Part shown: in pieces, positions 1 to 64,000 of the stretch
Layout of the letters: each line of letters begins with the position of its first letter
Numbering within the stretch: the stretch's first letter is position 1
Origin: Cyanobium sp. CH-040
Lineage (GTDB): Bacteria > Cyanobacteriota > Cyanobacteriia > PCC-6307 > Cyanobiaceae
DNA length: 64,000 bases
Direction of reading: 5' to 3'
Assembly (NCBI RefSeq): GCF_024346135.1
Contig: NZ_JAGQCJ010000001.1
Coordinates: forward strand, 124,001-188,000
The notes under the pieces: model-generated
The model's input: only the letters and a program-made list of their open reading frames with translations
Told to the model about the DNA's origin: nothing
Database searches by the model: none
Made by a program: the position numbers and the translations under genes

Positions 1-2919
1 GCTAACGCAGTCTAGATACTGTGTTTTATTGATATATATTCTTTGACCTTCTGATTTATAGTTAACAATTGTATTGTTTCCGCTTCCTTCAAAACTTGGC
101 AGGTTGCCCCAGTCTTTCTTCCTTAAGTGATAACATGCTAATTCGTGACCTACCGCTACTATCCTGCCAAAAACCTCATATGAGTCCACGAGAAATACAT
201 GCATAAAGTCTCTTTTTAACAGATCATCATACTTCTCCCTAAACAGATGAGACTGGGACAACCCAAATATATAGAACAAGATATCTTCTGGGTGGATTAC
301 CTCCCTATGCATGGGACGCTCTAAACCCCAATCTAGTGGCGTGCAGTCAAAACTAACGCCATACAGTTTCTGGATCTCTTCTATGAACCTCTTATCATAG
401 TGGTTACTCCTTTGAATACTAGAACTTACTGATTGACTTACTCCTAAACCCGACTTATTGCTATATAGAGGGAAAACATAGTTAATATCATAATTGGCAA
501 ATGCTTTATGGGCGACAACGCAATCACTTATAGCGCACCCCCAGTTATCCTTTGTTTGCCTTGTTGTAACAAGAGCAAGATTTCCTGGACACAACAGATG
601 ACTATTAACACGTTCTCGTCGGTGAACTGCTACACTGCTATCAAAGACCGTGTAGCGGAAATTAAACGGTCTATACAACACCCTGACAATCATGCTTTTC
701 CAGTCTTTAGCGCATAAACTATTCTTCGCATTAACATAGTTCCACTGATTGGTTGAGCAAAGTCGAAAACGTCGCCTTGCTTCTTCTTCTGTCTTTGTCT
801 CCAGAAACCACTCGATCTTCTCGACTAGTTCATCCTGCGTTAATGCAAACGCGAATTCATCGTGAGTCGAAACTAGTCCTGGCGCTGGACTGCCGGCACC
901 ACTAAATATAAATGGCAACGATGGGAATCCCATGTAGTCCTGTGAACTACTTTCATTGATTGGTACAAATAACCATCGATTCTCCTGAGAAGGACTCAAT
1001 ATCTTCCAATCAAAGTCGTCGAGGGATGATTCCATAAGATCATTGTATTTTCTTTCCCTTTTTCCTTTAATAGATGCATAATAGACTTTTGCATCATGGT
1101 TCTCAGAACCTCCATCTGATTCATCCGATTTCTTGATAAAGAGCGTAATGGCAACCCCTTGTCCGACACCCACGAATACGTTCTCATCGCGCATACCTTC
1201 ACTTGTCTTATCTTTCTTCTTTTGATTCCCATGAAGATCGATTATATAGATACTATCATATGTCAACAACAGACTCTTTCTCATCCCAAGAAACGTTGGA
1301 TTATCTAAATATGAATTATCCGTGATAAAGGCAACTATTCCCTTGCCCGTTCTTTCAATTCTCCACTGGGCAAAACGAATAAACTTTACGTAGTCGTTAT
1401 TTAACCACTTTGCTTGACCTGGTTTTGATAATTCACTATATCCCTTTTTGTAATCGTCTACGAGTCCTCTGATCCACGCCGTATTTGTCTGAGAATGCCC
1501 TTGGTATGGAGGATTACCTATTACTACCATCACATCCTCCTTTGACTTTACCCTTTCTGCTCCTATAGTCTCCTGCGCAATTTCATGTGCAAAGATCGAA
1601 CCATGGGTTGACTCTTCTGGCGCTATGAGACTATTAGTTAAATATATGCCAATTCTGGCATCCTCATCTGGATGTACGTCAAGACCCAGTTGTGCGCTTA
1701 CCAATAAGTGTGCAATAGTATATGGTGCACACTCAAGTTCAAAACCAAAGAGACGTTTGACCATGTTTTCACGAATATAACTATCCCAAATTCCTTCCAT
1801 TCCTTCATTCTTAACCTCCCCTGAGATTAATCTGATTATTTCAAGCAGGAATGTACCTGTCCCTGCAGCAGGATCAAGAATTATTGGTTGCTGGAGAATT
1901 CCTGATCCAAAGTCGCCTGCAAGACCATTTTTAAATCTAAACACGTCTTTAAGTATAAGATTAATATTTCTGCATATAAATCTCACAATTGGTTTTGGAG
2001 TATAATAACTGCCTGTCTTCTCTCTGAGGTCCGGATCATACTCACTCAAGAAGGTTTCGTAAAAGTGTAGTATTGTCTCGCTATGTGGATCTCCGGTGCT
2101 AAATCCTTCTGTTATGCGACGCAGATCTGAGGCATTTAGCGTTGAGACAATATCATCTAATATCCACACAGTATTCTTGTCAGCATTGTATCCTGCTACC
2201 TGCGCTAGTAATTCACGCAAGAATGGATTCATTGCTTCAAATAACGCATTCTGTCTAGTCACTAACTTTCCATCCTTGCTTGCATTAATAGCGGCAGCAA
2301 ACAGACCGTAGACAGCAGTTTGCGCCTGCATATCACAGAAACGATTAGCATCAAGATTAGATACTAGCGTCTCTTTATATGTCTGATATAACGTTGATAG
2401 TCTGCCTGCTCCGTTTTCTCGTTCGAATGCTATTTTAATACTGCTTTTTAGTAGGCGTGCTTTACCAGCAAGATTAACTGCCAGCGTTTTGGCACTTGAT
2501 ATCCCTTTGCCTGAATACGACAGAAAAGTGTTTATGAGAGTCTCCCACTCCGATTCATCTTGCTTTATGTTTGCGTGAAGAACTACGGTCCCATTCCTTA
2601 TTAATATAAAATCTAAATAGTTAGTGAAGACTAGATTCGGTAACGCTTCTCGATATCTTTTCAATTGCTCTGACTCTAGCGATGAGGTTAGGTTATGCCC
2701 TATATCCTTGCATTCTATATATCCAATAATCACGCCTTCTCTGTATACATGAATATCTGGTGCACCGCATTCAATGTGGGCGGGATCGTTTACCGCCCTT
2801 ATACCTTTGCCGCCAAGTAACTCTATCAAACTTTCAAGTTCACTTCTGTAACTTAACTCTTTTCCCCCAATCTTCCGCTTCTCTTCAATCCTCCGCAGAT
2901 ACCTGTTAAGTTCTTGCAT
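1..2919 (-). CDS. Type IIG/ISP-like restriction-modification enzyme (nuclease + N6-adenine methyltransferase), C-terminus beyond window
   Basis: An uninterrupted reading frame runs from an ATG at 2919 to the left edge, about 973 codons, so the C-terminus is missing. GGAGG lies six bases before this ATG; an in-frame ATG at 2925 abuts the same GGAGG and is less likely. Near residues 54-71 there is a PD-(D/E)xK-type nuclease signature (PD at 54-55, ExK at 69-71). Near residue 346 is methyltransferase motif I (DPAAGTGTF), and near residue 470 is the catalytic NPPY, typical of N6-adenine methylases. The remainder resembles the specificity half of type ISP enzymes. There is no helicase region between nuclease and methylase, so it is closer to a single-chain type IIG enzyme. 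It would methylate host DNA and cut unmodified DNA. The gene is AT-rich and sits in a low-G+C island, which suggests transfer. The motifs are seen; the type assignment is inferred. Confidence 0.85.
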   Translation of the reverse strand, partial: MQELNRYLRRIEEKRKIGGKELSYRSELESLIELLGGKGIRAVNDPAHIECGAPDIHVYREGVIIGYIECKDIGHNLTSSLESEQLKRYREALPNLVFTNYLDFILIRNGTVVLHANIKQDESEWETLINTFLSYSGKGISSAKTLAVNLAGKARLLKSSIKIAFERENGAGRLSTLYQTYKETLVSNLDANRFCDMQAQTAVYGLFAAAINASKDGKLVTRQNALFEAMNPFLRELLAQVAGYNADKNTVWILDDIVSTLNASDLRRITEGFSTGDPHSETILHFYETFLSEYDPDLREKTGSYYTPKPIVRFICRNINLILKDVFRFKNGLAGDFGSGILQQPIILDPAAGTGTFLLEIIRLISGEVKNEGMEGIWDSYIRENMVKRLFGFELECAPYTIAHLLVSAQLGLDVHPDEDARIGIYLTNSLIAPEESTHGSIFAHEIAQETIGAERVKSKEDVMVVIGNPPYQGHSQTNTAWIRGLVDDYKKGYSELSKPGQAKWLNNDYVKFIRFAQWRIERTGKGIVAFITDNSYLDNPTFLGMRKSLLLTYDSIYIIDLHGNQKKKDKTSEGMRDENVFVGVGQGVAITLFIKKSDESDGGSENHDAKVYYASIKGKRERKYNDLMESSLDDFDWKILSPSQENRWLFVPINESSSQDYMGFPSLPFIFSGAGSPAPGLVSTHDEFAFALTQDELVEKIEWFLETKTEEEARRRFRLCSTNQWNYVNAKNSLCAKDWKSMIVRVLYRPFNFRYTVFDSSVAVHRRERVNSHLLCPGNLALVTTRQTKDNWGCAISDCVVAHKAFANYDINYVFPLYSNKSGLGVSQSVSSSIQRSNHYDKRFIEEIQKLYGVSFDCTPLDWGLERPMHREVIHPEDILFYIFGLSQSHLFREKYDDLLKRDFMHVFLVDSYEVFGRIVAVGHELACYHLRKKDWGNLPSFEGSGNNTIVNYKSEGQRIYINKTQYLDCVS

Positions 2920-2925
2920 TGTCAT

Positions 2926-3511
2926 CCTCCATTCAATATGCGCTGGAAATGTTATGATGCAATCTCTGCCTGGACTCTGATACGTAACGACTGCCCAATG
3001 CTCCCATTCTCATGGTCTCCCTTCTTCTGCACTGCTCCCCAACCATTTCTGAGGTCCATATCTGTCCCCAATGTATGCTAGAGACGTCAAGATCTCGGTC
3101 ACCACACTCCCCCAGGTCCTCGTCCTTGTCCTGGACGGTCGTAAAGGTCGCTGAGTCGGTCACTGGGGATCTGGATCGTCTTACCAGTTTGCCCAACCTC
3201 ACCTGATTGTGCAGCGGATAGGCGTCATCCGATGCACTTTCCAACTGCCTGATCCTTTTTGTCGTATTTCTGCATTCTTGACTTCTGTTCTTCCAATAAA
3301 AGGCGCCCTCATCCGTAAGGACAAGGGCGCGGTTAACGTACAGGGTCAAATCCATGATAGGCAAAACCTTTATTTAATTCATAGGCATACTTGCAAAGGA
3401 CAATATGACTAGATGATGGACCCAATATTTACTTTCTATCTGACTAGTGCTTATAATTATGGGTGTCCATCACGCCTACGAGTTCGGCACTAGCATCCAA
3501 TCTTCCACAAC
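2926..3511. other. AT-rich intergenic stretch without a convincing gene
   Basis: About 590 bases between the restriction-modification gene and the orphan gene upstream. A 143-codon frame on the minus strand (2933-3364) ends just before the restriction gene, but its product has no recognisable domain and part of it reads through a hairpin (3303-3330), so I do not call it. The stretch also holds a 7-bp inverted repeat, CTAGTGC at 3444-3450 and GCACTAG at 3487-3493, with TATAAT at 3452-3457 between the arms. Confidence 0.5.
3295..3330 (-). terminator. Probable rho-independent terminator downstream of the 3512-4132 gene
   Basis: Arms GCGCCCT (3303-3309) and AGGGCGC (3324-3330) enclose a second short stem TCC/GGA with a GTAA loop. 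Read on the minus strand the hairpin is followed by CTTTTATT, a weak T-tract. It lies about 180 bases beyond the stop of the gene at 3512-4132 and before the restriction gene, so it would separate the two transcripts. Confidence 0.45.
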
Positions 3512-4132
3512 TTACCAATCTGCATTTGCGAGCACTATTCTCGCTAAGTATCTTAGATAACCACTATACCCAGAAATCTGTGTACATCTAGAGGATTCAA
3601 TGTCAATCCCTAATCCTGAAACATGTCCATTACACAAACCACATATTATGAAAACTATTGATATCTGTAGTTCCCACTCCAATTCCTGTAACGGAATAGC
3701 AGTATCAGCATACGCTGACGAATTGCGACAGTGCCCGTTACGAGCAGCAGGCAAGCAATGCTGCTCGTTGTAACTCTTTAGACCCTCAAGCAATGTGGCA
3801 GCATGATCGTTATATTTTGCCGCTTCTCTAAGGTCGAACCATTTGAAGTCTTTAGTCTTGCCTCCTCGCGTACATTCTTTCTTATAATCTAGAACAAAAT
3901 CCGGGATAACATTATTCATAATTGATACACGATCAACATGAATTCCGTTCTCCCCCTTGATTTCCTGATTGTTCAGATACTTGCAAATATCTGCTTCTGA
4001 GACGCAGATTTCTTCGGGAATGCTTAGATTCCATAGATAGAGTCTTTTCTTAAACTCTTTATTCTGGATTCTTCCATCAACTACGGTCGGAATCTTGACC
4101 GTTGTGTATGCACATAAATTTTTTAAAACCAT
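3512..4132 (-). CDS. Hypothetical protein of the AT-rich island
   Basis: A 206-residue open frame with no family I recognise. The first 120 residues look like ordinary mixed alpha/beta protein. The segment around residues 115-135 is encoded by an imperfect hairpin repeat (3729-3784) that recurs upstream at 4463-4507, so the C-terminal third may be a chimeric tail. No good ribosome site precedes the ATG at 4132; the frame continues upstream to a TTG at 4178, which would add 15 residues. A good promoter lies at 4258-4286. The base composition matches the adjacent restriction gene rather than the chromosome. A diverged restriction or accessory protein is possible, but nothing in the sequence proves it. 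Confidence 0.5.
   Translation of the reverse strand: MVLKNLCAYTTVKIPTVVDGRIQNKEFKKRLYLWNLSIPEEICVSEADICKYLNNQEIKGENGIHVDRVSIMNNVIPDFVLDYKKECTRGGKTKDFKWFDLREAAKYNDHAATLLEGLKSYNEQHCLPAARNGHCRNSSAYADTAIPLQELEWELQISIVFIICGLCNGHVSGLGIDIESSRCTQISGYSGYLRYLARIVLANADW
3729..3784. repeat. Imperfect hairpin repeat, copy A
   Basis: Starts with CAGTGCC, contains GTTACGAGCAGCA (3737-3749) facing TGCTGCTC...GTAAC (3759-3774), shares the core AGCAATGCTGC (3754-3764) with copy B, and ends with TTAGACC (3778-3784). It lies inside the reading frame of the 3512-4132 gene. Confidence 0.55.
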
Positions 4133-4257
4133 AGTCTTTATGAAATATAGGATAATTTGCCCTGTAACCCCGGATCAAGGGAAAATATTCTTTAGATTCT
4201 CTCTAAACGGTATTATCTTCCGCCCACTTGAGGCAAATTGCCCCTTTTGGTCTCCAA

Positions 4258-4286
4258 ACTATATCACAAACCTCGTGTGCCGGCAA
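4258..4286 (-). promoter_or_regulatory. Sigma70-type promoter for the 3512-4132 gene
   Basis: On the minus strand, TTGCCG (4281-4286) is followed after exactly 17 bases by TATAGT (4258-4263). These match 4 of 6 and 5 of 6 consensus positions. Predicted transcription start is near 4251, giving a leader of about 118 bases. Confidence 0.55.
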
Positions 4287-4462
4287 CCGCCAATGTGCCA
4301 CTTCTGCAACTGTCTCTTTATGCGTGTCTTCCCCTATTCAATCCGCTGAGAACGGTTCTCTTAGGGCAAGTGTAGTCTCCTCACACCCTTTGAGCAACCG
4401 ACTCTGTGAGACAGCGCAACCCTGTATGTGCTCAACACCCTCCTGACCATTACCGCTAAACC

Positions 4463-4507
4463 CAGTGCCGGACAGCAATGCTGCCGTACTTGATGCTTGC
4501 TTAGACC
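4463..4507. repeat. Imperfect hairpin repeat, copy B
   Basis: Same order of conserved blocks as copy A: CAGTGCC (4463-4469), AGCAATGCTGC (4474-4484) and TTAGACC (4501-4507). The middle folds as CGGaCAGCA/TGCTGCCG. It is 45 bases long against 56 in copy A. Confidence 0.5.
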
Positions 4508-4710
4508 GTGTACTTCTATGAGTTAATATACTGTCTGATATATTCAGAACTATTCCGTGCTTCAGTCACTGCTATAAGCACATATCAACAACAGTGCTGT
4601 GTATAATGCTGCTCTGTAATCACAGGTCTGCTCTTGTCTTTATATTGAGGTCTTCTGTCAAATCGTTCCGGATCAGATGTGTCAACACTGAGAGCAGTCG
4701 CATTCAACCC

Positions 4711-4938
4711 ATGCCCTTTGCTGCTGCTGCTCCCGTTCCAGACCTTGCTACTGCCGTCCTGCTTGCTCAGGACGATCTGAGCACCCGCCTTACGGTTTTG
4801 ACCCTGAGCGCACAAAGCAGATCCGAGCAGGTCGCCCAGGTGCTGGAACTGCTGAAGGATCTCTCGGATCTGGTGGGTGAATGCGAAGAGGCACTCGGTC
4901 TCTCAGGTGTTCCTAGTCTTGCCGTGCACGATTTCTAG
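4711..4938 (+). CDS. Small hypothetical protein, 75 aa
   Basis: The longer open frame starts at 4594, but protein-like sequence begins at the ATG at 4711 (MPFAAAAPVP). The product is small, Leu/Ala/Glu-rich and predicted helical, with no signal peptide and no family I recognise. Thirteen bases separate its stop from the next plus-strand gene, so the two probably form a small operon. Codon use is closer to the chromosome than to the AT-rich genes to its left. Confidence 0.5.
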   Translation: MPFAAAAPVPDLATAVLLAQDDLSTRLTVLTLSAQSRSEQVAQVLELLKDLSDLVGECEEALGLSGVPSLAVHDF

Positions 4939-4951
4939 GTGGTATCCGCTC

Positions 4952-5125
4952 ATGCCTCTGATTCCTCGTTGGCGCTATATGACCGATGACGCAAAAGCAC
5001 TCACAAAACGCACTGCCGTTTCCGGACTGGTCATTCTGGTGGTCTTGCTGGTCTTCAGATCGCTGATTCCTTGGGTGCTGGTGGCAGTGGTTGCTTGGTG
5101 GATCTGGAAGGTGTTTAGCAAGTAG
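4952..5125 (+). CDS. Small integral membrane protein, 57 aa
   Basis: Starts at the ATG at 4952, preceded by AGGTGG at a workable distance. After a short charged N-terminus (about residues 1-21) comes one long hydrophobic stretch that could span the membrane once or twice (about residues 22-54, rich in V, L, I, W) and a short basic tail (KVFSK). The function is unknown. It follows the 75-residue gene by 13 bases. Confidence 0.55.
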   Translation: MPLIPRWRYMTDDAKALTKRTAVSGLVILVVLLVFRSLIPWVLVAVVAWWIWKVFSK

Positions 5126-5136
5126 TGACTTGGAAC

Positions 5137-5310
5137 TTAGGACTTCTTTGACCACATTTTTTCTAGGGTCTTCCGAAACTCATTACCACTCATGGGTCTT
5201 GCCAGATTTCGCCTGCGAAGGAACACGCTGCCGATCCACCAGATCTGCAAAGCAGCGAAGGCAAGGGCAACCAGACCCAGTTGAATGTATCCCCAGTTCA
5301 GGTGCTCCAT
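5137..5310 (-). CDS. Mini membrane protein, 57 aa, paralogue of its upstream neighbour
   Basis: The ATG at 5308-5310 shares one base with the stop of the upstream gene (TGATG), indicating translational coupling. The product has a single N-terminal membrane segment (about residues 6-30) with paired Trp, then Phe-Arg-Arg, and ends with NEFRKTLEKMW. The neighbour has the same plan: hydrophobic segment, FW, LFRK, then FRQSLERIW. The two are therefore likely duplicates. The C-terminal charged helix may contact a partner in the cytoplasm. The function is unknown. Confidence 0.55.
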   Translation of the reverse strand: MEHLNWGYIQLGLVALAFAALQIWWIGSVFLRRRNLARPMSGNEFRKTLEKMWSKKS

Positions 5311-5513
5311 CACGCCCTCTGCTCATCTTTCTGCCAGATCCGTTCCAGCGACTGCCGGAAGCGATCAGTGCCGGTTGTGGCGTTGCCCAGGTGCTTTCGG
5401 AACAAGGCAGTGAGACGCCAGAACTTCATCCCTGCGGCAATCGCAAAGATTGTCCAGGGAAGCAGCATCCAGAGAGGATTGTTCATCAGGACATTCTGAT
5501 TGATTAGTCGCAT
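5310..5513 (-). CDS. Mini membrane protein, 67 aa, paralogue of its downstream neighbour
   Basis: ATG at 5513; an internal ATG at 5486 (MNNPLWM) is an equally plausible start and gives a protein closer in length to the paralogue. One membrane segment lies near residues 13-30, followed by a basic helix with FRQSLERIW near the C-terminus. The stop overlaps the start of the paralogous gene by one base. The function is unknown; the conserved arrangement with the paralogue is the best support that it is real. Confidence 0.55.
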   Translation of the reverse strand: MRLINQNVLMNNPLWMLLPWTIFAIAAGMKFWRLTALFRKHLGNATTGTDRFRQSLERIWQKDEQRA

Positions 5514-5716
5514 AGTAAACCACTCTGGATCGTGAAGTAAGTCTTTTCTTCACGGACTTTGCTGCCGGAGGGTGACTTTCCTCCTCTTGTTCTACCGATT
5601 AACCTGAATTCTTGATTATTAATATAGAAGTAGTACTGCTCGGTCAGAATTGCCAGCGTCGTGAGTTTTTGCTTGGGAGCAGTTTCGCCGGGGACTGTCT
5701 TTTTCTTTGACTGCAA
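5504..5716 (-). CDS. Hypothetical protein or gene fragment with no ATG
   Basis: A 70-codon frame that can only begin at a TTG (5716). The same frame stays open upstream to about 5818 with protein-like content and no ATG or GTG, which suggests a truncated gene. It overlaps the start of the next mini membrane protein gene by 10 bases. There is no recognisable domain. It lies just inside the boundary where base composition rises sharply toward the chromosomal level. Confidence 0.3.
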   Translation of the reverse strand: MQSKKKTVPGETAPKQKLTTLAILTEQYYFYINNQEFRLIGRTRGGKSPSGSKVREEKTYFTIQSGLLCD

Positions 5717-5922
5717 TGCTTTGTTGTCTCGTCCCAGGTTGTCCCCTGTTGTCTCAAATATGTGTTGTTGGAGGTGTTGGTGGATTGCCTCCTCAAGGGT
5801 ATCTGCGTTCCTGTCATCTTTCTATTATTAAGGGATGATGCCCGTGCTGTGACACCTGTCTAACTGTCCTGGCGCCACACTCGCTCTTCCCTCTTCGTCC
5901 CCTGGCGTCCCCTGAGGTTTCC

Positions 5923-7101
5923 TTGGGTGTTGATGGAAGTGTTGTTGGAACGGTCACGCACCGCCCTAGTGCCATTGAGAAGTCTTGCGGTATCAGCACT
6001 CTTGAACCCATATTGACGGACACCCTCTCCGTTGCTGCCGACGCCGCATCCCCGCCTGCCCCTGCGGCGATGTCCAGATTCAGGCCCGGCCTCCTTGTGC
6101 GCGATCCGGGCGGGCTGCACGATGAATCGGCGTTCCCGAGTGCCGTGACCACAGCCTTCGCCTTCCTGGGAGACAGCACCCTGGATTTCGGCAACCTCAG
6201 CGAGGCCGCCGCGTTTCTGGGTGAGCCCGCTCCATTCCGCCAGAAGCGCTATGCCGGCGGCGGCAAGGTGAAGGCTTCCGATGGCTTCGTGCTCGGCGAG
6301 CAGATCGTCCGCCAGCTCGGGGCCGGCAGCCGGAGCTCGCCGGCCCGGTTGCGCTCCGCCGAGCTGATCAACCTCTCCGATCAGCCGCTGCGGCAGGGGT
6401 TGCGCGGCAAGGATCCCAATGCCCAGGTGTTCAACTTTGCCTACGCCGGGGCCACCTCGGGCCGCCGCGGATCCGATCTCGCCGGACTGCGGAACTTCGA
6501 CATCGGACTGCGCCGACAGGCCTCCACCCTGGCCAGCGCCGCCCGGTTCCTGCCGCGCGGCAGCGATCTGGACGTGATCATCAGCGCCGGCAGCAACGAC
6601 ATCTTCGACTTCCTCGAATCCAACCGCGATCCGATCACACGGGTGCTGGTCACACCGGGTGGCAGCGACAATCGACGCCTCGCCAACAAGGTTGCCTCCA
6701 GGATCGTTGGCAACATTGATGCTGCCCTTGATTCAATCACTGGGCTTTACGATGAAGCGGTTGTCTTCGGCCCGGCTCCACTCAGTGATATTCCCATCAT
6801 TCGATCTCTGTCCAATGATTTCAAAGACAAGGTGCCACTGCTCGGCGGATCTCTGCGCAGTGAGTTCAGAAGCTTCGTGAATCAGATCAGTGCTTCGGTG
6901 AACCGGAGACTGGATCGCAAGTACAACTCAAGCACCCGCAATGGGATCTTTGCCGTCGACGGGATCGAAGCCTGGAAATCCGTGAGATCTCCCGGCTTCG
7001 TCGACTCCATCCATCCTGATTCCCGCACCAACGGCCGTCTCGCCAGCAACGCCGTGACCCAGATTGCCAATGCCGCCGGTTTCGACAGCTTTGGATTGTG
7101 A
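5923..7101 (+). CDS. SGNH/GDSL-family hydrolase
   Basis: An esterase/lipase-type hydrolase of the SGNH superfamily. Block I GDST with the nucleophile Ser is near residue 85, a block II glycine lies in YAGATSG near 175, block III GSND is near 221, and the DxxH of block V (DSIHPD) is near residue 365. All catalytic elements are therefore present. The chosen start is a TTG at 5923 with GAGG five bases upstream; the first ATG is at 6070 and would remove about 49 poorly conserved residues. There is no clear signal peptide. The substrate is unknown; family members act on lipids or acetylated sugars. It is a single gene at the right edge of the AT-rich island, with a hairpin at 7149-7169 behind it. 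Confidence 0.75.
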   Translation: MGVDGSVVGTVTHRPSAIEKSCGISTLEPILTDTLSVAADAASPPAPAAMSRFRPGLLVRDPGGLHDESAFPSAVTTAFAFLGDSTLDFGNLSEAAAFLGEPAPFRQKRYAGGGKVKASDGFVLGEQIVRQLGAGSRSSPARLRSAELINLSDQPLRQGLRGKDPNAQVFNFAYAGATSGRRGSDLAGLRNFDIGLRRQASTLASAARFLPRGSDLDVIISAGSNDIFDFLESNRDPITRVLVTPGGSDNRRLANKVASRIVGNIDAALDSITGLYDEAVVFGPAPLSDIPIIRSLSNDFKDKVPLLGGSLRSEFRSFVNQISASVNRRLDRKYNSSTRNGIFAVDGIEAWKSVRSPGFVDSIHPDSRTNGRLASNAVTQIANAAGFDSFGL

Positions 7102-7148
7102 GTCTTCGCTTCCCAGTGGTCAGCTGTGATGATGCATCGTGATGCATG

Positions 7149-7169
7149 GGCAGTCATGTGATGACTGCC
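7149..7169. terminator. Perfect hairpin between convergent genes
   Basis: GGCAGTCAT and ATGACTGCC form a perfect 9-bp stem with a three-base loop. It sits between the stop codons of two convergent genes, so it may act as a bidirectional terminator, although neither side has a long T-tract. Confidence 0.5.
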
Positions 7170-7185
7170 GTCTGCAGTTCCTGCT

Positions 7186-7548
7186 TCAGATCACCTTGGA
7201 TGCCGCGATTGCGTCCGTGATCTCGTAGATCGACCAGCCGTGCAGGATCAGGTGGCGCACGAAGCGAGCGGTTTCATCCTCGCCGGAAAGGCTGCGCTCT
7301 TCAAGCATCTCAGGGGTTGCCTTCCTGGCGCTCTTGAGGTGGTGAATGGCGCAGTAGTGGTGGCTGCCATTGCTGGTGCCGTTGTTGTAGACCACCCACC
7401 GGCCGCGGTAGGGAGCCTCGCAGTCACGCAGGCAGATCAGGGGGATCATGGCCGGCGGCTGGACCGGGGCCGGAGTGCCTGGGCGGGCCGCCGGTGGCGG
7501 AGAGTCCTCGACGGCTGGGCTCGAACTGGCGGGCTGGGGGATCAACAT
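7186..7548 (-). CDS. Hypothetical protein with Cys/His-rich middle
   Basis: Start taken at the ATG at 7548; a TTG at 7590 is also open. The N-terminal third is Pro/Ala-rich and probably disordered. The C-terminal part is well-formed protein sequence with a cluster of Cys and His (CLRDC, then SHHYCAIHH) that could bind a metal, followed by a helical end. I do not recognise the family. It could also begin near the methionine preceding PLICLRDC. Confidence 0.5.
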   Translation of the reverse strand: MLIPQPASSSPAVEDSPPPAARPGTPAPVQPPAMIPLICLRDCEAPYRGRWVVYNNGTSNGSHHYCAIHHLKSARKATPEMLEERSLSGEDETARFVRHLILHGWSIYEITDAIAASKVI

Positions 7549-7632
7549 CGGAGCAGGCCGGGAGAGCGATGAAGTCTTGGGTCCACACAAGGGCGTTGCC
7601 GATGCCTCTCTCTGTAGGGATCACTACAGACT

Positions 7633-8598
7633 TCACGGGTTGTCATCACCCGGTGTTCGCACGGGTTGCGGCTCGTCGACGCCCGGGCGTGGCGCCATCT
7701 CTGTTTCCGGCAGCCCCTGCCGCTCCTCAGCGCTGTTCTCCTCCCCAGTGGAGCCTCCAACGGACTCGTCGGCAGGGGGGCCTGCCGCGTCGGCCTCCTG
7801 ATGGCCGAAGCGATAGCGCACCCCCACCAGGTAGGCGTTGTTGTCGCAGGCCTTGATGCAGTCGAGCGTGCCGAAAATCCCCGAGCGGTGGTGCAGCCGC
7901 CCCACCAGAGACCACTGCCGGTTGATCTCGGCATCCACCTCGAAGGCCAGGTAGTTCACCAGCTGCCGGCCGTTCCCGCCACGGTCCAGCTGCAGGCGGC
8001 TGCGGCTGGTGTACAGCGACAGCCCCTCCACCACGGCAACAGACAGCCAACGGCTGGGGTAGGCCTTGAGGCCCATCCCGATCGTCCCTTCCCCGAAGCT
8101 CTGGCCGGGGGTGGTGGCTCCCTGCACGGCATCGTGCGCCATCAGGTTGGCGTCGACAATCAGCCCCAGGCGTCGCCTGCGCCAGAGGGTGCGCTGCACG
8201 CCCACGCCGCCCAGGTATTCGGAGCGGAATCCGTTGCGCAGGCGCAGGCTCTCCTCCATGTTGCCCTGGGTCATCGCGCCTCCCCAGAGCGTCAGGGTCC
8301 AGTCGCTCCAGCGCGGCGGGTCGATGGCCCAGCCGCACTGCCAAGCCCCCATCACCTCCAGCACCCCCCGCAGCACCGTGCCCAGGCCGTCCCGGCGCGC
8401 CGCCGGGTCGTCGGGCTCGCACACCGCCGGCAGGCTCAGGCGCAGCTGGGCCGGCGGTGCCACAGGCCCGGTGCCGGCCCGGACCGGCCTGCAGACCCCG
8501 GAGGCCAGGGCGATGGCGCCGGTCATGGCGGCTGTGAGCACCAGCCCCGTGCGGCGTGCAGCTGATCCCATGCCCGTGGCGGGCCTCCGGCCAGGCAT
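7633..8598 (-). CDS. Outer-membrane beta-barrel protein, lipid A deacylase (PagL)-like
   Basis: An N-terminal signal peptide (hydrophobic run about residues 18-35, ending near Ala-Gly) is followed by alternating beta-type sequence with many aromatic ends. Near residues 233-262 there is a pattern resembling the acyloxyacyl hydrolase/PagL family (LHHRSGIFG, then VGVRYRF as a terminal strand). The extreme C-terminus is a Pro/Glu-rich tail of about 55 residues that is not part of a barrel. It may be structural rather than enzymatic. It stands alone, transcribed away from the YciI-like gene. Confidence 0.55.
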   Translation of the reverse strand: MPGRRPATGMGSAARRTGLVLTAAMTGAIALASGVCRPVRAGTGPVAPPAQLRLSLPAVCEPDDPAARRDGLGTVLRGVLEVMGAWQCGWAIDPPRWSDWTLTLWGGAMTQGNMEESLRLRNGFRSEYLGGVGVQRTLWRRRRLGLIVDANLMAHDAVQGATTPGQSFGEGTIGMGLKAYPSRWLSVAVVEGLSLYTSRSRLQLDRGGNGRQLVNYLAFEVDAEINRQWSLVGRLHHRSGIFGTLDCIKACDNNAYLVGVRYRFGHQEADAAGPPADESVGGSTGEENSAEERQGLPETEMAPRPGVDEPQPVRTPGDDNP

Positions 8599-8634
8599 CC
8601 AGACTTACCGCACACCGCCGCTGCCACCGCGCCG

Positions 8635-8928
8635 ATGCCCTGGTACGTGAAGCTCGAGGAGGGGATCGTTTCCAAGGACCGCTTCGATGCGGTGGTGCCG
8701 GCCCACCTGGCCTGGCTGGCCGAACTCGGGCGGGAGGGGCACCATCCGCGCAGCGGCTACTGGGCTGACCGCAAGGGATGCACGGGCGATGGGGCCGGCG
8801 GCATGCTGCTGTTCCGGGCGGACGACTGGGCCCAGGCCGATCGCCTGGTGCGCAGCGATCCCCTGATCCAGGCCGGCTGCGTGCGCTGGAGCCTGCACGA
8901 GTGGAGCCTGGTGCACGGCAGCCTCTGA
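8635..8928 (+). CDS. YciI-family protein
   Basis: 97 residues with the ferredoxin-like YciI pattern: a first strand WYVKLEEG, a conserved histidine region HLAWLAELGREG, and a late DPLIQAG segment. Family members are small, often dimeric proteins of uncertain enzymatic role. The ATG at 8635 is the natural start. It is divergent from the barrel protein gene, with 36 bases between starts. Confidence 0.75.
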   Translation: MPWYVKLEEGIVSKDRFDAVVPAHLAWLAELGREGHHPRSGYWADRKGCTGDGAGGMLLFRADDWAQADRLVRSDPLIQAGCVRWSLHEWSLVHGSL

Positions 8929-8947
8929 GTGCCGGAGCACCGGCGCC

Positions 8948-9190
8948 TCAGGAGTGGAAGAGCAGCACGAGGCCGGAGTTGAGCTGGTGGAATTCCCGCT
9001 CCTCCCGGCTGAGGTCCAGCCCCACCTGCAACCCTTCCTTGAGCGCATCCTCGAAGGGAGGGGAGGACGGCGCCGCACCGGCGCTCCAGAGGGCAGCGAT
9101 GCCCACCGGGGTGGCATGCCAGCGAAACCGTTCGGTCGTTCCGATCTCTGGCTCGCTCAGGGCTTCTTCCAGAAGTTCGCGAATCGGCAT
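8948..9190 (-). CDS. Small conserved-type hypothetical protein, 80 aa
   Basis: ATG at 9190 (MPIRELLEEAL); a GTG at 9202 would add four residues. Composition is normal for a soluble protein, with a helical N-terminus and a hydrophobic C-terminal strand (SGLVLLF). I recognise no family. It follows cbiB by 49 bases on the same strand and may be its operon partner. Confidence 0.5.
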   Translation of the reverse strand: MPIRELLEEALSEPEIGTTERFRWHATPVGIAALWSAGAAPSSPPFEDALKEGLQVGLDLSREEREFHQLNSGLVLLFHS

Positions 9191-9239
9191 CAGACCCAAC
9201 ACCCGAGAGCAGCTTCGGCAGAGGCGCGCGGGCGGGCAA

Positions 9240-10298
9240 TCAGCTGAGAGCTTTCGTGATGAATGCCGCCGTGCCGAGCAGCAGCCATGTGCCGAGCAGC
9301 CACAGCAGCACCAGCCGCCGGTTCAGGGCCAGCATCCGCTGCACCGCTTCCCGGTCGGGCTGAGGCTGGCCGGCGGCCAGCAGCGGCTTGATGCGCTGGA
9401 TGCCGCCGTAGTGGTTGACGCCCCCCAGCTGCACGCCCACCAGGTGGGCGTAGGCCGCCTGCGACACGCCGGCGTTGGGGGAGGGATCGGCACGGCCGTC
9501 GCGGCAGGCGGCGTGCAGCAGTGCCGGCCCCAGCCAGGGACGTCCAACCGCCAGCGGCAGGCTGAGGGCGGTGAGGCGGCAGGGCAGCCACACCAGCAGA
9601 TCGTCGAGCCGGGCGCCGGCGGTGCCCAGCCAGGTGAGCCGGCCGCGGCGGTAGCCCAGCATCGAATCGAGGGTGCTGGCGGCCTTGAAGCCCCAGGCCA
9701 GCGCCAGCGGACCCGGCAGGCCCCAGCCGCCGGCGGCCCAGAGCCCGGCTCCCACCAGCATCCAGAACAGGGGCGCGAACAGGCCGTCGACCCCGTTCTC
9801 GCTGGCGGTTTCCGCCAGGGCACGCAGGATGCCGGCGGCATCGAGGGCCCCGCTGTCGCGGCCCACGATCCAGGCCAGGCGCCGCCGCGCCTCACCGAGA
9901 TCGGGGGCGGCCGCGGGCCGGGCCGCAGGTTCCAGTGCCTCCAGCACGGCGGTCACGGCCTGCTCCAGGCTGCGGCCGGCCAGGCTGCTGGCGAGGCCCA
10001 CCACCAGCAGGCCCGCGCCCAGCCAGCGGCTTGCTCCACCTGCCAGCCCGCGCCAGCTGTATAGGGCGAGGCGCTCCAGACCCCAGCCCGCCAGGCCGCT
10101 GGCCCCCAGCAGCGCCACGGTGATCAGCCCGCCGGCCAGGCGCAGGGCCCAGGGGCGATCCCCGGCCCAGGCCTCCGCCGGCCGCCTCAGCCGGCCGATC
10201 GCCCAGCCCATCACCACCACCGGGTGGGGGCACCAGCGGGGATCGCCTACCAGCCGGTCAAGAGCACAGGCCAGCGCCACCAGGGCCAGGGGCAGCAA
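9240..10298 (-). CDS. cbiB: Adenosylcobinamide-phosphate synthase
   Basis: CbiB/CobD attaches the aminopropanol arm to adenosylcobyric acid in B12 synthesis; it is an integral membrane protein. Family motifs present are LDRLVGDPRW and HPV near the N-terminus, RDSGALDAAGILRALAETAS with SENGVDG in the middle, STLDSMLGYR, and DGRADPSPNAGVSQAAYA in the C-terminal half. Several hydrophobic segments span the membrane. The open frame reaches an ATG at 10355, but codons 10297-10330 form a strong terminator hairpin belonging to ilvC. The TTG at 10298 (or the GTG at 10280) gives an N-terminus of normal family length, so I place the start there. It lies downstream of ilvC on the same strand. Confidence 0.85.
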   Translation of the reverse strand: MLPLALVALACALDRLVGDPRWCPHPVVVMGWAIGRLRRPAEAWAGDRPWALRLAGGLITVALLGASGLAGWGLERLALYSWRGLAGGASRWLGAGLLVVGLASSLAGRSLEQAVTAVLEALEPAARPAAAPDLGEARRRLAWIVGRDSGALDAAGILRALAETASENGVDGLFAPLFWMLVGAGLWAAGGWGLPGPLALAWGFKAASTLDSMLGYRRGRLTWLGTAGARLDDLLVWLPCRLTALSLPLAVGRPWLGPALLHAACRDGRADPSPNAGVSQAAYAHLVGVQLGGVNHYGGIQRIKPLLAAGQPQPDREAVQRMLALNRRLVLLWLLGTWLLLGTAAFITKALS

Positions 10299-10330
10299 AA
10301 AAGGGTGGGCTCCCGGTAGGGAACCCACCC
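10297..10330 (-). terminator. Rho-independent terminator of ilvC
   Basis: Minus-strand stem GGGTGGG/CCCACCC (10324-10330 with 10303-10309), extended by TCCC/GGGA around a four-base loop, and followed by six T residues (10297-10302). It is a strong canonical terminator 47 bases after the ilvC stop, inside the longest possible cbiB frame. Confidence 0.8.
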
Positions 10331-10376
10331 CGAAAGGCTCCAGCGCCTCAGCCATGGCTGGCTTGACCCGCTCGGC

Positions 10377-11435
<1,059 letters not shown>

Positions 11436-12488
11436 TCAGGTTCGTCCCCTTACATGAATGGCGTGGTCAGGGTAGTTCACCATCAGGCGCCTTTGTTCGG
11501 GCGAATTGCGCCAGTTGCCAGCGTAGATCTGGCGAATGTAATTTTCAGCTCGGTCTGCGAAGCTCAACGCCTTGACCTTTTTGTTGCCCCAGCTTTTGAA
11601 TTCACGATCGAAACAGTAAACAGTTCTGAGATGGCGGGACAACGCTGATACTGCACTGCAAAACGTTCCTTTGCCGCTGATGAGGTTGCGAGCGTTCAAT
11701 AGCACGCTCAAGTCATCGCGGAGTTCTCCGCTCACTGGAATCATCTGACGGCAGTGGTCGGGAAGCCACTGCAGCAGCGGTTCGATCACCGGATTGCCAA
11801 GGTCCTGAAACACAACGCGCACGGTTTGCCACTTGCGCTTGCGGAACAGAACAACCTTGCGATAAAAGGCAAAGGGTGGCTGGCCGTAACTTGGATGTGG
11901 CGAGGAACCGCTGAAGACATCTCCTGAGCGGATGTAGATGACGAGATCATTGTTGCCGTAGCCTTGGCTGTCGATGTCAAGCGTCAGCAGGTTGCGGACA
12001 TCACGCAGAAGCCGGCGATGCCTGAGCCGTTGTCGCAGCAACGGTTTGAGAGCTACGGTGCGGAAATAGTTGCCAGACAGTACGAGCTGGTCGCGGGATA
12101 GGTCAGGTTGTTCGTTGTTGATCAGCTCTATCTCCCCATCAATCAGATGGCTGCCAGGCTTGACGTACCAGAGGTTGGGTAAGTGGATGCGCGAAACCCC
12201 CAGTGAACCTGCCATCTGTATGGCATTGCTCAGCTGCATCACGCTGTTGGCGAAGCGCTTGCCGTAGGTGATGCGCAAGGCGGTGATTGATGTGGTCGCA
12301 GAAAAGTCGCTGCAAGACCCAGGTTCTGGCGTTGGCCAGCGACCTCCTAGATCGAAGTGGTATGGATCTGTTCGATCGTGGTTGTTTGGGCCAACGGCAA
12401 AACTTTTTGTACCCTCAAGGATGCCGATGTCGAGGTTGTTTTCGGCTGCGAAACGGTTCAGGAGTGCCTTGCTGTCCAGGCCATGCAT
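11436..12488 (-). CDS. Putative fucosyltransferase-fold glycosyltransferase
   Basis: 350 residues. The most informative segment is near residues 182-190, IYIRSGDVF followed by QPPFAFY, the pattern seen in nucleotide-sugar binding of GT11/GT65-like and related O-fucosyltransferase-fold enzymes. A later block, NARNLISGKGTFCSAVSALS, fits the C-terminal donor-binding half. No membrane segment is evident. Base composition is clearly lower in G+C than clpP and ilvC on both sides, and the ATG lies only nine bases after the clpP stop. Recent insertion into this otherwise housekeeping run is likely. The acceptor is unknown; surface polysaccharide is a reasonable guess. Confidence 0.6.
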   Translation of the reverse strand: MHGLDSKALLNRFAAENNLDIGILEGTKSFAVGPNNHDRTDPYHFDLGGRWPTPEPGSCSDFSATTSITALRITYGKRFANSVMQLSNAIQMAGSLGVSRIHLPNLWYVKPGSHLIDGEIELINNEQPDLSRDQLVLSGNYFRTVALKPLLRQRLRHRRLLRDVRNLLTLDIDSQGYGNNDLVIYIRSGDVFSGSSPHPSYGQPPFAFYRKVVLFRKRKWQTVRVVFQDLGNPVIEPLLQWLPDHCRQMIPVSGELRDDLSVLLNARNLISGKGTFCSAVSALSRHLRTVYCFDREFKSWGNKKVKALSFADRAENYIRQIYAGNWRNSPEQRRLMVNYPDHAIHVRGRT

Positions 12489-12497
12489 GCCGTCGGT

Positions 12498-13100
12498 TCA
12501 GGCCTCGCTGGGGTGGGCGATCACCCGGTCGATCAGGCCGTAATCCTTGGCTTCGGCGGCGCTGAGGAAGTAGTCGCGGTCGGTGTCCTTCTCGACCTTC
12601 TCGAAGGGCTGGCCGGTCATGTCCGCCATCGCGTGGTTGAGCATGTCCTTGATGCGCAGGATCTCGCGGGCCTCGATCTCGATGTCGCTGGCCTGGCGCT
12701 GGCTGGTGCCGCCCAGGGGCTGGTGGATCATGATCCGGCTGTGGGGCAGGGCCAGGCGCTTGCCCTTGGTGCCGGCCGCCAGCAGGAAGGCGCCCATGCT
12801 TGCCGCCAGTCCCACGCAGATCGTCACCACATCGCTCTTCACGTACTGCATGGTGTCGTAGATGGCCAGGCCGGCGGTGACCGATCCACCCGGGGAGTTG
12901 ATGTAGAGGTAGATCGGCTTGGAGTTGTCCTCCGAGTCGAGATAGAGCATCTGGGCCACCAGGGCGTTGGCCACGGCGTCGTTCACCTCCGAGCCCAGGA
13001 AGAGGATGCGCTCCACCCCCAGACGGGTGTAGATGTCGACCCAGCGCTCGTACTGGCTGCCGGGCAGGCGGTAGGGAACGCTGGGGGTGCCGATGGGCAT
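12498..13100 (-). CDS. clpP: ATP-dependent Clp protease proteolytic subunit
   Basis: 200 residues, normal for ClpP. The catalytic triad is visible: Ser in GLAASMGAF, His in [10 protein letters not shown], Asp in DTDRDYF. The [12 protein letters not shown] segment forms the substrate channel. It forms the mixed-ring partner of ClpR in cyanobacteria, working with a Clp/Hsp100 ATPase in the cytoplasm. It starts at 13100, 74 bases after clpR on the same strand, so the two are likely co-transcribed. This paralogue pairs with clpR and would be called ClpP3 in cyanobacterial usage (inferred from position). Confidence 0.95.
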
Positions 13101-13174
13101 GGCTGCGGGAAGTGGTGGAGAGGAGGGGAAAAGGAGAGAGCGGGGTGGGGCCGCCGGCCTGGGCCTCGCGGGCC

Positions 13175-13858
13175 TCAGCCGATGCCGGCCGCGGCGGGCA
13201 CCGCCGTGGGCAGGTCCTTCTGGCTGGTGAGAACCCGGTCGATCAGGCCGTACTCCCGGGCCTCCTCGGCGGTGAGGTAGGTCATGCGGTCGGAATCCCT
13301 GGCCAGCTGCTCCACACTCTTGCCGGTGTTCTCGGCCAGCATCTCCAGCATCGTGTGCTTGTTGTGCAGCACCTCCTTGGCGCGGATCTGGATGTCGCTG
13401 GCCTGGCCGCGGGCGCCGCTGCGGGGCTGGTGCAGCACGATCGAGGCGTGGGGCAGGGCCGCCCGGTGCCCCTTGGTGCCGGCGCTGAGGATCATGGCGG
13501 CGGTGCCCATGGCCTGGCCGATGCAGATCGTGTGCACCGGCGGCTTCACGTAGCGGATCGTGTCGGCGATGGCGAAGGCCTCGGTCTCGAAGCCGATGGC
13601 GTCGCCGGTGAACCAGGAGGTGCCGGTGGAGTTGATGTAGAAGAAGATCGGCTTCTCCGGGTTGTCGAACTCCAGGTAGAGCAGCTGGGCGATGATCAGC
13701 TCGGTCACGTCCACGCCCATCTGGCGCTTGGCGTCGTCGTCGCTGAACAGCGGCAGGCCCAGGTAGACGATCCGCTCCTTGAGCAGCAGGGAGGGCAGAT
13801 CCGGCGGCGGGGTGCGCAGCACGGCGGAATCGCCGTAGTAGGGGGCTGACACCGACAT
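13175..13858 (-). CDS. clpR: Inactive ClpP-like subunit ClpR
   Basis: 227 residues from the ATG at 13858 ([11 protein letters not shown]). The fold is that of ClpP, but the segment equivalent to GLAASMGAF reads GQAMGTAAM, so the catalytic serine position is glycine. The His region (IVLHQPRSG) is kept. ClpR subunits assemble with ClpP3 into a mixed core and lower the number of active sites. It is followed by clpP and preceded, 32 bases away, by the PIN/TRAM gene, all on the minus strand. Confidence 0.92.
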
Positions 13859-13890
13859 CCGCAGACCTTGCTCGGGCACTGGGAAGGAGC

Positions 13891-14994
13891 CTAGCGGGGC
13901 TTGCCCGGGGCCCGCTCCGCCCGGGGGCGGCCCTGCTCCAGCTGGGCGAAGACGATGCGGCCGGTGGGGTTCTGCAGGGCCCCGGTGACCACCACCGGCA
14001 GGCGCTCGCCGAGGCGGTCGCTGGCCCCTTCCACCACCACCATGGTGCCGTCGTCCAGGTAGCCCACCCCCTGCTGGGCCTCCTTGCCCTCGCGCACGAT
14101 CTTGAGCTGAAGCTCGTCGCCCGGCTGCACCTCGGGCCGCAGGGCGATCACCAGTTCGCTCAGGTTGAGCACCTTCAGTTCCTTCACCTCGGCCACCTTG
14201 GCCAGGTTGTAGTCGGCCGTCAGCAGGGTGCCGCCGGTGTCGGCGGTGAGGGCCTGCAGCTTGTCGTCCACCCCCTTGCCCTCGTAGCGGGTGCTGTTCA
14301 CCACCAGCCGGCGGCCGTAGGTCTCGCGCAGCTGGCTGAGCAGCTTCAGACCGCGGCGGCCGCGGGCGCGCTTGTCGGCGTTGCCGGAATCGGCCAGGGC
14401 CTGGAGTTCGTCGATCACGCACTGGGCCACGATCACCTGGCCTTCCAGCAGCCCGGAATCCAGCAGGCCGCGGATGCGGCCGTCGATGATCACGCTGGTG
14501 TCGAGGATCTTGGCGCTGGCCGGCCGCAGCACCCCCTCCGCCACCAGCAGGGCCTCGGCGTTGCCGGGGCTGAACAGGCGCAGCAGGGTGCGGCCGTGCA
14601 CCTCCGCCAGGTTGTAGCCCGACACGCCGAAGAACACGTTGCTGAGCACCGCCGCCAGGGGCTTGATGAAGATCACCTCCCAGGGCAGCGGCAGCAGCAG
14701 GATCGGCGCCAGCAGCAGGTTGGCCACCAGCAGGCCGAGGATCAGGCCCACGGCGCGGCTCACCAGCAGGTCGGTGGGCATGGAGCGCACCTGGGCCATC
14801 AGGCGCTTGCGCAGCTGGCCGAAGAAGAACCCGGCCAGCAGCCCGAAGAACGCCCCGAAGCCGGCCAGCACCGTGCGCAGCCCCTCCGGGTTGTTCACCT
14901 GCACCAGCAGGGCTTCCGGGAGCAGATCCACCCCCAGCCAGCCCGCCGCGGCCCCGGAGATCAGAAACAGGATCAGGATGAGGGAGTCCACCAT
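13891..14994 (-). CDS. PIN/TRAM-domain membrane protein (YacL-like)
   Basis: 367 residues. Four hydrophobic segments occupy about residues 1-125. A PIN nuclease-like domain begins at [11 protein letters not shown] near 163, with further acidic residues in IDELQAL and LTADYNL. A C-terminal TRAM-like RNA-binding domain includes [13 protein letters not shown] and [14 protein letters not shown]. The domain order is that of the widespread YacL family, whose role is not well defined but is probably RNA-related at the membrane. It is divergent from hemW. Confidence 0.88.
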
Positions 14995-15082
14995 TCCCGC
15001 CGACCGTGGTGTGCCGTCCGCTCAGGCAGGCAGCATGCCTGAAACCGGGGCCTCTGGCCGGCGGGGGTAACCGCACCTGAAC

Positions 15083-16369
15083 GTGTCCCCGCCGCCGCGC
15101 AGCGCCTACCTGCACATCCCCTTCTGCCACCGGCGCTGCTTCTACTGCGACTTCCCGGTGGTGCCCCTGGGCGACCGGGCCACCGGCCAGCCCGGTGCGC
15201 CGGGGGCGGCCTCGATCGCCGCCTATCTGCAGCTGCTGCACCGGGAGATCGCCGCCGCCCCCGCAGGACCTCCGCTGAGCACGGTGTATCTGGGCGGCGG
15301 CACGCCCTCCCTGCTCACCCCCGCCCAGGTGGGGGAGCTGCTGGAGGCTCTGCGGCGGCGTTTCGGCCTGGCGCCGGCGGCGGAGATCAGTCTGGAGCTG
15401 GATCCGGCCAGCTTCGATGAGCGGCGCCTGGCCGGCTACCTGGCCGCCGGCATCACCCGGGTGAGCCTGGGGGGCCAGAGCTTCGACGACGCCGTGCTGG
15501 CGGCCCTGGGCAGGCGCCACCGCGGCGCCGACCTGGCCGAGGCGGCCGGGTGGCTGGAGCGGGCCCGCCACCGCGGTGCCCTGGCCAGCTGGAGCCTGGA
15601 CCTGATCCAGGCGGCCCCGGGGGAGAGCCTGGCCGGATGGCGGCAGCAGCTGCGTCGGGCGGTCGCCACCGGTGCGCCGCATCTGTCGGTGTACGACCTC
15701 ACCATCGAGCCCGGCACGGCCTTCGCCCGCCGGCTGGAGCGGGGCCAGCTGGAGCTGCCCGAGGCGGATGCGGCCGCCGATCGGATGGACCTCACCTGGG
15801 CGGAGCTCACGGCGGCGGGCTACGGCCGCTACGAGATCTCCAACTACGCCTTTCCCGGCCATGCCTCCCGCCACAACCGGGTGTACTGGAGCGGTGCCGG
15901 CTGGTGGGGCTTCGGCATGGGGGCCACCGCCGCCCCCTGGGGCGAGCGCCAGGCCCGGCCGCGCACCCGCGCGGCCTATGCCGCCTGGCTGGAGAGCGGC
16001 CAGGGCCAGGGCGGCGCTGCCCCTGCGCCGACCGCTGGCATGCCCCTCGATGAACGGCTGCTGGTGGGGCTGCGCCGCCGCGAGGGGGTGCGATTGCCGG
16101 CGCTGCTCACGGCTGCCGGTTTCGCGCCCGCGGAGCGGAGGCAGGCCCTGGCCGAGCTGCGCCGGCGGCTGGAGCCCTGGCTGGCGGACCGGCTGCTGCT
16201 GGAGGAGGGGCCGCGCTGGCGGCTGGCCGATCCGGCCGGCCTGGCCCTCAGCAACGGGGTGCTGCGGGAGCTGATCGGCTGGTGGGATGAGCGGACCGCC
16301 CCTGGGCGGCGATCCAGTGGCGCAGTGCCTCCACCGCCTGCGCCCGTCCCGGCAGCAGCGGCGGGCTGA
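15083..16369 (+). CDS. hemW: Radical SAM heme chaperone HemW-like protein
   Basis: Starts at the GTG at 15083. The radical SAM cluster motif CxxxCxxC appears as CHRRCFYCDF near residue 15, followed by VYLGGGTPS, LELDPASF and VSLGGQSFDD, all typical of the HemN/HemW group. The length (428) fits HemW with a C-terminal HemN-type domain. The Cys pattern is that of HemW, which acts as a heme chaperone and is not a true coproporphyrinogen oxidase, but function cannot be settled from sequence. The last 40 codons overlap the 3' end of panB on the other strand. Confidence 0.88.
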   Translation: MSPPPRSAYLHIPFCHRRCFYCDFPVVPLGDRATGQPGAPGAASIAAYLQLLHREIAAAPAGPPLSTVYLGGGTPSLLTPAQVGELLEALRRRFGLAPAAEISLELDPASFDERRLAGYLAAGITRVSLGGQSFDDAVLAALGRRHRGADLAEAAGWLERARHRGALASWSLDLIQAAPGESLAGWRQQLRRAVATGAPHLSVYDLTIEPGTAFARRLERGQLELPEADAAADRMDLTWAELTAAGYGRYEISNYAFPGHASRHNRVYWSGAGWWGFGMGATAAPWGERQARPRTRAAYAAWLESGQGQGGAAPAPTAGMPLDERLLVGLRRREGVRLPALLTAAGFAPAERRQALAELRRRLEPWLADRLLLEEGPRWRLADPAGLALSNGVLRELIGWWDERTAPGRRSSGAVPPPPAPVPAAAAG

Positions 16370-17075
16370 AGGGCGGCTGGCGCGCCGTGAGTCCGAGCAG
16401 ATCGGCCGTCACCCGCACCTGGCCGTCGCAGGCGTCACCGGCGCCGATGCCGATCACGGGAATCCGCAGCCGTCCGCTCAGGTCGGCGGCCAGCTCATCC
16501 GGCACGTGCTCCAGCACCAGCGCGAAGCACCCGGCCGCCTCCAGGGCCTCGGCATCGCGGCTCAGCCGATGCCGCCCGGCCGCGTCGCCGCCCTGGCGTC
16601 GGTAGCCGAGGCGGTGCACCGACTGGGGCGTGAGGCCGATATGGCCCATCACCGGGATGCCGCTGCGCACCATCCGGTCGATCACCGCCAGGGTCTCCGG
16701 TTCGGCCCCCTCCAGCTTCACCGCCGCCGCCGGGGTCTCCTTCCGCACCCGTCCGTCGGCCGCCATGGCCTCATCGGCACCGCACTGGTAGCTGAGGAAG
16801 GGCAGATCACAGATCAGCAGGGGCTCCTGGCCCGCGGCGCAGACGCCGGCCAGGCCCCGGGCCGCGGCGCGGCAGTGGTGCAGCATCTCCTCGAGGGTCA
16901 CCGGCAGGGTGGTGGGGTGACCCAGCACCACCATCGCCAGGGAATCGCCCACCAGCACCGCATCGGCGCCGGCCTCGGCCACCAGCGCCGCCGACAGCGC
17001 GTCCCAGGCGGTGAGCACCGTGACCGGCAGGCCGGCCTGCTTGCGTCGCACCAGATCCGCGGGGCGCAGGGGCAC
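16248..17075 (-). CDS. panB: 3-methyl-2-oxobutanoate hydroxymethyltransferase
   Basis: First committed enzyme of pantothenate synthesis. Motifs: LTAWDALSA, the Mg-binding VGDSLAMVVLGH, LEEMLHHC, VKLEGAE with the catalytic/metal Glu, and VMGHIGLTPQSVH. The longest frame begins at a GTG at 17129, which lies inside the SRP RNA gene of the other strand. The GTG at 17075 (before PLRPADLV) avoids this and matches the usual N-terminus. The final 16 or so residues are a poorly conserved Ser/Pro/Ala tail overlapping hemW convergently by 122 bases. Confidence 0.92.
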   Translation of the reverse strand: MPLRPADLVRRKQAGLPVTVLTAWDALSAALVAEAGADAVLVGDSLAMVVLGHPTTLPVTLEEMLHHCRAAARGLAGVCAAGQEPLLICDLPFLSYQCGADEAMAADGRVRKETPAAAVKLEGAEPETLAVIDRMVRSGIPVMGHIGLTPQSVHRLGYRRQGGDAAGRHRLSRDAEALEAAGCFALVLEHVPDELAADLSGRLRIPVIGIGAGDACDGQVRVTADLLGLTARQPPFSPPLLPGRAQAVEALRHWIAAQGRSAHPTSRSAPAAPRC

Positions 17076-17116
17076 GGAGAGAAGGGGCGGTGAAAGGGCA
17101 TTGCTAGCATCCACTT

Positions 17117-17210
17117 GACTCGGACCCACGCGGCCCTGACGCCCAAACCTGGTCAGGACCGGAAGGGAGCAGCCACACGGGATGCTCAGAGCAGGCGTGG
17201 ACTCCGGGTC
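17117..17210 (+). ncRNA. ffs: Signal recognition particle RNA, small bacterial type (4.5S)
   Basis: The diagnostic SRP core is present: GGTCAGGACC (17151-17160), then GGAAGGGAGCAGCC (17161-17174), which pair around the Ffh-binding asymmetric loop and GGAA-type tetraloop. The outer stem forms between GACTCGGACCCACGC at the 5' end and GCGTGGACTCCGGGTC at the 3' end. ACCC TTTT follows and may terminate transcription. The length of about 94 nt is usual. It binds Ffh to target membrane proteins. Confidence 0.95.
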
Positions 17211-17213
17211 ACC

Positions 17214-17255
17214 CTTTTCAGCCGCAGCTTTTCAGCCGCAGGTTTCAGCCGCTGG
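17214..17255. repeat. Three tandem 14-bp units after the SRP RNA
   Basis: CTTTTCAGCCGCAG occurs at 17214-17227 and 17228-17241, and a degenerate copy (GTTTCAGCCGCTGG) at 17242-17255. The first unit begins with the T-tract that would end the SRP RNA. Confidence 0.7.
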
Positions 17256-17292
17256 CTGACCGTGGGACGGGACGATCGGGAGCCAGCGGCCC

Positions 17293-18549
17293 TCAGGACT
17301 CTCCCGACTGACGGGACTGGCGCTTGAGCAGGAACGGCGGGATCATCGCGCCGCGCTCTTCGCGTTCGGGCGGGGGTGGTGGGATGGCGCCCTGAAGCAG
17401 CGTGGCATCGGTGAAGCTCATCGCCGGCCGCTCGTGCCGGTAGGGAGCGCCGCTGTCGAAGCCGGTGGCGATCACGGTCACGTGGATCTCACCCTCGAGC
17501 CTCTCGTCCACCACCGCCCCGACGATGATGTTGGCGTCAGGGTCGACCACGTCATAGATCACCTCCGAGGCGGTGGTCATGTCCTCGAGGGTCATGTCCT
17601 TGCCGCCGCTGATGTTGATCACCACTCCCTTGGAGCCATCGATGCGGGCCGACTCCAGCAGCGGGCTGGTCATGGCGGCCTGGGCCGCCTCGCTGGCGCG
17701 GCTGCGGCCCGAACCCACACCGATGCCCAGCAGGGCCGTACCGGCGTCGGACATCACCGAACGCACGTCGGCGAAGTCCACGTTCACCAGGCCGGGGCGC
17801 ACGATGATGTCGCTGATCCCCTTGACGCCCATGCGCAGCACGTCGTCGGCGGCGCGGAAGGCTTCGTTGAGCGGGGCTCCGGCGATCGCGTCCCGCAGCC
17901 GGTCGTTGGGGATCACGATCAGGGTGTCCACGTGCTCGGCCAGGCGGGCGATGCCCTCCTCGGCCTGGCGCTGACGCTTGCGCCCCTCGAAGCTGAACGG
18001 TTTGGTGACGATGCCCACCGTGAGGGCCCCCACCTCCTTGGCCACCTCCGCCAGGATCGGCGCCGCGCCGGTGCCCGTGCCACCGCCCATGCCGGCGGCG
18101 ATGAACACCAGATCAGCCCCCTGCAGGGATTCCTGCAGCTCGCCGCGGGACTCCTCGGCCGCCTTCTGGCCGATCACAGGATTGCCGCCCGCGCCCAGGC
18201 CCCGGGTGAGCATCTGGCCCAGCTGGGTGCGGTGCTGGGCCGCCGACTGCAGCAGGGCCTGGGCATCGGTGTTGAGCACCCGGTAGCCCACCCCCTGCAG
18301 GTCGGAGGCGATCATCCGGTTGACCGCGTTGCTGCCGCCGCCGCCAACCCCGATCACCTCGATCCGAGCCGTCTGGCTGGGGATGATGCCTGGGGCCTTG
18401 GGAAGACTGGAGGTCATGTCGGCGGGATGAGGGGAGGCTCCGTTCACGGAAGCTGGATCAGTGCCGTTGGAACGAAGCCGTTCCACAACGGTTTCGGGAT
18501 CGCGACTGGTCTCGCTGAGATCCTCGCGCCTGTGAGGCTGGGCGTGCAT
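17293..18549 (-). CDS. ftsZ: Cell division protein FtsZ
   Basis: 418 residues. A variable N-terminal extension of about 60 residues precedes [14 protein letters not shown]. The tubulin signature GGGTGTG is near residue 156, the T7 loop region reads [13 protein letters not shown], and the C-terminal peptide is IPPFLLKRQ, typical of cyanobacterial FtsZ. It polymerises into the division ring with GTP. It lies downstream of ftsQ by about 100 bases on the same strand, in the ddl-ftsQ-ftsZ order. Confidence 0.97.
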
Positions 18550-18651
18550 CCTCTCGACGACCGAGGCGGCTGAATCAGGGAAGTTTCACACAATCCCCCG
18601 GCTTCTGGGTCCCCGCTGCTCGTTTGCGCACACGTGCGGGCCCGATGGGGC

Positions 18652-19488
18652 TCAGGGCCGGGCGCTGGCTGTTGCCGCCTGGGTCGGTGCCGGGGCCGCC
18701 ACGGTCAGCTCCGGCTGTTCCGGTTCACTGAGGTCGATGGCCTGGAGCCGGCGCCCCTGCAGCTGGGCGGGCAGCGAAGCCGTGAGGTGCTCCAGCACCG
18801 TGAGGCGGCGCTCCAGCCGCTCATCACGGGGGCCGAGGCGCACGTTGCCCAGTCGGGTGCTCTGCACCCACAGGCTGCCGTCGGGCTCGAAGCGGATCTG
18901 GCGCAGATCGGCCCTGAGGGCGTCGCTGTGCTCCATCACCATCCGCAGAGCGCTCCGGTGGCGCTCCTGCCAGCCCAGCACCTCCAGCTGGGAGCTGGCG
19001 GGGTTGGCCAGGGTCTGCCCCTGCCGGGCGCTCATCCAGTGCCCGTGGCGGTCCACGTAACCCCGCTCCATGCCCTGCGGCCCCCGCCGCTGCGCCCGGG
19101 CCACGGGCTGGCGATCCACCAGGGTCACCCGCAGCCTGGGAGGGGCGATCCAGCGGCTCACCCGCACGTCTTCCACCGGCAGCTCCTGCTTCAGGGCGGC
19201 GGCTAGCTGCTGGGGTTCGAGGCTGAGCAGGGGCTGGGGAAAACGCAGCTCGGCGGCGCTGATCACCTGCTCCCGCCCCACATGGCTGCTGCCCACCACC
19301 TCCACCTGCTCGGCACTGGTGAGGCTCCAGCCATAACGCAGCAGCAGGGTGCCCAGGCCGGCGCTCAGGCCCAGCAGCACCAGCATCCGCCAGCCATTGC
19401 GCAGACGCTCGTTGCGCCGCTGCAGGCGCAGCTGGCGCCGTCGCTCCACGCCCGGTGGCAGGGGGCGGGCCTGGCTCACAGCTCGCAA
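18652..19488 (-). CDS. ftsQ: Cell division protein FtsQ
   Basis: 278 residues: a basic cytoplasmic N-terminus (RRRQLRLQRRNERLR), one membrane segment near residues 34-52, a POTRA domain starting AEQVEVVGSSHVG, then the FtsQ C-terminal domain. It links division proteins across the inner membrane. The start overlaps the preceding gene by 13 bases, so it is probably translated from the same message as ddl. The tail after about residue 255 is Pro/Ala/Thr-rich. Confidence 0.88.
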   Translation of the reverse strand: MRAVSQARPLPPGVERRRQLRLQRRNERLRNGWRMLVLLGLSAGLGTLLLRYGWSLTSAEQVEVVGSSHVGREQVISAAELRFPQPLLSLEPQQLAAALKQELPVEDVRVSRWIAPPRLRVTLVDRQPVARAQRRGPQGMERGYVDRHGHWMSARQGQTLANPASSQLEVLGWQERHRSALRMVMEHSDALRADLRQIRFEPDGSLWVQSTRLGNVRLGPRDERLERRLTVLEHLTASLPAQLQGRRLQAIDLSEPEQPELTVAAPAPTQAATASARP

Positions 19489-19886
19489 CGGGAGCGGGCC
19501 ATCAGCTCCCCCATCCAGCGCCGGGCGCGCTCGGCGTCGGCGAAGGGCAGATCCTTCTGCTCACCCCCGCCCACCAGCCGCAGACGGCAGGCGCCCTGCG
19601 CCTCCTCGGTGAGGGGCGCCTCGCCCGAGCGCAGGGCGAGCAGTTCCACCAGCTCCAGCTGCTTGATCACGAAGCTGTCCTCCAGCTGCAGCCGGCCGGC
19701 CTCGAAGCGGCTCCAGCTCAGCACCCCGTCCACCAGGCGCGCGGCTCCGCAGCCGTCCAGCTTCGCCAGCTCGGAGCCTTCCGCCCACTCCCGGAACAGC
19801 TGCTGCCGTCGGCGCTCCAGCCAGCCCAGGGCCGTGAGCAGCACGAACACCAGCAGCAGCGGCAGCCACAGCAGTCCGCGACTCAT
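19476..19886 (-). CDS. Single-pass membrane protein between ddl and ftsQ
   Basis: 136 residues from the ATG at 19886, whose bases overlap the ddl stop as ATGA. The N-terminal hydrophobic segment (about residues 5-22) is a membrane anchor, followed by a soluble domain with a paired-strand look ([11 protein letters not shown], then [10 protein letters not shown]). I do not recognise a named family. Coupling to ddl and ftsQ suggests an envelope or division role, by context only. Confidence 0.7.
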
Positions 19887-21079
19887 CGCCCCAGATCTCC
19901 CGCGAGCAGGGTGTGGCGGCATTCTCCCGCCGCCCGCACCAGTTCGTGCACGAGCGCATCGAGTGCAACACCACTGGCCTGCCAGAGCATCGGATACATG
20001 CTCTGGCTGGTGAAGCCCGGCAGGGTGTTGATCTCGTTCAGCCAGAGCTGGCCGCCGGCCTCGTCGTAGAAGAAATCCACCCGGGCCAGCCCCTGGGCGT
20101 TCACCGCCTCGCAGGCCTGGATGGCCATGGCCCGGGCCCGCTCGGCCACCGCCTCCGGCACCACGGCGGGGATCACGGTGTGGCTCCTGCCCTCGCTGTA
20201 CTTGGTGTCGTAGTCGTACCAGTCGGCGTCGAAGCGGATCTCGCCCAGCACCGAGGCCTGCAGCGGGGCACGGCCGCCGCCCTTGACTGCGCACTCCAGC
20301 TCCCGGGCCGTCACCCCCTGCTCCACGACGATGCGGGGATCGAGGGCGGCGGCGGCGCGCAGTCCCGCCAGCAGCCCGGCACGGTCGGTGGCCTTGCTGA
20401 TCCCCACCGAGGAGCCCAGGTTTGCGGGCTTGATGAAGCAGGGAAAGCCGAGCTGCCGCTCCAGGCGGTCGAGCAGCCCGGCCGGCTCAGAACCCTGTTC
20501 GGCGTCCAGCTCGCTGGCCTGGACGCAGGCGTAGGGCACCTGGGGCAGACCGGCGGCGGCGAAGGCGGCCTTCATGGCCTGCTTGTCCATGCCCACCGCC
20601 GAGCCCAGCACCCCCGAGCCCACGAACGGCACCTGCATCAGCGTGAACAGGCCCTGGATGGTGCCGTCCTCGCCGTTGGGACCGTGCAGCACCGGGAACC
20701 ACACGTCGACGGTCCCGGCGCCGTCGGGGAAGCCGCGGAAGCCGCCCGCGCCGAGGGAGGAGCCGGCCCGGGCGGCGGCCGCCGCCAGCTGCTCGGCGGA
20801 GGCCGGCGTGCCCTGCTGCAGCACCGCCTCGGCCAGATCCGCTCCCCACCAGCGGCCCGCCGGATCGATGTAGAAGCAGCGCAGCGTGTAGCGCTCCAGG
20901 TTGGCGCCGCTGCTGAGGGCGCGGCGCACGGTGGCGGCCGAGCGGATCGAGACCGGGTGCTCGCCGGATGCCCCCCCGAAGATCAGGCCGACGCACACCG
21001 GCTGCAGCCGGGGTGGGGCGGGATCGGCTGGAGCGGAACTGGCGGCTGCAGGCATCGGCGGACTGAGGGACGCAGCCAC
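19883..21079 (-). CDS. ddl: D-alanine--D-alanine ligase
   Basis: ATP-grasp enzyme making D-Ala-D-Ala for peptidoglycan. Motifs in order: [11 protein letters not shown] near the N-terminus, [38 protein letters not shown], and [10 protein letters not shown] with metal ligands. The length is normal (398 with an Ala-rich N-terminal extension of about 25 residues; a later start is possible). It is coupled to the small membrane protein gene by an ATGA overlap and lies 40 bases downstream of miaB. Confidence 0.95.
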
Positions 21080-21119
21080 GGGGGTGGCGGAGGCTTGCCG
21101 CCGCCGCGCCGGGCTGAAC

Positions 21120-22547
21120 TCAGGCCAGTGTGCCGCTCAGGGAGAAGGCGCGCACCTCCTCGATCCGCACGTTCATCAGCTCGCCGGGCTGGATGGCGGT
21201 GCCATCGGGCCGCTGGCCGGGGAAGAAGGTGAGCCGGTTGGTGCGGGTGCGGCCCATCACCTGGTTGGGATCCTTGGGATTGGTTCCCTCCACCAGGATC
21301 TGCTCCACCCGGCCGGCGTAGCGGGCGCTGCGCTCCCTGGCTTTCTTCTCCACCAGGGCGTTGAGCTCCCGCAGGCGCTCCACCTTCACCTCCTCGCTGA
21401 GCTGGTCCGGCCAGGTGGCGGCGGGGGTGTTGGGCCGCGGCGAGTAGGCGGCGGTGTTCACCTGATCGAAGCCGATCTCCTCGATCAGATCGAGGGTGCG
21501 GCGGTACTGGGCGTCGCTTTCGCCGGGGAAGGCCACGATCACATCGGCGCTGATCGCGGCATCGGGTATGCGCTCGCGGATGCGCTCGATGATGCGGCGG
21601 TAGCGATCCACCGTGTAGCCGCGGGCCATCGCCTTGAGCACGGCGTCGTCGCCGCTCTGGAAGGGGATGTGGAAGTGCTCGCACACCTTGGGCAGATCGG
21701 CGCAGGCATCGATCAGCCGCTCGGTGAAATAGCGGGGGTGGCTGGTGGCGAAGCGGATCCGCTCGATGCCTTCCACGTCGTGCACATGGTGCAGCAGGTC
21801 GGTGAGGGTGTGCTGGCGGCGGCCTTCGGGCGTGATGCCGGGCAGGTCGCGGCCGTAGGCGTCGATGTTCTGGCCCAGCAGGGTGATCTCCCTGAAGCCC
21901 CGGGCGGCCAGCCCCTCCATTTCGAGCTTGATCGCCTCGGGCAGGCGCGACTGCTCCCTGCCGCGCACCGAAGGCACCACGCAGTAGGTGCAGCGCTCGT
22001 TGCAGCCGTAGATCACGTTCACCCAGGCGCACACCTGGCTGTCGCGGCGGGCGGTGGTGATGTCTTCGAGGATGTGGTGCTCGCCTGTGGCCACCACCTG
22101 CTGGCCCTGCTCCACCTGGGCCAGCAGGGTGTCGAGCCGGTTGGCGTGCTGGGGCCCCATCACCAGATCCAGCTCGGGCACCCGGCGCAGCAGCGATTCG
22201 CCCTCCTGCTGGGCCACGCAGCCGGCCACCACCAGGGTGAGGTGGGGGTTCGCGCGCTTGCGCCGGGCCTGGCGGCCCAGATAGCTGTACACCTTCTGCT
22301 CGGCGTTGTCGCGGATCGTGCAGGTGTTGTAGAGCACCAGATCGGCGCTGTGTTCGTCGGTGCCGGCCCGATAGCCCATCGCTTCGAGGATCCCGGCCAT
22401 GCGCTCGGAATCCGCCTTGTTCATCTGGCAGCCGAAGGTGGTGATCCAGTAGCTGCCGCGGCCCACGCCCGCCTGGGAGGGGCGGGCCTGGGGCTCAGGA
22501 GCCGGAACCGGAGCTGCGCCCGGTGCTGAGGAGAGGGTGGCGGTCAT
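21120..22547 (-). CDS. miaB: tRNA-2-methylthio-N6-dimethylallyladenosine synthase
   Basis: 475 residues. The N-terminal UPF0004 domain carries three cluster cysteines (FGCQMN, NTCTIRD, AGCVAQQ). The radical SAM motif CNERCTYC lies in [21 protein letters not shown]-terminal TRAM domain ends the protein. It modifies A37 of tRNAs that read codons starting with U. It is in the minus-strand run between the glutaminase fusion and ddl. Confidence 0.95.
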
Positions 22548-22586
22548 GGACGTCCAGTGTGGTGGATCGCCACCCGCAGCTGCCGT

Positions 22587-24428
22587 TCAGCCCTGCTCGA
22601 GCAGCAGCAGCTGCTGATTGGTGCGCCCCAGCTTGCGGGCCAGATCCTGGTGCAGCGCCAGCAGCAGGTCGATCACCACCTGGGGCTGCTCCCGCTCCAG
22701 CCGGTCGAAGGTGCTGCGGGTGAGCACCAGACAGCTGCCCGGCTCGTCGGCAACCACATCGGCCGTGCGCGGGGAACGGGTGAGAAAGGCCATCTCGCCG
22801 AAGGACACGCTGGGACTGAAGGTGGCGAAGCGCAGGGGCTTCTCCGCCACCGGCGGGCCGAGCACGGCGCTGAACAGCCCCGATTCGATCAGGAACACCT
22901 CGTCTCCGGCATCGCCCTGCCGGCACACCAGTTCTCCCTGCGCGAAGCTGCGCCGCTCCAGCAGCGGCTCCAGCTGGCTGCGCGTCTGCGGTGGCAGCAG
23001 TTCGAGCAGACCCACGGTGCAGGTCTGGGGCGGCTGCTCGCCCGCCTCCCGCAGCAGGGCCTCCAGGAGCATGTCCTCGGCCGCCTCCAGGCCCCGGTCC
23101 AGGCTTCCGAAGTACTGGCCCTCCTTGGCCAGCTGGCCCTCGCCCTGGGGCCAGAACTCCCGCAGGTGTTCACCGCGGCAGAGCAGGCAGGGCACGTCCA
23201 GCTTGGCGAGGTCGTCGATCTCCTCCCGCAGCAGTTCGGCGTCCACCCGGGGCAGGGCCAGCACCTGCTGCAGATCGATCACCAGGATCGCGCCCGCACT
23301 CGCCTTGCTCTGCATCTCCGCCAGCAGTTCCTCCGCGGCGGCGAAATCGAGCACCCCCTGGGCCTGGAGCACATGGATGCGGTCGCCATGGCGATCCAGC
23401 TGCTGGCTCTCCTGCTCGCTGCGCCAGCGTCTTGAGCGGCGCCGCTGGGCGGTGGTGGCCGAGCGGATCGTGGTGCCGGCGCGGGAGGGCTGGTTGAACA
23501 GATGCAGCTGCAGACGCTCGGAGATCTCCTCGCACACGGCGATGCCACGGCTGGAGTTGCCGTAGCTGTCAAGGGGCGGGGAGTACACCGCCAGCCCCAG
23601 ACGGCCGGGCACCACCGCCATCACCCCACCGCCCACCCCGCTCTTGGCGGGCATGCCGACGTTGTAGAGCCACTGACCGGTGTAGTCGTACATGCCGCAG
23701 CTGCCCATCACCGCCAGCACGTTGGTGGTGATGTCGGGATCGAGCACCTCGGTGCCGGTGACGGGATTGCGCCCCTGGCAGGCCAGGGTGGCGGCCATCA
23801 CCCCCAGGTCCTGGCAGGTGACCGACACGGCGCACTGGCGGAAGTAGAGCTGCAGGCCCGGTTCGGGGTTGGTGTTGATGATGTCGAAGTTGCGCAGCAG
23901 ATGGCCGATGGCCCGGTTGCGGTGGCCCGTATCCCGTTCGGAGCGGAACACCGACTCGTTGACGTCGAGCCGGCGGCCCGCCATGTCGGAATAGAAATCC
24001 AGCAGCAGTGTTTCCGCGCGCTCCGGATCGAAGGCCATCACCTGGGCGGTGGTGGCGATTGCCCCGGCGTTGATCATCGGGTTGCGGGGAATGCCGGTCT
24101 GCGGATGCAGGCTGATGGCGTTGAAGGCATCGCCGGAGGGCTCCACACCCACTTTCGCCTCCATGTAGGCGTCGGAGTGGAGCTTGAGCGCCAGGGCGTA
24201 GGTGAAGGGCTTGGAGATCGACTGGATGGTGAATTCCTTTCTGGTCTCTCCGATCTCGTAGATGCGACCGTCGGTGGTGGCGATGACGATGCCGAAATCC
24301 TTCGGGTTGGCCTTGCTCAGCTCGGGGATGTAATCAGCGGGCTTGCCGTCGTCGAAGTCGCGGTACTTGGCGTGCAGATCATCCAGAATCCTCTGAATCG
24401 CATCAGCGGTTCTCCCGGGGTCTGGCAT
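22587..24428 (-). CDS. glsA: Glutaminase fused to STAS and cyclic-nucleotide-binding domains
   Basis: 613 residues. Residues 1-310 are a complete serine-dependent glutaminase: QSISKPFTY contains the catalytic Ser-x-x-Lys, and NPMINAGAI, YNVGMPAKSGVGGG and the NSSRG region complete the active site. It converts glutamine to glutamate plus ammonia. After a basic linker (RRRSRRWRS) comes a STAS-like domain (about 345-450, including AGAILVIDLQQV). Residues about 480-605 form a cyclic-nucleotide-binding domain (GELVCRQGDAGDEVFLIESG, then FGEMAFLT). The fusion suggests that activity or location is regulated by cAMP/cGMP or partner binding; ligand binding is inferred, since the key Arg of the phosphate cassette (PRTADV) is present but untested. 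Confidence 0.92.
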   Translation of the reverse strand: MPDPGRTADAIQRILDDLHAKYRDFDDGKPADYIPELSKANPKDFGIVIATTDGRIYEIGETRKEFTIQSISKPFTYALALKLHSDAYMEAKVGVEPSGDAFNAISLHPQTGIPRNPMINAGAIATTAQVMAFDPERAETLLLDFYSDMAGRRLDVNESVFRSERDTGHRNRAIGHLLRNFDIINTNPEPGLQLYFRQCAVSVTCQDLGVMAATLACQGRNPVTGTEVLDPDITTNVLAVMGSCGMYDYTGQWLYNVGMPAKSGVGGGVMAVVPGRLGLAVYSPPLDSYGNSSRGIAVCEEISERLQLHLFNQPSRAGTTIRSATTAQRRRSRRWRSEQESQQLDRHGDRIHVLQAQGVLDFAAAEELLAEMQSKASAGAILVIDLQQVLALPRVDAELLREEIDDLAKLDVPCLLCRGEHLREFWPQGEGQLAKEGQYFGSLDRGLEAAEDMLLEALLREAGEQPPQTCTVGLLELLPPQTRSQLEPLLERRSFAQGELVCRQGDAGDEVFLIESGLFSAVLGPPVAEKPLRFATFSPSVSFGEMAFLTRSPRTADVVADEPGSCLVLTRSTFDRLEREQPQVVIDLLLALHQDLARKLGRTNQQLLLLEQG

Positions 24429-24536
24429 CGCAGCGCGCTCTATACCCCAGGATCACACTCCCCGGACCGGCGTATCTTCTGTGGCAATCGCTACACCGGG
24501 CCGGGCTGCAGCGTCCGCCGTGCCAGGTTTGGGCCC

Positions 24537-24632
24537 CAGCCGCCACCCCAGCCGCCACCCCAGCCGCCACCCCAGCCGCCACCCCAGCCGCCACCCCAGC
24601 CGCCACCCCAGCCGCCACCCCAGCCGCCACCC
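24537..24632. repeat. 12-bp tandem repeat, eight perfect copies
   Basis: CAGCCGCCACCC is repeated eight times without a mismatch, followed by a partial degraded unit. It lies between divergent genes, ending 16 bases before the ATG of the epimerase gene. The unit is a multiple of three, so it would encode PQPP or SRHP repeats, but no in-frame start codon lies upstream for the epimerase, so it is probably untranslated leader. Confidence 0.9.
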
Positions 24633-24647
24633 CAGCTGCCTCAGCCG

Positions 24648-25742
24648 ATGCGCTGCCGTCTGCACCGTTTCCCGCTCACCAAGGCCGTGCCCCTGGCGAT
24701 CAGCCGCGGCACCACCACGGCGGTGGAGCACCTGCTGGTGGAACTGGAGCACGACGGCGTCACCGGCCTGGGGGAGACCGGGGGGTTCGACACCGGCCAC
24801 CGCCGCCATGACACCGAGGCGATCGCGGTGGAGCTGGAGGCGATCGCCCCGCGGCTGGAGGGTCTGTCTCCCGAACCGCTGCAGGTGCTGGACCCCCTGC
24901 TGGCGGAGCTCTCGCCACCGGCGCGCTGCGGCCTCGATCTGGCCCTGCACGACTGGTGGGGCCGGCGGCTGGGGCAGCCGCTGCACCGGCTCTGGAGCCT
25001 GGATCCAGGCGCCTGCGCCGCCACCAGCGTCACCCTGGGGCTGGCGCCGCCCGCGGCTGTCCTGGCGCGGCTGGAGCGCTGGTGGGCCCAGCTGCCCGCC
25101 AGCCGCATCAAGCTCAAGCTGGGCAGCCCCGACGGCCTCGACCACGACCGCCGGCTGCTGGAGGTCGTGGCCGGGGCCATCGAACGGCGCCGCCAGGCCA
25201 CGGGCGGCCCCTGCGAGCTGCAGGTGGATGCCAACGGCGGCTGGGATCTGCCGGCCGCCCGGTTCATGCTGGAGCCCCTGCAGCGGGCCGGGGTGGTGCT
25301 GCTGGAGCAGCCGCTGCCCCCCCTGGCCGAGCCCGAGCGCGATGCCGCCGGCTTCGCCGCCCTCAGGCCCCACTGCCCCATGCCGCTGGTGGCCGATGAG
25401 AGCTGCTGGGATCTGCCCGACCTGCTGCGCCTGGCCCCCCATGTGGATGGGGTCAACATCAAGCTGCTCAAGAGCGGCGGGCTGGCGGAGGCGCTGCTGA
25501 TGGCCCGCACGGCCCGGCGGCTGGGGCTCGGGGTGATGCTGGGCTGCTACTCGGACGCCAGCCTGCTCAACGGCGCCGCCGCCCAGCTGCTGCCGCTGGT
25601 GCGCTGGCCCGATCTGGACAGCCACCTCAACCTGGTGGACGATCCCTTCGTCGGTCTGGAGCTGCGTGGCGACATCGTGATGCCAGCGAGTGCTCCCGGG
25701 CTGGGGATGGCGCTGCGGGAGCGCCTGGGGGAGCCATGCTGA
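24648..25742 (+). CDS. dgcA: Enolase-superfamily dipeptide/N-acyl-amino-acid epimerase, DgcA-like
   Basis: 364 residues. The muconate lactonizing-type barrel residues are visible: the Lys pair in SRIKLKLG, metal ligands in VDANGGW (Asp), LLEQPL (Glu) and VADES (Asp), and the opposing Lys in NIKLLKSGG. This set is characteristic of L-Ala-D/L-Glu epimerases. The next gene encodes a DUF1611 protein, the DgcN partner. Studied DgcN-DgcA pairs acetylate D-glutamate and racemise the N-acetyl product, so this gene could serve D-glutamate use instead of peptide epimerisation. Start and stop are clear, overlapping the next gene by seven bases. Confidence 0.82.
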   Translation: MRCRLHRFPLTKAVPLAISRGTTTAVEHLLVELEHDGVTGLGETGGFDTGHRRHDTEAIAVELEAIAPRLEGLSPEPLQVLDPLLAELSPPARCGLDLALHDWWGRRLGQPLHRLWSLDPGACAATSVTLGLAPPAAVLARLERWWAQLPASRIKLKLGSPDGLDHDRRLLEVVAGAIERRRQATGGPCELQVDANGGWDLPAARFMLEPLQRAGVVLLEQPLPPLAEPERDAAGFAALRPHCPMPLVADESCWDLPDLLRLAPHVDGVNIKLLKSGGLAEALLMARTARRLGLGVMLGCYSDASLLNGAAAQLLPLVRWPDLDSHLNLVDDPFVGLELRGDIVMPASAPGLGMALRERLGEPC

Positions 25743-26788
25743 GGGCCGATCAGCGGGTGGTGCTGCTGCAGCACGGCGGCCTGGCCGACCTCTCCGGCAA
25801 GACCGGCCTGGCGATGCTGCGCTACCGCTCCGGTCCGATCGTGGCCGTGGTGGATCCGGCCCACGCCGGCCGGCCGTTGCTGGAGGTGAGCGGCATCGAC
25901 CGGCCGGTGCCGGTGGTGGGCTCGCTGGCGGCGGCTCTGCCCTTCGAGCCCGAGGTGGCGGTGGTGGGCCTGGCCCCCTCGGGCGGCCGGCTGGCGCCGG
26001 AGGTGCGGGCCGATCTGGCGGCTGCGCTGGCGGCCGGCCTGAGCGTGGCCAGTGGCCTGCACAGCCGCATCGGCGACGACCCCGAGCTGGCGCCGCTGCG
26101 GCGCGATCCGGCCTGGATCTGGGATCTGCGCCGGGAGCCGCCCGGGCTGGCGGTGGCCAGTGGCCGGGCGGCGGAGCTGCCCTGCCGGCGGCTGCTGGCG
26201 CTGGGCAGCGACATGGCCGTGGGCAAGATGAGCGCCTGTCTGGAGCTGGAGGCGGCTGCCCGCCGGCAGGGGCTGCCGGCCCGCTTCGTGGGCACCGGCC
26301 AGGCCGGCATCCTGATCAGCGGCGCCGGTGTGGCGCTCGATGCCGTGCGGGTCGACTACGCGGCCGGTGCGGTGGAGGCGGCGGTGCTCGAGGCCGGCGC
26401 GGATCTCGGTTCCGGCGGCCTGCTGCTGGTGGAGGGGCAGGGATCCCTGGCCCATCCCGGCTCCAGCGCCACCCTGCCGCTGCTGCGCGGCAGCCAGCCC
26501 ACCGACCTGCTGCTGGTGCACCGGGCCGGTCAGCGGCACCTCAAGGGGCTGCCGCAGCTGCCGATCCCACCCCTGGCAGAGCTGATCGCCGCGGCGGAGG
26601 CCCTGGCGGCCCTCGGCCGTCCGGATGGTCTGCGGCCGAAGGTGCGGGCCGTGGCGCTGAACACCGCCCACCTCGATGCCGGGGCTGCGGATCAGGCCTG
26701 CACCGCGGTAACGGCGGAAACAGGTCTGTTCTGTGTCGATGCGGTGCGTGGTGGCGCTTGCACGCTTCTCGATGCGCTGCGTCGCTGA
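25736..26788 (+). CDS. dgcN: DUF1611 protein, DgcN-like N-acyltransferase
   Basis: 350 residues. An N-terminal domain (VVLLQHGGLADLSGKTGLAMLRY) is followed by a P-loop-like ALGSDMAVGKMSACLEL near residue 161 and GTGQAGILISGAGV. The C-terminal domain includes LLVEGQGSLAHPG and ends in a conserved Ala/Gly-rich helix. This is the DUF1611 architecture; some members (DgcN) are D-amino-acid N-acetyltransferases. It overlaps the epimerase gene by seven bases, a strong operon signal. The substrate is inferred from the pair. Confidence 0.82.
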   Translation: MLRADQRVVLLQHGGLADLSGKTGLAMLRYRSGPIVAVVDPAHAGRPLLEVSGIDRPVPVVGSLAAALPFEPEVAVVGLAPSGGRLAPEVRADLAAALAAGLSVASGLHSRIGDDPELAPLRRDPAWIWDLRREPPGLAVASGRAAELPCRRLLALGSDMAVGKMSACLELEAAARRQGLPARFVGTGQAGILISGAGVALDAVRVDYAAGAVEAAVLEAGADLGSGGLLLVEGQGSLAHPGSSATLPLLRGSQPTDLLLVHRAGQRHLKGLPQLPIPPLAELIAAAEALAALGRPDGLRPKVRAVALNTAHLDAGAADQACTAVTAETGLFCVDAVRGGACTLLDALRR

Positions 26789-26828
26789 AGCAACGGTTGG
26801 CTACCTGGATCACAACAGGCTGAACGCT

Positions 26829-26858
26829 CAGCAGCAGCAGCAGCAGCAACAGCAACAG
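26829..26858 (+). repeat. CAG/CAA trinucleotide run
   Basis: Consecutive CAG triplets followed by CAA CAG CAA CAG, thirty bases in all, in the gap before the beta-helix gene. It is a slippage-prone simple repeat. Confidence 0.85.
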
Positions 26859-26929
26859 GCTCTCGAGCGCCTGAGCAGTCAGGCCTGTTCCCCTTCTCTA
26901 GGATTCAACGGCGCCGCCAAGGATCAGGC

Positions 26930-28072
26930 ATGGCTGAGAAACAGCAAGTTGTTGTTCTTAACTGGAAAACGGCCACGAACACTGTGCTGGACGGCAAGGG
27001 CGGCTGGTTCAACGAAGGTCGCCCAACTCAGCTGGTGATCCAGTCGCAGTTCCGAAACGGTGAATGGAAGCGACCTCAGAATTTCGTGTTCAAGAACTGG
27101 AAGCTGAATGGCTCGATCCGCGTCCTTGGTGCAGGCAGCAGTTCCTCCGCTCCGGTGAAGGAATCTTCCTTCAGCCTTGGCCACACCGAGAGGATGCAGG
27201 AGGCGGCTCCAACCAATATCACCTTTTCCGGGCTGACCCTCAATGCCAACCGCAAGATCCCAGTGATCGTTGGACCAGGAGCAACAGGAGTCACCGTTCG
27301 CAATTCAACGCTGAGAGGCAGCAGTCGAAGCGTTGGCGTTTATCTCGATGCCGAAAGTGCTAACAACAGGATCACCGGTAACCGCTTCAGGCTGGACCTT
27401 GATCGGGAGGTGATCGCGGTTGATGGCTCGCGCCGGAATGTGATTTCTGGTAACACATTTTCCCGTCTTCCCTGGGGTGGAGTTTATGTGTATCGCAATT
27501 GCGGCGAGAGAGGCATGGTCAGGCATCAAAAGCCCACGGAGAACCGCATCAGATCGAATACCTTTAATCTCGATAGTCTGCGTAGCTTTTGGGAAGGAAA
27601 TCCGATCAATGGCCGTCAATTTGAGTATCGCTATGCGATCTGGCTTGGCTCGCGTGAGTCAAGGCCTCCATCCTTCTGCGGCGAGGATGACGGTTTCCCG
27701 TTTGGCAGTAGTATTGATAATGGAGACTTTGCTGATGACAATATTGTCAGTGGCAATATCCAAAAGGGATCTTCGAGGGGTTATCTGCTGAAGATTGACG
27801 AGGATCTGGGTATTGGGGGCTATGACAAGTTCGTCAAGGACGATGGGCTCAATAACCGTATCGATGTTGGATCCTCCGCCCAGTCGAAAGCCCGGACCCG
27901 TCTCAACGGCGACACAAAGCGTTTCAGGCGTCTTGGGGTGGGGTCCGCGAACTTGGGTCTCAAGCCCTCTGCGACGCCCAGCCGGGACGCTGACAGGCTG
28001 CTTGCTGCCATGGCTGGCCGCGATTGCGGTTGCCTGTCTCTGTCAGGCACGTCTGAACTTTGTCTGGCCTGA
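26930..28072 (+). CDS. Right-handed parallel beta-helix (pectate-lyase-like) protein
   Basis: 380 residues with repeated short strands of the form N-x-I-x-x-N-x-F (NNRITGNRFRLD, RNVISGNTFSRL, ENRIRSNTFNLD, DNIVSGNIQ), the signature of parallel beta-helix coils about 22-25 residues long. The ATG at 26930 has AAGGA six bases upstream. No signal peptide is seen at the N-terminus (MAEKQQVVVLNW). The C-terminal 50 residues are irregular and Ser/Cys-rich. G+C is lower than in flanking genes. Such proteins bind or cleave polysaccharide; the catalytic residues cannot be assigned. Confidence 0.72.
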   Translation: MAEKQQVVVLNWKTATNTVLDGKGGWFNEGRPTQLVIQSQFRNGEWKRPQNFVFKNWKLNGSIRVLGAGSSSSAPVKESSFSLGHTERMQEAAPTNITFSGLTLNANRKIPVIVGPGATGVTVRNSTLRGSSRSVGVYLDAESANNRITGNRFRLDLDREVIAVDGSRRNVISGNTFSRLPWGGVYVYRNCGERGMVRHQKPTENRIRSNTFNLDSLRSFWEGNPINGRQFEYRYAIWLGSRESRPPSFCGEDDGFPFGSSIDNGDFADDNIVSGNIQKGSSRGYLLKIDEDLGIGGYDKFVKDDGLNNRIDVGSSAQSKARTRLNGDTKRFRRLGVGSANLGLKPSATPSRDADRLLAAMAGRDCGCLSLSGTSELCLA

Positions 28073-28235
28073 GCCGAGCCTGATCCACTCCGGTTCAGCA
28101 GTTCCAGCTGCTGGGAGCGCAGCAGGAGGAGCCACGAATCCGAGGAGTCACGAATCCTGAGGGCCTGTTCTGACTTCAGGGCTGGTGCTGGAAGACAGAT
28201 GCCACCCCTGGCTTTGCGGCCGGGGGGGCTTCAAG

Positions 28236-28309
28236 GGCGAGCGAGGGGATTCGAACCCCCGAATGGCGGCGCCACAAGCCGCTGCCTTAACCACTTGGCG
28301 ACGCCCGCC
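28236..28309 (-). tRNA. tRNA-His (GTG)
   Basis: The cloverleaf folds on the minus strand with acceptor stem GCGGGCG/CGCTCGC, the extra G at position -1 (28309) facing C73 (28236), U8, a five-base-pair anticodon stem GCGGC/GCCGC and loop TTGTGGC with anticodon GTG. The T loop TTCGAAT is intact. CCA is not encoded. Confidence 0.95.
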
Positions 28310-28353
28310 GTGGTCGGTGCCAATGTACCAATGCGTCCGGCAGTCGCTTCCGC

Positions 28354-28764
28354 TTGCGTTCCGCGGTCCGAGGGTCCTGGCTGGGGGGACTGGTGCTCAC
28401 GGCCGTGGCGGCGGCCGGGCTGGCCCTCAGCAATCCGAAGCAGGCGGCGTTCGAGCGCTTCGCCGCCGCCCATCTGGTGGATGTGATCGAGCGCGAGGTG
28501 TGCGAGGGCGATGTGCTGCCGCCGCTGGTGCGGCTGGCGCTGCCCAACTGCGCCGAGCTGGTGCAGGCCCAGAACGTGGCCATCGGCGCCCTGGTGAGCC
28601 GCCAGACCCGCCGCTGGAACCTCGGTGTGTGCAGTCTGTACCGCACCGATGTGGGCGGTCAGCAGGTGCTGGTGTGGCAGGTGCCCCGTTTCCGCGCCAC
28701 GGTGCTCGGGGTGGCGGGCCGCTTCCTGGTGCTTCACGCCAGTGTCGACGACGAGGGGGCATGA
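28354..28764 (+). CDS. DUF4359 family protein with N-terminal membrane anchor
   Basis: 136 residues from a TTG at 28354; a GTG at 28393 is an alternative. A hydrophobic segment (residues about 10-26) leads into SNPKQAAFERFAAAHL and later SLYRTDV, the pattern of the cyanobacterial DUF4359 family. Function is unknown. The stop codon overlaps the start of the amidohydrolase as ATGA, so they are likely co-translated. Confidence 0.75.
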   Translation: MRSAVRGSWLGGLVLTAVAAAGLALSNPKQAAFERFAAAHLVDVIEREVCEGDVLPPLVRLALPNCAELVQAQNVAIGALVSRQTRRWNLGVCSLYRTDVGGQQVLVWQVPRFRATVLGVAGRFLVLHASVDDEGA

Positions 28765-30062
28765 CCGCCGCTCCCGCCCGGCTGCGCCTGCGTCTGCCCA
28801 GGGCCCTGGTGGATCCTCGGCTCACGGGCCTGCCCGTGGGCCACGGCGATGGTCTGGTGGCGCTGGAGCTGGAACAGCGCCAGGGCCGGATCACGGCCCT
28901 GAGGCCCCTGGAGGCTGGCTCCCGGACCGGGGACGCGCCGGCGCTGCCCCTGGCCCTCACTCCCCTGGTGGAGCCCCACGCCCACCTGGACAAGTGCTTC
29001 ACCGCCGCCGCCTTCCCCAACCCGGAGGGCACCATCGCCGGCGCCCTGGCGGCCAACCGCTGTGAGGACGGGCAGCGCACCTACGAGCAGGTGCTGGCGC
29101 GGGGCGAGCGGGCCCTGGATCGGGCCTGGCGCCATGGTGTGCGCGCCATCCGCAGCCACATCGACAGCGGTGGCGCGGCGGCCCGTCCCAGCTGGGAGGC
29201 GCTGCTGGAGCTGCGCCGGCGCTGGGCCGACCGGGTGCACCTGCAGCTGGTGGCGCTGGTGCCCCTGGCCCACTGGAGCAGCCCCGAGGGGGAGGCTCTG
29301 GCCCGCTGGGTGGCCGATCACGGCGGCTGGCTCGGGGGCGTGCTGGGCCCGCCCTACGGGCACCTGCGCTCCGACCGCGATGCCCTGGCCACGCTGCTGG
29401 GGCTCGCCGAGCGGCTGGGCACCGGAGTGGATCTGCACGTCGATGAGGCTGAGGACCAGCCCGGCCGGGGGGTGGATCTGGTGAGCGCGGTGGCCAGCGA
29501 CCTGCGCAGCGGCGTGCCGATCACCTGCAGCCATGCCGCCAGCCTCGCCCTGCTGGGGCCGCGGCGGCAGGAGCGGCTGGCGGAGCGCCTGGCGGCGGCC
29601 GGCATCGCCGTGGTGGCCCTGCCGCTCACCAACCTCTGGCTGCTGGGCCGACGGCCGGAGCGCACGCCCTGGCTGCGGCTGCAGGCGCCGATCCGCAGCC
29701 TGCAGCGGGCCGGGGTGCTGGTGGCGGTGGGCGGTGACAACGTGCAGGATCCCTGGTATCCGGGCGGCGACTTCGACCCGATCGAGCTGCTGCGGCTCTC
29801 CCCGCTCACCAGCCACCTCTGGCCGGCCACGCGCCAGGGCCTGACGCCGTTCAGCACCGCTCCGGCGCGGCTGCTGGGGCTGGAGTGGGATGGGGTGGTG
29901 CGTGAGGGCGGCCCTGCCGATCTGGTGCTGCTGGACGCGGGCAGCTGGCCCGAGCTGCTGGCCCGCACCCCCCAGCGCCTGGTGCTGCGCGCCGGTCGCG
30001 CTCTGCCCCCCCCGGCCCTGCAGCAGCCCGCGGCTCTGCTGCCGGCCGCCAGCATGGGCTGA
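28761..30062 (+). CDS. Amidohydrolase, cytosine-deaminase-like
   Basis: 433 residues. Metal-site elements of the amidohydrolase superfamily are in order: PHAHLDKCFT near residue 74 (HxH), VDLHVDEAEDQ near 230 (His), CSHAASL near 260 (His), and GGDNVQDPW near 330 (catalytic Asp). HLDKCF and SHIDSG are specific to the CodA/cytosine deaminase-like subgroup. It would hydrolyse a C-N bond in a cyclic nitrogen compound; the actual substrate is not predictable. It overlaps the DUF4359 gene and is 15 bases upstream of a flavin oxidoreductase, so the three likely form an operon. Confidence 0.85.
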   Translation: MTAAPARLRLRLPRALVDPRLTGLPVGHGDGLVALELEQRQGRITALRPLEAGSRTGDAPALPLALTPLVEPHAHLDKCFTAAAFPNPEGTIAGALAANRCEDGQRTYEQVLARGERALDRAWRHGVRAIRSHIDSGGAAARPSWEALLELRRRWADRVHLQLVALVPLAHWSSPEGEALARWVADHGGWLGGVLGPPYGHLRSDRDALATLLGLAERLGTGVDLHVDEAEDQPGRGVDLVSAVASDLRSGVPITCSHAASLALLGPRRQERLAERLAAAGIAVVALPLTNLWLLGRRPERTPWLRLQAPIRSLQRAGVLVAVGGDNVQDPWYPGGDFDPIELLRLSPLTSHLWPATRQGLTPFSTAPARLLGLEWDGVVREGGPADLVLLDAGSWPELLARTPQRLVLRAGRALPPPALQQPAALLPAASMG

Positions 30063-30077
30063 ACCTCCACCGCCGCC

Positions 30078-31466
30078 ATGGAACCCGCTGCCAGCGATGC
30101 CCTGATCGACGCGCTGGCGCAGGATCTGCGGCGGCAGGACCCTGCGCTGCAGCTGGTGACGGCGGCCGAGGCCGGCGAGCTGGAGCGCCTCTCGCGTGAT
30201 TACCACGACTACTCGCCGGTGCTGGTGCAGCGCTTCGCCGGCAAGCGGGCCCAGCTGGCGGTGCTGGCCACCGGCGTGGAGCAGGTGCGTCTGGTGGCCG
30301 GGGCCTGTGCCCGCCACGCTGTTCCCCTCACCGTGCGCGGTGCCGGCACCGGCAACTACGGCCAGTGCGTGCCCCTGGCCGGCGGGGTGGTGCTGGATGT
30401 CACCGGCCTCAACCGGCTGCGTCATCTGGAGCCCGCCAGCGGCGTGATCGAGGTGGAGGCCGGCGCCGTGATGGCCGCCATCGACCAGCAGCTGGCCCCC
30501 CATGGCCGTGCCCTGCGGCTGCTGCCCAGCACCTGGCGCAGCGCCACCATCGGCGGCTTCATCGCCGGCGGCTCGGGTGGCATCGGCTCGCTGCGCTGGG
30601 GCTTCCTGCGCGATCCCGGCAACCTGCTGGGGCTGGAGGTGGTGACGGTGGAACCGGAGCCGCGGCTGCTGCGCCTGGATGCGGCCGCCAGCGCCCCGCT
30701 CAACCATGCGTACGGCACCAACGGCATCCTCACCGCCCTGCGGCTGCCCACCACCGAGGCGGTGGCGTGGGAGCAGCTGGTGGTGGGCTTCGCGCGCTGG
30801 GAGCAGGCCCTGGAGGCGGCCCGCGCCCTGCCGGCCACGGCCTTCCTGCTCAATGGCCTCACGCTGCTGGAGGCTGCGATCGCGGCGCGCTCCCCCTGGC
30901 CGGCCGGCTGCCCGGCGGCGGCCGACGGGGAGCACCGCCTGCTGCTGCTGGCGGCCCCTGACGCCCTCGAGCCCCTGCCCGGCTGGCTGGCGGCGCGCGG
31001 CGGCGCGCTGGTGTGGCAGGCCCCCCAGGGCGCCAGCCGCGGCCTGCCGCTGCGGGAGCTGTGCTGGAACCACACCACCCTGCACTGGCGGGCCCAGGTG
31101 AGCGGCTGGACCTACCTGCAGCTGCTGCTGCCCGATCCCCCGGACCCCTGCCTGGCGGCCCTGCGCCGGCGCTGGGGCGACGATCTGCTCTGGCACCTGG
31201 AAGCGGTGCGCCAGCAGGGAGCGCCCCGGCTGGCGGCCCTGCCGCTGCTGCGCTGGCAGGGGGAGGAGCGCCTGCAGGAGCTGATGGACCAGGCCCGGTC
31301 TCTGGGGGCGGTGCTGTTCAACCCCCACGTGCTCACCGTGGAGGATGGCGGGCTGGGGGTGGTGGATGCCGATCAGGTGGCCGCCAAGGCGGCCTACGAC
31401 CCCGCCGGCCTTCTCAACCCCGGCAAGCTGCGCGGCTGGGCTGCCGCTGATCCGGACACCATCTGA
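30078..31466 (+). CDS. FAD-binding oxidoreductase, FAD_binding_4/GlcD-like
   Basis: 462 residues. The N-terminal FAD domain of the vanillyl-alcohol-oxidase type shows VRGAGTGNYGQCVPLAGGVVLD, with the covalent/phosphate-binding loop region STWRSATIGGFIAGGSGGIGSLRWG near 150-180. The C-terminal half has LTVEDGG, DPAGLLNPGKL near the end, typical of lactate/glycolate oxidase-like enzymes. It follows the amidohydrolase by 15 bases. The substrate is unknown. Confidence 0.85.
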   Translation: MEPAASDALIDALAQDLRRQDPALQLVTAAEAGELERLSRDYHDYSPVLVQRFAGKRAQLAVLATGVEQVRLVAGACARHAVPLTVRGAGTGNYGQCVPLAGGVVLDVTGLNRLRHLEPASGVIEVEAGAVMAAIDQQLAPHGRALRLLPSTWRSATIGGFIAGGSGGIGSLRWGFLRDPGNLLGLEVVTVEPEPRLLRLDAAASAPLNHAYGTNGILTALRLPTTEAVAWEQLVVGFARWEQALEAARALPATAFLLNGLTLLEAAIAARSPWPAGCPAAADGEHRLLLLAAPDALEPLPGWLAARGGALVWQAPQGASRGLPLRELCWNHTTLHWRAQVSGWTYLQLLLPDPPDPCLAALRRRWGDDLLWHLEAVRQQGAPRLAALPLLRWQGEERLQELMDQARSLGAVLFNPHVLTVEDGGLGVVDADQVAAKAAYDPAGLLNPGKLRGWAAADPDTI

Positions 31467-31480
31467 AGGCGGCGCCCGGT

Positions 31481-32041
31481 TCAGCGGCAGCCCAGGCTGA
31501 GGCGGGTGTCGGCGCCGGTGTGGGGGTTGGTGCCCTCGGCCTCCCGGCAGAGCTGCAGCTGATCGGCCCGGTCGATCAGCGCCTCGCTGAAGTCGGCGCC
31601 GGCCACCGTGGCGCCGCTGAAGTTGCTGCCCGAGGCGATCACGCCGGTGAGCACCGCGCCGGAGAAGTCGGCGCCGGAGAAGTCCACCTTGTCCATCAGC
31701 ACGTCGCTGAGGTCGGCGCCGCTGAAGTCGGCCTCGGGGAAGGCGGCCTGGGTGAGGATCGCCCCGTGCAGGTTGGCGCCGGCGAAGTTCGCGTGGCGTC
31801 CGGAGGCCCCGGCGAAGGAGGTGTTGGCCAGGTTCTGGCCGTGAAAATCAGCCTCGTTCTGGTTGGTGAGGGTGTAATCCACCCCGGAGAACTCGGCCTG
31901 TGCCGGGGCGGGCGCCAGCAGCAGCCCCAGCATCACCAGCATGGGCAGCAGTCTCCGCTGCAGCCAGGCGGCCGCCCAGCGCCAGGCGGCGGCTGCCGGC
32001 GGGACCGGGGATGGGGCAGCGGGAGGGCTGGATCGGTCCAT
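31481..32041 (-). CDS. Secreted pentapeptide-repeat protein
   Basis: 186 residues. A signal peptide (hydrophobic run about 31-49, ending APAQA) leads to at least 14 five-residue A(D/N)FxG-type repeats (ADFHG, ANFAG, ADFSG, ADLSD and so on), which fold as a right-handed quadrilateral helix. The C-terminus has two Cys (LCREAEG and LGCR) that could form a disulfide. Cyanobacteria place several such proteins in the thylakoid lumen; that location is inferred. It is convergent with the FAD oxidoreductase. Confidence 0.85.
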   Translation of the reverse strand: MDRSSPPAAPSPVPPAAAAWRWAAAWLQRRLLPMLVMLGLLLAPAPAQAEFSGVDYTLTNQNEADFHGQNLANTSFAGASGRHANFAGANLHGAILTQAAFPEADFSGADLSDVLMDKVDFSGADFSGAVLTGVIASGSNFSGATVAGADFSEALIDRADQLQLCREAEGTNPHTGADTRLSLGCR

Positions 32042-32065
32042 CGCCAGGCGTCCGGGGGGCTGTTC

Positions 32066-33352
32066 TCACTCTGACCCCCCCGGCTCCGCGGTGGCCAGCA
32101 GCTGGCCGATCAGGTAGAGCGAGCCGGCAACGATCACCGGACCATGGGTGGGTCCGGCCATGGCCCCCTCGCCGGCGGCCGCGTGGATGGCGCCGGCGGC
32201 ATCCGGTGCCGCCTGCAGCTGCTCGGCCAGGGGGGCTGCAGGCCCGGCGCGCAGGGTTTCGTTCAGCTGCGCCAGCGTCCAGCTGGCGTGCCCCGGCACC
32301 GGCACGATCCAGGCCCGGTCGCCGGGGCCCAGCAGGGCCTCCAGAATCTGCGGCCCCTCCTTGCTGGCCAGCATCCCCAGCACCCACCGCCGCGGCCCCG
32401 GCGGCAGCCCGTGGCGCGCGGGGTCGGCATCCAGCTCTCGGCGCAGGGCACGGGCCGAGGCGGGGTTGTGGGCGCCGTCGAGGAGCAGGGGAATCCCCCG
32501 CCAGCGCCGTCGCTCCAGCCGGCCGGGCCAGCGGGCGGCGGCGAAGCCGCGGGCGATGGCGGCGTCGCTGATCGACCAGCCCCGTTCGGCCAGGGCCCGC
32601 AGCATGCCCAGGGCCACGGCGCCGTTGTGGGCCTGCACCGCCCCGTGCAGCCCGAGGGGCCAGCGCCGGCGGTCCAGCGGCGGCTGCCAGCGCAGGTCGG
32701 CCCCCACGGCTGCGGCCCGGGCGCGCAGCACGGCTTCCGCCTGGGGCTGCTGGGCCGCGCTGATGGCCACGGCTCCGGTCTGCAGGATGCCCGCCTTCTC
32801 GGTCGCGATCGCGGCCACGTCCGGCCCCAGCACCTCGGCGTGATCCAGGTCGATCGCCCCGAAGCCCACCACCTCCCGGCCGGGATGGCAGCTGGTGGCA
32901 TCCAACCGTCCGCCCAGCCCCACCTCCAGCACCACCAGCTCCTGGCCGCTGTCGGCGAAGGCCAGGAAGGCCGCCGCCGTCACCAGCTCGAAGGGCGTCA
33001 GTCGGTGACGGCGGGCCGCTGGCCCGGCGGTCAGCAGGTGCCGCCGCAGCTCGGCGGCGGCGATCGGGTCGCGCCCCAGCCGGATGCGCTCGGTCCAGCT
33101 CACCAGATGGGGCGAGGTGTAGAGCCCGGCCCGGATGCCGGCGGCCAGCAGGGCCTCGTGCACCAGGGTGCAGATCGAGCCCTTGCCGTTGGTGCCCGCC
33201 ACCTGCACGGCCGCGAAGCGCCGCTCCGGATGGCCCAGTTCCGCCAGGGCGGCCCGCAGCCGCTCCAATCCCAGATCCACGCCGCGATGGCTGAAGGGCT
33301 CGATCAGGTCCGCGAAGGGATCGGCGGGCCCCAGGTGGGCTCCCTCAGGCAA
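32066..33352 (-). CDS. folC: Bifunctional folylpolyglutamate/dihydrofolate synthase
   Basis: 428 residues of the Mur-ligase fold. The P-loop is AGTNGKGS near residue 51, followed by TSPHLVSWTERIRLG, the LEVGLGGRLDATS segment with metal ligands, IDLDHAEVLG, and LLDGAHNP in the C-terminal domain. It adds glutamate to dihydropteroate or folates. Its start overlaps the end of argD by eight bases on the same strand. Confidence 0.93.
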   Translation of the reverse strand: MPEGAHLGPADPFADLIEPFSHRGVDLGLERLRAALAELGHPERRFAAVQVAGTNGKGSICTLVHEALLAAGIRAGLYTSPHLVSWTERIRLGRDPIAAAELRRHLLTAGPAARRHRLTPFELVTAAAFLAFADSGQELVVLEVGLGGRLDATSCHPGREVVGFGAIDLDHAEVLGPDVAAIATEKAGILQTGAVAISAAQQPQAEAVLRARAAAVGADLRWQPPLDRRRWPLGLHGAVQAHNGAVALGMLRALAERGWSISDAAIARGFAAARWPGRLERRRWRGIPLLLDGAHNPASARALRRELDADPARHGLPPGPRRWVLGMLASKEGPQILEALLGPGDRAWIVPVPGHASWTLAQLNETLRAGPAAPLAEQLQAAPDAAGAIHAAAGEGAMAGPTHGPVIVAGSLYLIGQLLATAEPGGSE

Positions 33353-34538
33353 GGCTGAGCAGGGCCCGCTCCAGGCGCTCCACCGCCAGACGCAGGTGCT
33401 TGGGCTTGATGGTGAGCGGCGGCACGAAGCGCACCACGCTGGCGCCGGCCGGCACCAGCAGCAGCCGCTCGGCCAGGGCGGCCTTCACCACCTCCGGGGC
33501 GCTGGGGGCCTCCGCACTCAGCACCAGTCCCCGCAGCAGGCCCCAGCCCCGCTGGCCGGCCAGCAGCAGGGGGTGACGGGTCACCAGGCCAGCGAGGAGT
33601 GCCTCGAGCTCCTCGCCCATCCGCTGCACGTGGACGAGCAGATCGCGTCTCTCGATCTCCGCCAGCACCGTGAGCCCGGCCCGGCAGGCGAAGGGGTTGC
33701 CGCCGAAGGTGCTGGCGTGGTCGCCGGGGCGGAAATGGTCCACGGCCTGTTTCACGGCCAGGGCGCCGATGGGGATGCCTCCGCCCAGGCCCTTGGCCAG
33801 GGTGAAGGCGTCGGGCTCCACCCCCAGCTGCTCGTAGCCCCAGAGGCGGCCGCTGCGGCCCACGCCGATCTGCACCTCATCGAAGATCAGCAGGATGCGG
33901 TGCTGATCGCAGAGCTCACGCAGGCGCTGGAAGAAGCCCCGGTCCCCGGGGTTCACGCCGCCCTCGCCCTGCAGCGGTTCCACCAGCACGGCCGCAACCC
34001 GGGGCCCCTCGGCCTCGCATTCGGCCAGCAGCGCCTCGAAGGCGGCGGTGTCGTTGTAGGGGAAGTAGCGGAAGCCCTGCACCATCGGCTCGAAACCCTG
34101 GTGGTAGCGGGGCTGACCGGTGGCGGTGACCGCCGCCAGGGTGCGGCCGTGGAAGCTGGCCTGGGCCGTGAGGATCAGGGGCGGCCGGCCATCGGCGCCG
34201 CTGATGCCCCGCACGAGGCCGGCGTGCTTGCGGGCCAGCTTGATGGCGGCCTCGTTGGCCTCGGCGCCGGAATTGCAGAAGAACACCCGGTCGAAGCAGC
34301 TGTGCGCGGTGATCGCCGCCGCCAGCTGCTCCTGCTCGGGAATCCGGTAGAGGTTGGAGACGTGCTGCAGGCGCCCCAGCTGGCGGCTGAGGACCTTGCG
34401 CAGGCGCCGGTCGCTGTGTCCGAGGGTGCACACGGCGATCCCGGCGACGCAGTCGAGGTAGCGGTCACCGTTCGTGTCCCACACCCACACCCCCTTGCCC
34501 CGGGTGAGTGCCACCGGGAAGCGGGCGTAGGTGTCCAT
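33345..34538 (-). CDS. argD: Acetylornithine aminotransferase
   Basis: 397 residues from the ATG at 34538 (MDTYARFPVAL). The frame is open further upstream through the tRNA-Leu gene, which cannot be coding; a start slightly upstream of 34538 cannot be excluded. Class III PLP enzyme: FCNSGAEANEAAIKLARK, the cofactor Asp in LIFDEVQIGVGRSG, the PLP Lys in TLAKGLGGGIPIGA, and STFGGNPFA. It works in arginine synthesis and may also act in lysine synthesis. Confidence 0.93.
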   Translation of the reverse strand: MDTYARFPVALTRGKGVWVWDTNGDRYLDCVAGIAVCTLGHSDRRLRKVLSRQLGRLQHVSNLYRIPEQEQLAAAITAHSCFDRVFFCNSGAEANEAAIKLARKHAGLVRGISGADGRPPLILTAQASFHGRTLAAVTATGQPRYHQGFEPMVQGFRYFPYNDTAAFEALLAECEAEGPRVAAVLVEPLQGEGGVNPGDRGFFQRLRELCDQHRILLIFDEVQIGVGRSGRLWGYEQLGVEPDAFTLAKGLGGGIPIGALAVKQAVDHFRPGDHASTFGGNPFACRAGLTVLAEIERRDLLVHVQRMGEELEALLAGLVTRHPLLLAGQRGWGLLRGLVLSAEAPSAPEVVKAALAERLLLVPAGASVVRFVPPLTIKPKHLRLAVERLERALLSLA

Positions 34539-34603
34539 CACCGGATGGACGGGTTGGCAAGGCTCTTCGCCGGACTCCGGGGGGCCTGGGGCCGTGGTGG
34601 CGA

Positions 34604-34685
34604 TAGGAGCGGTGGGACTTGAACCCACATGCCCGAAGGCGCTCGATTTTGAGTCGAGTCCGTCTACCAATTCCGGCACGCTCCC
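34604..34685 (-). tRNA. tRNA-Leu (CAA)
   Basis: Class II tRNA on the minus strand with U8, a D arm containing GGTAGAC, anticodon stem CTCGA/TCGAG, loop CTCAAAA with anticodon CAA, a variable arm and T loop TTCAAGT. Acceptor GGGAGCG pairs with CGCTCCT, so the first pair is G1-U72 wobble, with A73 as discriminator. CCA is not encoded. It lies in the short gap between murA and argD. Confidence 0.93.
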
Positions 34686-34697
34686 AGTGCTGGGAGC

Positions 34698-36119
34698 TTA
34701 GGTGGGCAGGACGCCGTGGCCGGACCTGGCACTAGCCGGCAGGCGGGTGATCGATGCACCCACGGCGTTCAGCTTGGCTTCGAAGTCGGCGTAACCGCGA
34801 TCGAGATACTCAAGCCCGAACACCTCGGTGATCCCCTGGGCCGCCAGGCCGGCCAGCACCATCGCGGCCGAGGCGCGCAGGTCGGTGCCCTGCACCGGCG
34901 CTCCGCTCAGGCGGGCGACGCCCTCGATGACGGCGGTGTTGCCCTGGCTGCGGATCGAGGCGCCCATGCGCTGCAGCTCGGCCACATGCTGCAGGCGGTT
35001 CTCGAAGATCGACTCGGTGACCATGCTGGTGCCCTCGGCGGTGGCCAGCAGACTCATGAACGGCGCCTGCAGATCGGTGGGGAAACCGGGGAACGGCTGG
35101 GTGCGCAGGTCGACGGCGGTGAGGTGCTCGGCGGAGAGGATGATGCCGTCGCCGTCGGTCTCGATCCGGCAGCCGGCCTGCTCGAGCTTGCTGAGCACGG
35201 CGCAGAGATGGGTGGGAATCACCGGAGCGACCCGCAGCCTGGAGCGGGTGATGGCGGCGGCGAGCAGGAAGGTGCCGGCCTCGATGCGGTCGGGAATCAC
35301 GGCGTAGTCGGCACCGTGCAGGCGATCGACGCCGTCGATGAAGATCGTCGGGGTGCCGGCCCCGCGGACCCGGGCACCCATGGCGGTGAGCAGATCGGCC
35401 AGATCCACCACCTCAGGTTCAAGGGCGGCGTTCTCGATCACGGTCTCGCCGTCGGCGAGGGCCGCGGCCATCATCAGGGTCTCGGTGGCACCTACGCTCG
35501 GGCAGTCGAGCACGATCCGTGCACCCTGGAGGCGCCGGGTGGGACCGGGGATCGAGGCCGTGACCACACCGTGCTCGATGCTCACATGGGCGCCGAGGGC
35601 CTTCAGCCCCTTCACATGCTCCTCGACCGGGCGGCTGCCGATCTTGCAGCCGCCGGGCATCGGCACCCGCGCCGTGCCCATGCGCGCCAGCAGGGGGCCG
35701 ATGCAGAAGAAGCTGGCCCTGAGGCTGTTGACCAGTTCGTAGGGGGCGGCGGAGGAGTGGATGCCGGAGCCGTCGAGTTCGAGCGCATCGCCCTTGCGCT
35801 CCACGCGCCCGCCCAGGCTGAACAGCATCTCACCCATGCCGGCGATGTCGGTGAGGGCCGGCACGTTGCGCAGACGGATCGGGTCGCGGGTGAGCAGGCA
35901 GGCGGCCATCAGCACGAGGGCCGAATTCTTGGCGCCGCTCACGCGCAGTTCGCCGCTCAGGCTGTGACCGCCTGAGATGCGCAGAAAGGGGCGATCGTTG
36001 GTCACAGGAGAGTCGCCCGCAGCGGCTGCGGACTGGGCGCTGGTGAGGACGTCGGCAGGCTGGGCGGCGACAGGCTGGGTGGATGGGGGCACAACGGTGG
36101 GGACGGCGCTCTGGCTCAC
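34698..36119 (-). CDS. murA: UDP-N-acetylglucosamine 1-carboxyvinyltransferase
   Basis: First committed step of peptidoglycan synthesis. The conserved core begins at [22 protein letters not shown] (the Lys is catalytic), with the phosphoenolpyruvate-binding Cys in [15 protein letters not shown] near residue 150 and [10 protein letters not shown] further on. An N-terminal leader of about 45 variable residues precedes the domain. The longest frame starts at a TTG at 36173; I choose the GTG at 36119 (before SQSAVPT) but the exact start is uncertain. It is flanked by two tRNA-Leu genes. Confidence 0.93.
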
Positions 36120-36287
36120 GGTATGGACTGCCCCACGTCGCAATGTCGCCGCATGATGCCAACAAACGTCCAATCCGTCTAGACGGCCGCCGGGGGAACT
36201 GGCCGGGGCGCCGCAGCCTGCAGGCGGTCAGCGGAGGGCGGGCCGGCGATGTCCTACCCTTTGCAGGTCGCCTGAGGCGACAGCCAC

Positions 36288-36371
36288 GCGGATGTGGCGG
36301 AATTGGTAGACGCGCTAGTTTCAGGTACTAGTGGCAGCAATGTCGTGGGAGTTCAAGTCTCCCCATCCGCA
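36288..36371 (+). tRNA. tRNA-Leu (CAG)
   Basis: Acceptor GCGGATG/CATCCGC, D arm with GGTAGAC, anticodon stem CTAGT/ACTAG, loop TTCAGGT with anticodon CAG, a long variable arm and T loop TTCAAGT, discriminator A at 36371. CCA is not encoded. Confidence 0.96.
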
Positions 36372-36510
36372 CTTCTGTCCCAGGACGGCTCATTTCAATC
36401 CATAGTCTTGCCAGGCACGGCATAGCTTTGCCACTAAGTGCATAACCGTCCCCCCTCGTCCACGACATCCAGCGGGGTCTATCGGCCCCGGCCCGGAGCC
36501 TGATCGAGCG

Positions 36511-37332
36511 ATGACCGCCAGGGCGGAGCAGATCACCAGCCGCCGCAATCCGCTGGTGCGGCGGTTGCGGGAGCTGCGCGAGGCCAGGGGCCGCCGGGAG
36601 CAGGGACTGCTGCTGCTGGAGGGCACCCACCTGCTGCAGGAGGTGCTGCGCCTGGGGCTCACGCCCCTCCACCTGCTGGCCAGCGAGGACTGGATGGCGG
36701 GCCATGCCGAGCTGCTGCGGCGGTTGCCTGCGGACTGCCGGCCCCAGCCGGTGACGCGGGAGGTGCTCGAAGCCCTGGCCACCACCCGCCATCCCGACGG
36801 GGTGGTGCTCACCCTGGCGGCGCCGCAGCCCGCTCAGCCGGACTCAGGCCTGGGGCTGCCATCGGGCCTGGTGCTTGCGCTCGACACGGTGCAGGATCCC
36901 GGCAACCTCGGCACGCTGATGCGCACCGCCCTGGCCGCCGGGGTGGAGGCCCTGTGGCTGGCCGACGGGGCCGATCCTCTCCAGCCGAAGGTGCTGCGTG
37001 CATCGGCCGGCGCCGCTCTGGCTCTGCGTCTGCAACGGGTCAGTCGCCCGGCGCTGACCGCCCATCTGCGCTCGCTGACCACCGCCGGCGGGGTGCAGCT
37101 CGTGGCCGCCCAGCCCCCCCACAGCGGCGCTCCGCCCTACTGGAGCCTGGACTGGTGCTGTCCCACGGTGCTGCTGCTCGGCAGCGAGGGGGCAGGGCTG
37201 GCCCCGGAGCTGCTGGCGCTGGCCACGCACCTGGTGACCATCCCCCATGACGCCGCGGTGGAGTCGCTCAACGTGGCCGTGGCGGCGGCGCCCCTGCTGC
37301 TGGAGCGCCTGCGTCAGCAGGCCGGCGGCTGA
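36511..37332 (+). CDS. SpoU/TrmH-family rRNA/tRNA 2'-O-methyltransferase
   Basis: 273 residues. An N-terminal substrate-binding domain (ITSRRNPLVRRLRELR, GLLLLEGTHLL) precedes the trefoil-knotted methyltransferase: LDTVQDPGNLGTLMRTALAAG (motif 1 with catalytic Asn/Arg), LLGSEGAGL (motif 2) and IPHDAAVESLNVAVAAA (motif 3). It methylates ribose in structured RNA with S-adenosylmethionine. The exact target is not clear. Confidence 0.92.
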   Translation: MTARAEQITSRRNPLVRRLRELREARGRREQGLLLLEGTHLLQEVLRLGLTPLHLLASEDWMAGHAELLRRLPADCRPQPVTREVLEALATTRHPDGVVLTLAAPQPAQPDSGLGLPSGLVLALDTVQDPGNLGTLMRTALAAGVEALWLADGADPLQPKVLRASAGAALALRLQRVSRPALTAHLRSLTTAGGVQLVAAQPPHSGAPPYWSLDWCCPTVLLLGSEGAGLAPELLALATHLVTIPHDAAVESLNVAVAAAPLLLERLRQQAGG

Positions 37333-37373
37333 CGCCCAACCCCGCAGGGGAGAGAATGCCGGCCAGCTGAACA

Positions 37374-38852
37374 GTGGCCCCGGTGAGCGCAGCCCCCTCC
37401 ATCTCTTCCGGTTCTCCAGGCGCCTTTGATTTCGACGTGATCGTGATCGGGGCCGGCTACGGCGGCTTCGATGCGGCCAAGCACGCGGCGGAGCACGGGC
37501 TCAGCGTGGCGATCGTGGAATCGCGCGACATGGGCGGCACCTGCGTGAATCGCGGCTGCGTGCCGTCGAAGGCCCTGCTGGCCGCCAGTGGCCGGGTGCG
37601 GGAGCTGGCTGACGCCGAGCACCTGGCCGGCTTCGGCATCCACGCCGCGCCGGTGCGCTTCGAGCGCCAGAAGATCGCCGACCACGCCAACCAGCTGGTG
37701 GCCACGATCCGCACCAACCTCACCAAGACCCTGGAGCGGGCCGGCGCCACGATCCTGCGCGGCAAGGGGCGCCTGGCAGGCCACCAGCAGGTGACGGTGC
37801 GCGAGAGCGGCAGCGGCGTGGAGCGCACCTATTCGGCCCGCGACGTGATCCTCGCCACGGGCTCGGAGCCGTTCGTGCCGCGCGGCATCGAGACCGACGG
37901 CCGCACCGTGTTCACCAGCGACGAGGCGGTGAGCCTGGAGTGGCTGCCCCGCTGGCTGGCGATCATCGGCAGCGGCTACATCGGCCTGGAATTCGCCGAT
38001 GTGTACACCGCCCTGGGCTGTGAGGTGACCATGATCGAGGCCCTCGATCGGGTGATGCCCACCTTCGATCCCGACATCGCCAAGATCGCCGCCCGCAACC
38101 TGATCGACGGCCGCGACATCGATGCCCGTGCCGGCCTGCTGGCCCGCAAGGTGACCCCCGGCTGCCCGGTGACGATCGAGCTGGCCGACATGCAGACCAA
38201 GGAGCTGGTGGAGACCCTGGAGGTGGATGCGGTGCTGGTGGCCACCGGCCGGGTGCCGAGCAGCGCCGAGCTCAACCTGGCGGCCCTGGGTGTGGAGACC
38301 GAGCGGGGCTTCATCCCCGTGGACGACCACATGCGGGTGCTGGTGGGCGGTGAGCCCGTGCCCCACCTCTGGGCCGTGGGCGATGTGACCGGCAAGATGA
38401 TGCTGGCCCACACCGCCGCCGCCCAGGGCACGGTGGCGATCGACAACATCCTGGGTCACGCCCGCCGCATCGACTACCGCTCGATTCCCGCGGCCACCTT
38501 CACCCACCCCGAGATCAGCTCGGTGGGCCTGAGTGAGGCCGATGCCAAGGCCCTGGCGGAGAAGGAAGGCTTTGAGCTGGGCGCTGTGCGCAGCTACTTC
38601 AAGGCCAACTCCAAGGCTCTGGCCGAGTTGGAGAGCGACGGCCTGATGAAGCTGCTGTTCAACAAGGCCAGCGGCGAGGTGCTCGGCGCCCACATCTACG
38701 GCCTGCACGCCGCCGACCTGATCCAGGAGATCGCCAACGCCGTGGCCCGCCGCCAGAGCGTTGTGCAGCTGGCCAGCGAGGTGCACACCCACCCCACCCT
38801 CAGCGAGGTGGTGGAAGTGGCCTACAAGCAGGCGGCCATGGCTGTTGCCTAG
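37374..38852 (+). CDS. lpdA: Dihydrolipoyl dehydrogenase
   Basis: 492 residues from the GTG at 37374; a second GTG at 37383 (before SAAPS) is equally possible. The FAD motif is VIVIGAGYGGFDAA, the redox-active disulfide is in GGTCVNRGCVPSK, a second Rossmann motif IIGSGYIGLEFA binds NAD, and the catalytic HTHPTLSEV is at the C-terminus. It is the E3 subunit of pyruvate dehydrogenase and related complexes. A 17-bp duplication covers its stop codon. Confidence 0.95.
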   Translation: MAPVSAAPSISSGSPGAFDFDVIVIGAGYGGFDAAKHAAEHGLSVAIVESRDMGGTCVNRGCVPSKALLAASGRVRELADAEHLAGFGIHAAPVRFERQKIADHANQLVATIRTNLTKTLERAGATILRGKGRLAGHQQVTVRESGSGVERTYSARDVILATGSEPFVPRGIETDGRTVFTSDEAVSLEWLPRWLAIIGSGYIGLEFADVYTALGCEVTMIEALDRVMPTFDPDIAKIAARNLIDGRDIDARAGLLARKVTPGCPVTIELADMQTKELVETLEVDAVLVATGRVPSSAELNLAALGVETERGFIPVDDHMRVLVGGEPVPHLWAVGDVTGKMMLAHTAAAQGTVAIDNILGHARRIDYRSIPAATFTHPEISSVGLSEADAKALAEKEGFELGAVRSYFKANSKALAELESDGLMKLLFNKASGEVLGAHIYGLHAADLIQEIANAVARRQSVVQLASEVHTHPTLSEVVEVAYKQAAMAVA

Positions 38853-38875
38853 TGCACAGGCTGTTGCCTAGCGCA
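38840..38875. repeat. 17-bp direct repeat duplicating the lpdA stop region
   Basis: GGCTGTTGCCTAGTGCA (38840-38856) recurs as GGCTGTTGCCTAGCGCA (38859-38875) with one mismatch; both copies contain the TAG stop of lpdA. Confidence 0.8.
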
Positions 38876-38925
38876 AGTGGCTGTGGCCCGCCGCGCCTAC
38901 GATCGGGTCCCCCTGCCCTGCACCG

Positions 38926-39810
38926 TTGGAGATCCGCCGCCGGCCCCCCAATCCCTCGGTGAAGGTGGCCCACCTCGAATATGCGATCCCCCACGCGGAG
39001 GCGGAACCCCGCTCCATCCTCGAGAAGATCGTCTGGGAGAAGGACCGCGAGGTGGCCAGCGCCCGCGAGCGGGTGAGCCTCGAGCAGCTGCGCAGCCAGG
39101 TGGCCGAGCTGCCGCCCACCCGCGACTTCATCGCCGCCCTGCGCGCCAGCTGCCGCAAGCCCGCGGTGATCGCGGAGGTGAAGAAGGCCAGCCCCAGCAA
39201 GGGGGTGATCCGCGCCGATTTCGACCCCGAGGCCATTGCCCGGGACTACGCCGCCGGCGGCGCCAGCTGCCTGTCGGTGCTCACCGACAAGGCCTTCTTC
39301 CAGGGGGGCTTCGAGGTGCTGGTGCAGGTGCGCCAGGTGGTGGATCTGCCCCTGCTCTGCAAGGACTTCATCCTCACGCCCTATCAGCTCTACCAGGCGC
39401 GGGCGGCCGGGGCTGACGCGGCCCTGCTGATTGCCGCCATCCTCAGCGACGCCGACCTGGCCTATCTGCTCAAGGCGGCCCGCGGCCTCGGCCTCACCCC
39501 CCTGGTGGAGGTGCACGACGCCGCCGAGATGGAGCGGGTGCTGGCCCTCGACGGGGTGCAGCTGATCGGCATCAACAACCGCGATCTCACCACCTTCCAC
39601 ACCGATCTGGCCACCACCGAGGGGCTGATGGAGCGCTTCGGCGCGGCGCTGCGCTCCAGGGGCTGCCTGCTGGTGAGCGAGTCGGGGCTGTTCAGCCGCG
39701 AAGACCTGGACCGTGCCCTCGACGCCGGCGCCGACGCCGTGCTGGTGGGTGAGGCGCTGATGCGCCAGAGCGATGTGGCCGCCGCGCTGCAGCAGCTGAT
39801 CGAGGGCTGA
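38926..39810 (+). CDS. trpC: Indole-3-glycerol phosphate synthase
   Basis: 294 residues from a TTG at 38926 ([10 protein letters not shown]), which matches the characteristic start of cyanobacterial TrpC. (beta/alpha)8 barrel with [13 protein letters not shown] near residue 86, [11 protein letters not shown] with the catalytic Lys, [11 protein letters not shown] and LVSESGL near the C-terminus, covering the expected active-site residues. It closes the indole ring in tryptophan synthesis. Confidence 0.96.
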
Positions 39811-39863
39811 GCGTGGTCCGGCTGCCGGTGCGCCGGCCCTAAGGTGGAGCAACCCGCAGGCGC

Positions 39864-40088
39864 ATGGTGCAGTTCCAGGGCTCAAGGGACGAGCTGGATG
39901 CCATCCTCCGCGGCCTCGGCATCGCCTGCCACTGGGAACACAAGGGCGCCTTCGAGATGGCGGTGATCGATGACGGGGTGAGCAACCTGAAGCTGAACTG
40001 GTGGCCCGCCTCCGGTGAGATCCAGCTGGTGGGCGATCCGGCTCAGCGGCTGCCCCTGATCCAGCGGCTCGAGCCTCTGCTGGCCTGA
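39864..40088 (+). CDS. Small conserved-type hypothetical protein, 74 aa
   Basis: ATG at 39864. A compact protein with likely two helices and a strand pair (WEHKGAFEMAVIDDG, LKLNWWPASGEIQLVG). No known domain name applies. It is nine bases upstream of the geranylgeranyl-reductase-like gene, so they may be co-transcribed. Confidence 0.65.
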   Translation: MVQFQGSRDELDAILRGLGIACHWEHKGAFEMAVIDDGVSNLKLNWWPASGEIQLVGDPAQRLPLIQRLEPLLA

Positions 40089-40097
40089 CTGCGGCCC

Positions 40098-41345
40098 GTG
40101 GCGGACTACGACCTGGTGGTGGTGGGCGCCGGTCCGGCCGGCGCCGTGGCGGCCGCCACCGCCGCCCGCGGCGGCCTGCGAGTGGCCTTGCTGGAGAAGC
40201 GCCGGCTGCCGCGCCACAAGCCCTGCGGTGGCGGCATGCCCGTGCCCGTGCAGCGCGAGCTCCTGGGTCTGGTGCCGGAGGCGGTGATCGACACCCGCGT
40301 GCGCTGCATGCGGCACAGCTGGTGTTTCCGGGAGGCCGTCGAGGCCCCCATCGATCCGCCCGGCACTCCGGCCGCACGGTCGCGCGCGCTGTGGATGGTG
40401 CAGCGCCCGCGCTTCGATCAGGCCCTGGTGCAGCGTGCCGTGGCGGCCGGGGCCACGCTGCTGGAGAGTCATGCCTTCAAGGCTCTGCAGCCCACGGCCG
40501 CCGGGGTGGAGCTGCGGGTGGACAGGGGGATGGCGGCGGACCGGGGCGCGGCCCCCGCCACCCTGCGGGCGCGCCATGTGATCGGCGCCGACGGGGCAGC
40601 CGGCGGCGTCGCCGCCAGCGTGGGTCTGCGCAGTTCGCCCCGGGTGGCGCTGGCGATCGAGCTGGAGGTGCCCCACCGCTGGGATCCGGCCGATCCACTG
40701 CTGCGGCCGGATCGTCTCCACCTCGACTACGGCGTGCTGCGCCGGGGCTATGCCTGGGTGTTCCCCAAGGCCGACCACCTCAACATCGGCGCCGGTGTGT
40801 TCCATGCCCGCCACCGCGACGTGCGCCGGGATCCGGGGGCGCGGCAGCGGATCCGGGCCGCGATCGAGGCCTACGCCGCCGCCCTTGGGGTGGACCCGTC
40901 CCGGCTGGCCGGGCTGCGGGCCCATGCCCATCCGCTGCCTTTCTGGGATGGCCCCGAGCCGCTGCACAGCCCCGACGGGCGGGTGCTGCTGGTGGGGGAT
41001 GCGGCCGGGCTGATCAACCCCCTGTTCGGCGATGGCCTGTTCCACGCCATCCGCAGCGGCCGGCTGGCTGCTGAGGCGTTGCTGGCGGGGGACCCCTGCA
41101 GCCACACCGCCCGGGTGCATGACGAGCTGGCCTCCGATTTCGAGGCGGCCCGGCGCCTGGCACGGATCTTCTACGGATTGCCCGGCCTCACCTACCGCTA
41201 TGGCATCAGCCGGCCCGCCTCCACCGCGGTGGCGGTGCGCCTGCTCGGCGGCGAGATCCCCTTCCGGGGGCTGGGCCGTCGGGCCCTGCGCCGCATCGGC
41301 CGGGGCCTGCTGGGGGAGGCGCGTCGTGCCCTGCCCCACACCTGA
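40098..41345 (+). CDS. Geranylgeranyl-reductase-family flavoprotein
   Basis: 415 residues from the GTG at 40098. The FAD-binding Rossmann motif VVGAGPAGAVAAATAA opens the protein; LEKRRLPRHKPCGGG is the family-specific loop with Cys; and GDAAGLINPLFGDG is the second FAD motif near residue 300. In this family (ChlP-like) the substrates are prenyl chains of chlorophyll, quinones or lipids. The short length and C-terminal part differ from the main ChlP, so it is probably a paralogue with another lipid substrate. Confidence 0.82.
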   Translation: MADYDLVVVGAGPAGAVAAATAARGGLRVALLEKRRLPRHKPCGGGMPVPVQRELLGLVPEAVIDTRVRCMRHSWCFREAVEAPIDPPGTPAARSRALWMVQRPRFDQALVQRAVAAGATLLESHAFKALQPTAAGVELRVDRGMAADRGAAPATLRARHVIGADGAAGGVAASVGLRSSPRVALAIELEVPHRWDPADPLLRPDRLHLDYGVLRRGYAWVFPKADHLNIGAGVFHARHRDVRRDPGARQRIRAAIEAYAAALGVDPSRLAGLRAHAHPLPFWDGPEPLHSPDGRVLLVGDAAGLINPLFGDGLFHAIRSGRLAAEALLAGDPCSHTARVHDELASDFEAARRLARIFYGLPGLTYRYGISRPASTAVAVRLLGGEIPFRGLGRRALRRIGRGLLGEARRALPHT

Positions 41346-41360
41346 GCGCCGGCGGGCATG

Positions 41361-41391
41361 AAAAAGCGCCCCGCAACCCGTGCGGGACGCT
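41361..41391 (-). terminator. Rho-independent terminator of rpsD
   Basis: Minus-strand stem AGCG.CCCGCA / TGCGGG.CGCT around a five-base loop, followed by TTTTT (41361-41365). It starts 21 bases after the rpsD stop. Confidence 0.8.
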
Positions 41392-41411
41392 GATGCGGAA
41401 CGCGGGCTGGT

Positions 41412-42020
41412 TCAGACCTTGCGGGAGTAGTACTCCACCACCAGCAGTTCGTTGATCTCGAGGGCGACCCACTCGCGCTCGCACCTGCCGTTCACCTTGG
41501 CGCTGAGTTTGGCCTTGTCGAACTCGAGGTGGGGCGGGATGTTGGCCAGACCTGGGAACTCCAGGTTGCCCTCGGCCAGTTTCTTGCTCTGCTTGCGCTC
41601 GCGGATGGCCACCACGTCGCCGGGCTTGCACTGGTAGCTGGCGATGTCCACGACGCGGCCGTTCACGGTCACGTGGCCGTGGTTCACGAGCTGACGGGCG
41701 CCGGGCACGGTGGGACCGAAGCCGAGGCGGAAACAGATGTTGTCGAGACGGTTCTCGAGCAGCTTGAGCAGGTTGGTTCCGGTGGAACCGCCCTGGGCAC
41801 GGGCTTTCTTGACGTAGCGGACGAGCTGCCGCTCGGAGATGCCGTAGTTGAAGCGAAGCTTCTGCTTCTCTTCCAGGCGGATGGCGTATTCGGAGCGCTT
41901 GCGACGGGCTTGGCCGTGCTGACCGGGGGGATAAGACCGCTTGGCGGACTTACGGGTGAGACCGGGAAGGTCTCCCAAGCGCCGCGTGATCCTCAGGCGA
42001 GGGCCGCGGTAGCGAGACAT
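41412..42020 (-). CDS. rpsD: 30S ribosomal protein S4
   Basis: 202 residues from the ATG at 42020 ([16 protein letters not shown]). The conserved [24 protein letters not shown], and the S4 RNA-binding domain [11 protein letters not shown] with [12 protein letters not shown], are present. It binds 16S rRNA early in assembly. The frame is open well upstream of 42020, but the family start is clear. Confidence 0.97.
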
Positions 42021-42171
42021 GAAGACGGTTCGAAGGACAGGTCGCTGGCGCCGCCCTGCCCGGGCCATGCTGGGATGGTCTCCCGCTGGCCTTGCGTTGC
42101 AGCGCCAACGTTCGATCCTATCCGTCGGCCCCCGGGGGCTCGGCCTGACCCCCAGCCCCGGGCTGGCTGCA

Positions 42172-42423
42172 GTGGCCGGCGCCGACAGCGGCCCGGCCAC
42201 CCGGCTGGTGGCGCTGCTGCTGCTCGCCCTGATCGGCTTCTACCGCCGCTGGATCTCGCCCCTGCTCGGCCCCCGCTGCCGCTTCATCCCCAGCTGCAGC
42301 GCCTACGGCCTGGAGGCGATCAGCCGCCACGGTCCCTGGCGGGGCGGCTGGCTCACCCTGCGCCGGCTGCTGCGCTGCCATCCCTTCAGCCCCTGCGGCT
42401 GCGACCCGGTGCCGGACGCGTGA
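42172..42423 (+). CDS. yidD: Membrane protein insertion efficiency factor YidD
   Basis: Start set at the GTG at 42172 (before [11 protein letters not shown]), giving the usual family length of about 83 residues; an open frame reaches an ATG at 42019 but that region is not family-like. Conserved features: [46 protein letters not shown] and a final CGCDPVP. It assists YidC-mediated insertion. The stop overlaps the next gene's GTG. Confidence 0.88.
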
Positions 42424-42692
42424 GCCGCTCCCTGTCGCTGCTGCTCTACAGCCGCGCCGGCTGCTGCCTGTGCGAGGGGCTCGAAGTGAAGCTGCTGGCC
42501 CTCGAGCCTGCGCCGGAGCTGACCGTGGTGGACGTGGACCGGGACCCCGCCCTCCAGGCCCGCTACGGACTCGAGGTGCCGGTGCTGCTGCACTGCCGGG
42601 ATGGGGCGCAACCCGTGCAGCTCCCGCGGGTGCCGCCCCGGCTCCAGGGCCAGCCCCTGCGCAGCTGGCTGGACCGCCACTGCTCCGGCTGA
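42420..42692 (+). CDS. Glutaredoxin-like (DUF836) protein
   Basis: 90 residues from the GTG at 42420, which overlaps the yidD stop (GTGA). The thioredoxin-fold start [14 protein letters not shown] carries a CxxC motif (Cys-Cys-Leu-Cys), and [20 protein letters not shown] is the conserved cis-Pro region. It is likely a small thiol-disulfide protein; the partner is unknown. It is coupled to yidD and precedes murE by about 70 bases. Confidence 0.8.
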
Positions 42693-42765
42693 GGGGCCGG
42701 GCGGTGAGGGGCCGGGCGCAGGGAGGGCTGGGGCACTAGAAAGGCGCATCCGCACCCGGTGGGTC

Positions 42766-44271
42766 ATGGCCTTCTCCCTTCATTCCCTTCTTCGCCAGGT
42801 GGGTCTGGAGGTGCCGGCCGCCCTCGCGGATGCACAGGTCGAGAGCATCAGCTGCGATTCACGCCGCCTCGGCCCCGGCACCCTGTTCGTGGGGCTTCCC
42901 GGCACCCGTGTCGATGGGGGACGGTACTGGCGTCAGGCGCTTGCCGCCGGCGCCGCCGCCGCCGTGGTCGGTCCGGCGGCGGCGGATGCGGATCCACCCG
43001 CCGCCGAGGACCCCGTGCTGGTGGTGGAGGAGCCGGTGACGCGCTGGGCCGGACAGCTGGCGGCGGCCTTCTGGGGCCAGCCCAGCCAGCGGCTGGCGCT
43101 GATCGGCGTGACCGGCACCAACGGCAAGACCACCACCACCCATCTGATCGAGCATCTGGCCGATGCCGCCGGCCACCCCTCAGCCCTGTTCGGCACCCTG
43201 GTGAACCGCTGGCCCGGCCACTGCGTCACCGCCCAGCACACCACCGGCTTCGCCGATCTTCTGCAGGCCCAGCTGAGCCAGGCCGTCGAGGCGGGGGCAG
43301 GCATCGGGGCGATGGAGGTGAGCTCCCACGCCCTCGACCAGCAGCGGGTGGCGGGCTGCCGTTTCGCCGGGGCGGTGTTCACCAACCTCACCCAGGACCA
43401 TCTGGACTACCACCCCTCGATGGAGGCCTATTTCGAGGCGAAGGCGCTGCTCTTCGCCGAGCCCCTGCTCCCCGCCGACGGGCGGCCCAGGGCCGTGGTG
43501 AACAGCGACGACCCCTGGGGGGCCCGGCTGGCGCAGGGGCTCGGTCCGGCCTGCTGGCGCAGTTCCCTGGAGGATCCGCAGGCGGAGCTGTTCATCGATT
43601 GCCTGGAGATGGACAGCGAGGGGGTGAGCGGCCGGCTGCGCACACCCCTGGGGGAGGGCCGCTTCCGCTCCCCACTGGTGGGCCGTTTCAACCTGATGAA
43701 CCTGCTCCAGGCCGTGGGGGCCCTCCAGCAGCAGGGCCTCCCCCTGGCCCGGCTGCTGGAGGGCGTCGCCGGGTTCCGGGGGGTGCCCGGGCGGATGGAG
43801 CGGGTGAGCGCCGGCGCCGCCGAAGGACGGCCCGCGGTGCTGGTGGACTACGCCCACACTCCCGACGGTCTGGAGAACGCCCTGCTGGCCTGCCGGCCCT
43901 TCAGCGGCGGGCGGCTGATCTGCGTGTTCGGCTGCGGCGGCGACCGCGACCGCAGCAAGCGGCCCCAGATGGGCGCCATCGCCGCCCGCCTGGCCGACCG
44001 GGTGGTCGTGACCTCCGACAATCCGCGCACCGAGGATCCCCAGCGGATCCTCGAGGACGTGCTGGCGGGCATCCCGGCGGGCACCGACCTCCAGGTCGAT
44101 GCCGACCGGGCGTCGGCCATCGCCTCCGCCATCGCCGCTGCCGCCGCGGACGATCTGGTGCTGATCGCCGGCAAGGGGCACGAGGACTACCAGATCCTCG
44201 GCACCACCAAGGTGCATTTCGACGACCGGGAGGAGGCCGAGAGGGCGCTGCGCCTCCGCATCGGCGCCTGA
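42766..44271 (+). CDS. murE: UDP-N-acetylmuramoyl-tripeptide synthetase
   Basis: 501 residues from the ATG at 42766. The ATP-binding [13 protein letters not shown] is near residue 114, [11 protein letters not shown] and [11 protein letters not shown] form the central domain, and the DNPRTEDP motif near 424 selects meso-diaminopimelate as substrate. GKGHEDYQ follows. The length is usual. It adds the third residue to the peptidoglycan stem peptide. Confidence 0.96.
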
Positions 44272-44353
44272 GCCCGGGCCGGACAGGAATCGCGCACCTT
44301 GGCCGGGGAGGCGAGAGCCGATCGGTACCATGCTGCCGATTTGAGCGCCCGCA

Positions 44354-45100
44354 ATGGCTTCTGCACCACCCATGTCCAGGCGGTTCCTGGCGGAACTGAT
44401 CGGCACCTTCTGGCTGGTGCTCGGCGGTTGCGGCAGCGCGGTGCTGGCCGCCGTCTTCCCCTACGCACAGTCCGATGCCAACCCTCTCGGCCTCGGTTTC
44501 CTCGGTGTGGCCCTCGCCTTCGGCCTCACGGTGCTCACGATGGCCTATGCCATCGGTCACATCTCGGGCTGCCACATCAATCCGGCGGTGAGCTTCGGCC
44601 TCTGGGCCAGTGGCCGCATGCCCGGTTCCCACCTGCTTCCCTACATCGTGGCCCAGGTGCTGGGTGCCACGATCGCCGGTGGCCTGATCTATGTGGTCGC
44701 CAGCGGTCGCCCCGGCTTCGAACTCTCCGGCTCAAACCCGCTTGCGACCAATGGCTTCGGTGCCCACTCGCCGGGTGGCTACGGGTTGATGTCGGCGCTC
44801 GTGATCGAGGTGGTGCTCACCTTCATCTTCCTGCTGGTGATCCTGGGCTGCACCCATCGGGACGCGATTGCAAGCATGGCTGGCGTGCCCATCGGGCTGT
44901 CCCTCACCCTCATTCACCTGATCAGCATTCCGGTCACCAACACCTCGGTGAACCCTGCCCGCAGCACCGGCGTGGCCCTCTGGGTCGGGGGCAGCGCCAC
45001 GGCCCAGCTGTGGCTGTTCTGGGTGGCGCCGATCGCCGGCGCCCTTCTGGCCGGATGGGTGCAACGTCACCTGCTGGAAGGCGGCAGCGCCGCCGACTGA
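44354..45100 (+). CDS. aqpZ: Aquaporin Z
   Basis: 248 residues, six membrane segments and the two NPA boxes ([10 protein letters not shown] and [10 protein letters not shown]), with a selectivity arginine after the second box. The MIP signature SGCHINPAV is intact. It conducts water; small-solute transport is not excluded. The ATG at 44354 and a later ATG at 44372 ([11 protein letters not shown]) are both possible starts. Confidence 0.95.
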
Positions 45101-45191
45101 TCGACGAACTCCCCAGGGGCTGGCGGTGCCGGAAGGGCGGAGATCTGGGATGGGGGACCCGGTAGTGAACCAGCCCCTGCCGGCGTCCTGG

Positions 45192-45599
45192 TCAGCCGTG
45201 CCTCCGCTCCTGGCTCTTCAGACCCGCATAGCTCAGGGCCGCCAGGCCCACAGGCACCAGCAGCAGCCAGCCGCGTCTGCGATCCACCCGCAGTTCCTGG
45301 TAGACCTCCGTGTTGCTCTCCTTCGCCCCAGCAAACGGTGAATTCTTGGAGCTGTCCTTCGCCTCGCTGCCTTGCATCTGCTCGGGCACGCCGGCGGCGC
45401 CGTCCTGGTCCGGCTTGGTCGTTTCGTCCTGGCTTGCTGCGTAGGGAGAGTTCTTTTCGTTTGCAGCCGCTGGCGTCGGTCCCCCGGCGCTCTGCGCGGC
45501 CACGGGTGGCAGTGGCGCCGCAAGCAGGGCAAGACAGCTCACTCCGGCGGCGCAGGCGGTGAGGAGCAGGCCCTGGCCTGGGGAACGCGAGGGAGACAT
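45192..45599 (-). CDS. Secreted, C-terminally anchored protein with KNSP(Y/F)A repeats
   Basis: 135 residues from the ATG at 45599 (MSPSRSPGQGLLL). A signal peptide (about residues 9-34, ending VAAQSAG) is followed by a charged, probably disordered region with two copies of KNSP(Y/F)A about 40 residues apart, and a C-terminal hydrophobic segment (GWLLLVPVGLAALSYAG) before a basic end. This is a membrane-tethered extracytoplasmic arrangement. No family is recognised. It is convergent with aqpZ. Confidence 0.6.
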   Translation of the reverse strand: MSPSRSPGQGLLLTACAAGVSCLALLAAPLPPVAAQSAGGPTPAAANEKNSPYAASQDETTKPDQDGAAGVPEQMQGSEAKDSSKNSPFAGAKESNTEVYQELRVDRRRGWLLLVPVGLAALSYAGLKSQERRHG

Positions 45600-46000
45600 G
45601 GCGGCACTTCCGGTGACGCTCACACTCTGGCCAGACCACGCGTCCCTGGCAGCAGGATCGATCCTCCGGTGACCTGCTCCAGCAGCCTTGCTTCCCAAGC
45701 GCAGCATTCATGCTCAAGGTCCAGGACTCCCAGGCACCGGTTGATGACGGCGACCGGGGACGGACAGGAGCCGGTGACCTCCCGGCCCCGAACCAGACAC
45801 CAACCAGCAGGGAATGCAGCTCGGGCCGCTGACGTCGACCTGGTTCCGGCAGGTTGCCACCACTCCAGCAGTGGTGAGGCTGCCCACGGCACGGGCAGGG
45901 TTTCTGGGAACTCATTCTTTGTTGCCGGAATCGAAAAATTGCTCGCCGATTCGCACGACAGCTCTAATCTTGAGCGTGCGCCAACTGGTTTCGAATTCCC
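45600..46000. other. Intergenic region upstream of mscS
   Basis: About 400 bases between divergent genes. Apart from a plausible plus-strand promoter at 45939-45968 I see no gene, no RNA gene and no strong repeat; the open frames here are antisense or out of frame. Confidence 0.5.
45939..45968 (+). promoter_or_regulatory. Candidate promoter of mscS
   Basis: TTGCTC (45939-45944) and TCTAAT (45963-45968) are 18 bases apart, in front of the GTG at 46001. The -10 matches five of six consensus positions. Confidence 0.4.
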
Positions 46001-46810
46001 GTGCCCGACCTGCCAAGCCTCGTAGCCTCCACGCTTGTCCCTTTCCTGTTCAAGGTCCTCGGGGCCGTTGCTCTCTGGATCGCCGGTAATTGGCTGATTC
46101 AGTTTGGGATGCGGATTCTGCGCCGCAGCCTGCGCAATGGCGCCCTCGATGCCACGGTCATCACCTACCTGCTGAACATCGCCGCTGCTGCGCTGCGGGT
46201 GATTCTGGTGGTGGCCATCCTTGGCTTCTTCGGGATCCAGACGGCCAGCTTTGCCGCTCTCCTGGCTGGTGCGGGTGTGGCGATCGGTGCCGCCTGGAGC
46301 GGCATGCTCGGCAACTTCGCCGCCGGTGTGTTTCTGCAGATCTTCAGGCCCTTCAGCGTGGGTGACTTCATCACGGCTGCCGGGGTGACAGGAACCGTGG
46401 AGGAGATCGGGATGTTCGTAACCTCCGTCCTGGCCCCGGATAACGTCCGCAACATCATCCCGAACAGCAAGCTCTTCTCGGATAACATTCAGAACTTTTC
46501 GGTTCACGATTATCGTCGTGTCGAGCTTGTGGCTCAGCTTGATAATTCTGCAGATGTGGGCCGGGCCATCAGCCTGCTCAAGGAAGGTCTCAAGCGCGTC
46601 CCCAATCAGTTCGAGGGTAAGGAGGGCGACGTGGAGGTGCTCGAGTTCACGGAGCGGGGTCCAAAGCTTGCCGTCCGTCCTTACACCCACACCGATAACT
46701 ACTGGCAGGTCTATTTCGACACCAACCGCATGATCGTTGATGTGCTGGGCAGCAATGGATTCCCCGTGCCCAGAATCCCTGTGGCGATGGCCGGTAACAG
46801 TTCGAATTGA
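46001..46810 (+). CDS. mscS: Small-conductance mechanosensitive channel (MscS)
   Basis: 269 residues from the GTG at 46001. Membrane helices lie near residues 16-32, 57-79 and 83-105; the pore helix has alternating Ala/Gly (AGAGVAIGAAWSGMLGNFAAG) and leads into IFRPFSVGDFI. The beta domain (GTVEEIGMF, IIPNSKLFSDNIQNFS) and alpha/beta domain follow. It opens under membrane tension to release solutes. It is shorter than many cyanobacterial MscS relatives and has no extra domains. Confidence 0.92.
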   Translation: MPDLPSLVASTLVPFLFKVLGAVALWIAGNWLIQFGMRILRRSLRNGALDATVITYLLNIAAAALRVILVVAILGFFGIQTASFAALLAGAGVAIGAAWSGMLGNFAAGVFLQIFRPFSVGDFITAAGVTGTVEEIGMFVTSVLAPDNVRNIIPNSKLFSDNIQNFSVHDYRRVELVAQLDNSADVGRAISLLKEGLKRVPNQFEGKEGDVEVLEFTERGPKLAVRPYTHTDNYWQVYFDTNRMIVDVLGSNGFPVPRIPVAMAGNSSN

Positions 46811-46841
46811 TTTCGAACTGATCGACAGGCAGTTGATTCAG

Positions 46842-46869
46842 AGCCCTGGCTGGATTCCCGGCCAGGGTT
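46842..46869 (+). terminator. Possible terminator after mscS
   Basis: AGCCCTGGC (46842-46850) pairs with GCCAGGGTT (46861-46869), a nine-pair stem including one G-T pair, around a ten-base loop. No T-run follows, so termination is uncertain. Confidence 0.35.
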
Positions 46870-46920
46870 CCTGATGTTTGGCCTCACGTTCGTGCAGGGC
46901 TCAGCTCCCCATCAGGCCGA

Positions 46921-48171
46921 TCAGGTCACGGCCAGCTGTTCGGCGAGCGCGGCCATGAGCAGATCCAGGTCGTCTGCGGTGCTCGTGACGTGGGTGCAGG
47001 CCCGCAGGCAGTGGGGATCGTCGAGGCTGCGCAGCCAGATCCGCCGCTGCCCCAGACCGCCCACCACCGCCTCAGGTGCCTGGCCCGCCACGGTGAAGCT
47101 CACCAGCCCTGCCGGGGGTGGCACCTTCAGCAGCGGCACGACCCCCGGCATGTCCCCAAGCCGTTGCCAGAGCTCAGCCGCCAGGGAGCGGCTCCTCTGG
47201 AGCCGCTGTTCCGCATTGCCCTCGGCCTCCAGCAGTTCCAGGGAGCGGTTCAGCCCGGCGAACAGGGGCAGGCAGGAGGTGGCCACCTCGAAGCGGCGGG
47301 CATCGGCATGAAAGTCGCTCTCCGCCGAACCCTCCTGGCCAAGGCTGCGCCAGCCGATCAGCGTGGGCTGGGCTTCGGCCAGCAGCCGCCGCGACAGCGC
47401 CACCACCCCCAGTCCCTCCGGCCCGCAGCACCATTTGTGGCCGGTGCAGGCATAGATGTCCGCGGCGGCGGCGGCCGTCGCCACCGGGATCGACCCCAGC
47501 GACTGGGCCGCATCCACCAGCAGCCAGGGCCGGCGGGGATGAGCCCCGAGCCGTGCGGCCACCCGGTCGATGGGCATCACCTGGCCGGTGTTCCAGAGCA
47601 GATGGGAGAGCACCACCAGGCGGCTGGCTGGGGTGAGCGCCGCCTCCAGCCGCGCCATCAGGGCCGCAGCCGTTGCCTCCGGCCCCTCCAGCAGATCCCT
47701 CACCACCAGGGTGTGCAGCTCCAGTCCCTGCCTCCGGGCCAGCTCCCGGCAGGCCGCCACCACCCCCGGGTGCTCGCAGTCACTCACCAGCAGCTGATCG
47801 CCAGGGCGCCAGGGCAGACCCCAGAGGGGCAGCACGCAGCCGCTGGTGACGTTCTCGGTGAAGGCCAGCTGATCGGCGGGCACCCCCAGCCAGCCGGCGA
47901 GGCGCTGGCGCAGCGCGGCCATGGTCGCCTCAACGAGGGGCCATACCTCCGTGGTGAACGGTCCCAGCTCCTGGATCCGCTGCCAGGTGCTGGTGATGGC
48001 CTCCAGGCTGGGGGTTGGCAGGGGGCCCTGGCCGCCGTAGTTGAAGTAGGTCTTGTTCGCCAGTGCGGGCATCAGTGCCCGCAGGGCCTCTCCCTTCCTT
48101 CCGGCCGGGACGCCGGTAGGGTTGGGTCCACCACTGGATTCGCCCGTGACGTTGCCGGTCGGTGCCATCAT
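46921..48171 (-). CDS. Class V aminotransferase (cysteine-desulfurase fold)
   Basis: About 416 residues from the ATG pair near 48171/48168 (MMAPTGNV); the frame also extends to 48219. PLP-enzyme features: NYGGQGPLP near the N-terminus, TENVTSGCVLPLWGL, SDCEHPG, VDAAQSLGSIPV, and the PLP Lys in CTGHKWCCGPEG. Such enzymes include cysteine desulfurases, isopenicillin-epimerase-like and ergothioneine-type lyases; the substrate is undetermined. The 5' end overlaps the divergent metzincin gene if both starts are correct. Confidence 0.82.
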   Translation of the reverse strand: MMAPTGNVTGESSGGPNPTGVPAGRKGEALRALMPALANKTYFNYGGQGPLPTPSLEAITSTWQRIQELGPFTTEVWPLVEATMAALRQRLAGWLGVPADQLAFTENVTSGCVLPLWGLPWRPGDQLLVSDCEHPGVVAACRELARRQGLELHTLVVRDLLEGPEATAAALMARLEAALTPASRLVVLSHLLWNTGQVMPIDRVAARLGAHPRRPWLLVDAAQSLGSIPVATAAAAADIYACTGHKWCCGPEGLGVVALSRRLLAEAQPTLIGWRSLGQEGSAESDFHADARRFEVATSCLPLFAGLNRSLELLEAEGNAEQRLQRSRSLAAELWQRLGDMPGVVPLLKVPPPAGLVSFTVAGQAPEAVVGGLGQRRIWLRSLDDPHCLRACTHVTSTADDLDLLMAALAEQLAVT

Positions 48172-48688
48172 CGATCGTCGCTGGGCCCGCAGTCTGCGAC
48201 GTTTCGCCGGTGGCACCAAGGTGCGCTACTGGATCAACGGCCGGCCCCGGAAGCTGGCGGACGGCACCCGGCTGGAGCCGATCTCCAGGCCGGAAGCGCG
48301 GTTCATCCGCTCCACCCTGGCGGAAGTGGACCGGCTCACCGGCCTGCGCTTCGTGGAGACGGCCGGCCGCGCCAGCACCGCGATCGACTTCTATCGCGTG
48401 AAGAGCTTCACCGAGCCCGACCTGCTGGGTGAGATCACCCGCAACCGTGGCTGGTTCGACATCCGCTGGGAGAACAGGGCTGGCGATCGCCTCAGCGGCA
48501 GTGAGCGCTGGACGATCGTTCATGAGATCGGCCATGCCCTCGGCCTGGACCATCCCTACGGCAAGCCGTTTTCGCGTCGGTTTGACAGCAGTGACACCGT
48601 GATGTCCTACATCTATTCCGGTTCACCGGTGTCGGGTTTCACCAGCACCGATCGCGCCGCGCTGCTCGAGCTCTGGGGGGCTGGATGA
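48146..48688 (+). CDS. Metzincin-type zinc metalloprotease
   Basis: 180 residues from the GTG at 48146; the frame opens further upstream. The zinc motif HEIGHALGLDHP (HExxHxxGxxH) is near residue 130, and the Met-turn is DTVMSYIYS about 22 residues later, so this is a matrixin/serralysin-like catalytic domain. No signal peptide or calcium-repeat secretion domain is visible, which is unusual. The N-terminal part (RYWINGRPRKLADGTRLE) resembles the first strand region of the family. It overlaps the divergent aminotransferase by about 26 bases. Confidence 0.78.
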   Translation: MTLPVGAIIDRRWARSLRRFAGGTKVRYWINGRPRKLADGTRLEPISRPEARFIRSTLAEVDRLTGLRFVETAGRASTAIDFYRVKSFTEPDLLGEITRNRGWFDIRWENRAGDRLSGSERWTIVHEIGHALGLDHPYGKPFSRRFDSSDTVMSYIYSGSPVSGFTSTDRAALLELWGAG

Positions 48689-48721
48689 GCCCATCGGGCC
48701 CAGCCATCCCCGGGAGCTGCC

Positions 48722-49774
48722 TCAGATGCTGCCGTAGGTGATCTGACAGGCGGTGTTGATCAGTTCCGCCTCGGCATAGGTGGTGGGCACCTCGCCGTTG
48801 AGCAGGCCGTCATCGCAGTCGGCCTGCATCTGGAAATGATTCGTGCCGTTGTTGACCACAAAGGTCACCAGCGTGTCATCCACTGGCTGCACCGTGCCGT
48901 AGTACAGCTGCCAGTTGCTGTTCGGCACCGCCAGCGTGGGTCGCGACTGGCGGATGGCGTTGTTCATGGCGTTGTTCACGATCAGCGCTGTCGTCAGAGC
49001 GTTCACGCCCCAGCCGAGCGCCTGGCCTGCCCACCAGCTCCAGTAGGGGTTGCTCGACGACTGGTACCAGCCACCGCCCCAGGGACGGGAGTAGCCCCAG
49101 TTGGAATTGCGCGCCCATGCCGGATAGCCGGCGTAAGCCGGCCTGTAGGTCACTGGAGTGACCCAGATGTTGCGGCGCGTGGTGTTGTAGCGGCGCCATT
49201 GATTGCGGTCCCAGGAGCTCCACTGCTGGCGCTTTCTGCCGCGGTCATGGCCGAGGTCATATCCCTTGCGGAAACCTTTCTGCTTGCCTTTGTCGAATCC
49301 CTCCTCGAACCCTCTGTCCCGCCCCTTCTCGAATCCTTTCTGCCTGCCTTTCTGAAGACCCTCCTGGCGGCCCTGTTCGTAGATCCGCTCGCGCTGCTTC
49401 TCGTTCAGCCGGTTGTTTGCCGGTTGGCCGGATCCTTGCTTCTGGCGATTCTGACGGTCTTGATCGGAGGACTTTTTCTGCTGAGACTTCGGCTTCTGCT
49501 GCTGGTGCTGCTGCCGATCCTGTTGTTTTTGAGGAGATCTCTGGTTGTCTGTTGACTTCTTCTTCTTTTTCTTCTTGTCGTCGTCATCATCTTTCTTCTC
49601 GGCAAGCAGCATCGGGCTGCCGGCAGGATTCAGACGCGACTCGGCTCGGTGAGATTGACCGGACTGTACGGCCGAAGGCAGGGCGGCAAGAGCCGGCAGC
49701 TGACCGGCGCTGGCCACCAGGGCCGCCATCAGCGCTGCTGACAAGCAGCTTCCGGGATTGCGCGGTGATGCCAT
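48722..49774 (-). CDS. Secreted lysine/glutamine-rich protein with xxGx tetrapeptide repeats
   Basis: 350 residues from the ATG at 49774 (MASPRNPGSC). A signal peptide covers about residues 1-31. Residues 60-73 are a run of Asp then Lys, and 75-125 are Gln/Lys/Ser-rich and probably disordered. Residues about 132-180 contain twelve consecutive tetrads of the form xxGx, such as EQGR, QEGL, QKGR and QKGF, which predict a helix with Gly every fourth position. The C-terminal half is Trp/Tyr/Asn-rich with a hydrophobic segment (QALGWGVNALTTALIVNNAM) and two Cys near the end. Function is unknown; I know no family with this full arrangement. Confidence 0.65.
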   Translation of the reverse strand: MASPRNPGSCLSAALMAALVASAGQLPALAALPSAVQSGQSHRAESRLNPAGSPMLLAEKKDDDDDKKKKKKKSTDNQRSPQKQQDRQQHQQQKPKSQQKKSSDQDRQNRQKQGSGQPANNRLNEKQRERIYEQGRQEGLQKGRQKGFEKGRDRGFEEGFDKGKQKGFRKGYDLGHDRGRKRQQWSSWDRNQWRRYNTTRRNIWVTPVTYRPAYAGYPAWARNSNWGYSRPWGGGWYQSSSNPYWSWWAGQALGWGVNALTTALIVNNAMNNAIRQSRPTLAVPNSNWQLYYGTVQPVDDTLVTFVVNNGTNHFQMQADCDDGLLNGEVPTTYAEAELINTACQITYGSI

Positions 49775-49929
49775 CGGCGGAGCTCCTGGAGGGCGGGGCG
49801 GGATCACTTCAGCTTGCAGCCTCGCTGCTGGTGCCGCTAAATCGCGCCACCCAGCTGATCGATTGTCCATTTTGAACAGCTGGCCGCGTTGAGAACAGCT
49901 GTCCCGACCCCCGTTGTCGAGGGCTGGGC

Positions 49930-50157
49930 TCAGAGCAGCTGGCCGGCCATCACGGCCGCCACCGCCGAGAACAGCGTGATGCCCAGGGCCGTGAGAGGGT
50001 TCTGCCCCTGTGCCACGGCCACGCTGGTGACCACACCGGCACCGAGACTGGCCACGGCCAGCTGGGTGAACAGCTCACTGCGGTCGCGGGGAGTGGGGCT
50101 GGGGGTCACGGACAGCGGGCGGTTGAATCGACCGTAGGGGCGCTGCCCGTGCTGCAC
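49930..50157 (-). CDS. Small membrane protein after the Ycf46-like gene
   Basis: 75 residues from a GTG at 50157 (before QHGQRPYGRF). An N-terminal basic/proline region is followed by two hydrophobic segments (LFTQLAVASLGAGVVTSVAVA and LTALGITLFSAVAAVMAGQLL). The frame overlaps the GTG region close to the end of the preceding AAA ATPase gene (stop at 50178). Conserved gene order in related genomes is likely but not shown here. Confidence 0.5.
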   Translation of the reverse strand: MQHGQRPYGRFNRPLSVTPSPTPRDRSELFTQLAVASLGAGVVTSVAVAQGQNPLTALGITLFSAVAAVMAGQLL

Positions 50158-50177
50158 CCAGACCAGGCGTGGCCTTG

Positions 50178-51683
50178 TTACGCCGCGTCGGAGTTCGTCA
50201 TACCGCGTAATCTCGACGCCGGCCGGGCCCGGCCGCCGCGGGCCCACTCCTGCAGGTGTTCCAGTTGTTCGCGGGCGGTGCGGGAGAGCGGCACCACCTG
50301 GGTGGCCGCCGCCACCAGGTCGGCCTCGGTGAATTCGCGACCCTCGGCGAAGGCCAGGTGCATGGCCTCGATCACGGTCTGCTCCAGCTCGGCACCGGAG
50401 AAGCCGGCGGTGCGGTCCACCAGCACCTCCAGTGGAATGCGGTGATCGGGCCGGCGACGGCGCAGCTGCAGATCGAGGATGGCGCGGCGCTCCTCGGGGC
50501 TGGGCAGATCCAGCAGGAAGATCTCGTCGAACCGCCCCTTGCGCAGCAGTTCGCCGGGCAGCCGCTCCACGGCATTGGCGGTGGCCACCACGAACACGGC
50601 GCTGGTCTTCTCCGCCATCCAGGTGAGCACGGTGCCCAGCACCCGCTGGCTGGTGCCGCCGTCGCTGCGGGAGTCGCCCCCGAAGCCCTTGTCGATCTCG
50701 TCGATCCAGAGCACGCAGGGGGCCATGGCCTCGGCCCGCTGGATCATCTCGCGGGTGCGGGCCTCGCTGGCGCCCACCAGCCCGGCGAACAGGCGGCCCA
50801 CATCCAGGCGCAGCAGAGGCATGCCCCAGCTGTGGGCGATGGCCTTGGCGGTGAGCGACTTGCCGGTGCCCTGGGGGCCCACCAGCAGCACGCCCCGCGG
50901 CAGGGGCAGGCCATAGCGCTGGGCCTCGTCGCTGAAGGCCATGCGGCGCTGCTCCAGCCAGTGCTTGAGCGCCTTGAGTCCGCCGATGTCGGCGGGGGTG
51001 GCCTCGCTGGGGCAGTACTCCAGCAGCTCGCTCTTGGCGATGGCCTGGCGCTTCTCCTCCAGCACCTCGGCCAGATCCTCCTCGCTGAGGCGGCCGCGGC
51101 GGGCCAGGGCCCGGGCCGCCAGCTGGCGCACCCGCTGCTCGCTGAGGCCATGGCAGGCGGAGCTGAGCTGGGTCAGCACGCCGGAGGCCAGGGGCTGACC
51201 GCAGGCCGCGGCGATCGACCCCAGCAGGCGGCCGATCTCGGCGGCATCGGGAAGCGGCAGCTCCAGCACCGTGACGCTGTCGTCCAGCTCCTGGGGCAGC
51301 TGCCATTCCGGCGCCGTGATCACCAGCGTGCGGGGCGCCTGCCGCAGCTGCCCGGCCAGGTTGCGCAGGCGGCGGCAGATGCCCGCGTCCTCGCAGTAGC
51401 GGTGGAAGTCGCGCAGCAGCAGGATCGCGCCCTGGTCGGGGGGCAGGGCATCGAGGCAGGCCAGGGCCGCCATCGGATTGCGGGCCGCCTCCCCCTGGCG
51501 GTTGGGGGCGCCCTGGAGGCCGTCGATGAAATCCCAGCGCAGCAGGGTGCGGTTGCCCAGGCGCACCGCCGCCTGCTGCAGCAGCGCCTCCACACGCTCC
51601 TCCTCCAGGCTGCGGATCCAGAGAATCGGGGTGCGGGAACGGATCAGCAGGTCCAGCTGATCACACCAGCCGGGGGCGCTCAT
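50178..51683 (-). CDS. AAA ATPase, Ycf46-like
   Basis: 501 residues from the ATG at 51683 (MSAPGWCDQLD), whose bases overlap the YceD stop as ATGA. N-terminal half: a degenerate AAA-like domain (LLLRDFHRYCED). C-terminal half: a complete AAA module with Walker A VGPQGTGKSLTAK near residue 266, Walker B CVLWIDEIDKGFGG, and a sensor/arginine-finger region LRKGRFDEIFLLDLP. This is the plastid/cyanobacterial Ycf46 plan, with one active module. Its role is not established; carbon utilisation has been proposed for the family. Confidence 0.88.
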   Translation of the reverse strand: MSAPGWCDQLDLLIRSRTPILWIRSLEEERVEALLQQAAVRLGNRTLLRWDFIDGLQGAPNRQGEAARNPMAALACLDALPPDQGAILLLRDFHRYCEDAGICRRLRNLAGQLRQAPRTLVITAPEWQLPQELDDSVTVLELPLPDAAEIGRLLGSIAAACGQPLASGVLTQLSSACHGLSEQRVRQLAARALARRGRLSEEDLAEVLEEKRQAIAKSELLEYCPSEATPADIGGLKALKHWLEQRRMAFSDEAQRYGLPLPRGVLLVGPQGTGKSLTAKAIAHSWGMPLLRLDVGRLFAGLVGASEARTREMIQRAEAMAPCVLWIDEIDKGFGGDSRSDGGTSQRVLGTVLTWMAEKTSAVFVVATANAVERLPGELLRKGRFDEIFLLDLPSPEERRAILDLQLRRRRPDHRIPLEVLVDRTAGFSGAELEQTVIEAMHLAFAEGREFTEADLVAAATQVVPLSRTAREQLEHLQEWARGGRARPASRLRGMTNSDAA

Positions 51684-52249
51684 GGATCCGCCGGCGGCTG
51701 CTCGGAAGGCAGCCGCAGGGCCGCCAGGCCCGCCCACCGCGGATCAGTCCCAGCCTCGCTGCTGCCCCAGGCCGCCGGGCCGGGGCAGTCCGCGCCGCAG
51801 CGGTTCACCAGGGGCAGCTGGAGGCTGAGCTGCTCGAAGGTCCAGTGGGCCGGATCGAAGCTGCCGCGTGGGTCGATGGTCTCGTCGCCGGCATCGGGCT
51901 CCAGGTCGAGGGGGAGGTCATGGGCCTCAGGCTCGGGCTCGACCTCCGGCTCCCCGTCAGCCTGGCGGAGCCAGAGCAGCTCGCGGGTGCGGAAGCGGAG
52001 GGGGTGGTTGTACTGCTGCAGGCAGCGATCACAGCTGAGGGTGACGATCGTGTCCGCCTCGCCCTCCACCTCCAGCACGCTGCCGCGGTGCACGGCCCGC
52101 AGCCAGCCGCGCACGGGGGTGAGGCTGGCCAGCTCCGGCAGCCGGTGCTCCAGTTGCCAGGTGCGCCCTTCGGCCAGAGCCCGGAGGTCCTGGACGGGCA
52201 CCGGGCGGAGCGGGGGAATCGCCGAGGAGCCTGCGGGGCGGCCGGGCAT
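51680..52249 (-). CDS. YceD/DUF177 family protein
   Basis: 189 residues. A four-cysteine zinc-type site is visible as CDRCLQQY near residue 73 and NRCGADCPG near 150, separated by an acidic stretch rich in Glu/Pro (DGEPEVEPEPEAHDLP). The family is linked with 23S rRNA metabolism and plant plastid development. It precedes the Ycf46 gene with ATGA overlap and follows yidC by five bases. Confidence 0.88.
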   Translation of the reverse strand: MPGRPAGSSAIPPLRPVPVQDLRALAEGRTWQLEHRLPELASLTPVRGWLRAVHRGSVLEVEGEADTIVTLSCDRCLQQYNHPLRFRTRELLWLRQADGEPEVEPEPEAHDLPLDLEPDAGDETIDPRGSFDPAHWTFEQLSLQLPLVNRCGADCPGPAAWGSSEAGTDPRWAGLAALRLPSEQPPADP

Positions 52250-52254
52250 GGCGG

Positions 52255-53400
52255 CTACTTGCGGCTCTTGGGCTCGAACGGCAGACGGTCGCTGGGGGCG
52301 CCGCCCGTGGCACTGGCGCCAACGGTGACCGCCTGCTGCGCCAGCTGCTGATCGAGAATCTTCTGCAGGTTCTCAGGCAGGGCCTCACGGGTGAGCAGGA
52401 AGGTCTGCAGAGCCTGGAAGATGTTGGCCACGACCATGTAGAGCAGGACCCCGGCCGGCAGCGGGAAGAACAGGAACATCGCCGTGATCATCACCGGCGT
52501 GATCTTGTTGGCGGTGGCCTGCTGGGGGTTGGGGGGCATCCCCATGCCCGAGAGGATCTGGGAGAGGAAGAGCGTGGCGCCGAAGGCCGCCACGAGGATG
52601 GCGATGTCCCAGTTGACCCCGCCATCGCCCATGAAGCCCACCCGGCCCAGGGCCTGGATGAACAGGAAGCCGCTGCGGGCGGCCAGGCCGGGAATCGTGC
52701 CCTCCACAGTGGCATCGCCCGGCGCCAGGGCGGTGATGGTGCCATTGGCGTCCACACTCACCACGCCCTCGCCCTTGGTGACCTTCCAGGTGGGCTGGAA
52801 AGCGGCGCCCTGGTCGACGCCGCCGAGCACGGAGCTGAAACTCTCGCCGCTCTTGGTGTGCAGGCTCACCGTCTGCCGGTCACCCACACCCAGCTTGGTG
52901 CCGCCCTCGAGGCTGCCGATCACGGGCAGGTGGTTGGTGGCGGAGAGGAAGATGGAGTGGCTGGCGGTGTTGAAGGGCTTGGTCTCCACCGCGGCGATCT
53001 GATCGGCCGGCAGCACCTTGAGGTTGAAGGTGTAGGGCACGTCGGCGAACGGTGAGCCGCGCAGGGTGGCGAACAGGGCGAACAGGATCGGCATCTGCAC
53101 CAGCAGGGGCAGGCAGCCCGCCAGCGGGCTGCCGAACTCCTTCATCAGCTTGCCCAGCTCCTCCTGCTGCTTCTGGGGGTTGTTGGCGTAGCGGCTCTTG
53201 ATTTCGGCCTGGCGCTGCTGCATCACCGGCTGGGCGATGCGCATGCGGCGGGCGTTGCGGATCGAGCCGGCGCTCAGCGGGAACAGGGCCAGGCGGATCA
53301 CCACGGTGAGGGCGATGATCGCCAGGCCGTAGCTGGGCACCAATCCGTAGAAGAAATCGAGGATCGGGATCAGCAGGTTGTCGGAGATGTAGCCGATCAC
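52255..53400 (-). CDS. yidC: Membrane protein insertase YidC
   Basis: 381 residues. Membrane helices include the start ([20 protein letters not shown]), [17 protein letters not shown], and the C-terminal [24 protein letters not shown]. Between helices two and three (about residues 150-245) is a predicted periplasmic domain with [22 protein letters not shown], resembling a Big_2-type immunoglobulin fold. It inserts thylakoid and inner membrane proteins. It is in the conserved rpmH-rnpA-(PH)-yidC order; a run of 15 G (plus strand) lies in the gap upstream of its start. Confidence 0.95.
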
Positions 53401-53469
53401 GGCGGGGCGAGCTGGGGAGCAGGAGGTCAGCGTGGCTCAGTGTGCCTGAGCGCTGCGGGTGTGGGTCGC

Positions 53470-53484
53470 GGGGGGGGGGGGGGG
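53470..53484 (+). repeat. Homopolymer of 15 G (C on the minus strand)
   Basis: Fifteen consecutive G residues in the 94-base gap between the PH-domain gene and yidC. In the minus-strand transcript it is a C-tract in the yidC leader. It could be slippage-prone or a sequencing-length uncertainty. Confidence 0.9.
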
Positions 53485-53494
53485 CGGTGGGAGT

Positions 53495-53920
53495 TCAGGC
53501 GGCCATGCCCTTCGGTCGGGCGGCGGCGCTGCCGGCCTGGCGGCGCTCGTCGATGTAGGCCTCGACCTCGCGGAAACGCGGCACCGAGCGCATCTCGAGC
53601 TTGGCGCCATCCTTGAGCACCAGCACCATGTCGCCCCAGGCCCCGAAACCCCGGGGCACGCTGCGCACCTCGCGGATCTGGCTGTACACCACCTGGGTGC
53701 GGTCGCGGCCCATCCAACCGCCGTTCACCTCGATGCGCCGGCTGGTGATGCGGAACCGCAGCCACAGCGCCCGCACGATCGCCCCCACTGCGAAGGGGAG
53801 GCCGATCACGGTGAGGCCGAACAGCAGGTTGAGGATCAGATCGCCGCGGGCCGGTCCGCCCTCGTAGAACACGGTTTCCTGGATCGTCGGCTGGCTTGCG
53901 GCACTGCTCGGCTGGCTCAT
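53495..53920 (-). CDS. Bacterial PH-domain membrane protein
   Basis: 141 residues from the ATG at 53920 (MSQPSSAAS), overlapping the rnpA stop as ATGA. One long hydrophobic segment (LILNLLFGLTVIGLPFAVGAI) is followed by a PH-like fold (FRITSRRIEVNGGWMGRDRTQVVYSQIREVRSV). It is the usual partner between rnpA and yidC in this group. Function is unknown. Confidence 0.8.
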   Translation of the reverse strand: MSQPSSAASQPTIQETVFYEGGPARGDLILNLLFGLTVIGLPFAVGAIVRALWLRFRITSRRIEVNGGWMGRDRTQVVYSQIREVRSVPRGFGAWGDMVLVLKDGAKLEMRSVPRFREVEAYIDERRQAGSAAARPKGMAA

Positions 53921-54300
53921 GGCGTCAGACCTGCCCGTTGCAGAAGGTCCCGGCATTCTCCCAGCAGGGCGTCACGGTCGCGTTCGGCGCTGCCGGGCCT
54001 GAGGCTGATCAGCAGCCACACCGGTCCCTCGGCCGTCGCGATCGGCTGGCTGAGCAGCTGCTGATGCAGCTGGCGGCGCAGGCGGTTGCGCCGCACCGCC
54101 CGCTTGTGCACCTTGCTGCTCACCACCACGCCGGCGCGCCAGGCGCTGGGTGGGTGGCGGCGCTGGCTGGGGGGGAGCAGGTCGGCACGGGCCGGCAGCC
54201 AGCGCAGCACCAAAAAAGGGCCGTGGCAGGCACGACCCTTGCGGTACAGGCAGCTGAAGACCCGCTGGCCGCGCAGCCGGTGCCGCTGGGGCAGGGCCAT
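53917..54300 (-). CDS. rnpA: Ribonuclease P protein component
   Basis: 127 residues. The conserved FSCLYRKGRACHGPFLVLRW start and the RNA-binding helix SSKVHKRAVRRNRLRRQLHQ are present (the RNR motif). It works with RNase P RNA to mature tRNAs. It lies 26 bases downstream of rpmH, the classic arrangement. Confidence 0.95.
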   Translation of the reverse strand: MALPQRHRLRGQRVFSCLYRKGRACHGPFLVLRWLPARADLLPPSQRRHPPSAWRAGVVVSSKVHKRAVRRNRLRRQLHQQLLSQPIATAEGPVWLLISLRPGSAERDRDALLGECRDLLQRAGLTP

Positions 54301-54326
54301 CGGCGCTGACGCTCAGGATCGGCGGC

Positions 54327-54464
54327 TCAGACCGCCAGGCGGGCACGGCCGCGGCGACGGCGGGCGCGGATCACGCGGCGGCCGGTGTGGGTGCGCATGC
54401 GCACGCGGAAGCCGGACACCCGCTTGCGCTTACGGCTGGTTCCCTCGAGTGTGCGCTTGGTCAT
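54327..54464 (-). CDS. rpmH: 50S ribosomal protein L34
   Basis: 45 residues beginning [20 protein letters not shown] and ending [13 protein letters not shown], the standard L34 sequence. ATG at 54464, stop at 54327. It is too short for most gene finders' length limits, but is unambiguous and sits directly before rnpA. Confidence 0.97.
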
Positions 54465-54529
54465 GGCTCTGTGGTTGCCCCCCTCTGCCCGTCTGAAAAT
54501 TTCGCAAGGGCCAACCTATCAGGCGGCGC

Positions 54530-55216
54530 TCAGCCGCCGCTGGGGTCGATCTGGATCAGCCAGCTGCCCAGATAGCCGGACACCGGCACGTCGCCCGGGG
54601 CCTGGGCCAGGGCGTTGAACTGGAACATGCCCACGTTGAAGGGGTTGAACAGGCGCATGTGCACCCCGATGGTCTCGGTGTCCGGCACCGGCACATCGGG
54701 GAAGATCTCCAGGGCCCGGCCATTCGCGCTCAGCTCGATCGTGGCCGGGATGGTGGCCTCGCAGCGGGTGCGGGCCAGCATGCCGCCCTCGCGCATCCTG
54801 CACAGCCGGACCCGGCTGGTGTCGATCGTGGAGTCGAAGTTCTCGGGGATCGTGACCGTGAGCTTGAGGATGGCGTTGTTGCGATCCCGGGGGCGCAGCA
54901 TCAGGAAATAGTCCGCCCGCCGCAGGCGCTGGGTGTTGCTCAGGTAGTAGTACAGCCTGCGGTAGTCGCGGTTGTTCTCCCAGCGGAACTCCAGCAGACT
55001 CGGGGTTCCCTGGGCCAGGGCCGGCTGGGCGACCAGGCCGCCGGCCAGGCGTCCGAGCGGCTGCCCCGGGGTTGCCAGGGCAGCCAGGGCGATGCCTGTC
55101 ACCCCAAGGCCGGCGACGGCGGTCAGCCGGGGCAGGCGGCGGCGCGGGCGTCCACTGGTGGGGTGCCCATCGGCACCAGGCTTCAGCTGGGTCCGGGGCG
55201 GAGGCAGAAAACCCAT
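54530..55216 (-). CDS. DUF2808 family secreted protein
   Basis: 228 residues. A basic N-terminus and hydrophobic segment (AVAGLGVTGIALAALA, then ending near ALAQG) form a signal peptide. The mature part has LRRADYFLMLRP, TVTIPENFDSTIDTSRVRLCRMREGG and VHMRLFNPFNVGMFQFNA, typical of the cyanobacterial DUF2808 family. Function is unknown. Confidence 0.85.
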   Translation of the reverse strand: MGFLPPPRTQLKPGADGHPTSGRPRRRLPRLTAVAGLGVTGIALAALATPGQPLGRLAGGLVAQPALAQGTPSLLEFRWENNRDYRRLYYYLSNTQRLRRADYFLMLRPRDRNNAILKLTVTIPENFDSTIDTSRVRLCRMREGGMLARTRCEATIPATIELSANGRALEIFPDVPVPDTETIGVHMRLFNPFNVGMFQFNALAQAPGDVPVSGYLGSWLIQIDPSGG

Positions 55217-55296
55217 CGGAGAGGCTGCGGGCGGGAGGGCTGAACAGCAATTGTCTGCAGCACCCCGGGGCCATGGTGCCCACGGTGGCCGGCCCG

Positions 55297-55671
55297 CTAG
55301 CTGGCGCGGTCCGGCCGCAGTCGGCTCGCTTCGCGCAGGTAGGGGTGACAGACCGGGCGGTCGGCGTCCAGCCAGGCGTGGGCCAGCAGGCGGATGCAGC
55401 GGGGCAGGTCACCGGCCACGGCCATCTGCTGGCAGTCCAGCAGCGCCACCTGCTCCCATCCCTCCCGGCGGCGGGCGATGGCGGCCGGGAAGCAGGCATC
55501 CAGGTCGGCCGTGACCGAAAAGGTCACCGACACCACCCGCTCGCCGTGGAGGCCGTTGCGCTCCACCAGCACGTCCATCAGCTCGGCCACGGCCTCGCCG
55601 ATCGCCTCGCTGGTGTTGGCCGTGGCGGTGGTGGCGCCGCGCAGGGCGCGCAGCTGCAGGGGAGCGTTCAT
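55297..55671 (-). CDS. aroH: Chorismate mutase, AroH type
   Basis: 124 residues. LRALRGATTATANTSEAI carries the catalytic Arg, and TADLDACFPAAIARR and QVALLDCQQMAV follow the AroH pattern (single-domain trimer). It converts chorismate to prephenate for phenylalanine/tyrosine. The start overlaps the sppA stop as ATGA. Confidence 0.94.
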   Translation of the reverse strand: MNAPLQLRALRGATTATANTSEAIGEAVAELMDVLVERNGLHGERVVSVTFSVTADLDACFPAAIARRREGWEQVALLDCQQMAVAGDLPRCIRLLAHAWLDADRPVCHPYLREASRLRPDRAS

Positions 55672-56480
55672 GGGCGCCAGAGCCAGAGCGGCTGGCCGCT
55701 CCAGCCCAGCTCGAGGCTGAGGCCCTGGACCAGGGCCCGCAGCCTGGAACGGCCCGGGATCAGGCCGGCGAACCGCTTCGGCGGCGCGCCGAACTCAGTG
55801 GGCCGGGTGCGGTCGGGATTCAGACCCGCCAGCTCCGCCGCCAGTCTTCGGGCCCGCTCCTCGTCACCCAGTTCGTCCACCAGGCCGAGCTCCAGGGCCT
55901 GGGCACCGCTGAACACGCGGCCGTCGGCGAAGGCGCGCACCCTCTTCTCCGGCAGCCCCCGCCCCTCGGCCACCGCCGCCACGAACTGGCCGTAGCTGGA
56001 GTCGATCAGGTTCTGCAGCAGCTCCCGCTCGTCCTCGGTGAGGCCCCGATCCGGCGAGAGGATGTCCTTGTACAGGCCGCTCTTGACGGTCTCGAAGCTC
56101 ACCCCGAGACGCTTGAGCAGCTTGGAGATGTTGTTGCCGCGCAGGATCACCCCGATCGAGCCGGTGATCGTGCCCGGGTTGGCCACCACCTTCTCGGCGG
56201 CCACGCCGATGTACACCCCGCCCGAGGCGGAGATGTTGCCGAAGCTCGCCACCACCCGACAGCCCTTCTGGCGCAGGCGCAGCAGGGCGGCGTGGATCTC
56301 CTGGCTGTCGCCCACGGTGCCGCCGGGGCTGTCGATGCGCAGCAGCAGGGCCGGACATTCGCGCTGCTCCACCTGCTGGATGGCCTTGAGCACGCGCTTG
56401 CGGGTGCCGCCGGCGATCGGTCCCTCGATGGCGATCCGGGCCAGGGTGCGGCGGGTCTTGCGGCGCCAGGGCCAGGGCAT
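55668..56480 (-). CDS. sppA: Signal peptide peptidase SppA (serine protease)
   Basis: 270 residues, the short form of SppA. IDSPGGTVGDSQEIHAAL, the nucleophile Ser in GNISASGGVYIGVAA, and TGSIGVI are conserved; the general-base Lys is in the KSGLYKDILS region. It lacks the N-terminal membrane domain of long forms. Its stop overlaps aroH. It is divergent from the transporter gene. Confidence 0.9.
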   Translation of the reverse strand: MPWPWRRKTRRTLARIAIEGPIAGGTRKRVLKAIQQVEQRECPALLLRIDSPGGTVGDSQEIHAALLRLRQKGCRVVASFGNISASGGVYIGVAAEKVVANPGTITGSIGVILRGNNISKLLKRLGVSFETVKSGLYKDILSPDRGLTEDERELLQNLIDSSYGQFVAAVAEGRGLPEKRVRAFADGRVFSGAQALELGLVDELGDEERARRLAAELAGLNPDRTRPTEFGAPPKRFAGLIPGRSRLRALVQGLSLELGWSGQPLWLWRP

Positions 56481-56575
56481 GCGCTGTGATTGGGACGTGG
56501 CTGGATCTTAAAAACCGGTCACCCGGTTTCCCGCTGCCCGCCCGTCCGTTGCCTCCCCCGTTGCGTCTCCTGGCC

Positions 56576-57478
56576 ATGCTGCTGCCGTTCGCCCTCTGGG
56601 GCACGGCGATGGCGGCGATGCGGCCGCTGCTGGAGGGCGGCACGCCGCTGCAGGTGGCCAGCCTGCGGCTGCTGCCCGCCGGGGTGGTGGTGCTGCTGGC
56701 GGCGCTGGCCCTGCGCCGGCCCCTCGCCGTCGACCGCCGCGACTGGCCCTGGCTGCTCGCCTTCAGCGTCGTCGATGCCAGCCTGTTCCAGGGGCTGCTG
56801 GCCCGTGGTCTGGGCGAGACCGGCGCGGGCCTGGGATCGGTGCTGATCGACTCCCAGCCCCTGCTGGTGGCCCTGCTGGCCCGCAGCCTCTTCGGTGAGG
56901 CGATCAATCCGGTGGGCTGGCTTGGCCTGCTGCTGGGACTGCTGGGGATCCTCTGCCTCGGGCTGCCGGCACCGGTGCTGGGCCACTGGTGGCTGCAGGG
57001 GCCGATCGCATCCGGAGTGAAGCCCTGGAGCCATGGGGAGCTGTGGATGCTGGGGGCCGCCGCGGCGATGGCGGTGGGCACGGTGCTCTGCCGCTTCGCC
57101 ACCCGCCACAGCGATCCGGTGGCCGTCACCGGCTGGCATCTGCTGCTGGGGGGGCTGCCGCTGCTGGTGCTGGCCGAGCTGCCGGTGCGTTCCGGCGCCC
57201 CCTGGCTGCCTCAGTGGTCGCCGGGGCAATGGGGGCTGATGGCCTATGCCGCCCTGCTGGGCAGCGCCCTGGCCTACGGCCTGTTCTTCTGGTTCGCCAG
57301 CCAGGGCGACCTCACCGGGTTCACGGCCCTCACCTTCCTCACCCCGGTGTTCGCCCTGCTCTGCGGCGTGCTCTGGCTGGAGGAGCAGCTGCAGCCCCTG
57401 CAGTGGCTGGGCGCCCTGCTGGCGCTGGGGTCGGTGCTGCTGATCAACCGCCGCCAGGTGCTCTGGCGGAGCCTCTGA
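56576..57478 (+). CDS. EamA/DMT-family transporter
   Basis: Taken from the ATG at 56576 (MLLPFALWGTAMAA), giving ten predicted membrane helices and two EamA repeats; the frame is open to a TTG at 56486 with a poorly conserved leader. The conserved end of the second repeat (FTALTFLTPVFALLCGVLWLEE) is present. It probably exports a small metabolite. The stop overlaps the next ATG (TGATG), suggesting an operon with two glycosyltransferases. Confidence 0.85.
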   Translation: MLLPFALWGTAMAAMRPLLEGGTPLQVASLRLLPAGVVVLLAALALRRPLAVDRRDWPWLLAFSVVDASLFQGLLARGLGETGAGLGSVLIDSQPLLVALLARSLFGEAINPVGWLGLLLGLLGILCLGLPAPVLGHWWLQGPIASGVKPWSHGELWMLGAAAAMAVGTVLCRFATRHSDPVAVTGWHLLLGGLPLLVLAELPVRSGAPWLPQWSPGQWGLMAYAALLGSALAYGLFFWFASQGDLTGFTALTFLTPVFALLCGVLWLEEQLQPLQWLGALLALGSVLLINRRQVLWRSL

Positions 57479-58554
57479 TGCGCATCCTGGTGGTGAGCAC
57501 CCCGGTGGGGGCCCTGGGCAGCGGCCGCGGCGGCGGGGTGGAGATCACGGCCCTGGCGCTGGTGGCCGGCCTGCTGGACCGCGGCCACCGGCTCACCGTG
57601 CTGGCGGCTGAGGGCTCGCGGCTGCCGGAGTCCTGCTCGGGGGCCGTGATCTGGGGCGAGCGGGGCACGGATCAGCCCAGCTGGCAGCACAGGCCCCGCA
57701 ACGCCCCGGTGGAGCTGCCAGCCGATGCCCTGCTGGGCCGGCTCTGGCGCCGGGCCCTGACCCACCAGGCCGGGTTCGACGTGATCCTCAACCTGGCCTA
57801 CGACTGGCTGCCGCTCTGGCTCACGCCCCACACCGCCACGCCGCTGGCCCACCTGGTGAGCATGGGCTCGGTGGCTGCGGTGATGGATGCGGTGATCGCC
57901 GAGATCGCCCGCAGCCACCCCCGCCATCTGGCCTTCCACACCGCCGCCCAGGCGGCCGACTTCGATCTTCCCCAGCCGCCGCGTCTGGTGGGGAACGGCT
58001 TCGACCTCAGCCGCTATCAGTTTCAGGCCGAGCCCGAGCCCCTGCTGGGCTGGGCTGGGCGCATCGCGCCGGAGAAGGGGCTCGAGGACGCGGCGGCGGC
58101 CGCAGCCCGGCTGGGTCTGCCCCTGGTGGTGTGGGGCCTCGAGGAGGACGCCGCCTACGCGCGCCGGGTGGAGGCTTTGGTGCCGCCGGGCACCATCCAC
58201 TGGCGGGGGTTCCTGCCCACCGAGCGGCTGCAGGCGGAGCTGGGGCGCTGCGCGGTGCTGCTCAACACGCCCAAGTGGAATGAGGCCTTCGGCAACGTGG
58301 TGGTGGAGGCCCTGGCCTGCGGCGTGCCCGTGGCGGCCTACGCCCGGGGCGGGCCGGCGGAGCTGGTGCAGGACGGGGTGACGGGGGTTCTGGCGGAGCC
58401 CGATGACGTGGACGCTCTGGTGGCGGCGGTGCGGCGGGCCCGGGGCCTGGACCGGCGCCGCTGCCGGGCCTGGGTGGAGGCCCACTGCTCCCAGCAGGCG
58501 TTCGCCGCCCGCATCGAGGACTGGCTGTCGGCCCTCGTCGAGGGGCACCGATAG
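57478..58554 (+). CDS. GT4-family glycosyltransferase
   Basis: 358 residues. GT-B fold start RILVVSTPVGALGSGRGGGVEI, and the C-terminal donor-binding half LGWAGRIAPEKGLEDAAAAA and NEAFGNVVVEALACGVPVAAYARGGPAELV (EX7E) identify family 4. A retaining transferase; the acceptor is unknown. The start overlaps the transporter stop by one base. Confidence 0.92.
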   Translation: MRILVVSTPVGALGSGRGGGVEITALALVAGLLDRGHRLTVLAAEGSRLPESCSGAVIWGERGTDQPSWQHRPRNAPVELPADALLGRLWRRALTHQAGFDVILNLAYDWLPLWLTPHTATPLAHLVSMGSVAAVMDAVIAEIARSHPRHLAFHTAAQAADFDLPQPPRLVGNGFDLSRYQFQAEPEPLLGWAGRIAPEKGLEDAAAAAARLGLPLVVWGLEEDAAYARRVEALVPPGTIHWRGFLPTERLQAELGRCAVLLNTPKWNEAFGNVVVEALACGVPVAAYARGGPAELVQDGVTGVLAEPDDVDALVAAVRRARGLDRRRCRAWVEAHCSQQAFAARIEDWLSALVEGHR

Positions 58555-58584
58555 GGTCGGGGCCGGCTCCTGCCATCGCCTCGC

Positions 58585-60435
58585 GTGTCACGCTCCGACG
58601 GCTTTCCTGCGCCTGCCCGTGGGTCTGAGGACGCGGCCCGGGCCGCCACCGGGCCCCGACCCGAGCCGGTGGCCGCCGGCCCGGCCCGGGGGGTGCTGCT
58701 GCTGAGCCTGGGGCTGGGGCTGCTGCTGTTCGTGTGGCAGCTGGGATCCACGGGCCTGGTGGATGAGACCCCGCCGCTGTTCGCGGCGTCGGCCCGGGCC
58801 ATGGCCGAGACGGGCGACTGGCTGATCCCGCGGGTGAATGGCCTGCCCCGCTACGACAAGCCGCCGCTGGTGTACTGGGCGATGGGGCTGCTCTACGCCC
58901 TGCCCGGCCAGAACCAGTGGGATCCGCTGGGCACCTGGGCGGCCCGCCTGCCCTCGGCCCTGGCCACGGTGGTGGCGATGCAGGTGCTGGTGCACACCCT
59001 GCTGCTGTGGCCCCAGGCCCGGCGCCAGCGGGCCAGCGCCGCCCTGGCCGCAGGCCTGGCCTTCGCGCTCTCCCCCTTGGTGCTGCTGTGGGGACGGATC
59101 GCCGTCAGCGATGCCCTGCTCACCGGCACGCTGGCGGTGAGCCTGCTGCTGGCCTGGCGCAGCTACGCCAGCGGCGGACGCCGCTGGTGGGCCTCCTGGC
59201 TGGTGCTGGGTCTGGCCGTGCTCACCAAGGGGCCGGTGGCGGTGGTGCTGCTGGGCCTCACCCTGGTGCTGTTCGCCTGGCTGCAGGCCGACTGGCGCGG
59301 CCTGTGGCGGTGCCTGCGGCCGTTGCGGGGCCTGCTGCTCACTGTCCTGGTGGCCGTGCCCTGGTACGGGGCGGCCCTGGTGGTGGAGGGCGAGCCCTTC
59401 TGGCGCAGCTTCTTCGGATACCACAACCTGCAGCGCTTCACCGCGGTGGTGAACGACCATCAGGCCCCCTGGTGGTTCTTCGGCCTGATGCTGGTGCTGG
59501 CCAGCCTGCCGCTCACGCCGCTGCTGATGCAGGGTCTGGTGCGGGCCCTGCGCTCACCCGCCCCGCCGCCGGCCCTCTCGCTGCAGCGCTTCGCCGCCTG
59601 CTGGCTGCTGGCGGTGCTGCTGTTCTTCAGCCTGGCCGCCACCAAGCTGCCCAGCTACTGGCTGCCGGCCACCCCGGCGGCGGGGGTGCTGATCGCCCTC
59701 GCCGCCCAGCGCCGCCCCCGGCTGCCCTGGCGGCTGAGCCTGCTGCTGGCTCTGCTGCTGGCCGCCGCCCTGGCCGCCGCGCCGCTGTGGGTGCCCCTGA
59801 TCGTCACGCCCGAGATGCCCGGGCTTCCGGCTCTGCTGCTGGCCGGCGGCCGGCTGACGGTGGCCGCGGTCTGCTTCCTGCTGGCCGCGGCGCTGGGGTT
59901 CATCGGCTGGCGGCGCGGCTCGGCGGCGGCGTTGCTGGCGCTGCAGTTGCCGCTGGTGCTGTTCGTGCCCCTGGCGCTGCTGCCGCTCTGGCACCTGGGC
60001 GACCAGCTGCGCGGCGAGCCGGTGCGGCGCCTGGCCGCGCTGGTGGGGGAGCGCACGCCGGCTGCCGAAGGTGGCGACCCCCTGGCGATGGTGGGCATGC
60101 TCAAGCCCTCCCTGCACTTCTATGGCCGCCGGGTGGTGATCTACGAGGGGGCCGAACCGGCGGGGCTGGTGAACCTGGCCGAACGGCTGGCCGGGGAGCG
60201 CCGCCAGGGCCAGGAGCCCAGCAGCGCCGCGCAGCGGCCCCAGGTGCTGCTGGTGATCGACGCCGACACCGCGTCCCGCGAGCACTGGCGCGGCCTGGAG
60301 CCCGAGCTGCTCGAGCAGGCGGGCATCTATCGCCTCTGGCGCCTCGACCGCCGCCGGCTGGAGCAGCGGGCCGCCCAGCTCCGCCGGGCCGGGGTGCGGG
60401 CCGACTGGCGCGATCCGCGGCCGGAGCGCTACTGA
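58585..60435 (+). CDS. GT39/83-family membrane glycosyltransferase, ArnT-like
   Basis: 616 residues from the GTG at 58585. About 11-12 membrane segments. The first extracytoplasmic loop has the catalytic-type LVDETPPLF (Asp-Glu) and RYDKPPLVYW, the pattern of ArnT and protein mannosyltransferases. It moves sugars from polyprenyl phosphate donors onto lipid or protein at the periplasmic side. The C-terminal soluble part ends in Arg-rich sequence. It is 30 bases after the GT4 gene. Confidence 0.87.
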   Translation: MSRSDGFPAPARGSEDAARAATGPRPEPVAAGPARGVLLLSLGLGLLLFVWQLGSTGLVDETPPLFAASARAMAETGDWLIPRVNGLPRYDKPPLVYWAMGLLYALPGQNQWDPLGTWAARLPSALATVVAMQVLVHTLLLWPQARRQRASAALAAGLAFALSPLVLLWGRIAVSDALLTGTLAVSLLLAWRSYASGGRRWWASWLVLGLAVLTKGPVAVVLLGLTLVLFAWLQADWRGLWRCLRPLRGLLLTVLVAVPWYGAALVVEGEPFWRSFFGYHNLQRFTAVVNDHQAPWWFFGLMLVLASLPLTPLLMQGLVRALRSPAPPPALSLQRFAACWLLAVLLFFSLAATKLPSYWLPATPAAGVLIALAAQRRPRLPWRLSLLLALLLAAALAAAPLWVPLIVTPEMPGLPALLLAGGRLTVAAVCFLLAAALGFIGWRRGSAAALLALQLPLVLFVPLALLPLWHLGDQLRGEPVRRLAALVGERTPAAEGGDPLAMVGMLKPSLHFYGRRVVIYEGAEPAGLVNLAERLAGERRQGQEPSSAAQRPQVLLVIDADTASREHWRGLEPELLEQAGIYRLWRLDRRRLEQRAAQLRRAGVRADWRDPRPERY

Positions 60436-61028
60436 GGGACGGAGGATTCGGCCGCCGCCGCCAGCTGCCGACGCCGGCAGAAGCTGCAGTGCCCCCAGCG
60501 CGCCATCTCGCCGGCCGGTGCAGGACAGCCGCAGCCCGGGCAACTGGCCATGCCGTGCACATCCACCCGGCTGGGATGGCGGGCCCACACCAGGGCCTCC
60601 TCCTCGGCGCCGGGGGTGGCCGGCGGGGTGGGGTGATGCTGTTCGATGCGCAGATCCCGCAGCGCGAAGCCGGCCGCGCGCAGGGCCCCGAGCAGCTGAT
60701 GGCGGTGGTACTGCAGGGCCTGCAGCCAGGGGCCCGGGGCGGCCCCCACCGTGAGCCTGGAGCCCTGCAGCCGCAGCGGCCGGCAGTGGGGGGCGAGCTG
60801 GGGACCCGCCAGCTGGGGCCAGCGCTGCCAGATGGCGGCCAGATGGCCCTGCTGCTGCCAGTCCCGCTGCAGCGACTCCAGGCAGCGGTCGAGGCCGGTG
60901 GCCCCCGGCCGGGGGGGTGGCATCAGCAGCGACAGCGTGCCCACACGGCGCGTGACGGCCTCCGGGCTGCTGCCACCGGCCGGTCCGCTGCGGCGGCGGC
61001 GGCGCTCAGGGGTGTTCGGTTCTCCCAT
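60429..61028 (-). CDS. DciA-like (DUF721) protein with C-terminal cysteine cluster
   Basis: 199 residues. The central DUF721 domain has LAAIWQRWPQLAGPQLAPHCRPLRLQGSRLTV, typical of DciA, the replicative helicase loader of bacteria lacking DnaC. A C-terminal extension carries CPGCGCP and GHCSFC, a zinc-ribbon-like four-cysteine set not standard for DciA. The gene ends convergently with the preceding glycosyltransferase by seven bases. Confidence 0.75.
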   Translation of the reverse strand: MGEPNTPERRRRRSGPAGGSSPEAVTRRVGTLSLLMPPPRPGATGLDRCLESLQRDWQQQGHLAAIWQRWPQLAGPQLAPHCRPLRLQGSRLTVGAAPGPWLQALQYHRHQLLGALRAAGFALRDLRIEQHHPTPPATPGAEEEALVWARHPSRVDVHGMASCPGCGCPAPAGEMARWGHCSFCRRRQLAAAAESSVPQ

Positions 61029-61091
61029 GGGCGGCCCGGCGGTGCGCCGCGGCGGATGTGGTTAGCCTCAAGCATCGCCCCGTTCCCCTTC

Positions 61092-61868
61092 ATGGGCTTC
61101 TTCGACCGCCTCAGCCGCCTGTTTCGCGCCAACGCCAACGCGGTGATCAGCAACATGGAGGACCCCGCGAAGATCCTCGACCAGTCGGTGGAGGACATGC
61201 AGCGGGATCTGGTGAAGCTGCGCCAGGCCGTGGCCACCGCGATCGCCAGCCAGAAGCGCATCCAGAACCAGGCCGAGCAGGCCGAGGCCCAGAGCAGAAC
61301 CTGGTACGAACGGGCCGAACTGGCCTTGAAGAAGAACGAGGAGGATCTGGCCCGCGAAGCCCTCTCCCGGCGCAAGACCTACCAGGACACCGCCACGGCC
61401 CTGAACACCCAGCTCCAGAGCCAGTCGGCCCAGGTGGAGGGGCTGAAGAAGAGCCTGGTGGCGCTGGAGGCCAAGATCGCCGAGGCCAAGACCAAGAAGG
61501 ACATGCTCAAGGCCCGGGCCCAGGCGGCCAAGGCCCAGGAGCAGCTCCAGAGCGCCGTGAACGGCCTGGGCACCGACAACGCCATGGCCGCCTTCGAGCG
61601 CATGGAGGAGAAGGTGCAGATCCTCGAGGCCCGCAGCCAGGCGGCCGCGGAACTGGCCGGCGCCGATCTGGAGAGCCAGTTCGCCGCCCTGCAGGGCAGC
61701 GACGTGGACGACGAGCTGGCCGCCCTCAAGAACCGCCTGGCGGGGGTTCCGGAAGAGCCGATCGCCCTGCCCGCCGAGGATGCCCCGGTGCCCCGGCTCG
61801 AGCCGGCCCAGGTGGCCGAGGTGGACGCGGAACTCCAGGAGCTCAAGCGCTCCATCGACCAGCTCTGA
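61092..61868 (+). CDS. vipp1: VIPP1/PspA-family membrane-remodelling protein
   Basis: 258 residues from the ATG at 61092. Almost entirely alpha-helical and coiled-coil: MGFFDRLSRLFRANANAVIS (amphipathic anchor helix), then long heptad helices with MEDPAKILDQSV and QSRTWYERAELALKKNEEDLA. A C-terminal extra helix (LQELKRSIDQL) is characteristic of VIPP1 rather than PspA. It shapes thylakoid membranes. Confidence 0.92.
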   Translation: MGFFDRLSRLFRANANAVISNMEDPAKILDQSVEDMQRDLVKLRQAVATAIASQKRIQNQAEQAEAQSRTWYERAELALKKNEEDLAREALSRRKTYQDTATALNTQLQSQSAQVEGLKKSLVALEAKIAEAKTKKDMLKARAQAAKAQEQLQSAVNGLGTDNAMAAFERMEEKVQILEARSQAAAELAGADLESQFAALQGSDVDDELAALKNRLAGVPEEPIALPAEDAPVPRLEPAQVAEVDAELQELKRSIDQL

Positions 61869-61942
61869 GGTCCCGGTGACGTGGGGGTGTCCGGCGGCGG
61901 CGGCCGGGCTCCATACAATCCAGCTTCGCCGTTGTCCGCCCT

Positions 61943-62263
61943 GTGCCCGCCGCCCAGCTCACCGACGCCAGTTTCGAGACCGAGGTGCTGCAGTCGTCCA
62001 CGCCCTATCTCGTGGATGTCTGGGCCCAGTGGTGCGGTCCCTGCCGGCTGATGGCTCCGCTGATGGACTGGGCGGCCGCCGAATACGCCGGCCGTCTCAC
62101 GGTGGGCAAGCTGGAGGCCGATCCCAATCCCGTCAGCCGTGACCGCATGAAGGTGCAGGGACTGCCCACCCTGGTGCTCTACAGGGGTGGCGAGGAGGTG
62201 GCCCGCCATGAGGGCGCCATGGCCCAGGCCCAGCTCAAGGCCTTCCTGGATGCCCATCTCTGA
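61943..62263 (+). CDS. trxA: Thioredoxin
   Basis: 106 residues from the GTG at 61943. Active site WCGPC near residue 30 (VDVWAQWCGPCR), cis-Pro in GLPTLVLY. A reductant for many enzymes. The exact subtype (m, x, y) cannot be fixed from the sequence alone. Its stop overlaps the following aminotransferase start by 14 bases. Confidence 0.93.
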   Translation: MPAAQLTDASFETEVLQSSTPYLVDVWAQWCGPCRLMAPLMDWAAAEYAGRLTVGKLEADPNPVSRDRMKVQGLPTLVLYRGGEEVARHEGAMAQAQLKAFLDAHL

Positions 62264-63443
62264 GCGCCTCAGCCGGCTTGGCAGCGGCGTCTTCGCCCGC
62301 AACGACCAGCGCAAGGCGGCCTATGGCCGCCGGGCCGCCGATCCGGGCGCCGCTCTGCCGCCCCTGCTCGACCTCTCCCTCGGCTCCACCGACCTGCAGC
62401 CTCCGGCCGTGGCGATCGAGGCCATCTCCGCCCATCTGGCCAGGCCGGAGAGTGCCGCCTACTGCCTCCATGCCGCCACCGCGCCTTTCCGCAGGGCGGT
62501 GGCGGGCTGGGCCCGGCGCCGCTTCGGGGTGGAGGTGGACGCCGATCGCGAGGTGCTGCTGCTGGTGGGGTCGCAGGAGGGCACGGCCCACCTGCCCCTG
62601 GCGGTGCTCAATCCCGGCGACGCGGCCCTGCTGCTCGACCCCTACTACCCCTCCCACATGGGGGGCCTGCACCTGGCTTCGGCCCGGCCGGTGCTGCTCC
62701 CCCTCGATGCGGCCAGCGGCTGGCGGCCCGACTTCGAGCGCCTGCCGGCCGTCCAGTGGGACAGCCTGAAGCTGATGGTGCTCGGCTTCCCCCACAACCC
62801 CACCGCCACCACCGGCGAGCAGGCCTGGCTGGATGCGGCGGTGGAGAAGGCCCTCGCCCACGGCATCGTGCTGGCCCACGACAATCCCTATGTGGACCTG
62901 GCCCTGGAGGGGGAGGCGCCGGCCCTGCTGCGCAACCCGGCCTGGCGGGAATGCGGCATCGAGTTCTTCTCCCTCTCCAAGAGCTGGTGCCTGGGCGGGT
63001 ACCGGCTGGCCTTCGCGATCGGCGCCGAGTGGCTGATCACCGCCCTGCGCCAGCTCAAGGGGGTGGTGGATTTCAACCAGTCCCTGGCGCTTCAGGCCGG
63101 TGCCATCGCCGCCCTGGAGCGGGCCCCCGAGTGGCCGGAGCGGCTGCGAGCGGAATACCGCCGGCGCCGCGACGCCATGGCAACCGCCCTGGAGGCGGCC
63201 GGCTGGCCGGTGCGGCATCCCTCCATGGCCCTCTACCTCTGGCTGTCGTTGCCCCCCCAGGCCAGAGACCTGGCGTCGGAGGACTTCTGCGGCGCCCTGC
63301 TGGAGGGTACGGGAGTGGCGCTCACCCCCGGCAACGGCTTCGGGCCCGGGGGCGAGGGCTGGGTGCGGCTGGCGCTGGTGCACCCGCAGGCCGACCTCGA
63401 AGCCGGAGCCGAGCGCATCGGCCGCTGGCTGGCCCGCCGTTGA
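62250..63443 (+). CDS. Class I/II aminotransferase (LL-DAP/aromatic-type)
   Basis: 397 residues from the ATG at 62250 (MPISERLSRLG), overlapping the thioredoxin gene. PLP fold: LDLSLGSTDLQPP, LLDPYYPSHMGG, the cofactor Asn in GFPHNPTATT, and the PLP Lys in SLSKSWCLGGYRLAF. The family includes LL-diaminopimelate and N-succinyl-diaminopimelate aminotransferases; the exact substrate is open. It is followed immediately by birA (TTGA overlap). Confidence 0.88.
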   Translation: MPISERLSRLGSGVFARNDQRKAAYGRRAADPGAALPPLLDLSLGSTDLQPPAVAIEAISAHLARPESAAYCLHAATAPFRRAVAGWARRRFGVEVDADREVLLLVGSQEGTAHLPLAVLNPGDAALLLDPYYPSHMGGLHLASARPVLLPLDAASGWRPDFERLPAVQWDSLKLMVLGFPHNPTATTGEQAWLDAAVEKALAHGIVLAHDNPYVDLALEGEAPALLRNPAWRECGIEFFSLSKSWCLGGYRLAFAIGAEWLITALRQLKGVVDFNQSLALQAGAIAALERAPEWPERLRAEYRRRRDAMATALEAAGWPVRHPSMALYLWLSLPPQARDLASEDFCGALLEGTGVALTPGNGFGPGGEGWVRLALVHPQADLEAGAERIGRWLARR

Positions 63444-64000
63444 CGGCGCCAGCTCGGCTCCCTGGTTCTGGTCCTGGTCCCTGGCGGCTGCGTCGTCTGC
63501 CGGTGTGCGCCAGCACCGAGATCGAGCTGGAGCGGTGGCTGGGCCGGCGCGGCGGCGGTCCCAGCGCCGGCGAGCCCCCCCTGGCGGTGGTGGCCAGGCG
63601 GCAACGCCATGGCCGCGGCCAGCTGGGACGCCACTGGCACTCGCCAGCCGGCGGCGTGTGGCTGAGCGCGGCCATGCCCTGGCCGGATCGGCCCTCAGCC
63701 GCCCTCGGCCTGGCGGTGGTGGTGGGCCTGGCGCTGGAACTGGAGGCTCTCGGCGTGGAACCGCGGATCAAGTGGCCCAACGATCTGCTGCTGGAGGGCC
63801 GCAAGCTGGCCGGAGTGCTGCCGCGGCTGCGGCTGCGAGGGGGTGCGGTGCGCTGGGCCCAGGTGGGAATCGGCATCAACGGCGTCAATCGCGCCCCTGC
63901 CGGTGCCATCGCCCTGGCGGAGGCCCTGGGGGGCGCGGGGCGTTTCCACCCCCAGGCCCGGCCGCGCCCGCTCGAGCGGCGCCTGCTGCGGGCCCTCGAC
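63440..64000 (+). CDS. birA: Biotin--[acetyl-CoA-carboxylase] ligase, 3' end beyond window
   Basis: The open frame begins at a TTG at 63440 overlapping the aminotransferase stop and continues past the right edge (187 codons in the window). Motifs: RHGRGQLGRHW (biotin/ATP loop, GRGxxGRxW type), KWPNDLLLEGRKLAGVL with the catalytic Lys, and VGIGINGVN. There is no N-terminal DNA-binding domain, so it would be a monofunctional ligase. A GTG at about 63503 is an alternative start. Confidence 0.88.
   Translation, partial: MTAPARLPGSGPGPWRLRRLPVCASTEIELERWLGRRGGGPSAGEPPLAVVARRQRHGRGQLGRHWHSPAGGVWLSAAMPWPDRPSAALGLAVVVGLALELEALGVEPRIKWPNDLLLEGRKLAGVLPRLRLRGGAVRWAQVGIGINGVNRAPAGAIALAEALGGAGRFHPQARPRPLERRLLRALD

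Follow-up and report, generated by a model that had tools for sequence, protein, structure and literature searches.

An epimerase-DUF1611 gene pair in Cyanobium is a nearly obligate two-gene unit, probably a distant cousin of the D-glutamate pathway

The window analyzed here, a 64,000-nucleotide stretch of the Cyanobium sp. CH-040 genome, carries an enolase-superfamily epimerase gene followed by a DUF1611 gene, with genes for a glutaminase fusion, MiaB, and a beta-helix protein as neighbors (Table 1). Gene positions are as a sequence-only reading of this DNA had given them: the seven-base overlap that it reported between the two reading frames is exact, and the coordinates confirm both the divergent arrangement with the glutaminase fusion and the nearness to ddl. 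The order ftsZ-ftsQ-ddl-miaB, with the epimerase and DUF1611 genes divergent from it, is common to the pair-bearing loci of the window's family and one further genome (L112) but was not found in the remaining phylum stretches compared. We considered the downstream amidohydrolase and FAD oxidase as extra pathway steps; they are syntenic within the family, yet we left them out of the module because they were not found beside the pair in the other phylum stretches compared and because a tRNA-His gene lies between on the opposite strand.

Table 1. Genes and other features around the epimerase-DUF1611 pair (window coordinates)
Feature	Positions	Strand	Remarks
ddl	19883-21079	-	
miaB	21120-22547	-	between ddl and glutaminase
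Glutaminase - weak STAS - cyclic-nucleotide-binding fusion	22587-24428	-	PF04960 and PF00027; divergent neighbor, judged outside the unit
12-bp tandem repeat, 8.9 copies	24534-24640	.	divergent intergenic region, immediately before the epimerase start
Enolase-superfamily (dipeptide-epimerase/DgcA-like) epimerase, 364 aa	24648-25742	+	PF13378/PF02746; ATG start at 24648
7-bp overlap of epimerase and DUF1611 reading frames	25736-25742	+	from ORF coordinates
DUF1611 (DgcN-like) protein, 350 aa	25736-26788	+	PF07755/PF17396
Amidohydrolase	28755-30062		downstream of the pair
FAD oxidase	30078-31466		downstream of the pair

To follow the pair across genomes, we surveyed 201 genomes of the window's family and a 146-genome sample of the phylum, accepting epimerase matches with E up to 1e-20 and 1e-30, respectively, and DUF1611 matches with E up to 0.001. 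DUF1611 is present in all 105 epimerase-bearing family genomes and lies directly downstream of the epimerase, on the same strand, in 104 of them. In the phylum sample, the epimerase is present in all 43 genomes with a strong DUF1611 match, four of which carry the two genes unlinked; three weak DUF1611 matches (G124, G125, and G136; E >1e-5) stand outside the 43. One phylum genome with 9% contamination (G035) has an epimerase match (36% identity) without a DUF1611 match. Synechococcus elongatus, which served as a control genome, also gave a DUF1611 match. Among 62 pairs in relatives' loci, taking the nearest start codon as the start and leaving one fusion uncounted, the two genes are no more than 60 bp apart in 52, of which 48 show overlaps of 1 to 44 bp. 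Together with the adjacency in the family genomes, this spacing indicates that the pairing is beyond chance. One relative (L065/G239) carries a natural in-frame fusion of the epimerase and DUF1611 as a single 715-aa frame. These data indicate that the two genes are a true unit, a nearly obligate two-gene module whose members are almost invariably retained or lost jointly in cyanobacteria. Kept or lost together in all sampled genomes except one, and once fused, the pair represents a very clean uncharacterized two-gene function. A literature search, limited in reach, found no report of such a pair in cyanobacteria; L-Ala-D/L-Glu epimerase genes in cyanobacteria are already mentioned in one paper (PMC3605383).

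The neighboring glutaminase does not share this conservation. Its glutaminase domain (PF04960, 378 bits, residues 28-311) is followed by a middle part that scores 17.9 bits against STAS, below the 22.6 cut-off, and by a cyclic-nucleotide-binding (CNB) domain (PF00027, 60.7 bits, residues 492-577). The sequence-only reading had joined this gene and the pair in one glutamate/D-glutamate module under cyclic-nucleotide control. Consistent with that idea, all 46 glutaminase-bearing genomes also carry the pair, the glutaminase adjoins the epimerase divergently in 12 of the 105 pair-bearing genomes of the 201-genome family sample (7 genera), and in the loci compared from seven relatives it is flanked by miaB and the epimerase. 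The FGE and PRTA residues of the CNB domain (FGE...PRTA) are kept and align with those of PKA/PKG CNB domains, and the genome contains seven PF00211 matches. However, the glutaminase is absent from 59 of the 105 pair-bearing genomes and located away from the pair in others, and of the 33 genomes whose glutaminase frame reaches 600 codons or more, 22 have no such frame next to the pair. The CNB domain is on the glutaminase only, and no regulator shared between the glutaminase and the pair was seen. Given the 12 adjacent and 59 lacking genomes, the glutaminase is an occasional neighbor outside the conserved unit, the genome survey rules it out as a conserved member, and a jointly controlled module is highly improbable.

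The epimerase matches both Pfam domains of its superfamily (MR_MLE_C, 91.4 bits; MR_MLE_N, 38.2 bits). Its best NCBIfam match is DgcA (NF042940), at 149.7 bits against a cut-off of 400, and it scores 108.7 bits against the L-Ala-D/L-Glu epimerase model (AEE, PRK15129), for which the cut-off is 343. The KxK motif, the metal-binding D/E/D, the K, and the DxD after strand 8 are all kept; residues K155, K157, D194, E220, D250, K272, K275, D322, and D324 are invariant in our epimerase alignment (A2), and the catalytic motifs are kept in nearly all of 59 cyanobacterial relatives. In the AlphaFold model (pLDDT 93.5), the nearest solved folds are dipeptide epimerases, including 3iji and 3ijq with L-Ala-D-Glu; the top Foldseek match is 3iji (E 1.3e-30), and VIA-align superimposed 3q45 with Z 45.0 and an rmsd of 1.8 over 348. 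The protein thus resembles dipeptide epimerases in fold, metal ligands, DxD, and predicted two-lysine chemistry, and it differs from them in its nearly constant DUF1611 partner, the missed AEE cut-off, and the separate cyanobacterial group. Racemases and cycloisomerases score nearly equal to the best matches, so the fold leaves specificity unsettled between dipeptide epimerase and N-acyl amino acid racemase.

We compared the pair with DgcN-DgcA, which two papers describe as a D-Glu-to-L-Glu route (PMC10845958, PMC12363236). In Pseudoalteromonas sp. CF6-2 (L142), as in the window, the DUF1611 gene overlaps an enolase-superfamily gene, also by 7 bp, and the catalytic residues are common to the window epimerase and DgcA. 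In contrast, the window order is epimerase-DUF1611, whereas dgcN precedes dgcA in L142, L143, L144, and L151. The LysR-type regulator gene (DgcR) that adjoins the genes in L142 and L144 has no counterpart beside the window pair, although such a neighbor is not universal for dgcN, being absent in L143 and L151. The window epimerase is 25.8% identical to CF6-2 DgcA, and the latter is 44.8% identical to E. coli YcjG. In a quick tree in which four PDB rows are partial, DgcA, YcjG, and 4gfi form one side of a branch with support of 100, and on the same basis a single clade of DgcA and the cyanobacterial proteins was rejected (p-AU 5.2e-10). The cyanobacterial epimerases form a separate group, with a long branch (1.05) to the family's epimerases. 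By this phylogeny, the window epimerase is not the ortholog of DgcA, which groups with YcjG, a dipeptide epimerase. The description of the genes as dgcA-dgcN-like in the earlier reading thus holds for homology of type and for a strictly conserved unit but does not extend to orthology of the epimerase.

Both window proteins fall well under the NCBIfam equivalog cut-offs. The DUF1611 protein scores 216.7 and 77.7 bits against the two halves of the Pfam family, and its best NCBIfam match is DgcN (NF041892), at 208.9 bits against a cut-off of 480; the best PDB match is 2obn (352.6 bits), followed by 7xrj (142.3). DgcN stands apart from cyanobacterial DUF1611 in a 119-row quick tree, but a tree constrained to hold them together was 50.5 log units better (p-AU 0.906), and we therefore make no claim against DgcN orthology. 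A careful 55-row tree, in which the DgcN rows form their own 100/100 group, favors neither placement. The apparent P-loop-like part of DUF1611 is by itself no indication of an acetyltransferase.

On balance, and with modest confidence, we favor a DgcN/DgcA-type two-enzyme module for N-acylation and epimerization, with D-Glu among the candidate substrates. A distant cousin of the D-glutamate pathway, it would probably invert the configuration of its substrate, whether an amino acid or a small peptide. The conservation of the unit, co-occurrence, one fusion, and kept catalytic residues are observations; the acylation, the D-to-L direction, and the substrate are inferred. By analogy with DgcN, the DUF1611 protein would N-acylate a D-amino acid, thereby blocking its amino group. 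Acting between its two lysines, the enolase-fold enzyme would then remove the alpha-proton of this N-blocked compound and add it back, giving an L form that would be hydrolyzed or used. An ISME J paper from 2023 on DgcN and DgcA reportedly describes N-acetylation of D-Glu and then racemization of N-acetyl-Glu. D-Glu from peptidoglycan is a possible cyanobacterial substrate, but we leave the choice wide because the cyanobacterial loops differ from those of DgcA/YcjG.

A variant of this explanation, overlapping with it in probability, is that the substrate is a non-glutamate D-amino acid or an N-acyl or dipeptide compound and that the specificity loops have diverged in cyanobacteria. Two features of the DgcA/YcjG clade are missing from the window protein: the 20s loop lacks its second basic residue, the position being T in 30/30 family relatives and 26/29 other cyanobacteria, and the 50s loop lacks PYxR, which occurs in 0/59 cyanobacterial relatives. 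Clade-specific motifs appear instead (GCYSD in 59/59, DLDSHLNL in 58/59). The long branch also fits this variant, as does the VIA-align ranking, in which an N-succinyl-Arg/Lys racemase and epimerases whose structures contain Ala-Val or Arg-Lys dipeptides stand level with Ala-Glu enzymes. The T aligns with what we take to be R24 of YcjG. We had considered it a clean marker of lost Glu binding and downgraded it to weak evidence, as such residue readings from alignments are, because R24 of BsAEE, presumably a Glu-binding loop residue, aligns elsewhere in the loop, next to the arginine of ISRG. This arginine is kept in cyanobacterial epimerases and could bind a carboxylate, which speaks against a non-glutamate substrate; we regard the variant as a distinct possibility, though short of probable.

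Murein-dipeptide recycling would assign the pair another role: an SH3b-NlpC/P60 endopeptidase would free L-Ala-D-Glu, the epimerase would convert it to L-Ala-L-Glu, and DUF1611 would be an accessory, for example in ATP-dependent modification. Cyanobacterial AvPCP is described as an L-Ala-gamma-D-Glu endopeptidase (PMC2954226). Elsewhere in the genome a close relative of AvPCP/NpPCP is encoded (PDB 2hbw, 196 bits), making such a supply possible, and the kept DxD and the L-Ala-D-Glu-containing structures are in line with it. The DxD, which we take to be the alpha-ammonium site of dipeptide epimerases, does not discriminate these from DgcA, which keeps it too. Moreover, the endopeptidase occurs in 179 of the 201 family genomes, and hence also in the majority of the 96 that lack the epimerase; since it is neither linked to nor co-distributed with the pair, we ruled it out as a dedicated supplier. 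Recycling also leaves the strict tie to DUF1611 unexplained and sits poorly with the AEE score, and we consider it unlikely. Solving the function of the pair would show if D-amino acid salvage takes place in cyanobacteria. It would also put to the test the name DgcN, which comes from one Proteobacterial branch, as a label for all of Pfam DUF1611.

More widely, DUF1611 genes repeatedly adjoin racemases of two unrelated folds. In a set of 80 DUF1611 loci, the partner is PLP ornithine-racemase-like in 34 and of the enolase type in 26 (24 by tblastn and 2 truncated epimerases at contig ends, by eye); these 2 belong to the 22 loci without a tblastn-recognized partner, the other 20 of which were inspected by eye only. 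Enolase-type pairing also occurs in haloarchaea, Chloroflexi, and others. A more tentative and somewhat unlikely reading is that the DUF1611 proteins make up a broad family whose members act as N-acyltransferases (or ligases) specific for D-amino acids and define two convergent racemization modules. If so, modules with an enolase-fold partner would work on the N-acylated side, in D-amino acid salvage, whereas modules with a PLP ornithine-racemase-like partner, an enzyme that requires the amino group to be free, would trap the D product; in cyanobacteria, a product such as N-acetyl-L-glutamate could even enter arginine synthesis directly. The two-racemase pattern makes a general DUF1611 role directly testable.

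In the operons with a PLP ornithine-racemase-like gene (for example, L148, L150, L087, and L123), DUF1611 likewise overlaps or adjoins the racemase gene, but the racemase is PLP-dependent and unrelated to the enolase-type epimerase of the window. PLP racemase partners score 294.2 and 375.7 bits against Orr (NF040742; cut-off 480), and the PLP-linked DUF1611 proteins cluster apart in the 55-row tree (100/100). Both module types are carried by many members of the window's family.

Strong evidence indicates that the epimerase and DUF1611 genes, which overlap by 7 bases in the window, share a joint function, since they co-occur, lie adjacent, overlap, are fused in one genome, and persist as a joint remnant in another. 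In a survey of 201 Cyanobiaceae genomes (the window's own included), DUF1611 was found in 108 and the epimerase in 105. All 105 epimerase-bearing genomes also carried DUF1611, and in 104 of them the epimerase was located just upstream on the same strand, with match ends no more than 1.5 kb apart; in the sole exception, the two genes were on different contigs. The matches in the three genomes with DUF1611 only were all of shorter profile span, as is typical for a second copy of this gene. Across the phylum Cyanobacteriota (146 genomes), DUF1611 matched in 46 genomes, strongly in 43, and the epimerase in 44. Comparison of the two match lists placed the epimerase in all 43 genomes with strong DUF1611 matches; it occurred without DUF1611 in one genome, which is contaminated, and four genomes had both genes but not adjacent within the stretch fetched. 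We then fetched 80 stretches picked by hand from the survey matches, which yielded 62 epimerase-DUF1611 pairs. In 52 pairs the genes lay no more than 60 bp apart, and 48 of these pairs overlapped; the others comprised one fusion, six pairs 145 to 1,980 bp apart, and three in reversed order. The fusion, in a genome of the window's own genus (G239; L065:6486-8633, reverse-complement coordinates), is a single 715-aa open frame with both proteins present. Another genome, G271, retains nothing of the pair but an N-terminal piece of the epimerase next to a C-terminal piece of DUF1611, as if a single deletion had removed parts of both genes. The sequence-only reading, which placed the pair and the glutaminase in a module for D-glutamate recycling, was sound in its observation, and the surveys support its core, the pair, better than sequence alone could tell.

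Features of the window at and around the pair
Feature	Position	Strand	Remarks
Glutaminase fusion	22587-24428	-	PF04960 and PF00027 domains; STAS part below cut-off
Twelve-base repeat CCCCAGCCGCCA	24534-24640		8.9 copies, within the divergent intergenic region
Enolase-superfamily epimerase	24648-25742	+	
DUF1611 protein	25736-26788	+	
Right-handed beta-helix protein	26930-28072		between the pair and tRNA-His
Cytosine-deaminase-like amidohydrolase	28755-30062		275 bits (cut-off 403)
GlcD-like FAD protein	30078-31466		
argD-type acetylornithine transaminase	33345-34679	-	adjoins murA
murA	34698-36173	-	

We compared the pair with the D-glutamate pair DgcN/DgcA, using the CF6-2 (Pseudoalteromonas) proteins and three more annotated pairs as references. 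The best model for the epimerase was DgcA, at 149.7 bits (cut-off, 400), followed by L-Ala-D/L-Glu epimerase at 108.7 (cut-off, 343), and the DUF1611 protein scored 208.9 bits against the DgcN model (cut-off, 480). In alignments, the window epimerase was 26 to 31% identical to the four reference DgcAs, 32% to the Escherichia coli dipeptide epimerase YcjG, and 31% to the PDB structure 4gfi, whereas CF6-2 DgcA was 45% identical to YcjG. A quick 52-row epimerase tree placed DgcA, YcjG, and 4gfi in one group and 16 cyanobacterial rows in another (support of 100 for each), with the rows of two loci of another family in the phylum (L133 and L134) standing apart. A constrained tree uniting DgcA with the 16 cyanobacterial epimerases to the exclusion of YcjG was rejected (p, 5e-10). 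For DUF1611, a quick tree set DgcN apart from the cyanobacterial rows, a tree constrained to keep them together scored better, and a careful 55-row tree gave no resolution of DgcN placement.

The window's epimerase retains the KxK motif, metal-binding residues, second-side lysine, and DxD motif, as do nearly all of 59 cyanobacterial relatives, among which literal motif patterns gave 12 misses (EQP, 1; NxKxxKxGG, 7 over the two groups together; DLDSHLNL, 1; and 20s loop other than T, 3). Its AlphaFold model is confident (pLDDT, 93.5) and matched dipeptide epimerases, followed closely by cycloisomerases and N-succinylamino acid racemases. The cyanobacterial group has motifs of its own, GCYSD (59/59) and DLDSHLNL (58/59); unlike DgcA and YcjG, it lacks a basic residue following the ISRG turn as well as the PYxR loop, and 27 of 30 family members have TG[HQ]R instead. 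These differences weakly suggest that its side-chain pocket differs from that of DgcA/YcjG. The pair would most likely carry out a DgcN/DgcA-like two-step racemization in cyanobacteria. Both D-Glu and L-Ala-D-Glu could arise in the window's genome, which encodes MurI and an AvPCP-like endopeptidase, a type acting on L-Ala-gamma-D-Glu according to PMC2954226. The endopeptidase occurs in 179 of the 201 family genomes and therefore also in most of those lacking the pair. Our literature search, with subscription journals mostly outside its reach, found no description of a cyanobacterial pair of this kind. The DgcN/DgcA accounts that it reached concern a deep-sea Shewanella and Mariana Trench metagenomes (PMC10845958 and PMC12363236), and epimerase genes in cyanobacteria are mentioned in passing (PMC3605383).

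A second DUF1611 copy is frequent in the family, where 38 of 145 matches were not beside an epimerase; the window's own genome gave one DUF1611 match only and no second paralogue. All 10 fetched family copies away from the epimerase lie next to a PLP racemase of ornithine-racemase type, as do two copies in other families of the phylum. At these 12 loci (L064, L066, L069, L071, L078, L081, L087, L089, L091, L094, L123, and L126), the PLP ornithine-racemase-like gene overlaps or closely follows the second paralogue. We also scanned named genomes and considered the best 80 DUF1611 loci; these are ordered by their resemblance to a haloarchaeal query, so the proportions are not a census. A tblastn search within 600 bp of DUF1611 identified a PLP racemase at 34 of the 80 loci and an enolase-type epimerase at 24; two more had a truncated epimerase recognized by eye, and 20 had neither partner. 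The switch in partner type required one change among labeled rows of the quick DUF1611 tree, and in the careful tree the PLP-linked rows grouped together with 100/100 support. A PLP racemase requires a free amino group, and DgcA is named for acting on an acetylated one. We infer from this that the two kinds of partner would fit on opposite sides of an acylation step, provided that DUF1611 acylates D-amino acids with either of them. On a Haladaptatus plasmid (L147, 911-5865), a D-aminoacylase, a dipeptide epimerase, DUF1611, and a second epimerase form one run, a candidate for a complete N-acyl-D-amino acid route.

The glutaminase was found in 46 of the 201 family genomes, all of which carry the pair. 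Many small-genome members lack both, so this co-occurrence may reflect genome size only. It was divergent beside the epimerase in 12 genomes of seven genera (175 to 317 bp apart by match ends), and 59 pair-bearing genomes had no glutaminase match, which argues against the proposal that it is part of the module. The glutaminase frame was at least 600 codons in 33 genomes, which include 11 of the 12 linked ones; in the other 22 it was not beside the pair, and in the twelfth linked genome (G332) the frame is shorter. In the window and the fetched loci of seven relatives, the linked gene lies between miaB and the epimerase. We read this linkage as an old insertion, kept patchily. The cyclic-nucleotide-binding domain (PF00027) retains FGE and PRTA residues aligned to cAMP/cGMP-dependent kinases, and the window's genome has seven PF00211 matches, making cyclic-nucleotide control of the glutaminase itself plausible. 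Nothing carries such control on to the epimerase and DUF1611, for which it had also been proposed. A second glutaminase is encoded elsewhere in the window's genome (G000:C24:99479-100333; 364-codon frame), an assembly of 2.9 Mb in 27 contigs.

Among the fetched loci, a recognizable copy of the beta-helix gene occupied the same place only in L072. The amidohydrolase and FAD protein genes occur at the same site downstream of the pair in most loci of the family, and none were seen in the other fetched phylum stretches. The 8-mer GCGATCGC, which we take to be cyanobacterial HIP1, occurred 497 times versus 4.4 expected in 40 stretches from other families of the phylum and was little enriched in the window (7 versus 3.4 expected) and its family (66 versus 31.6 expected).
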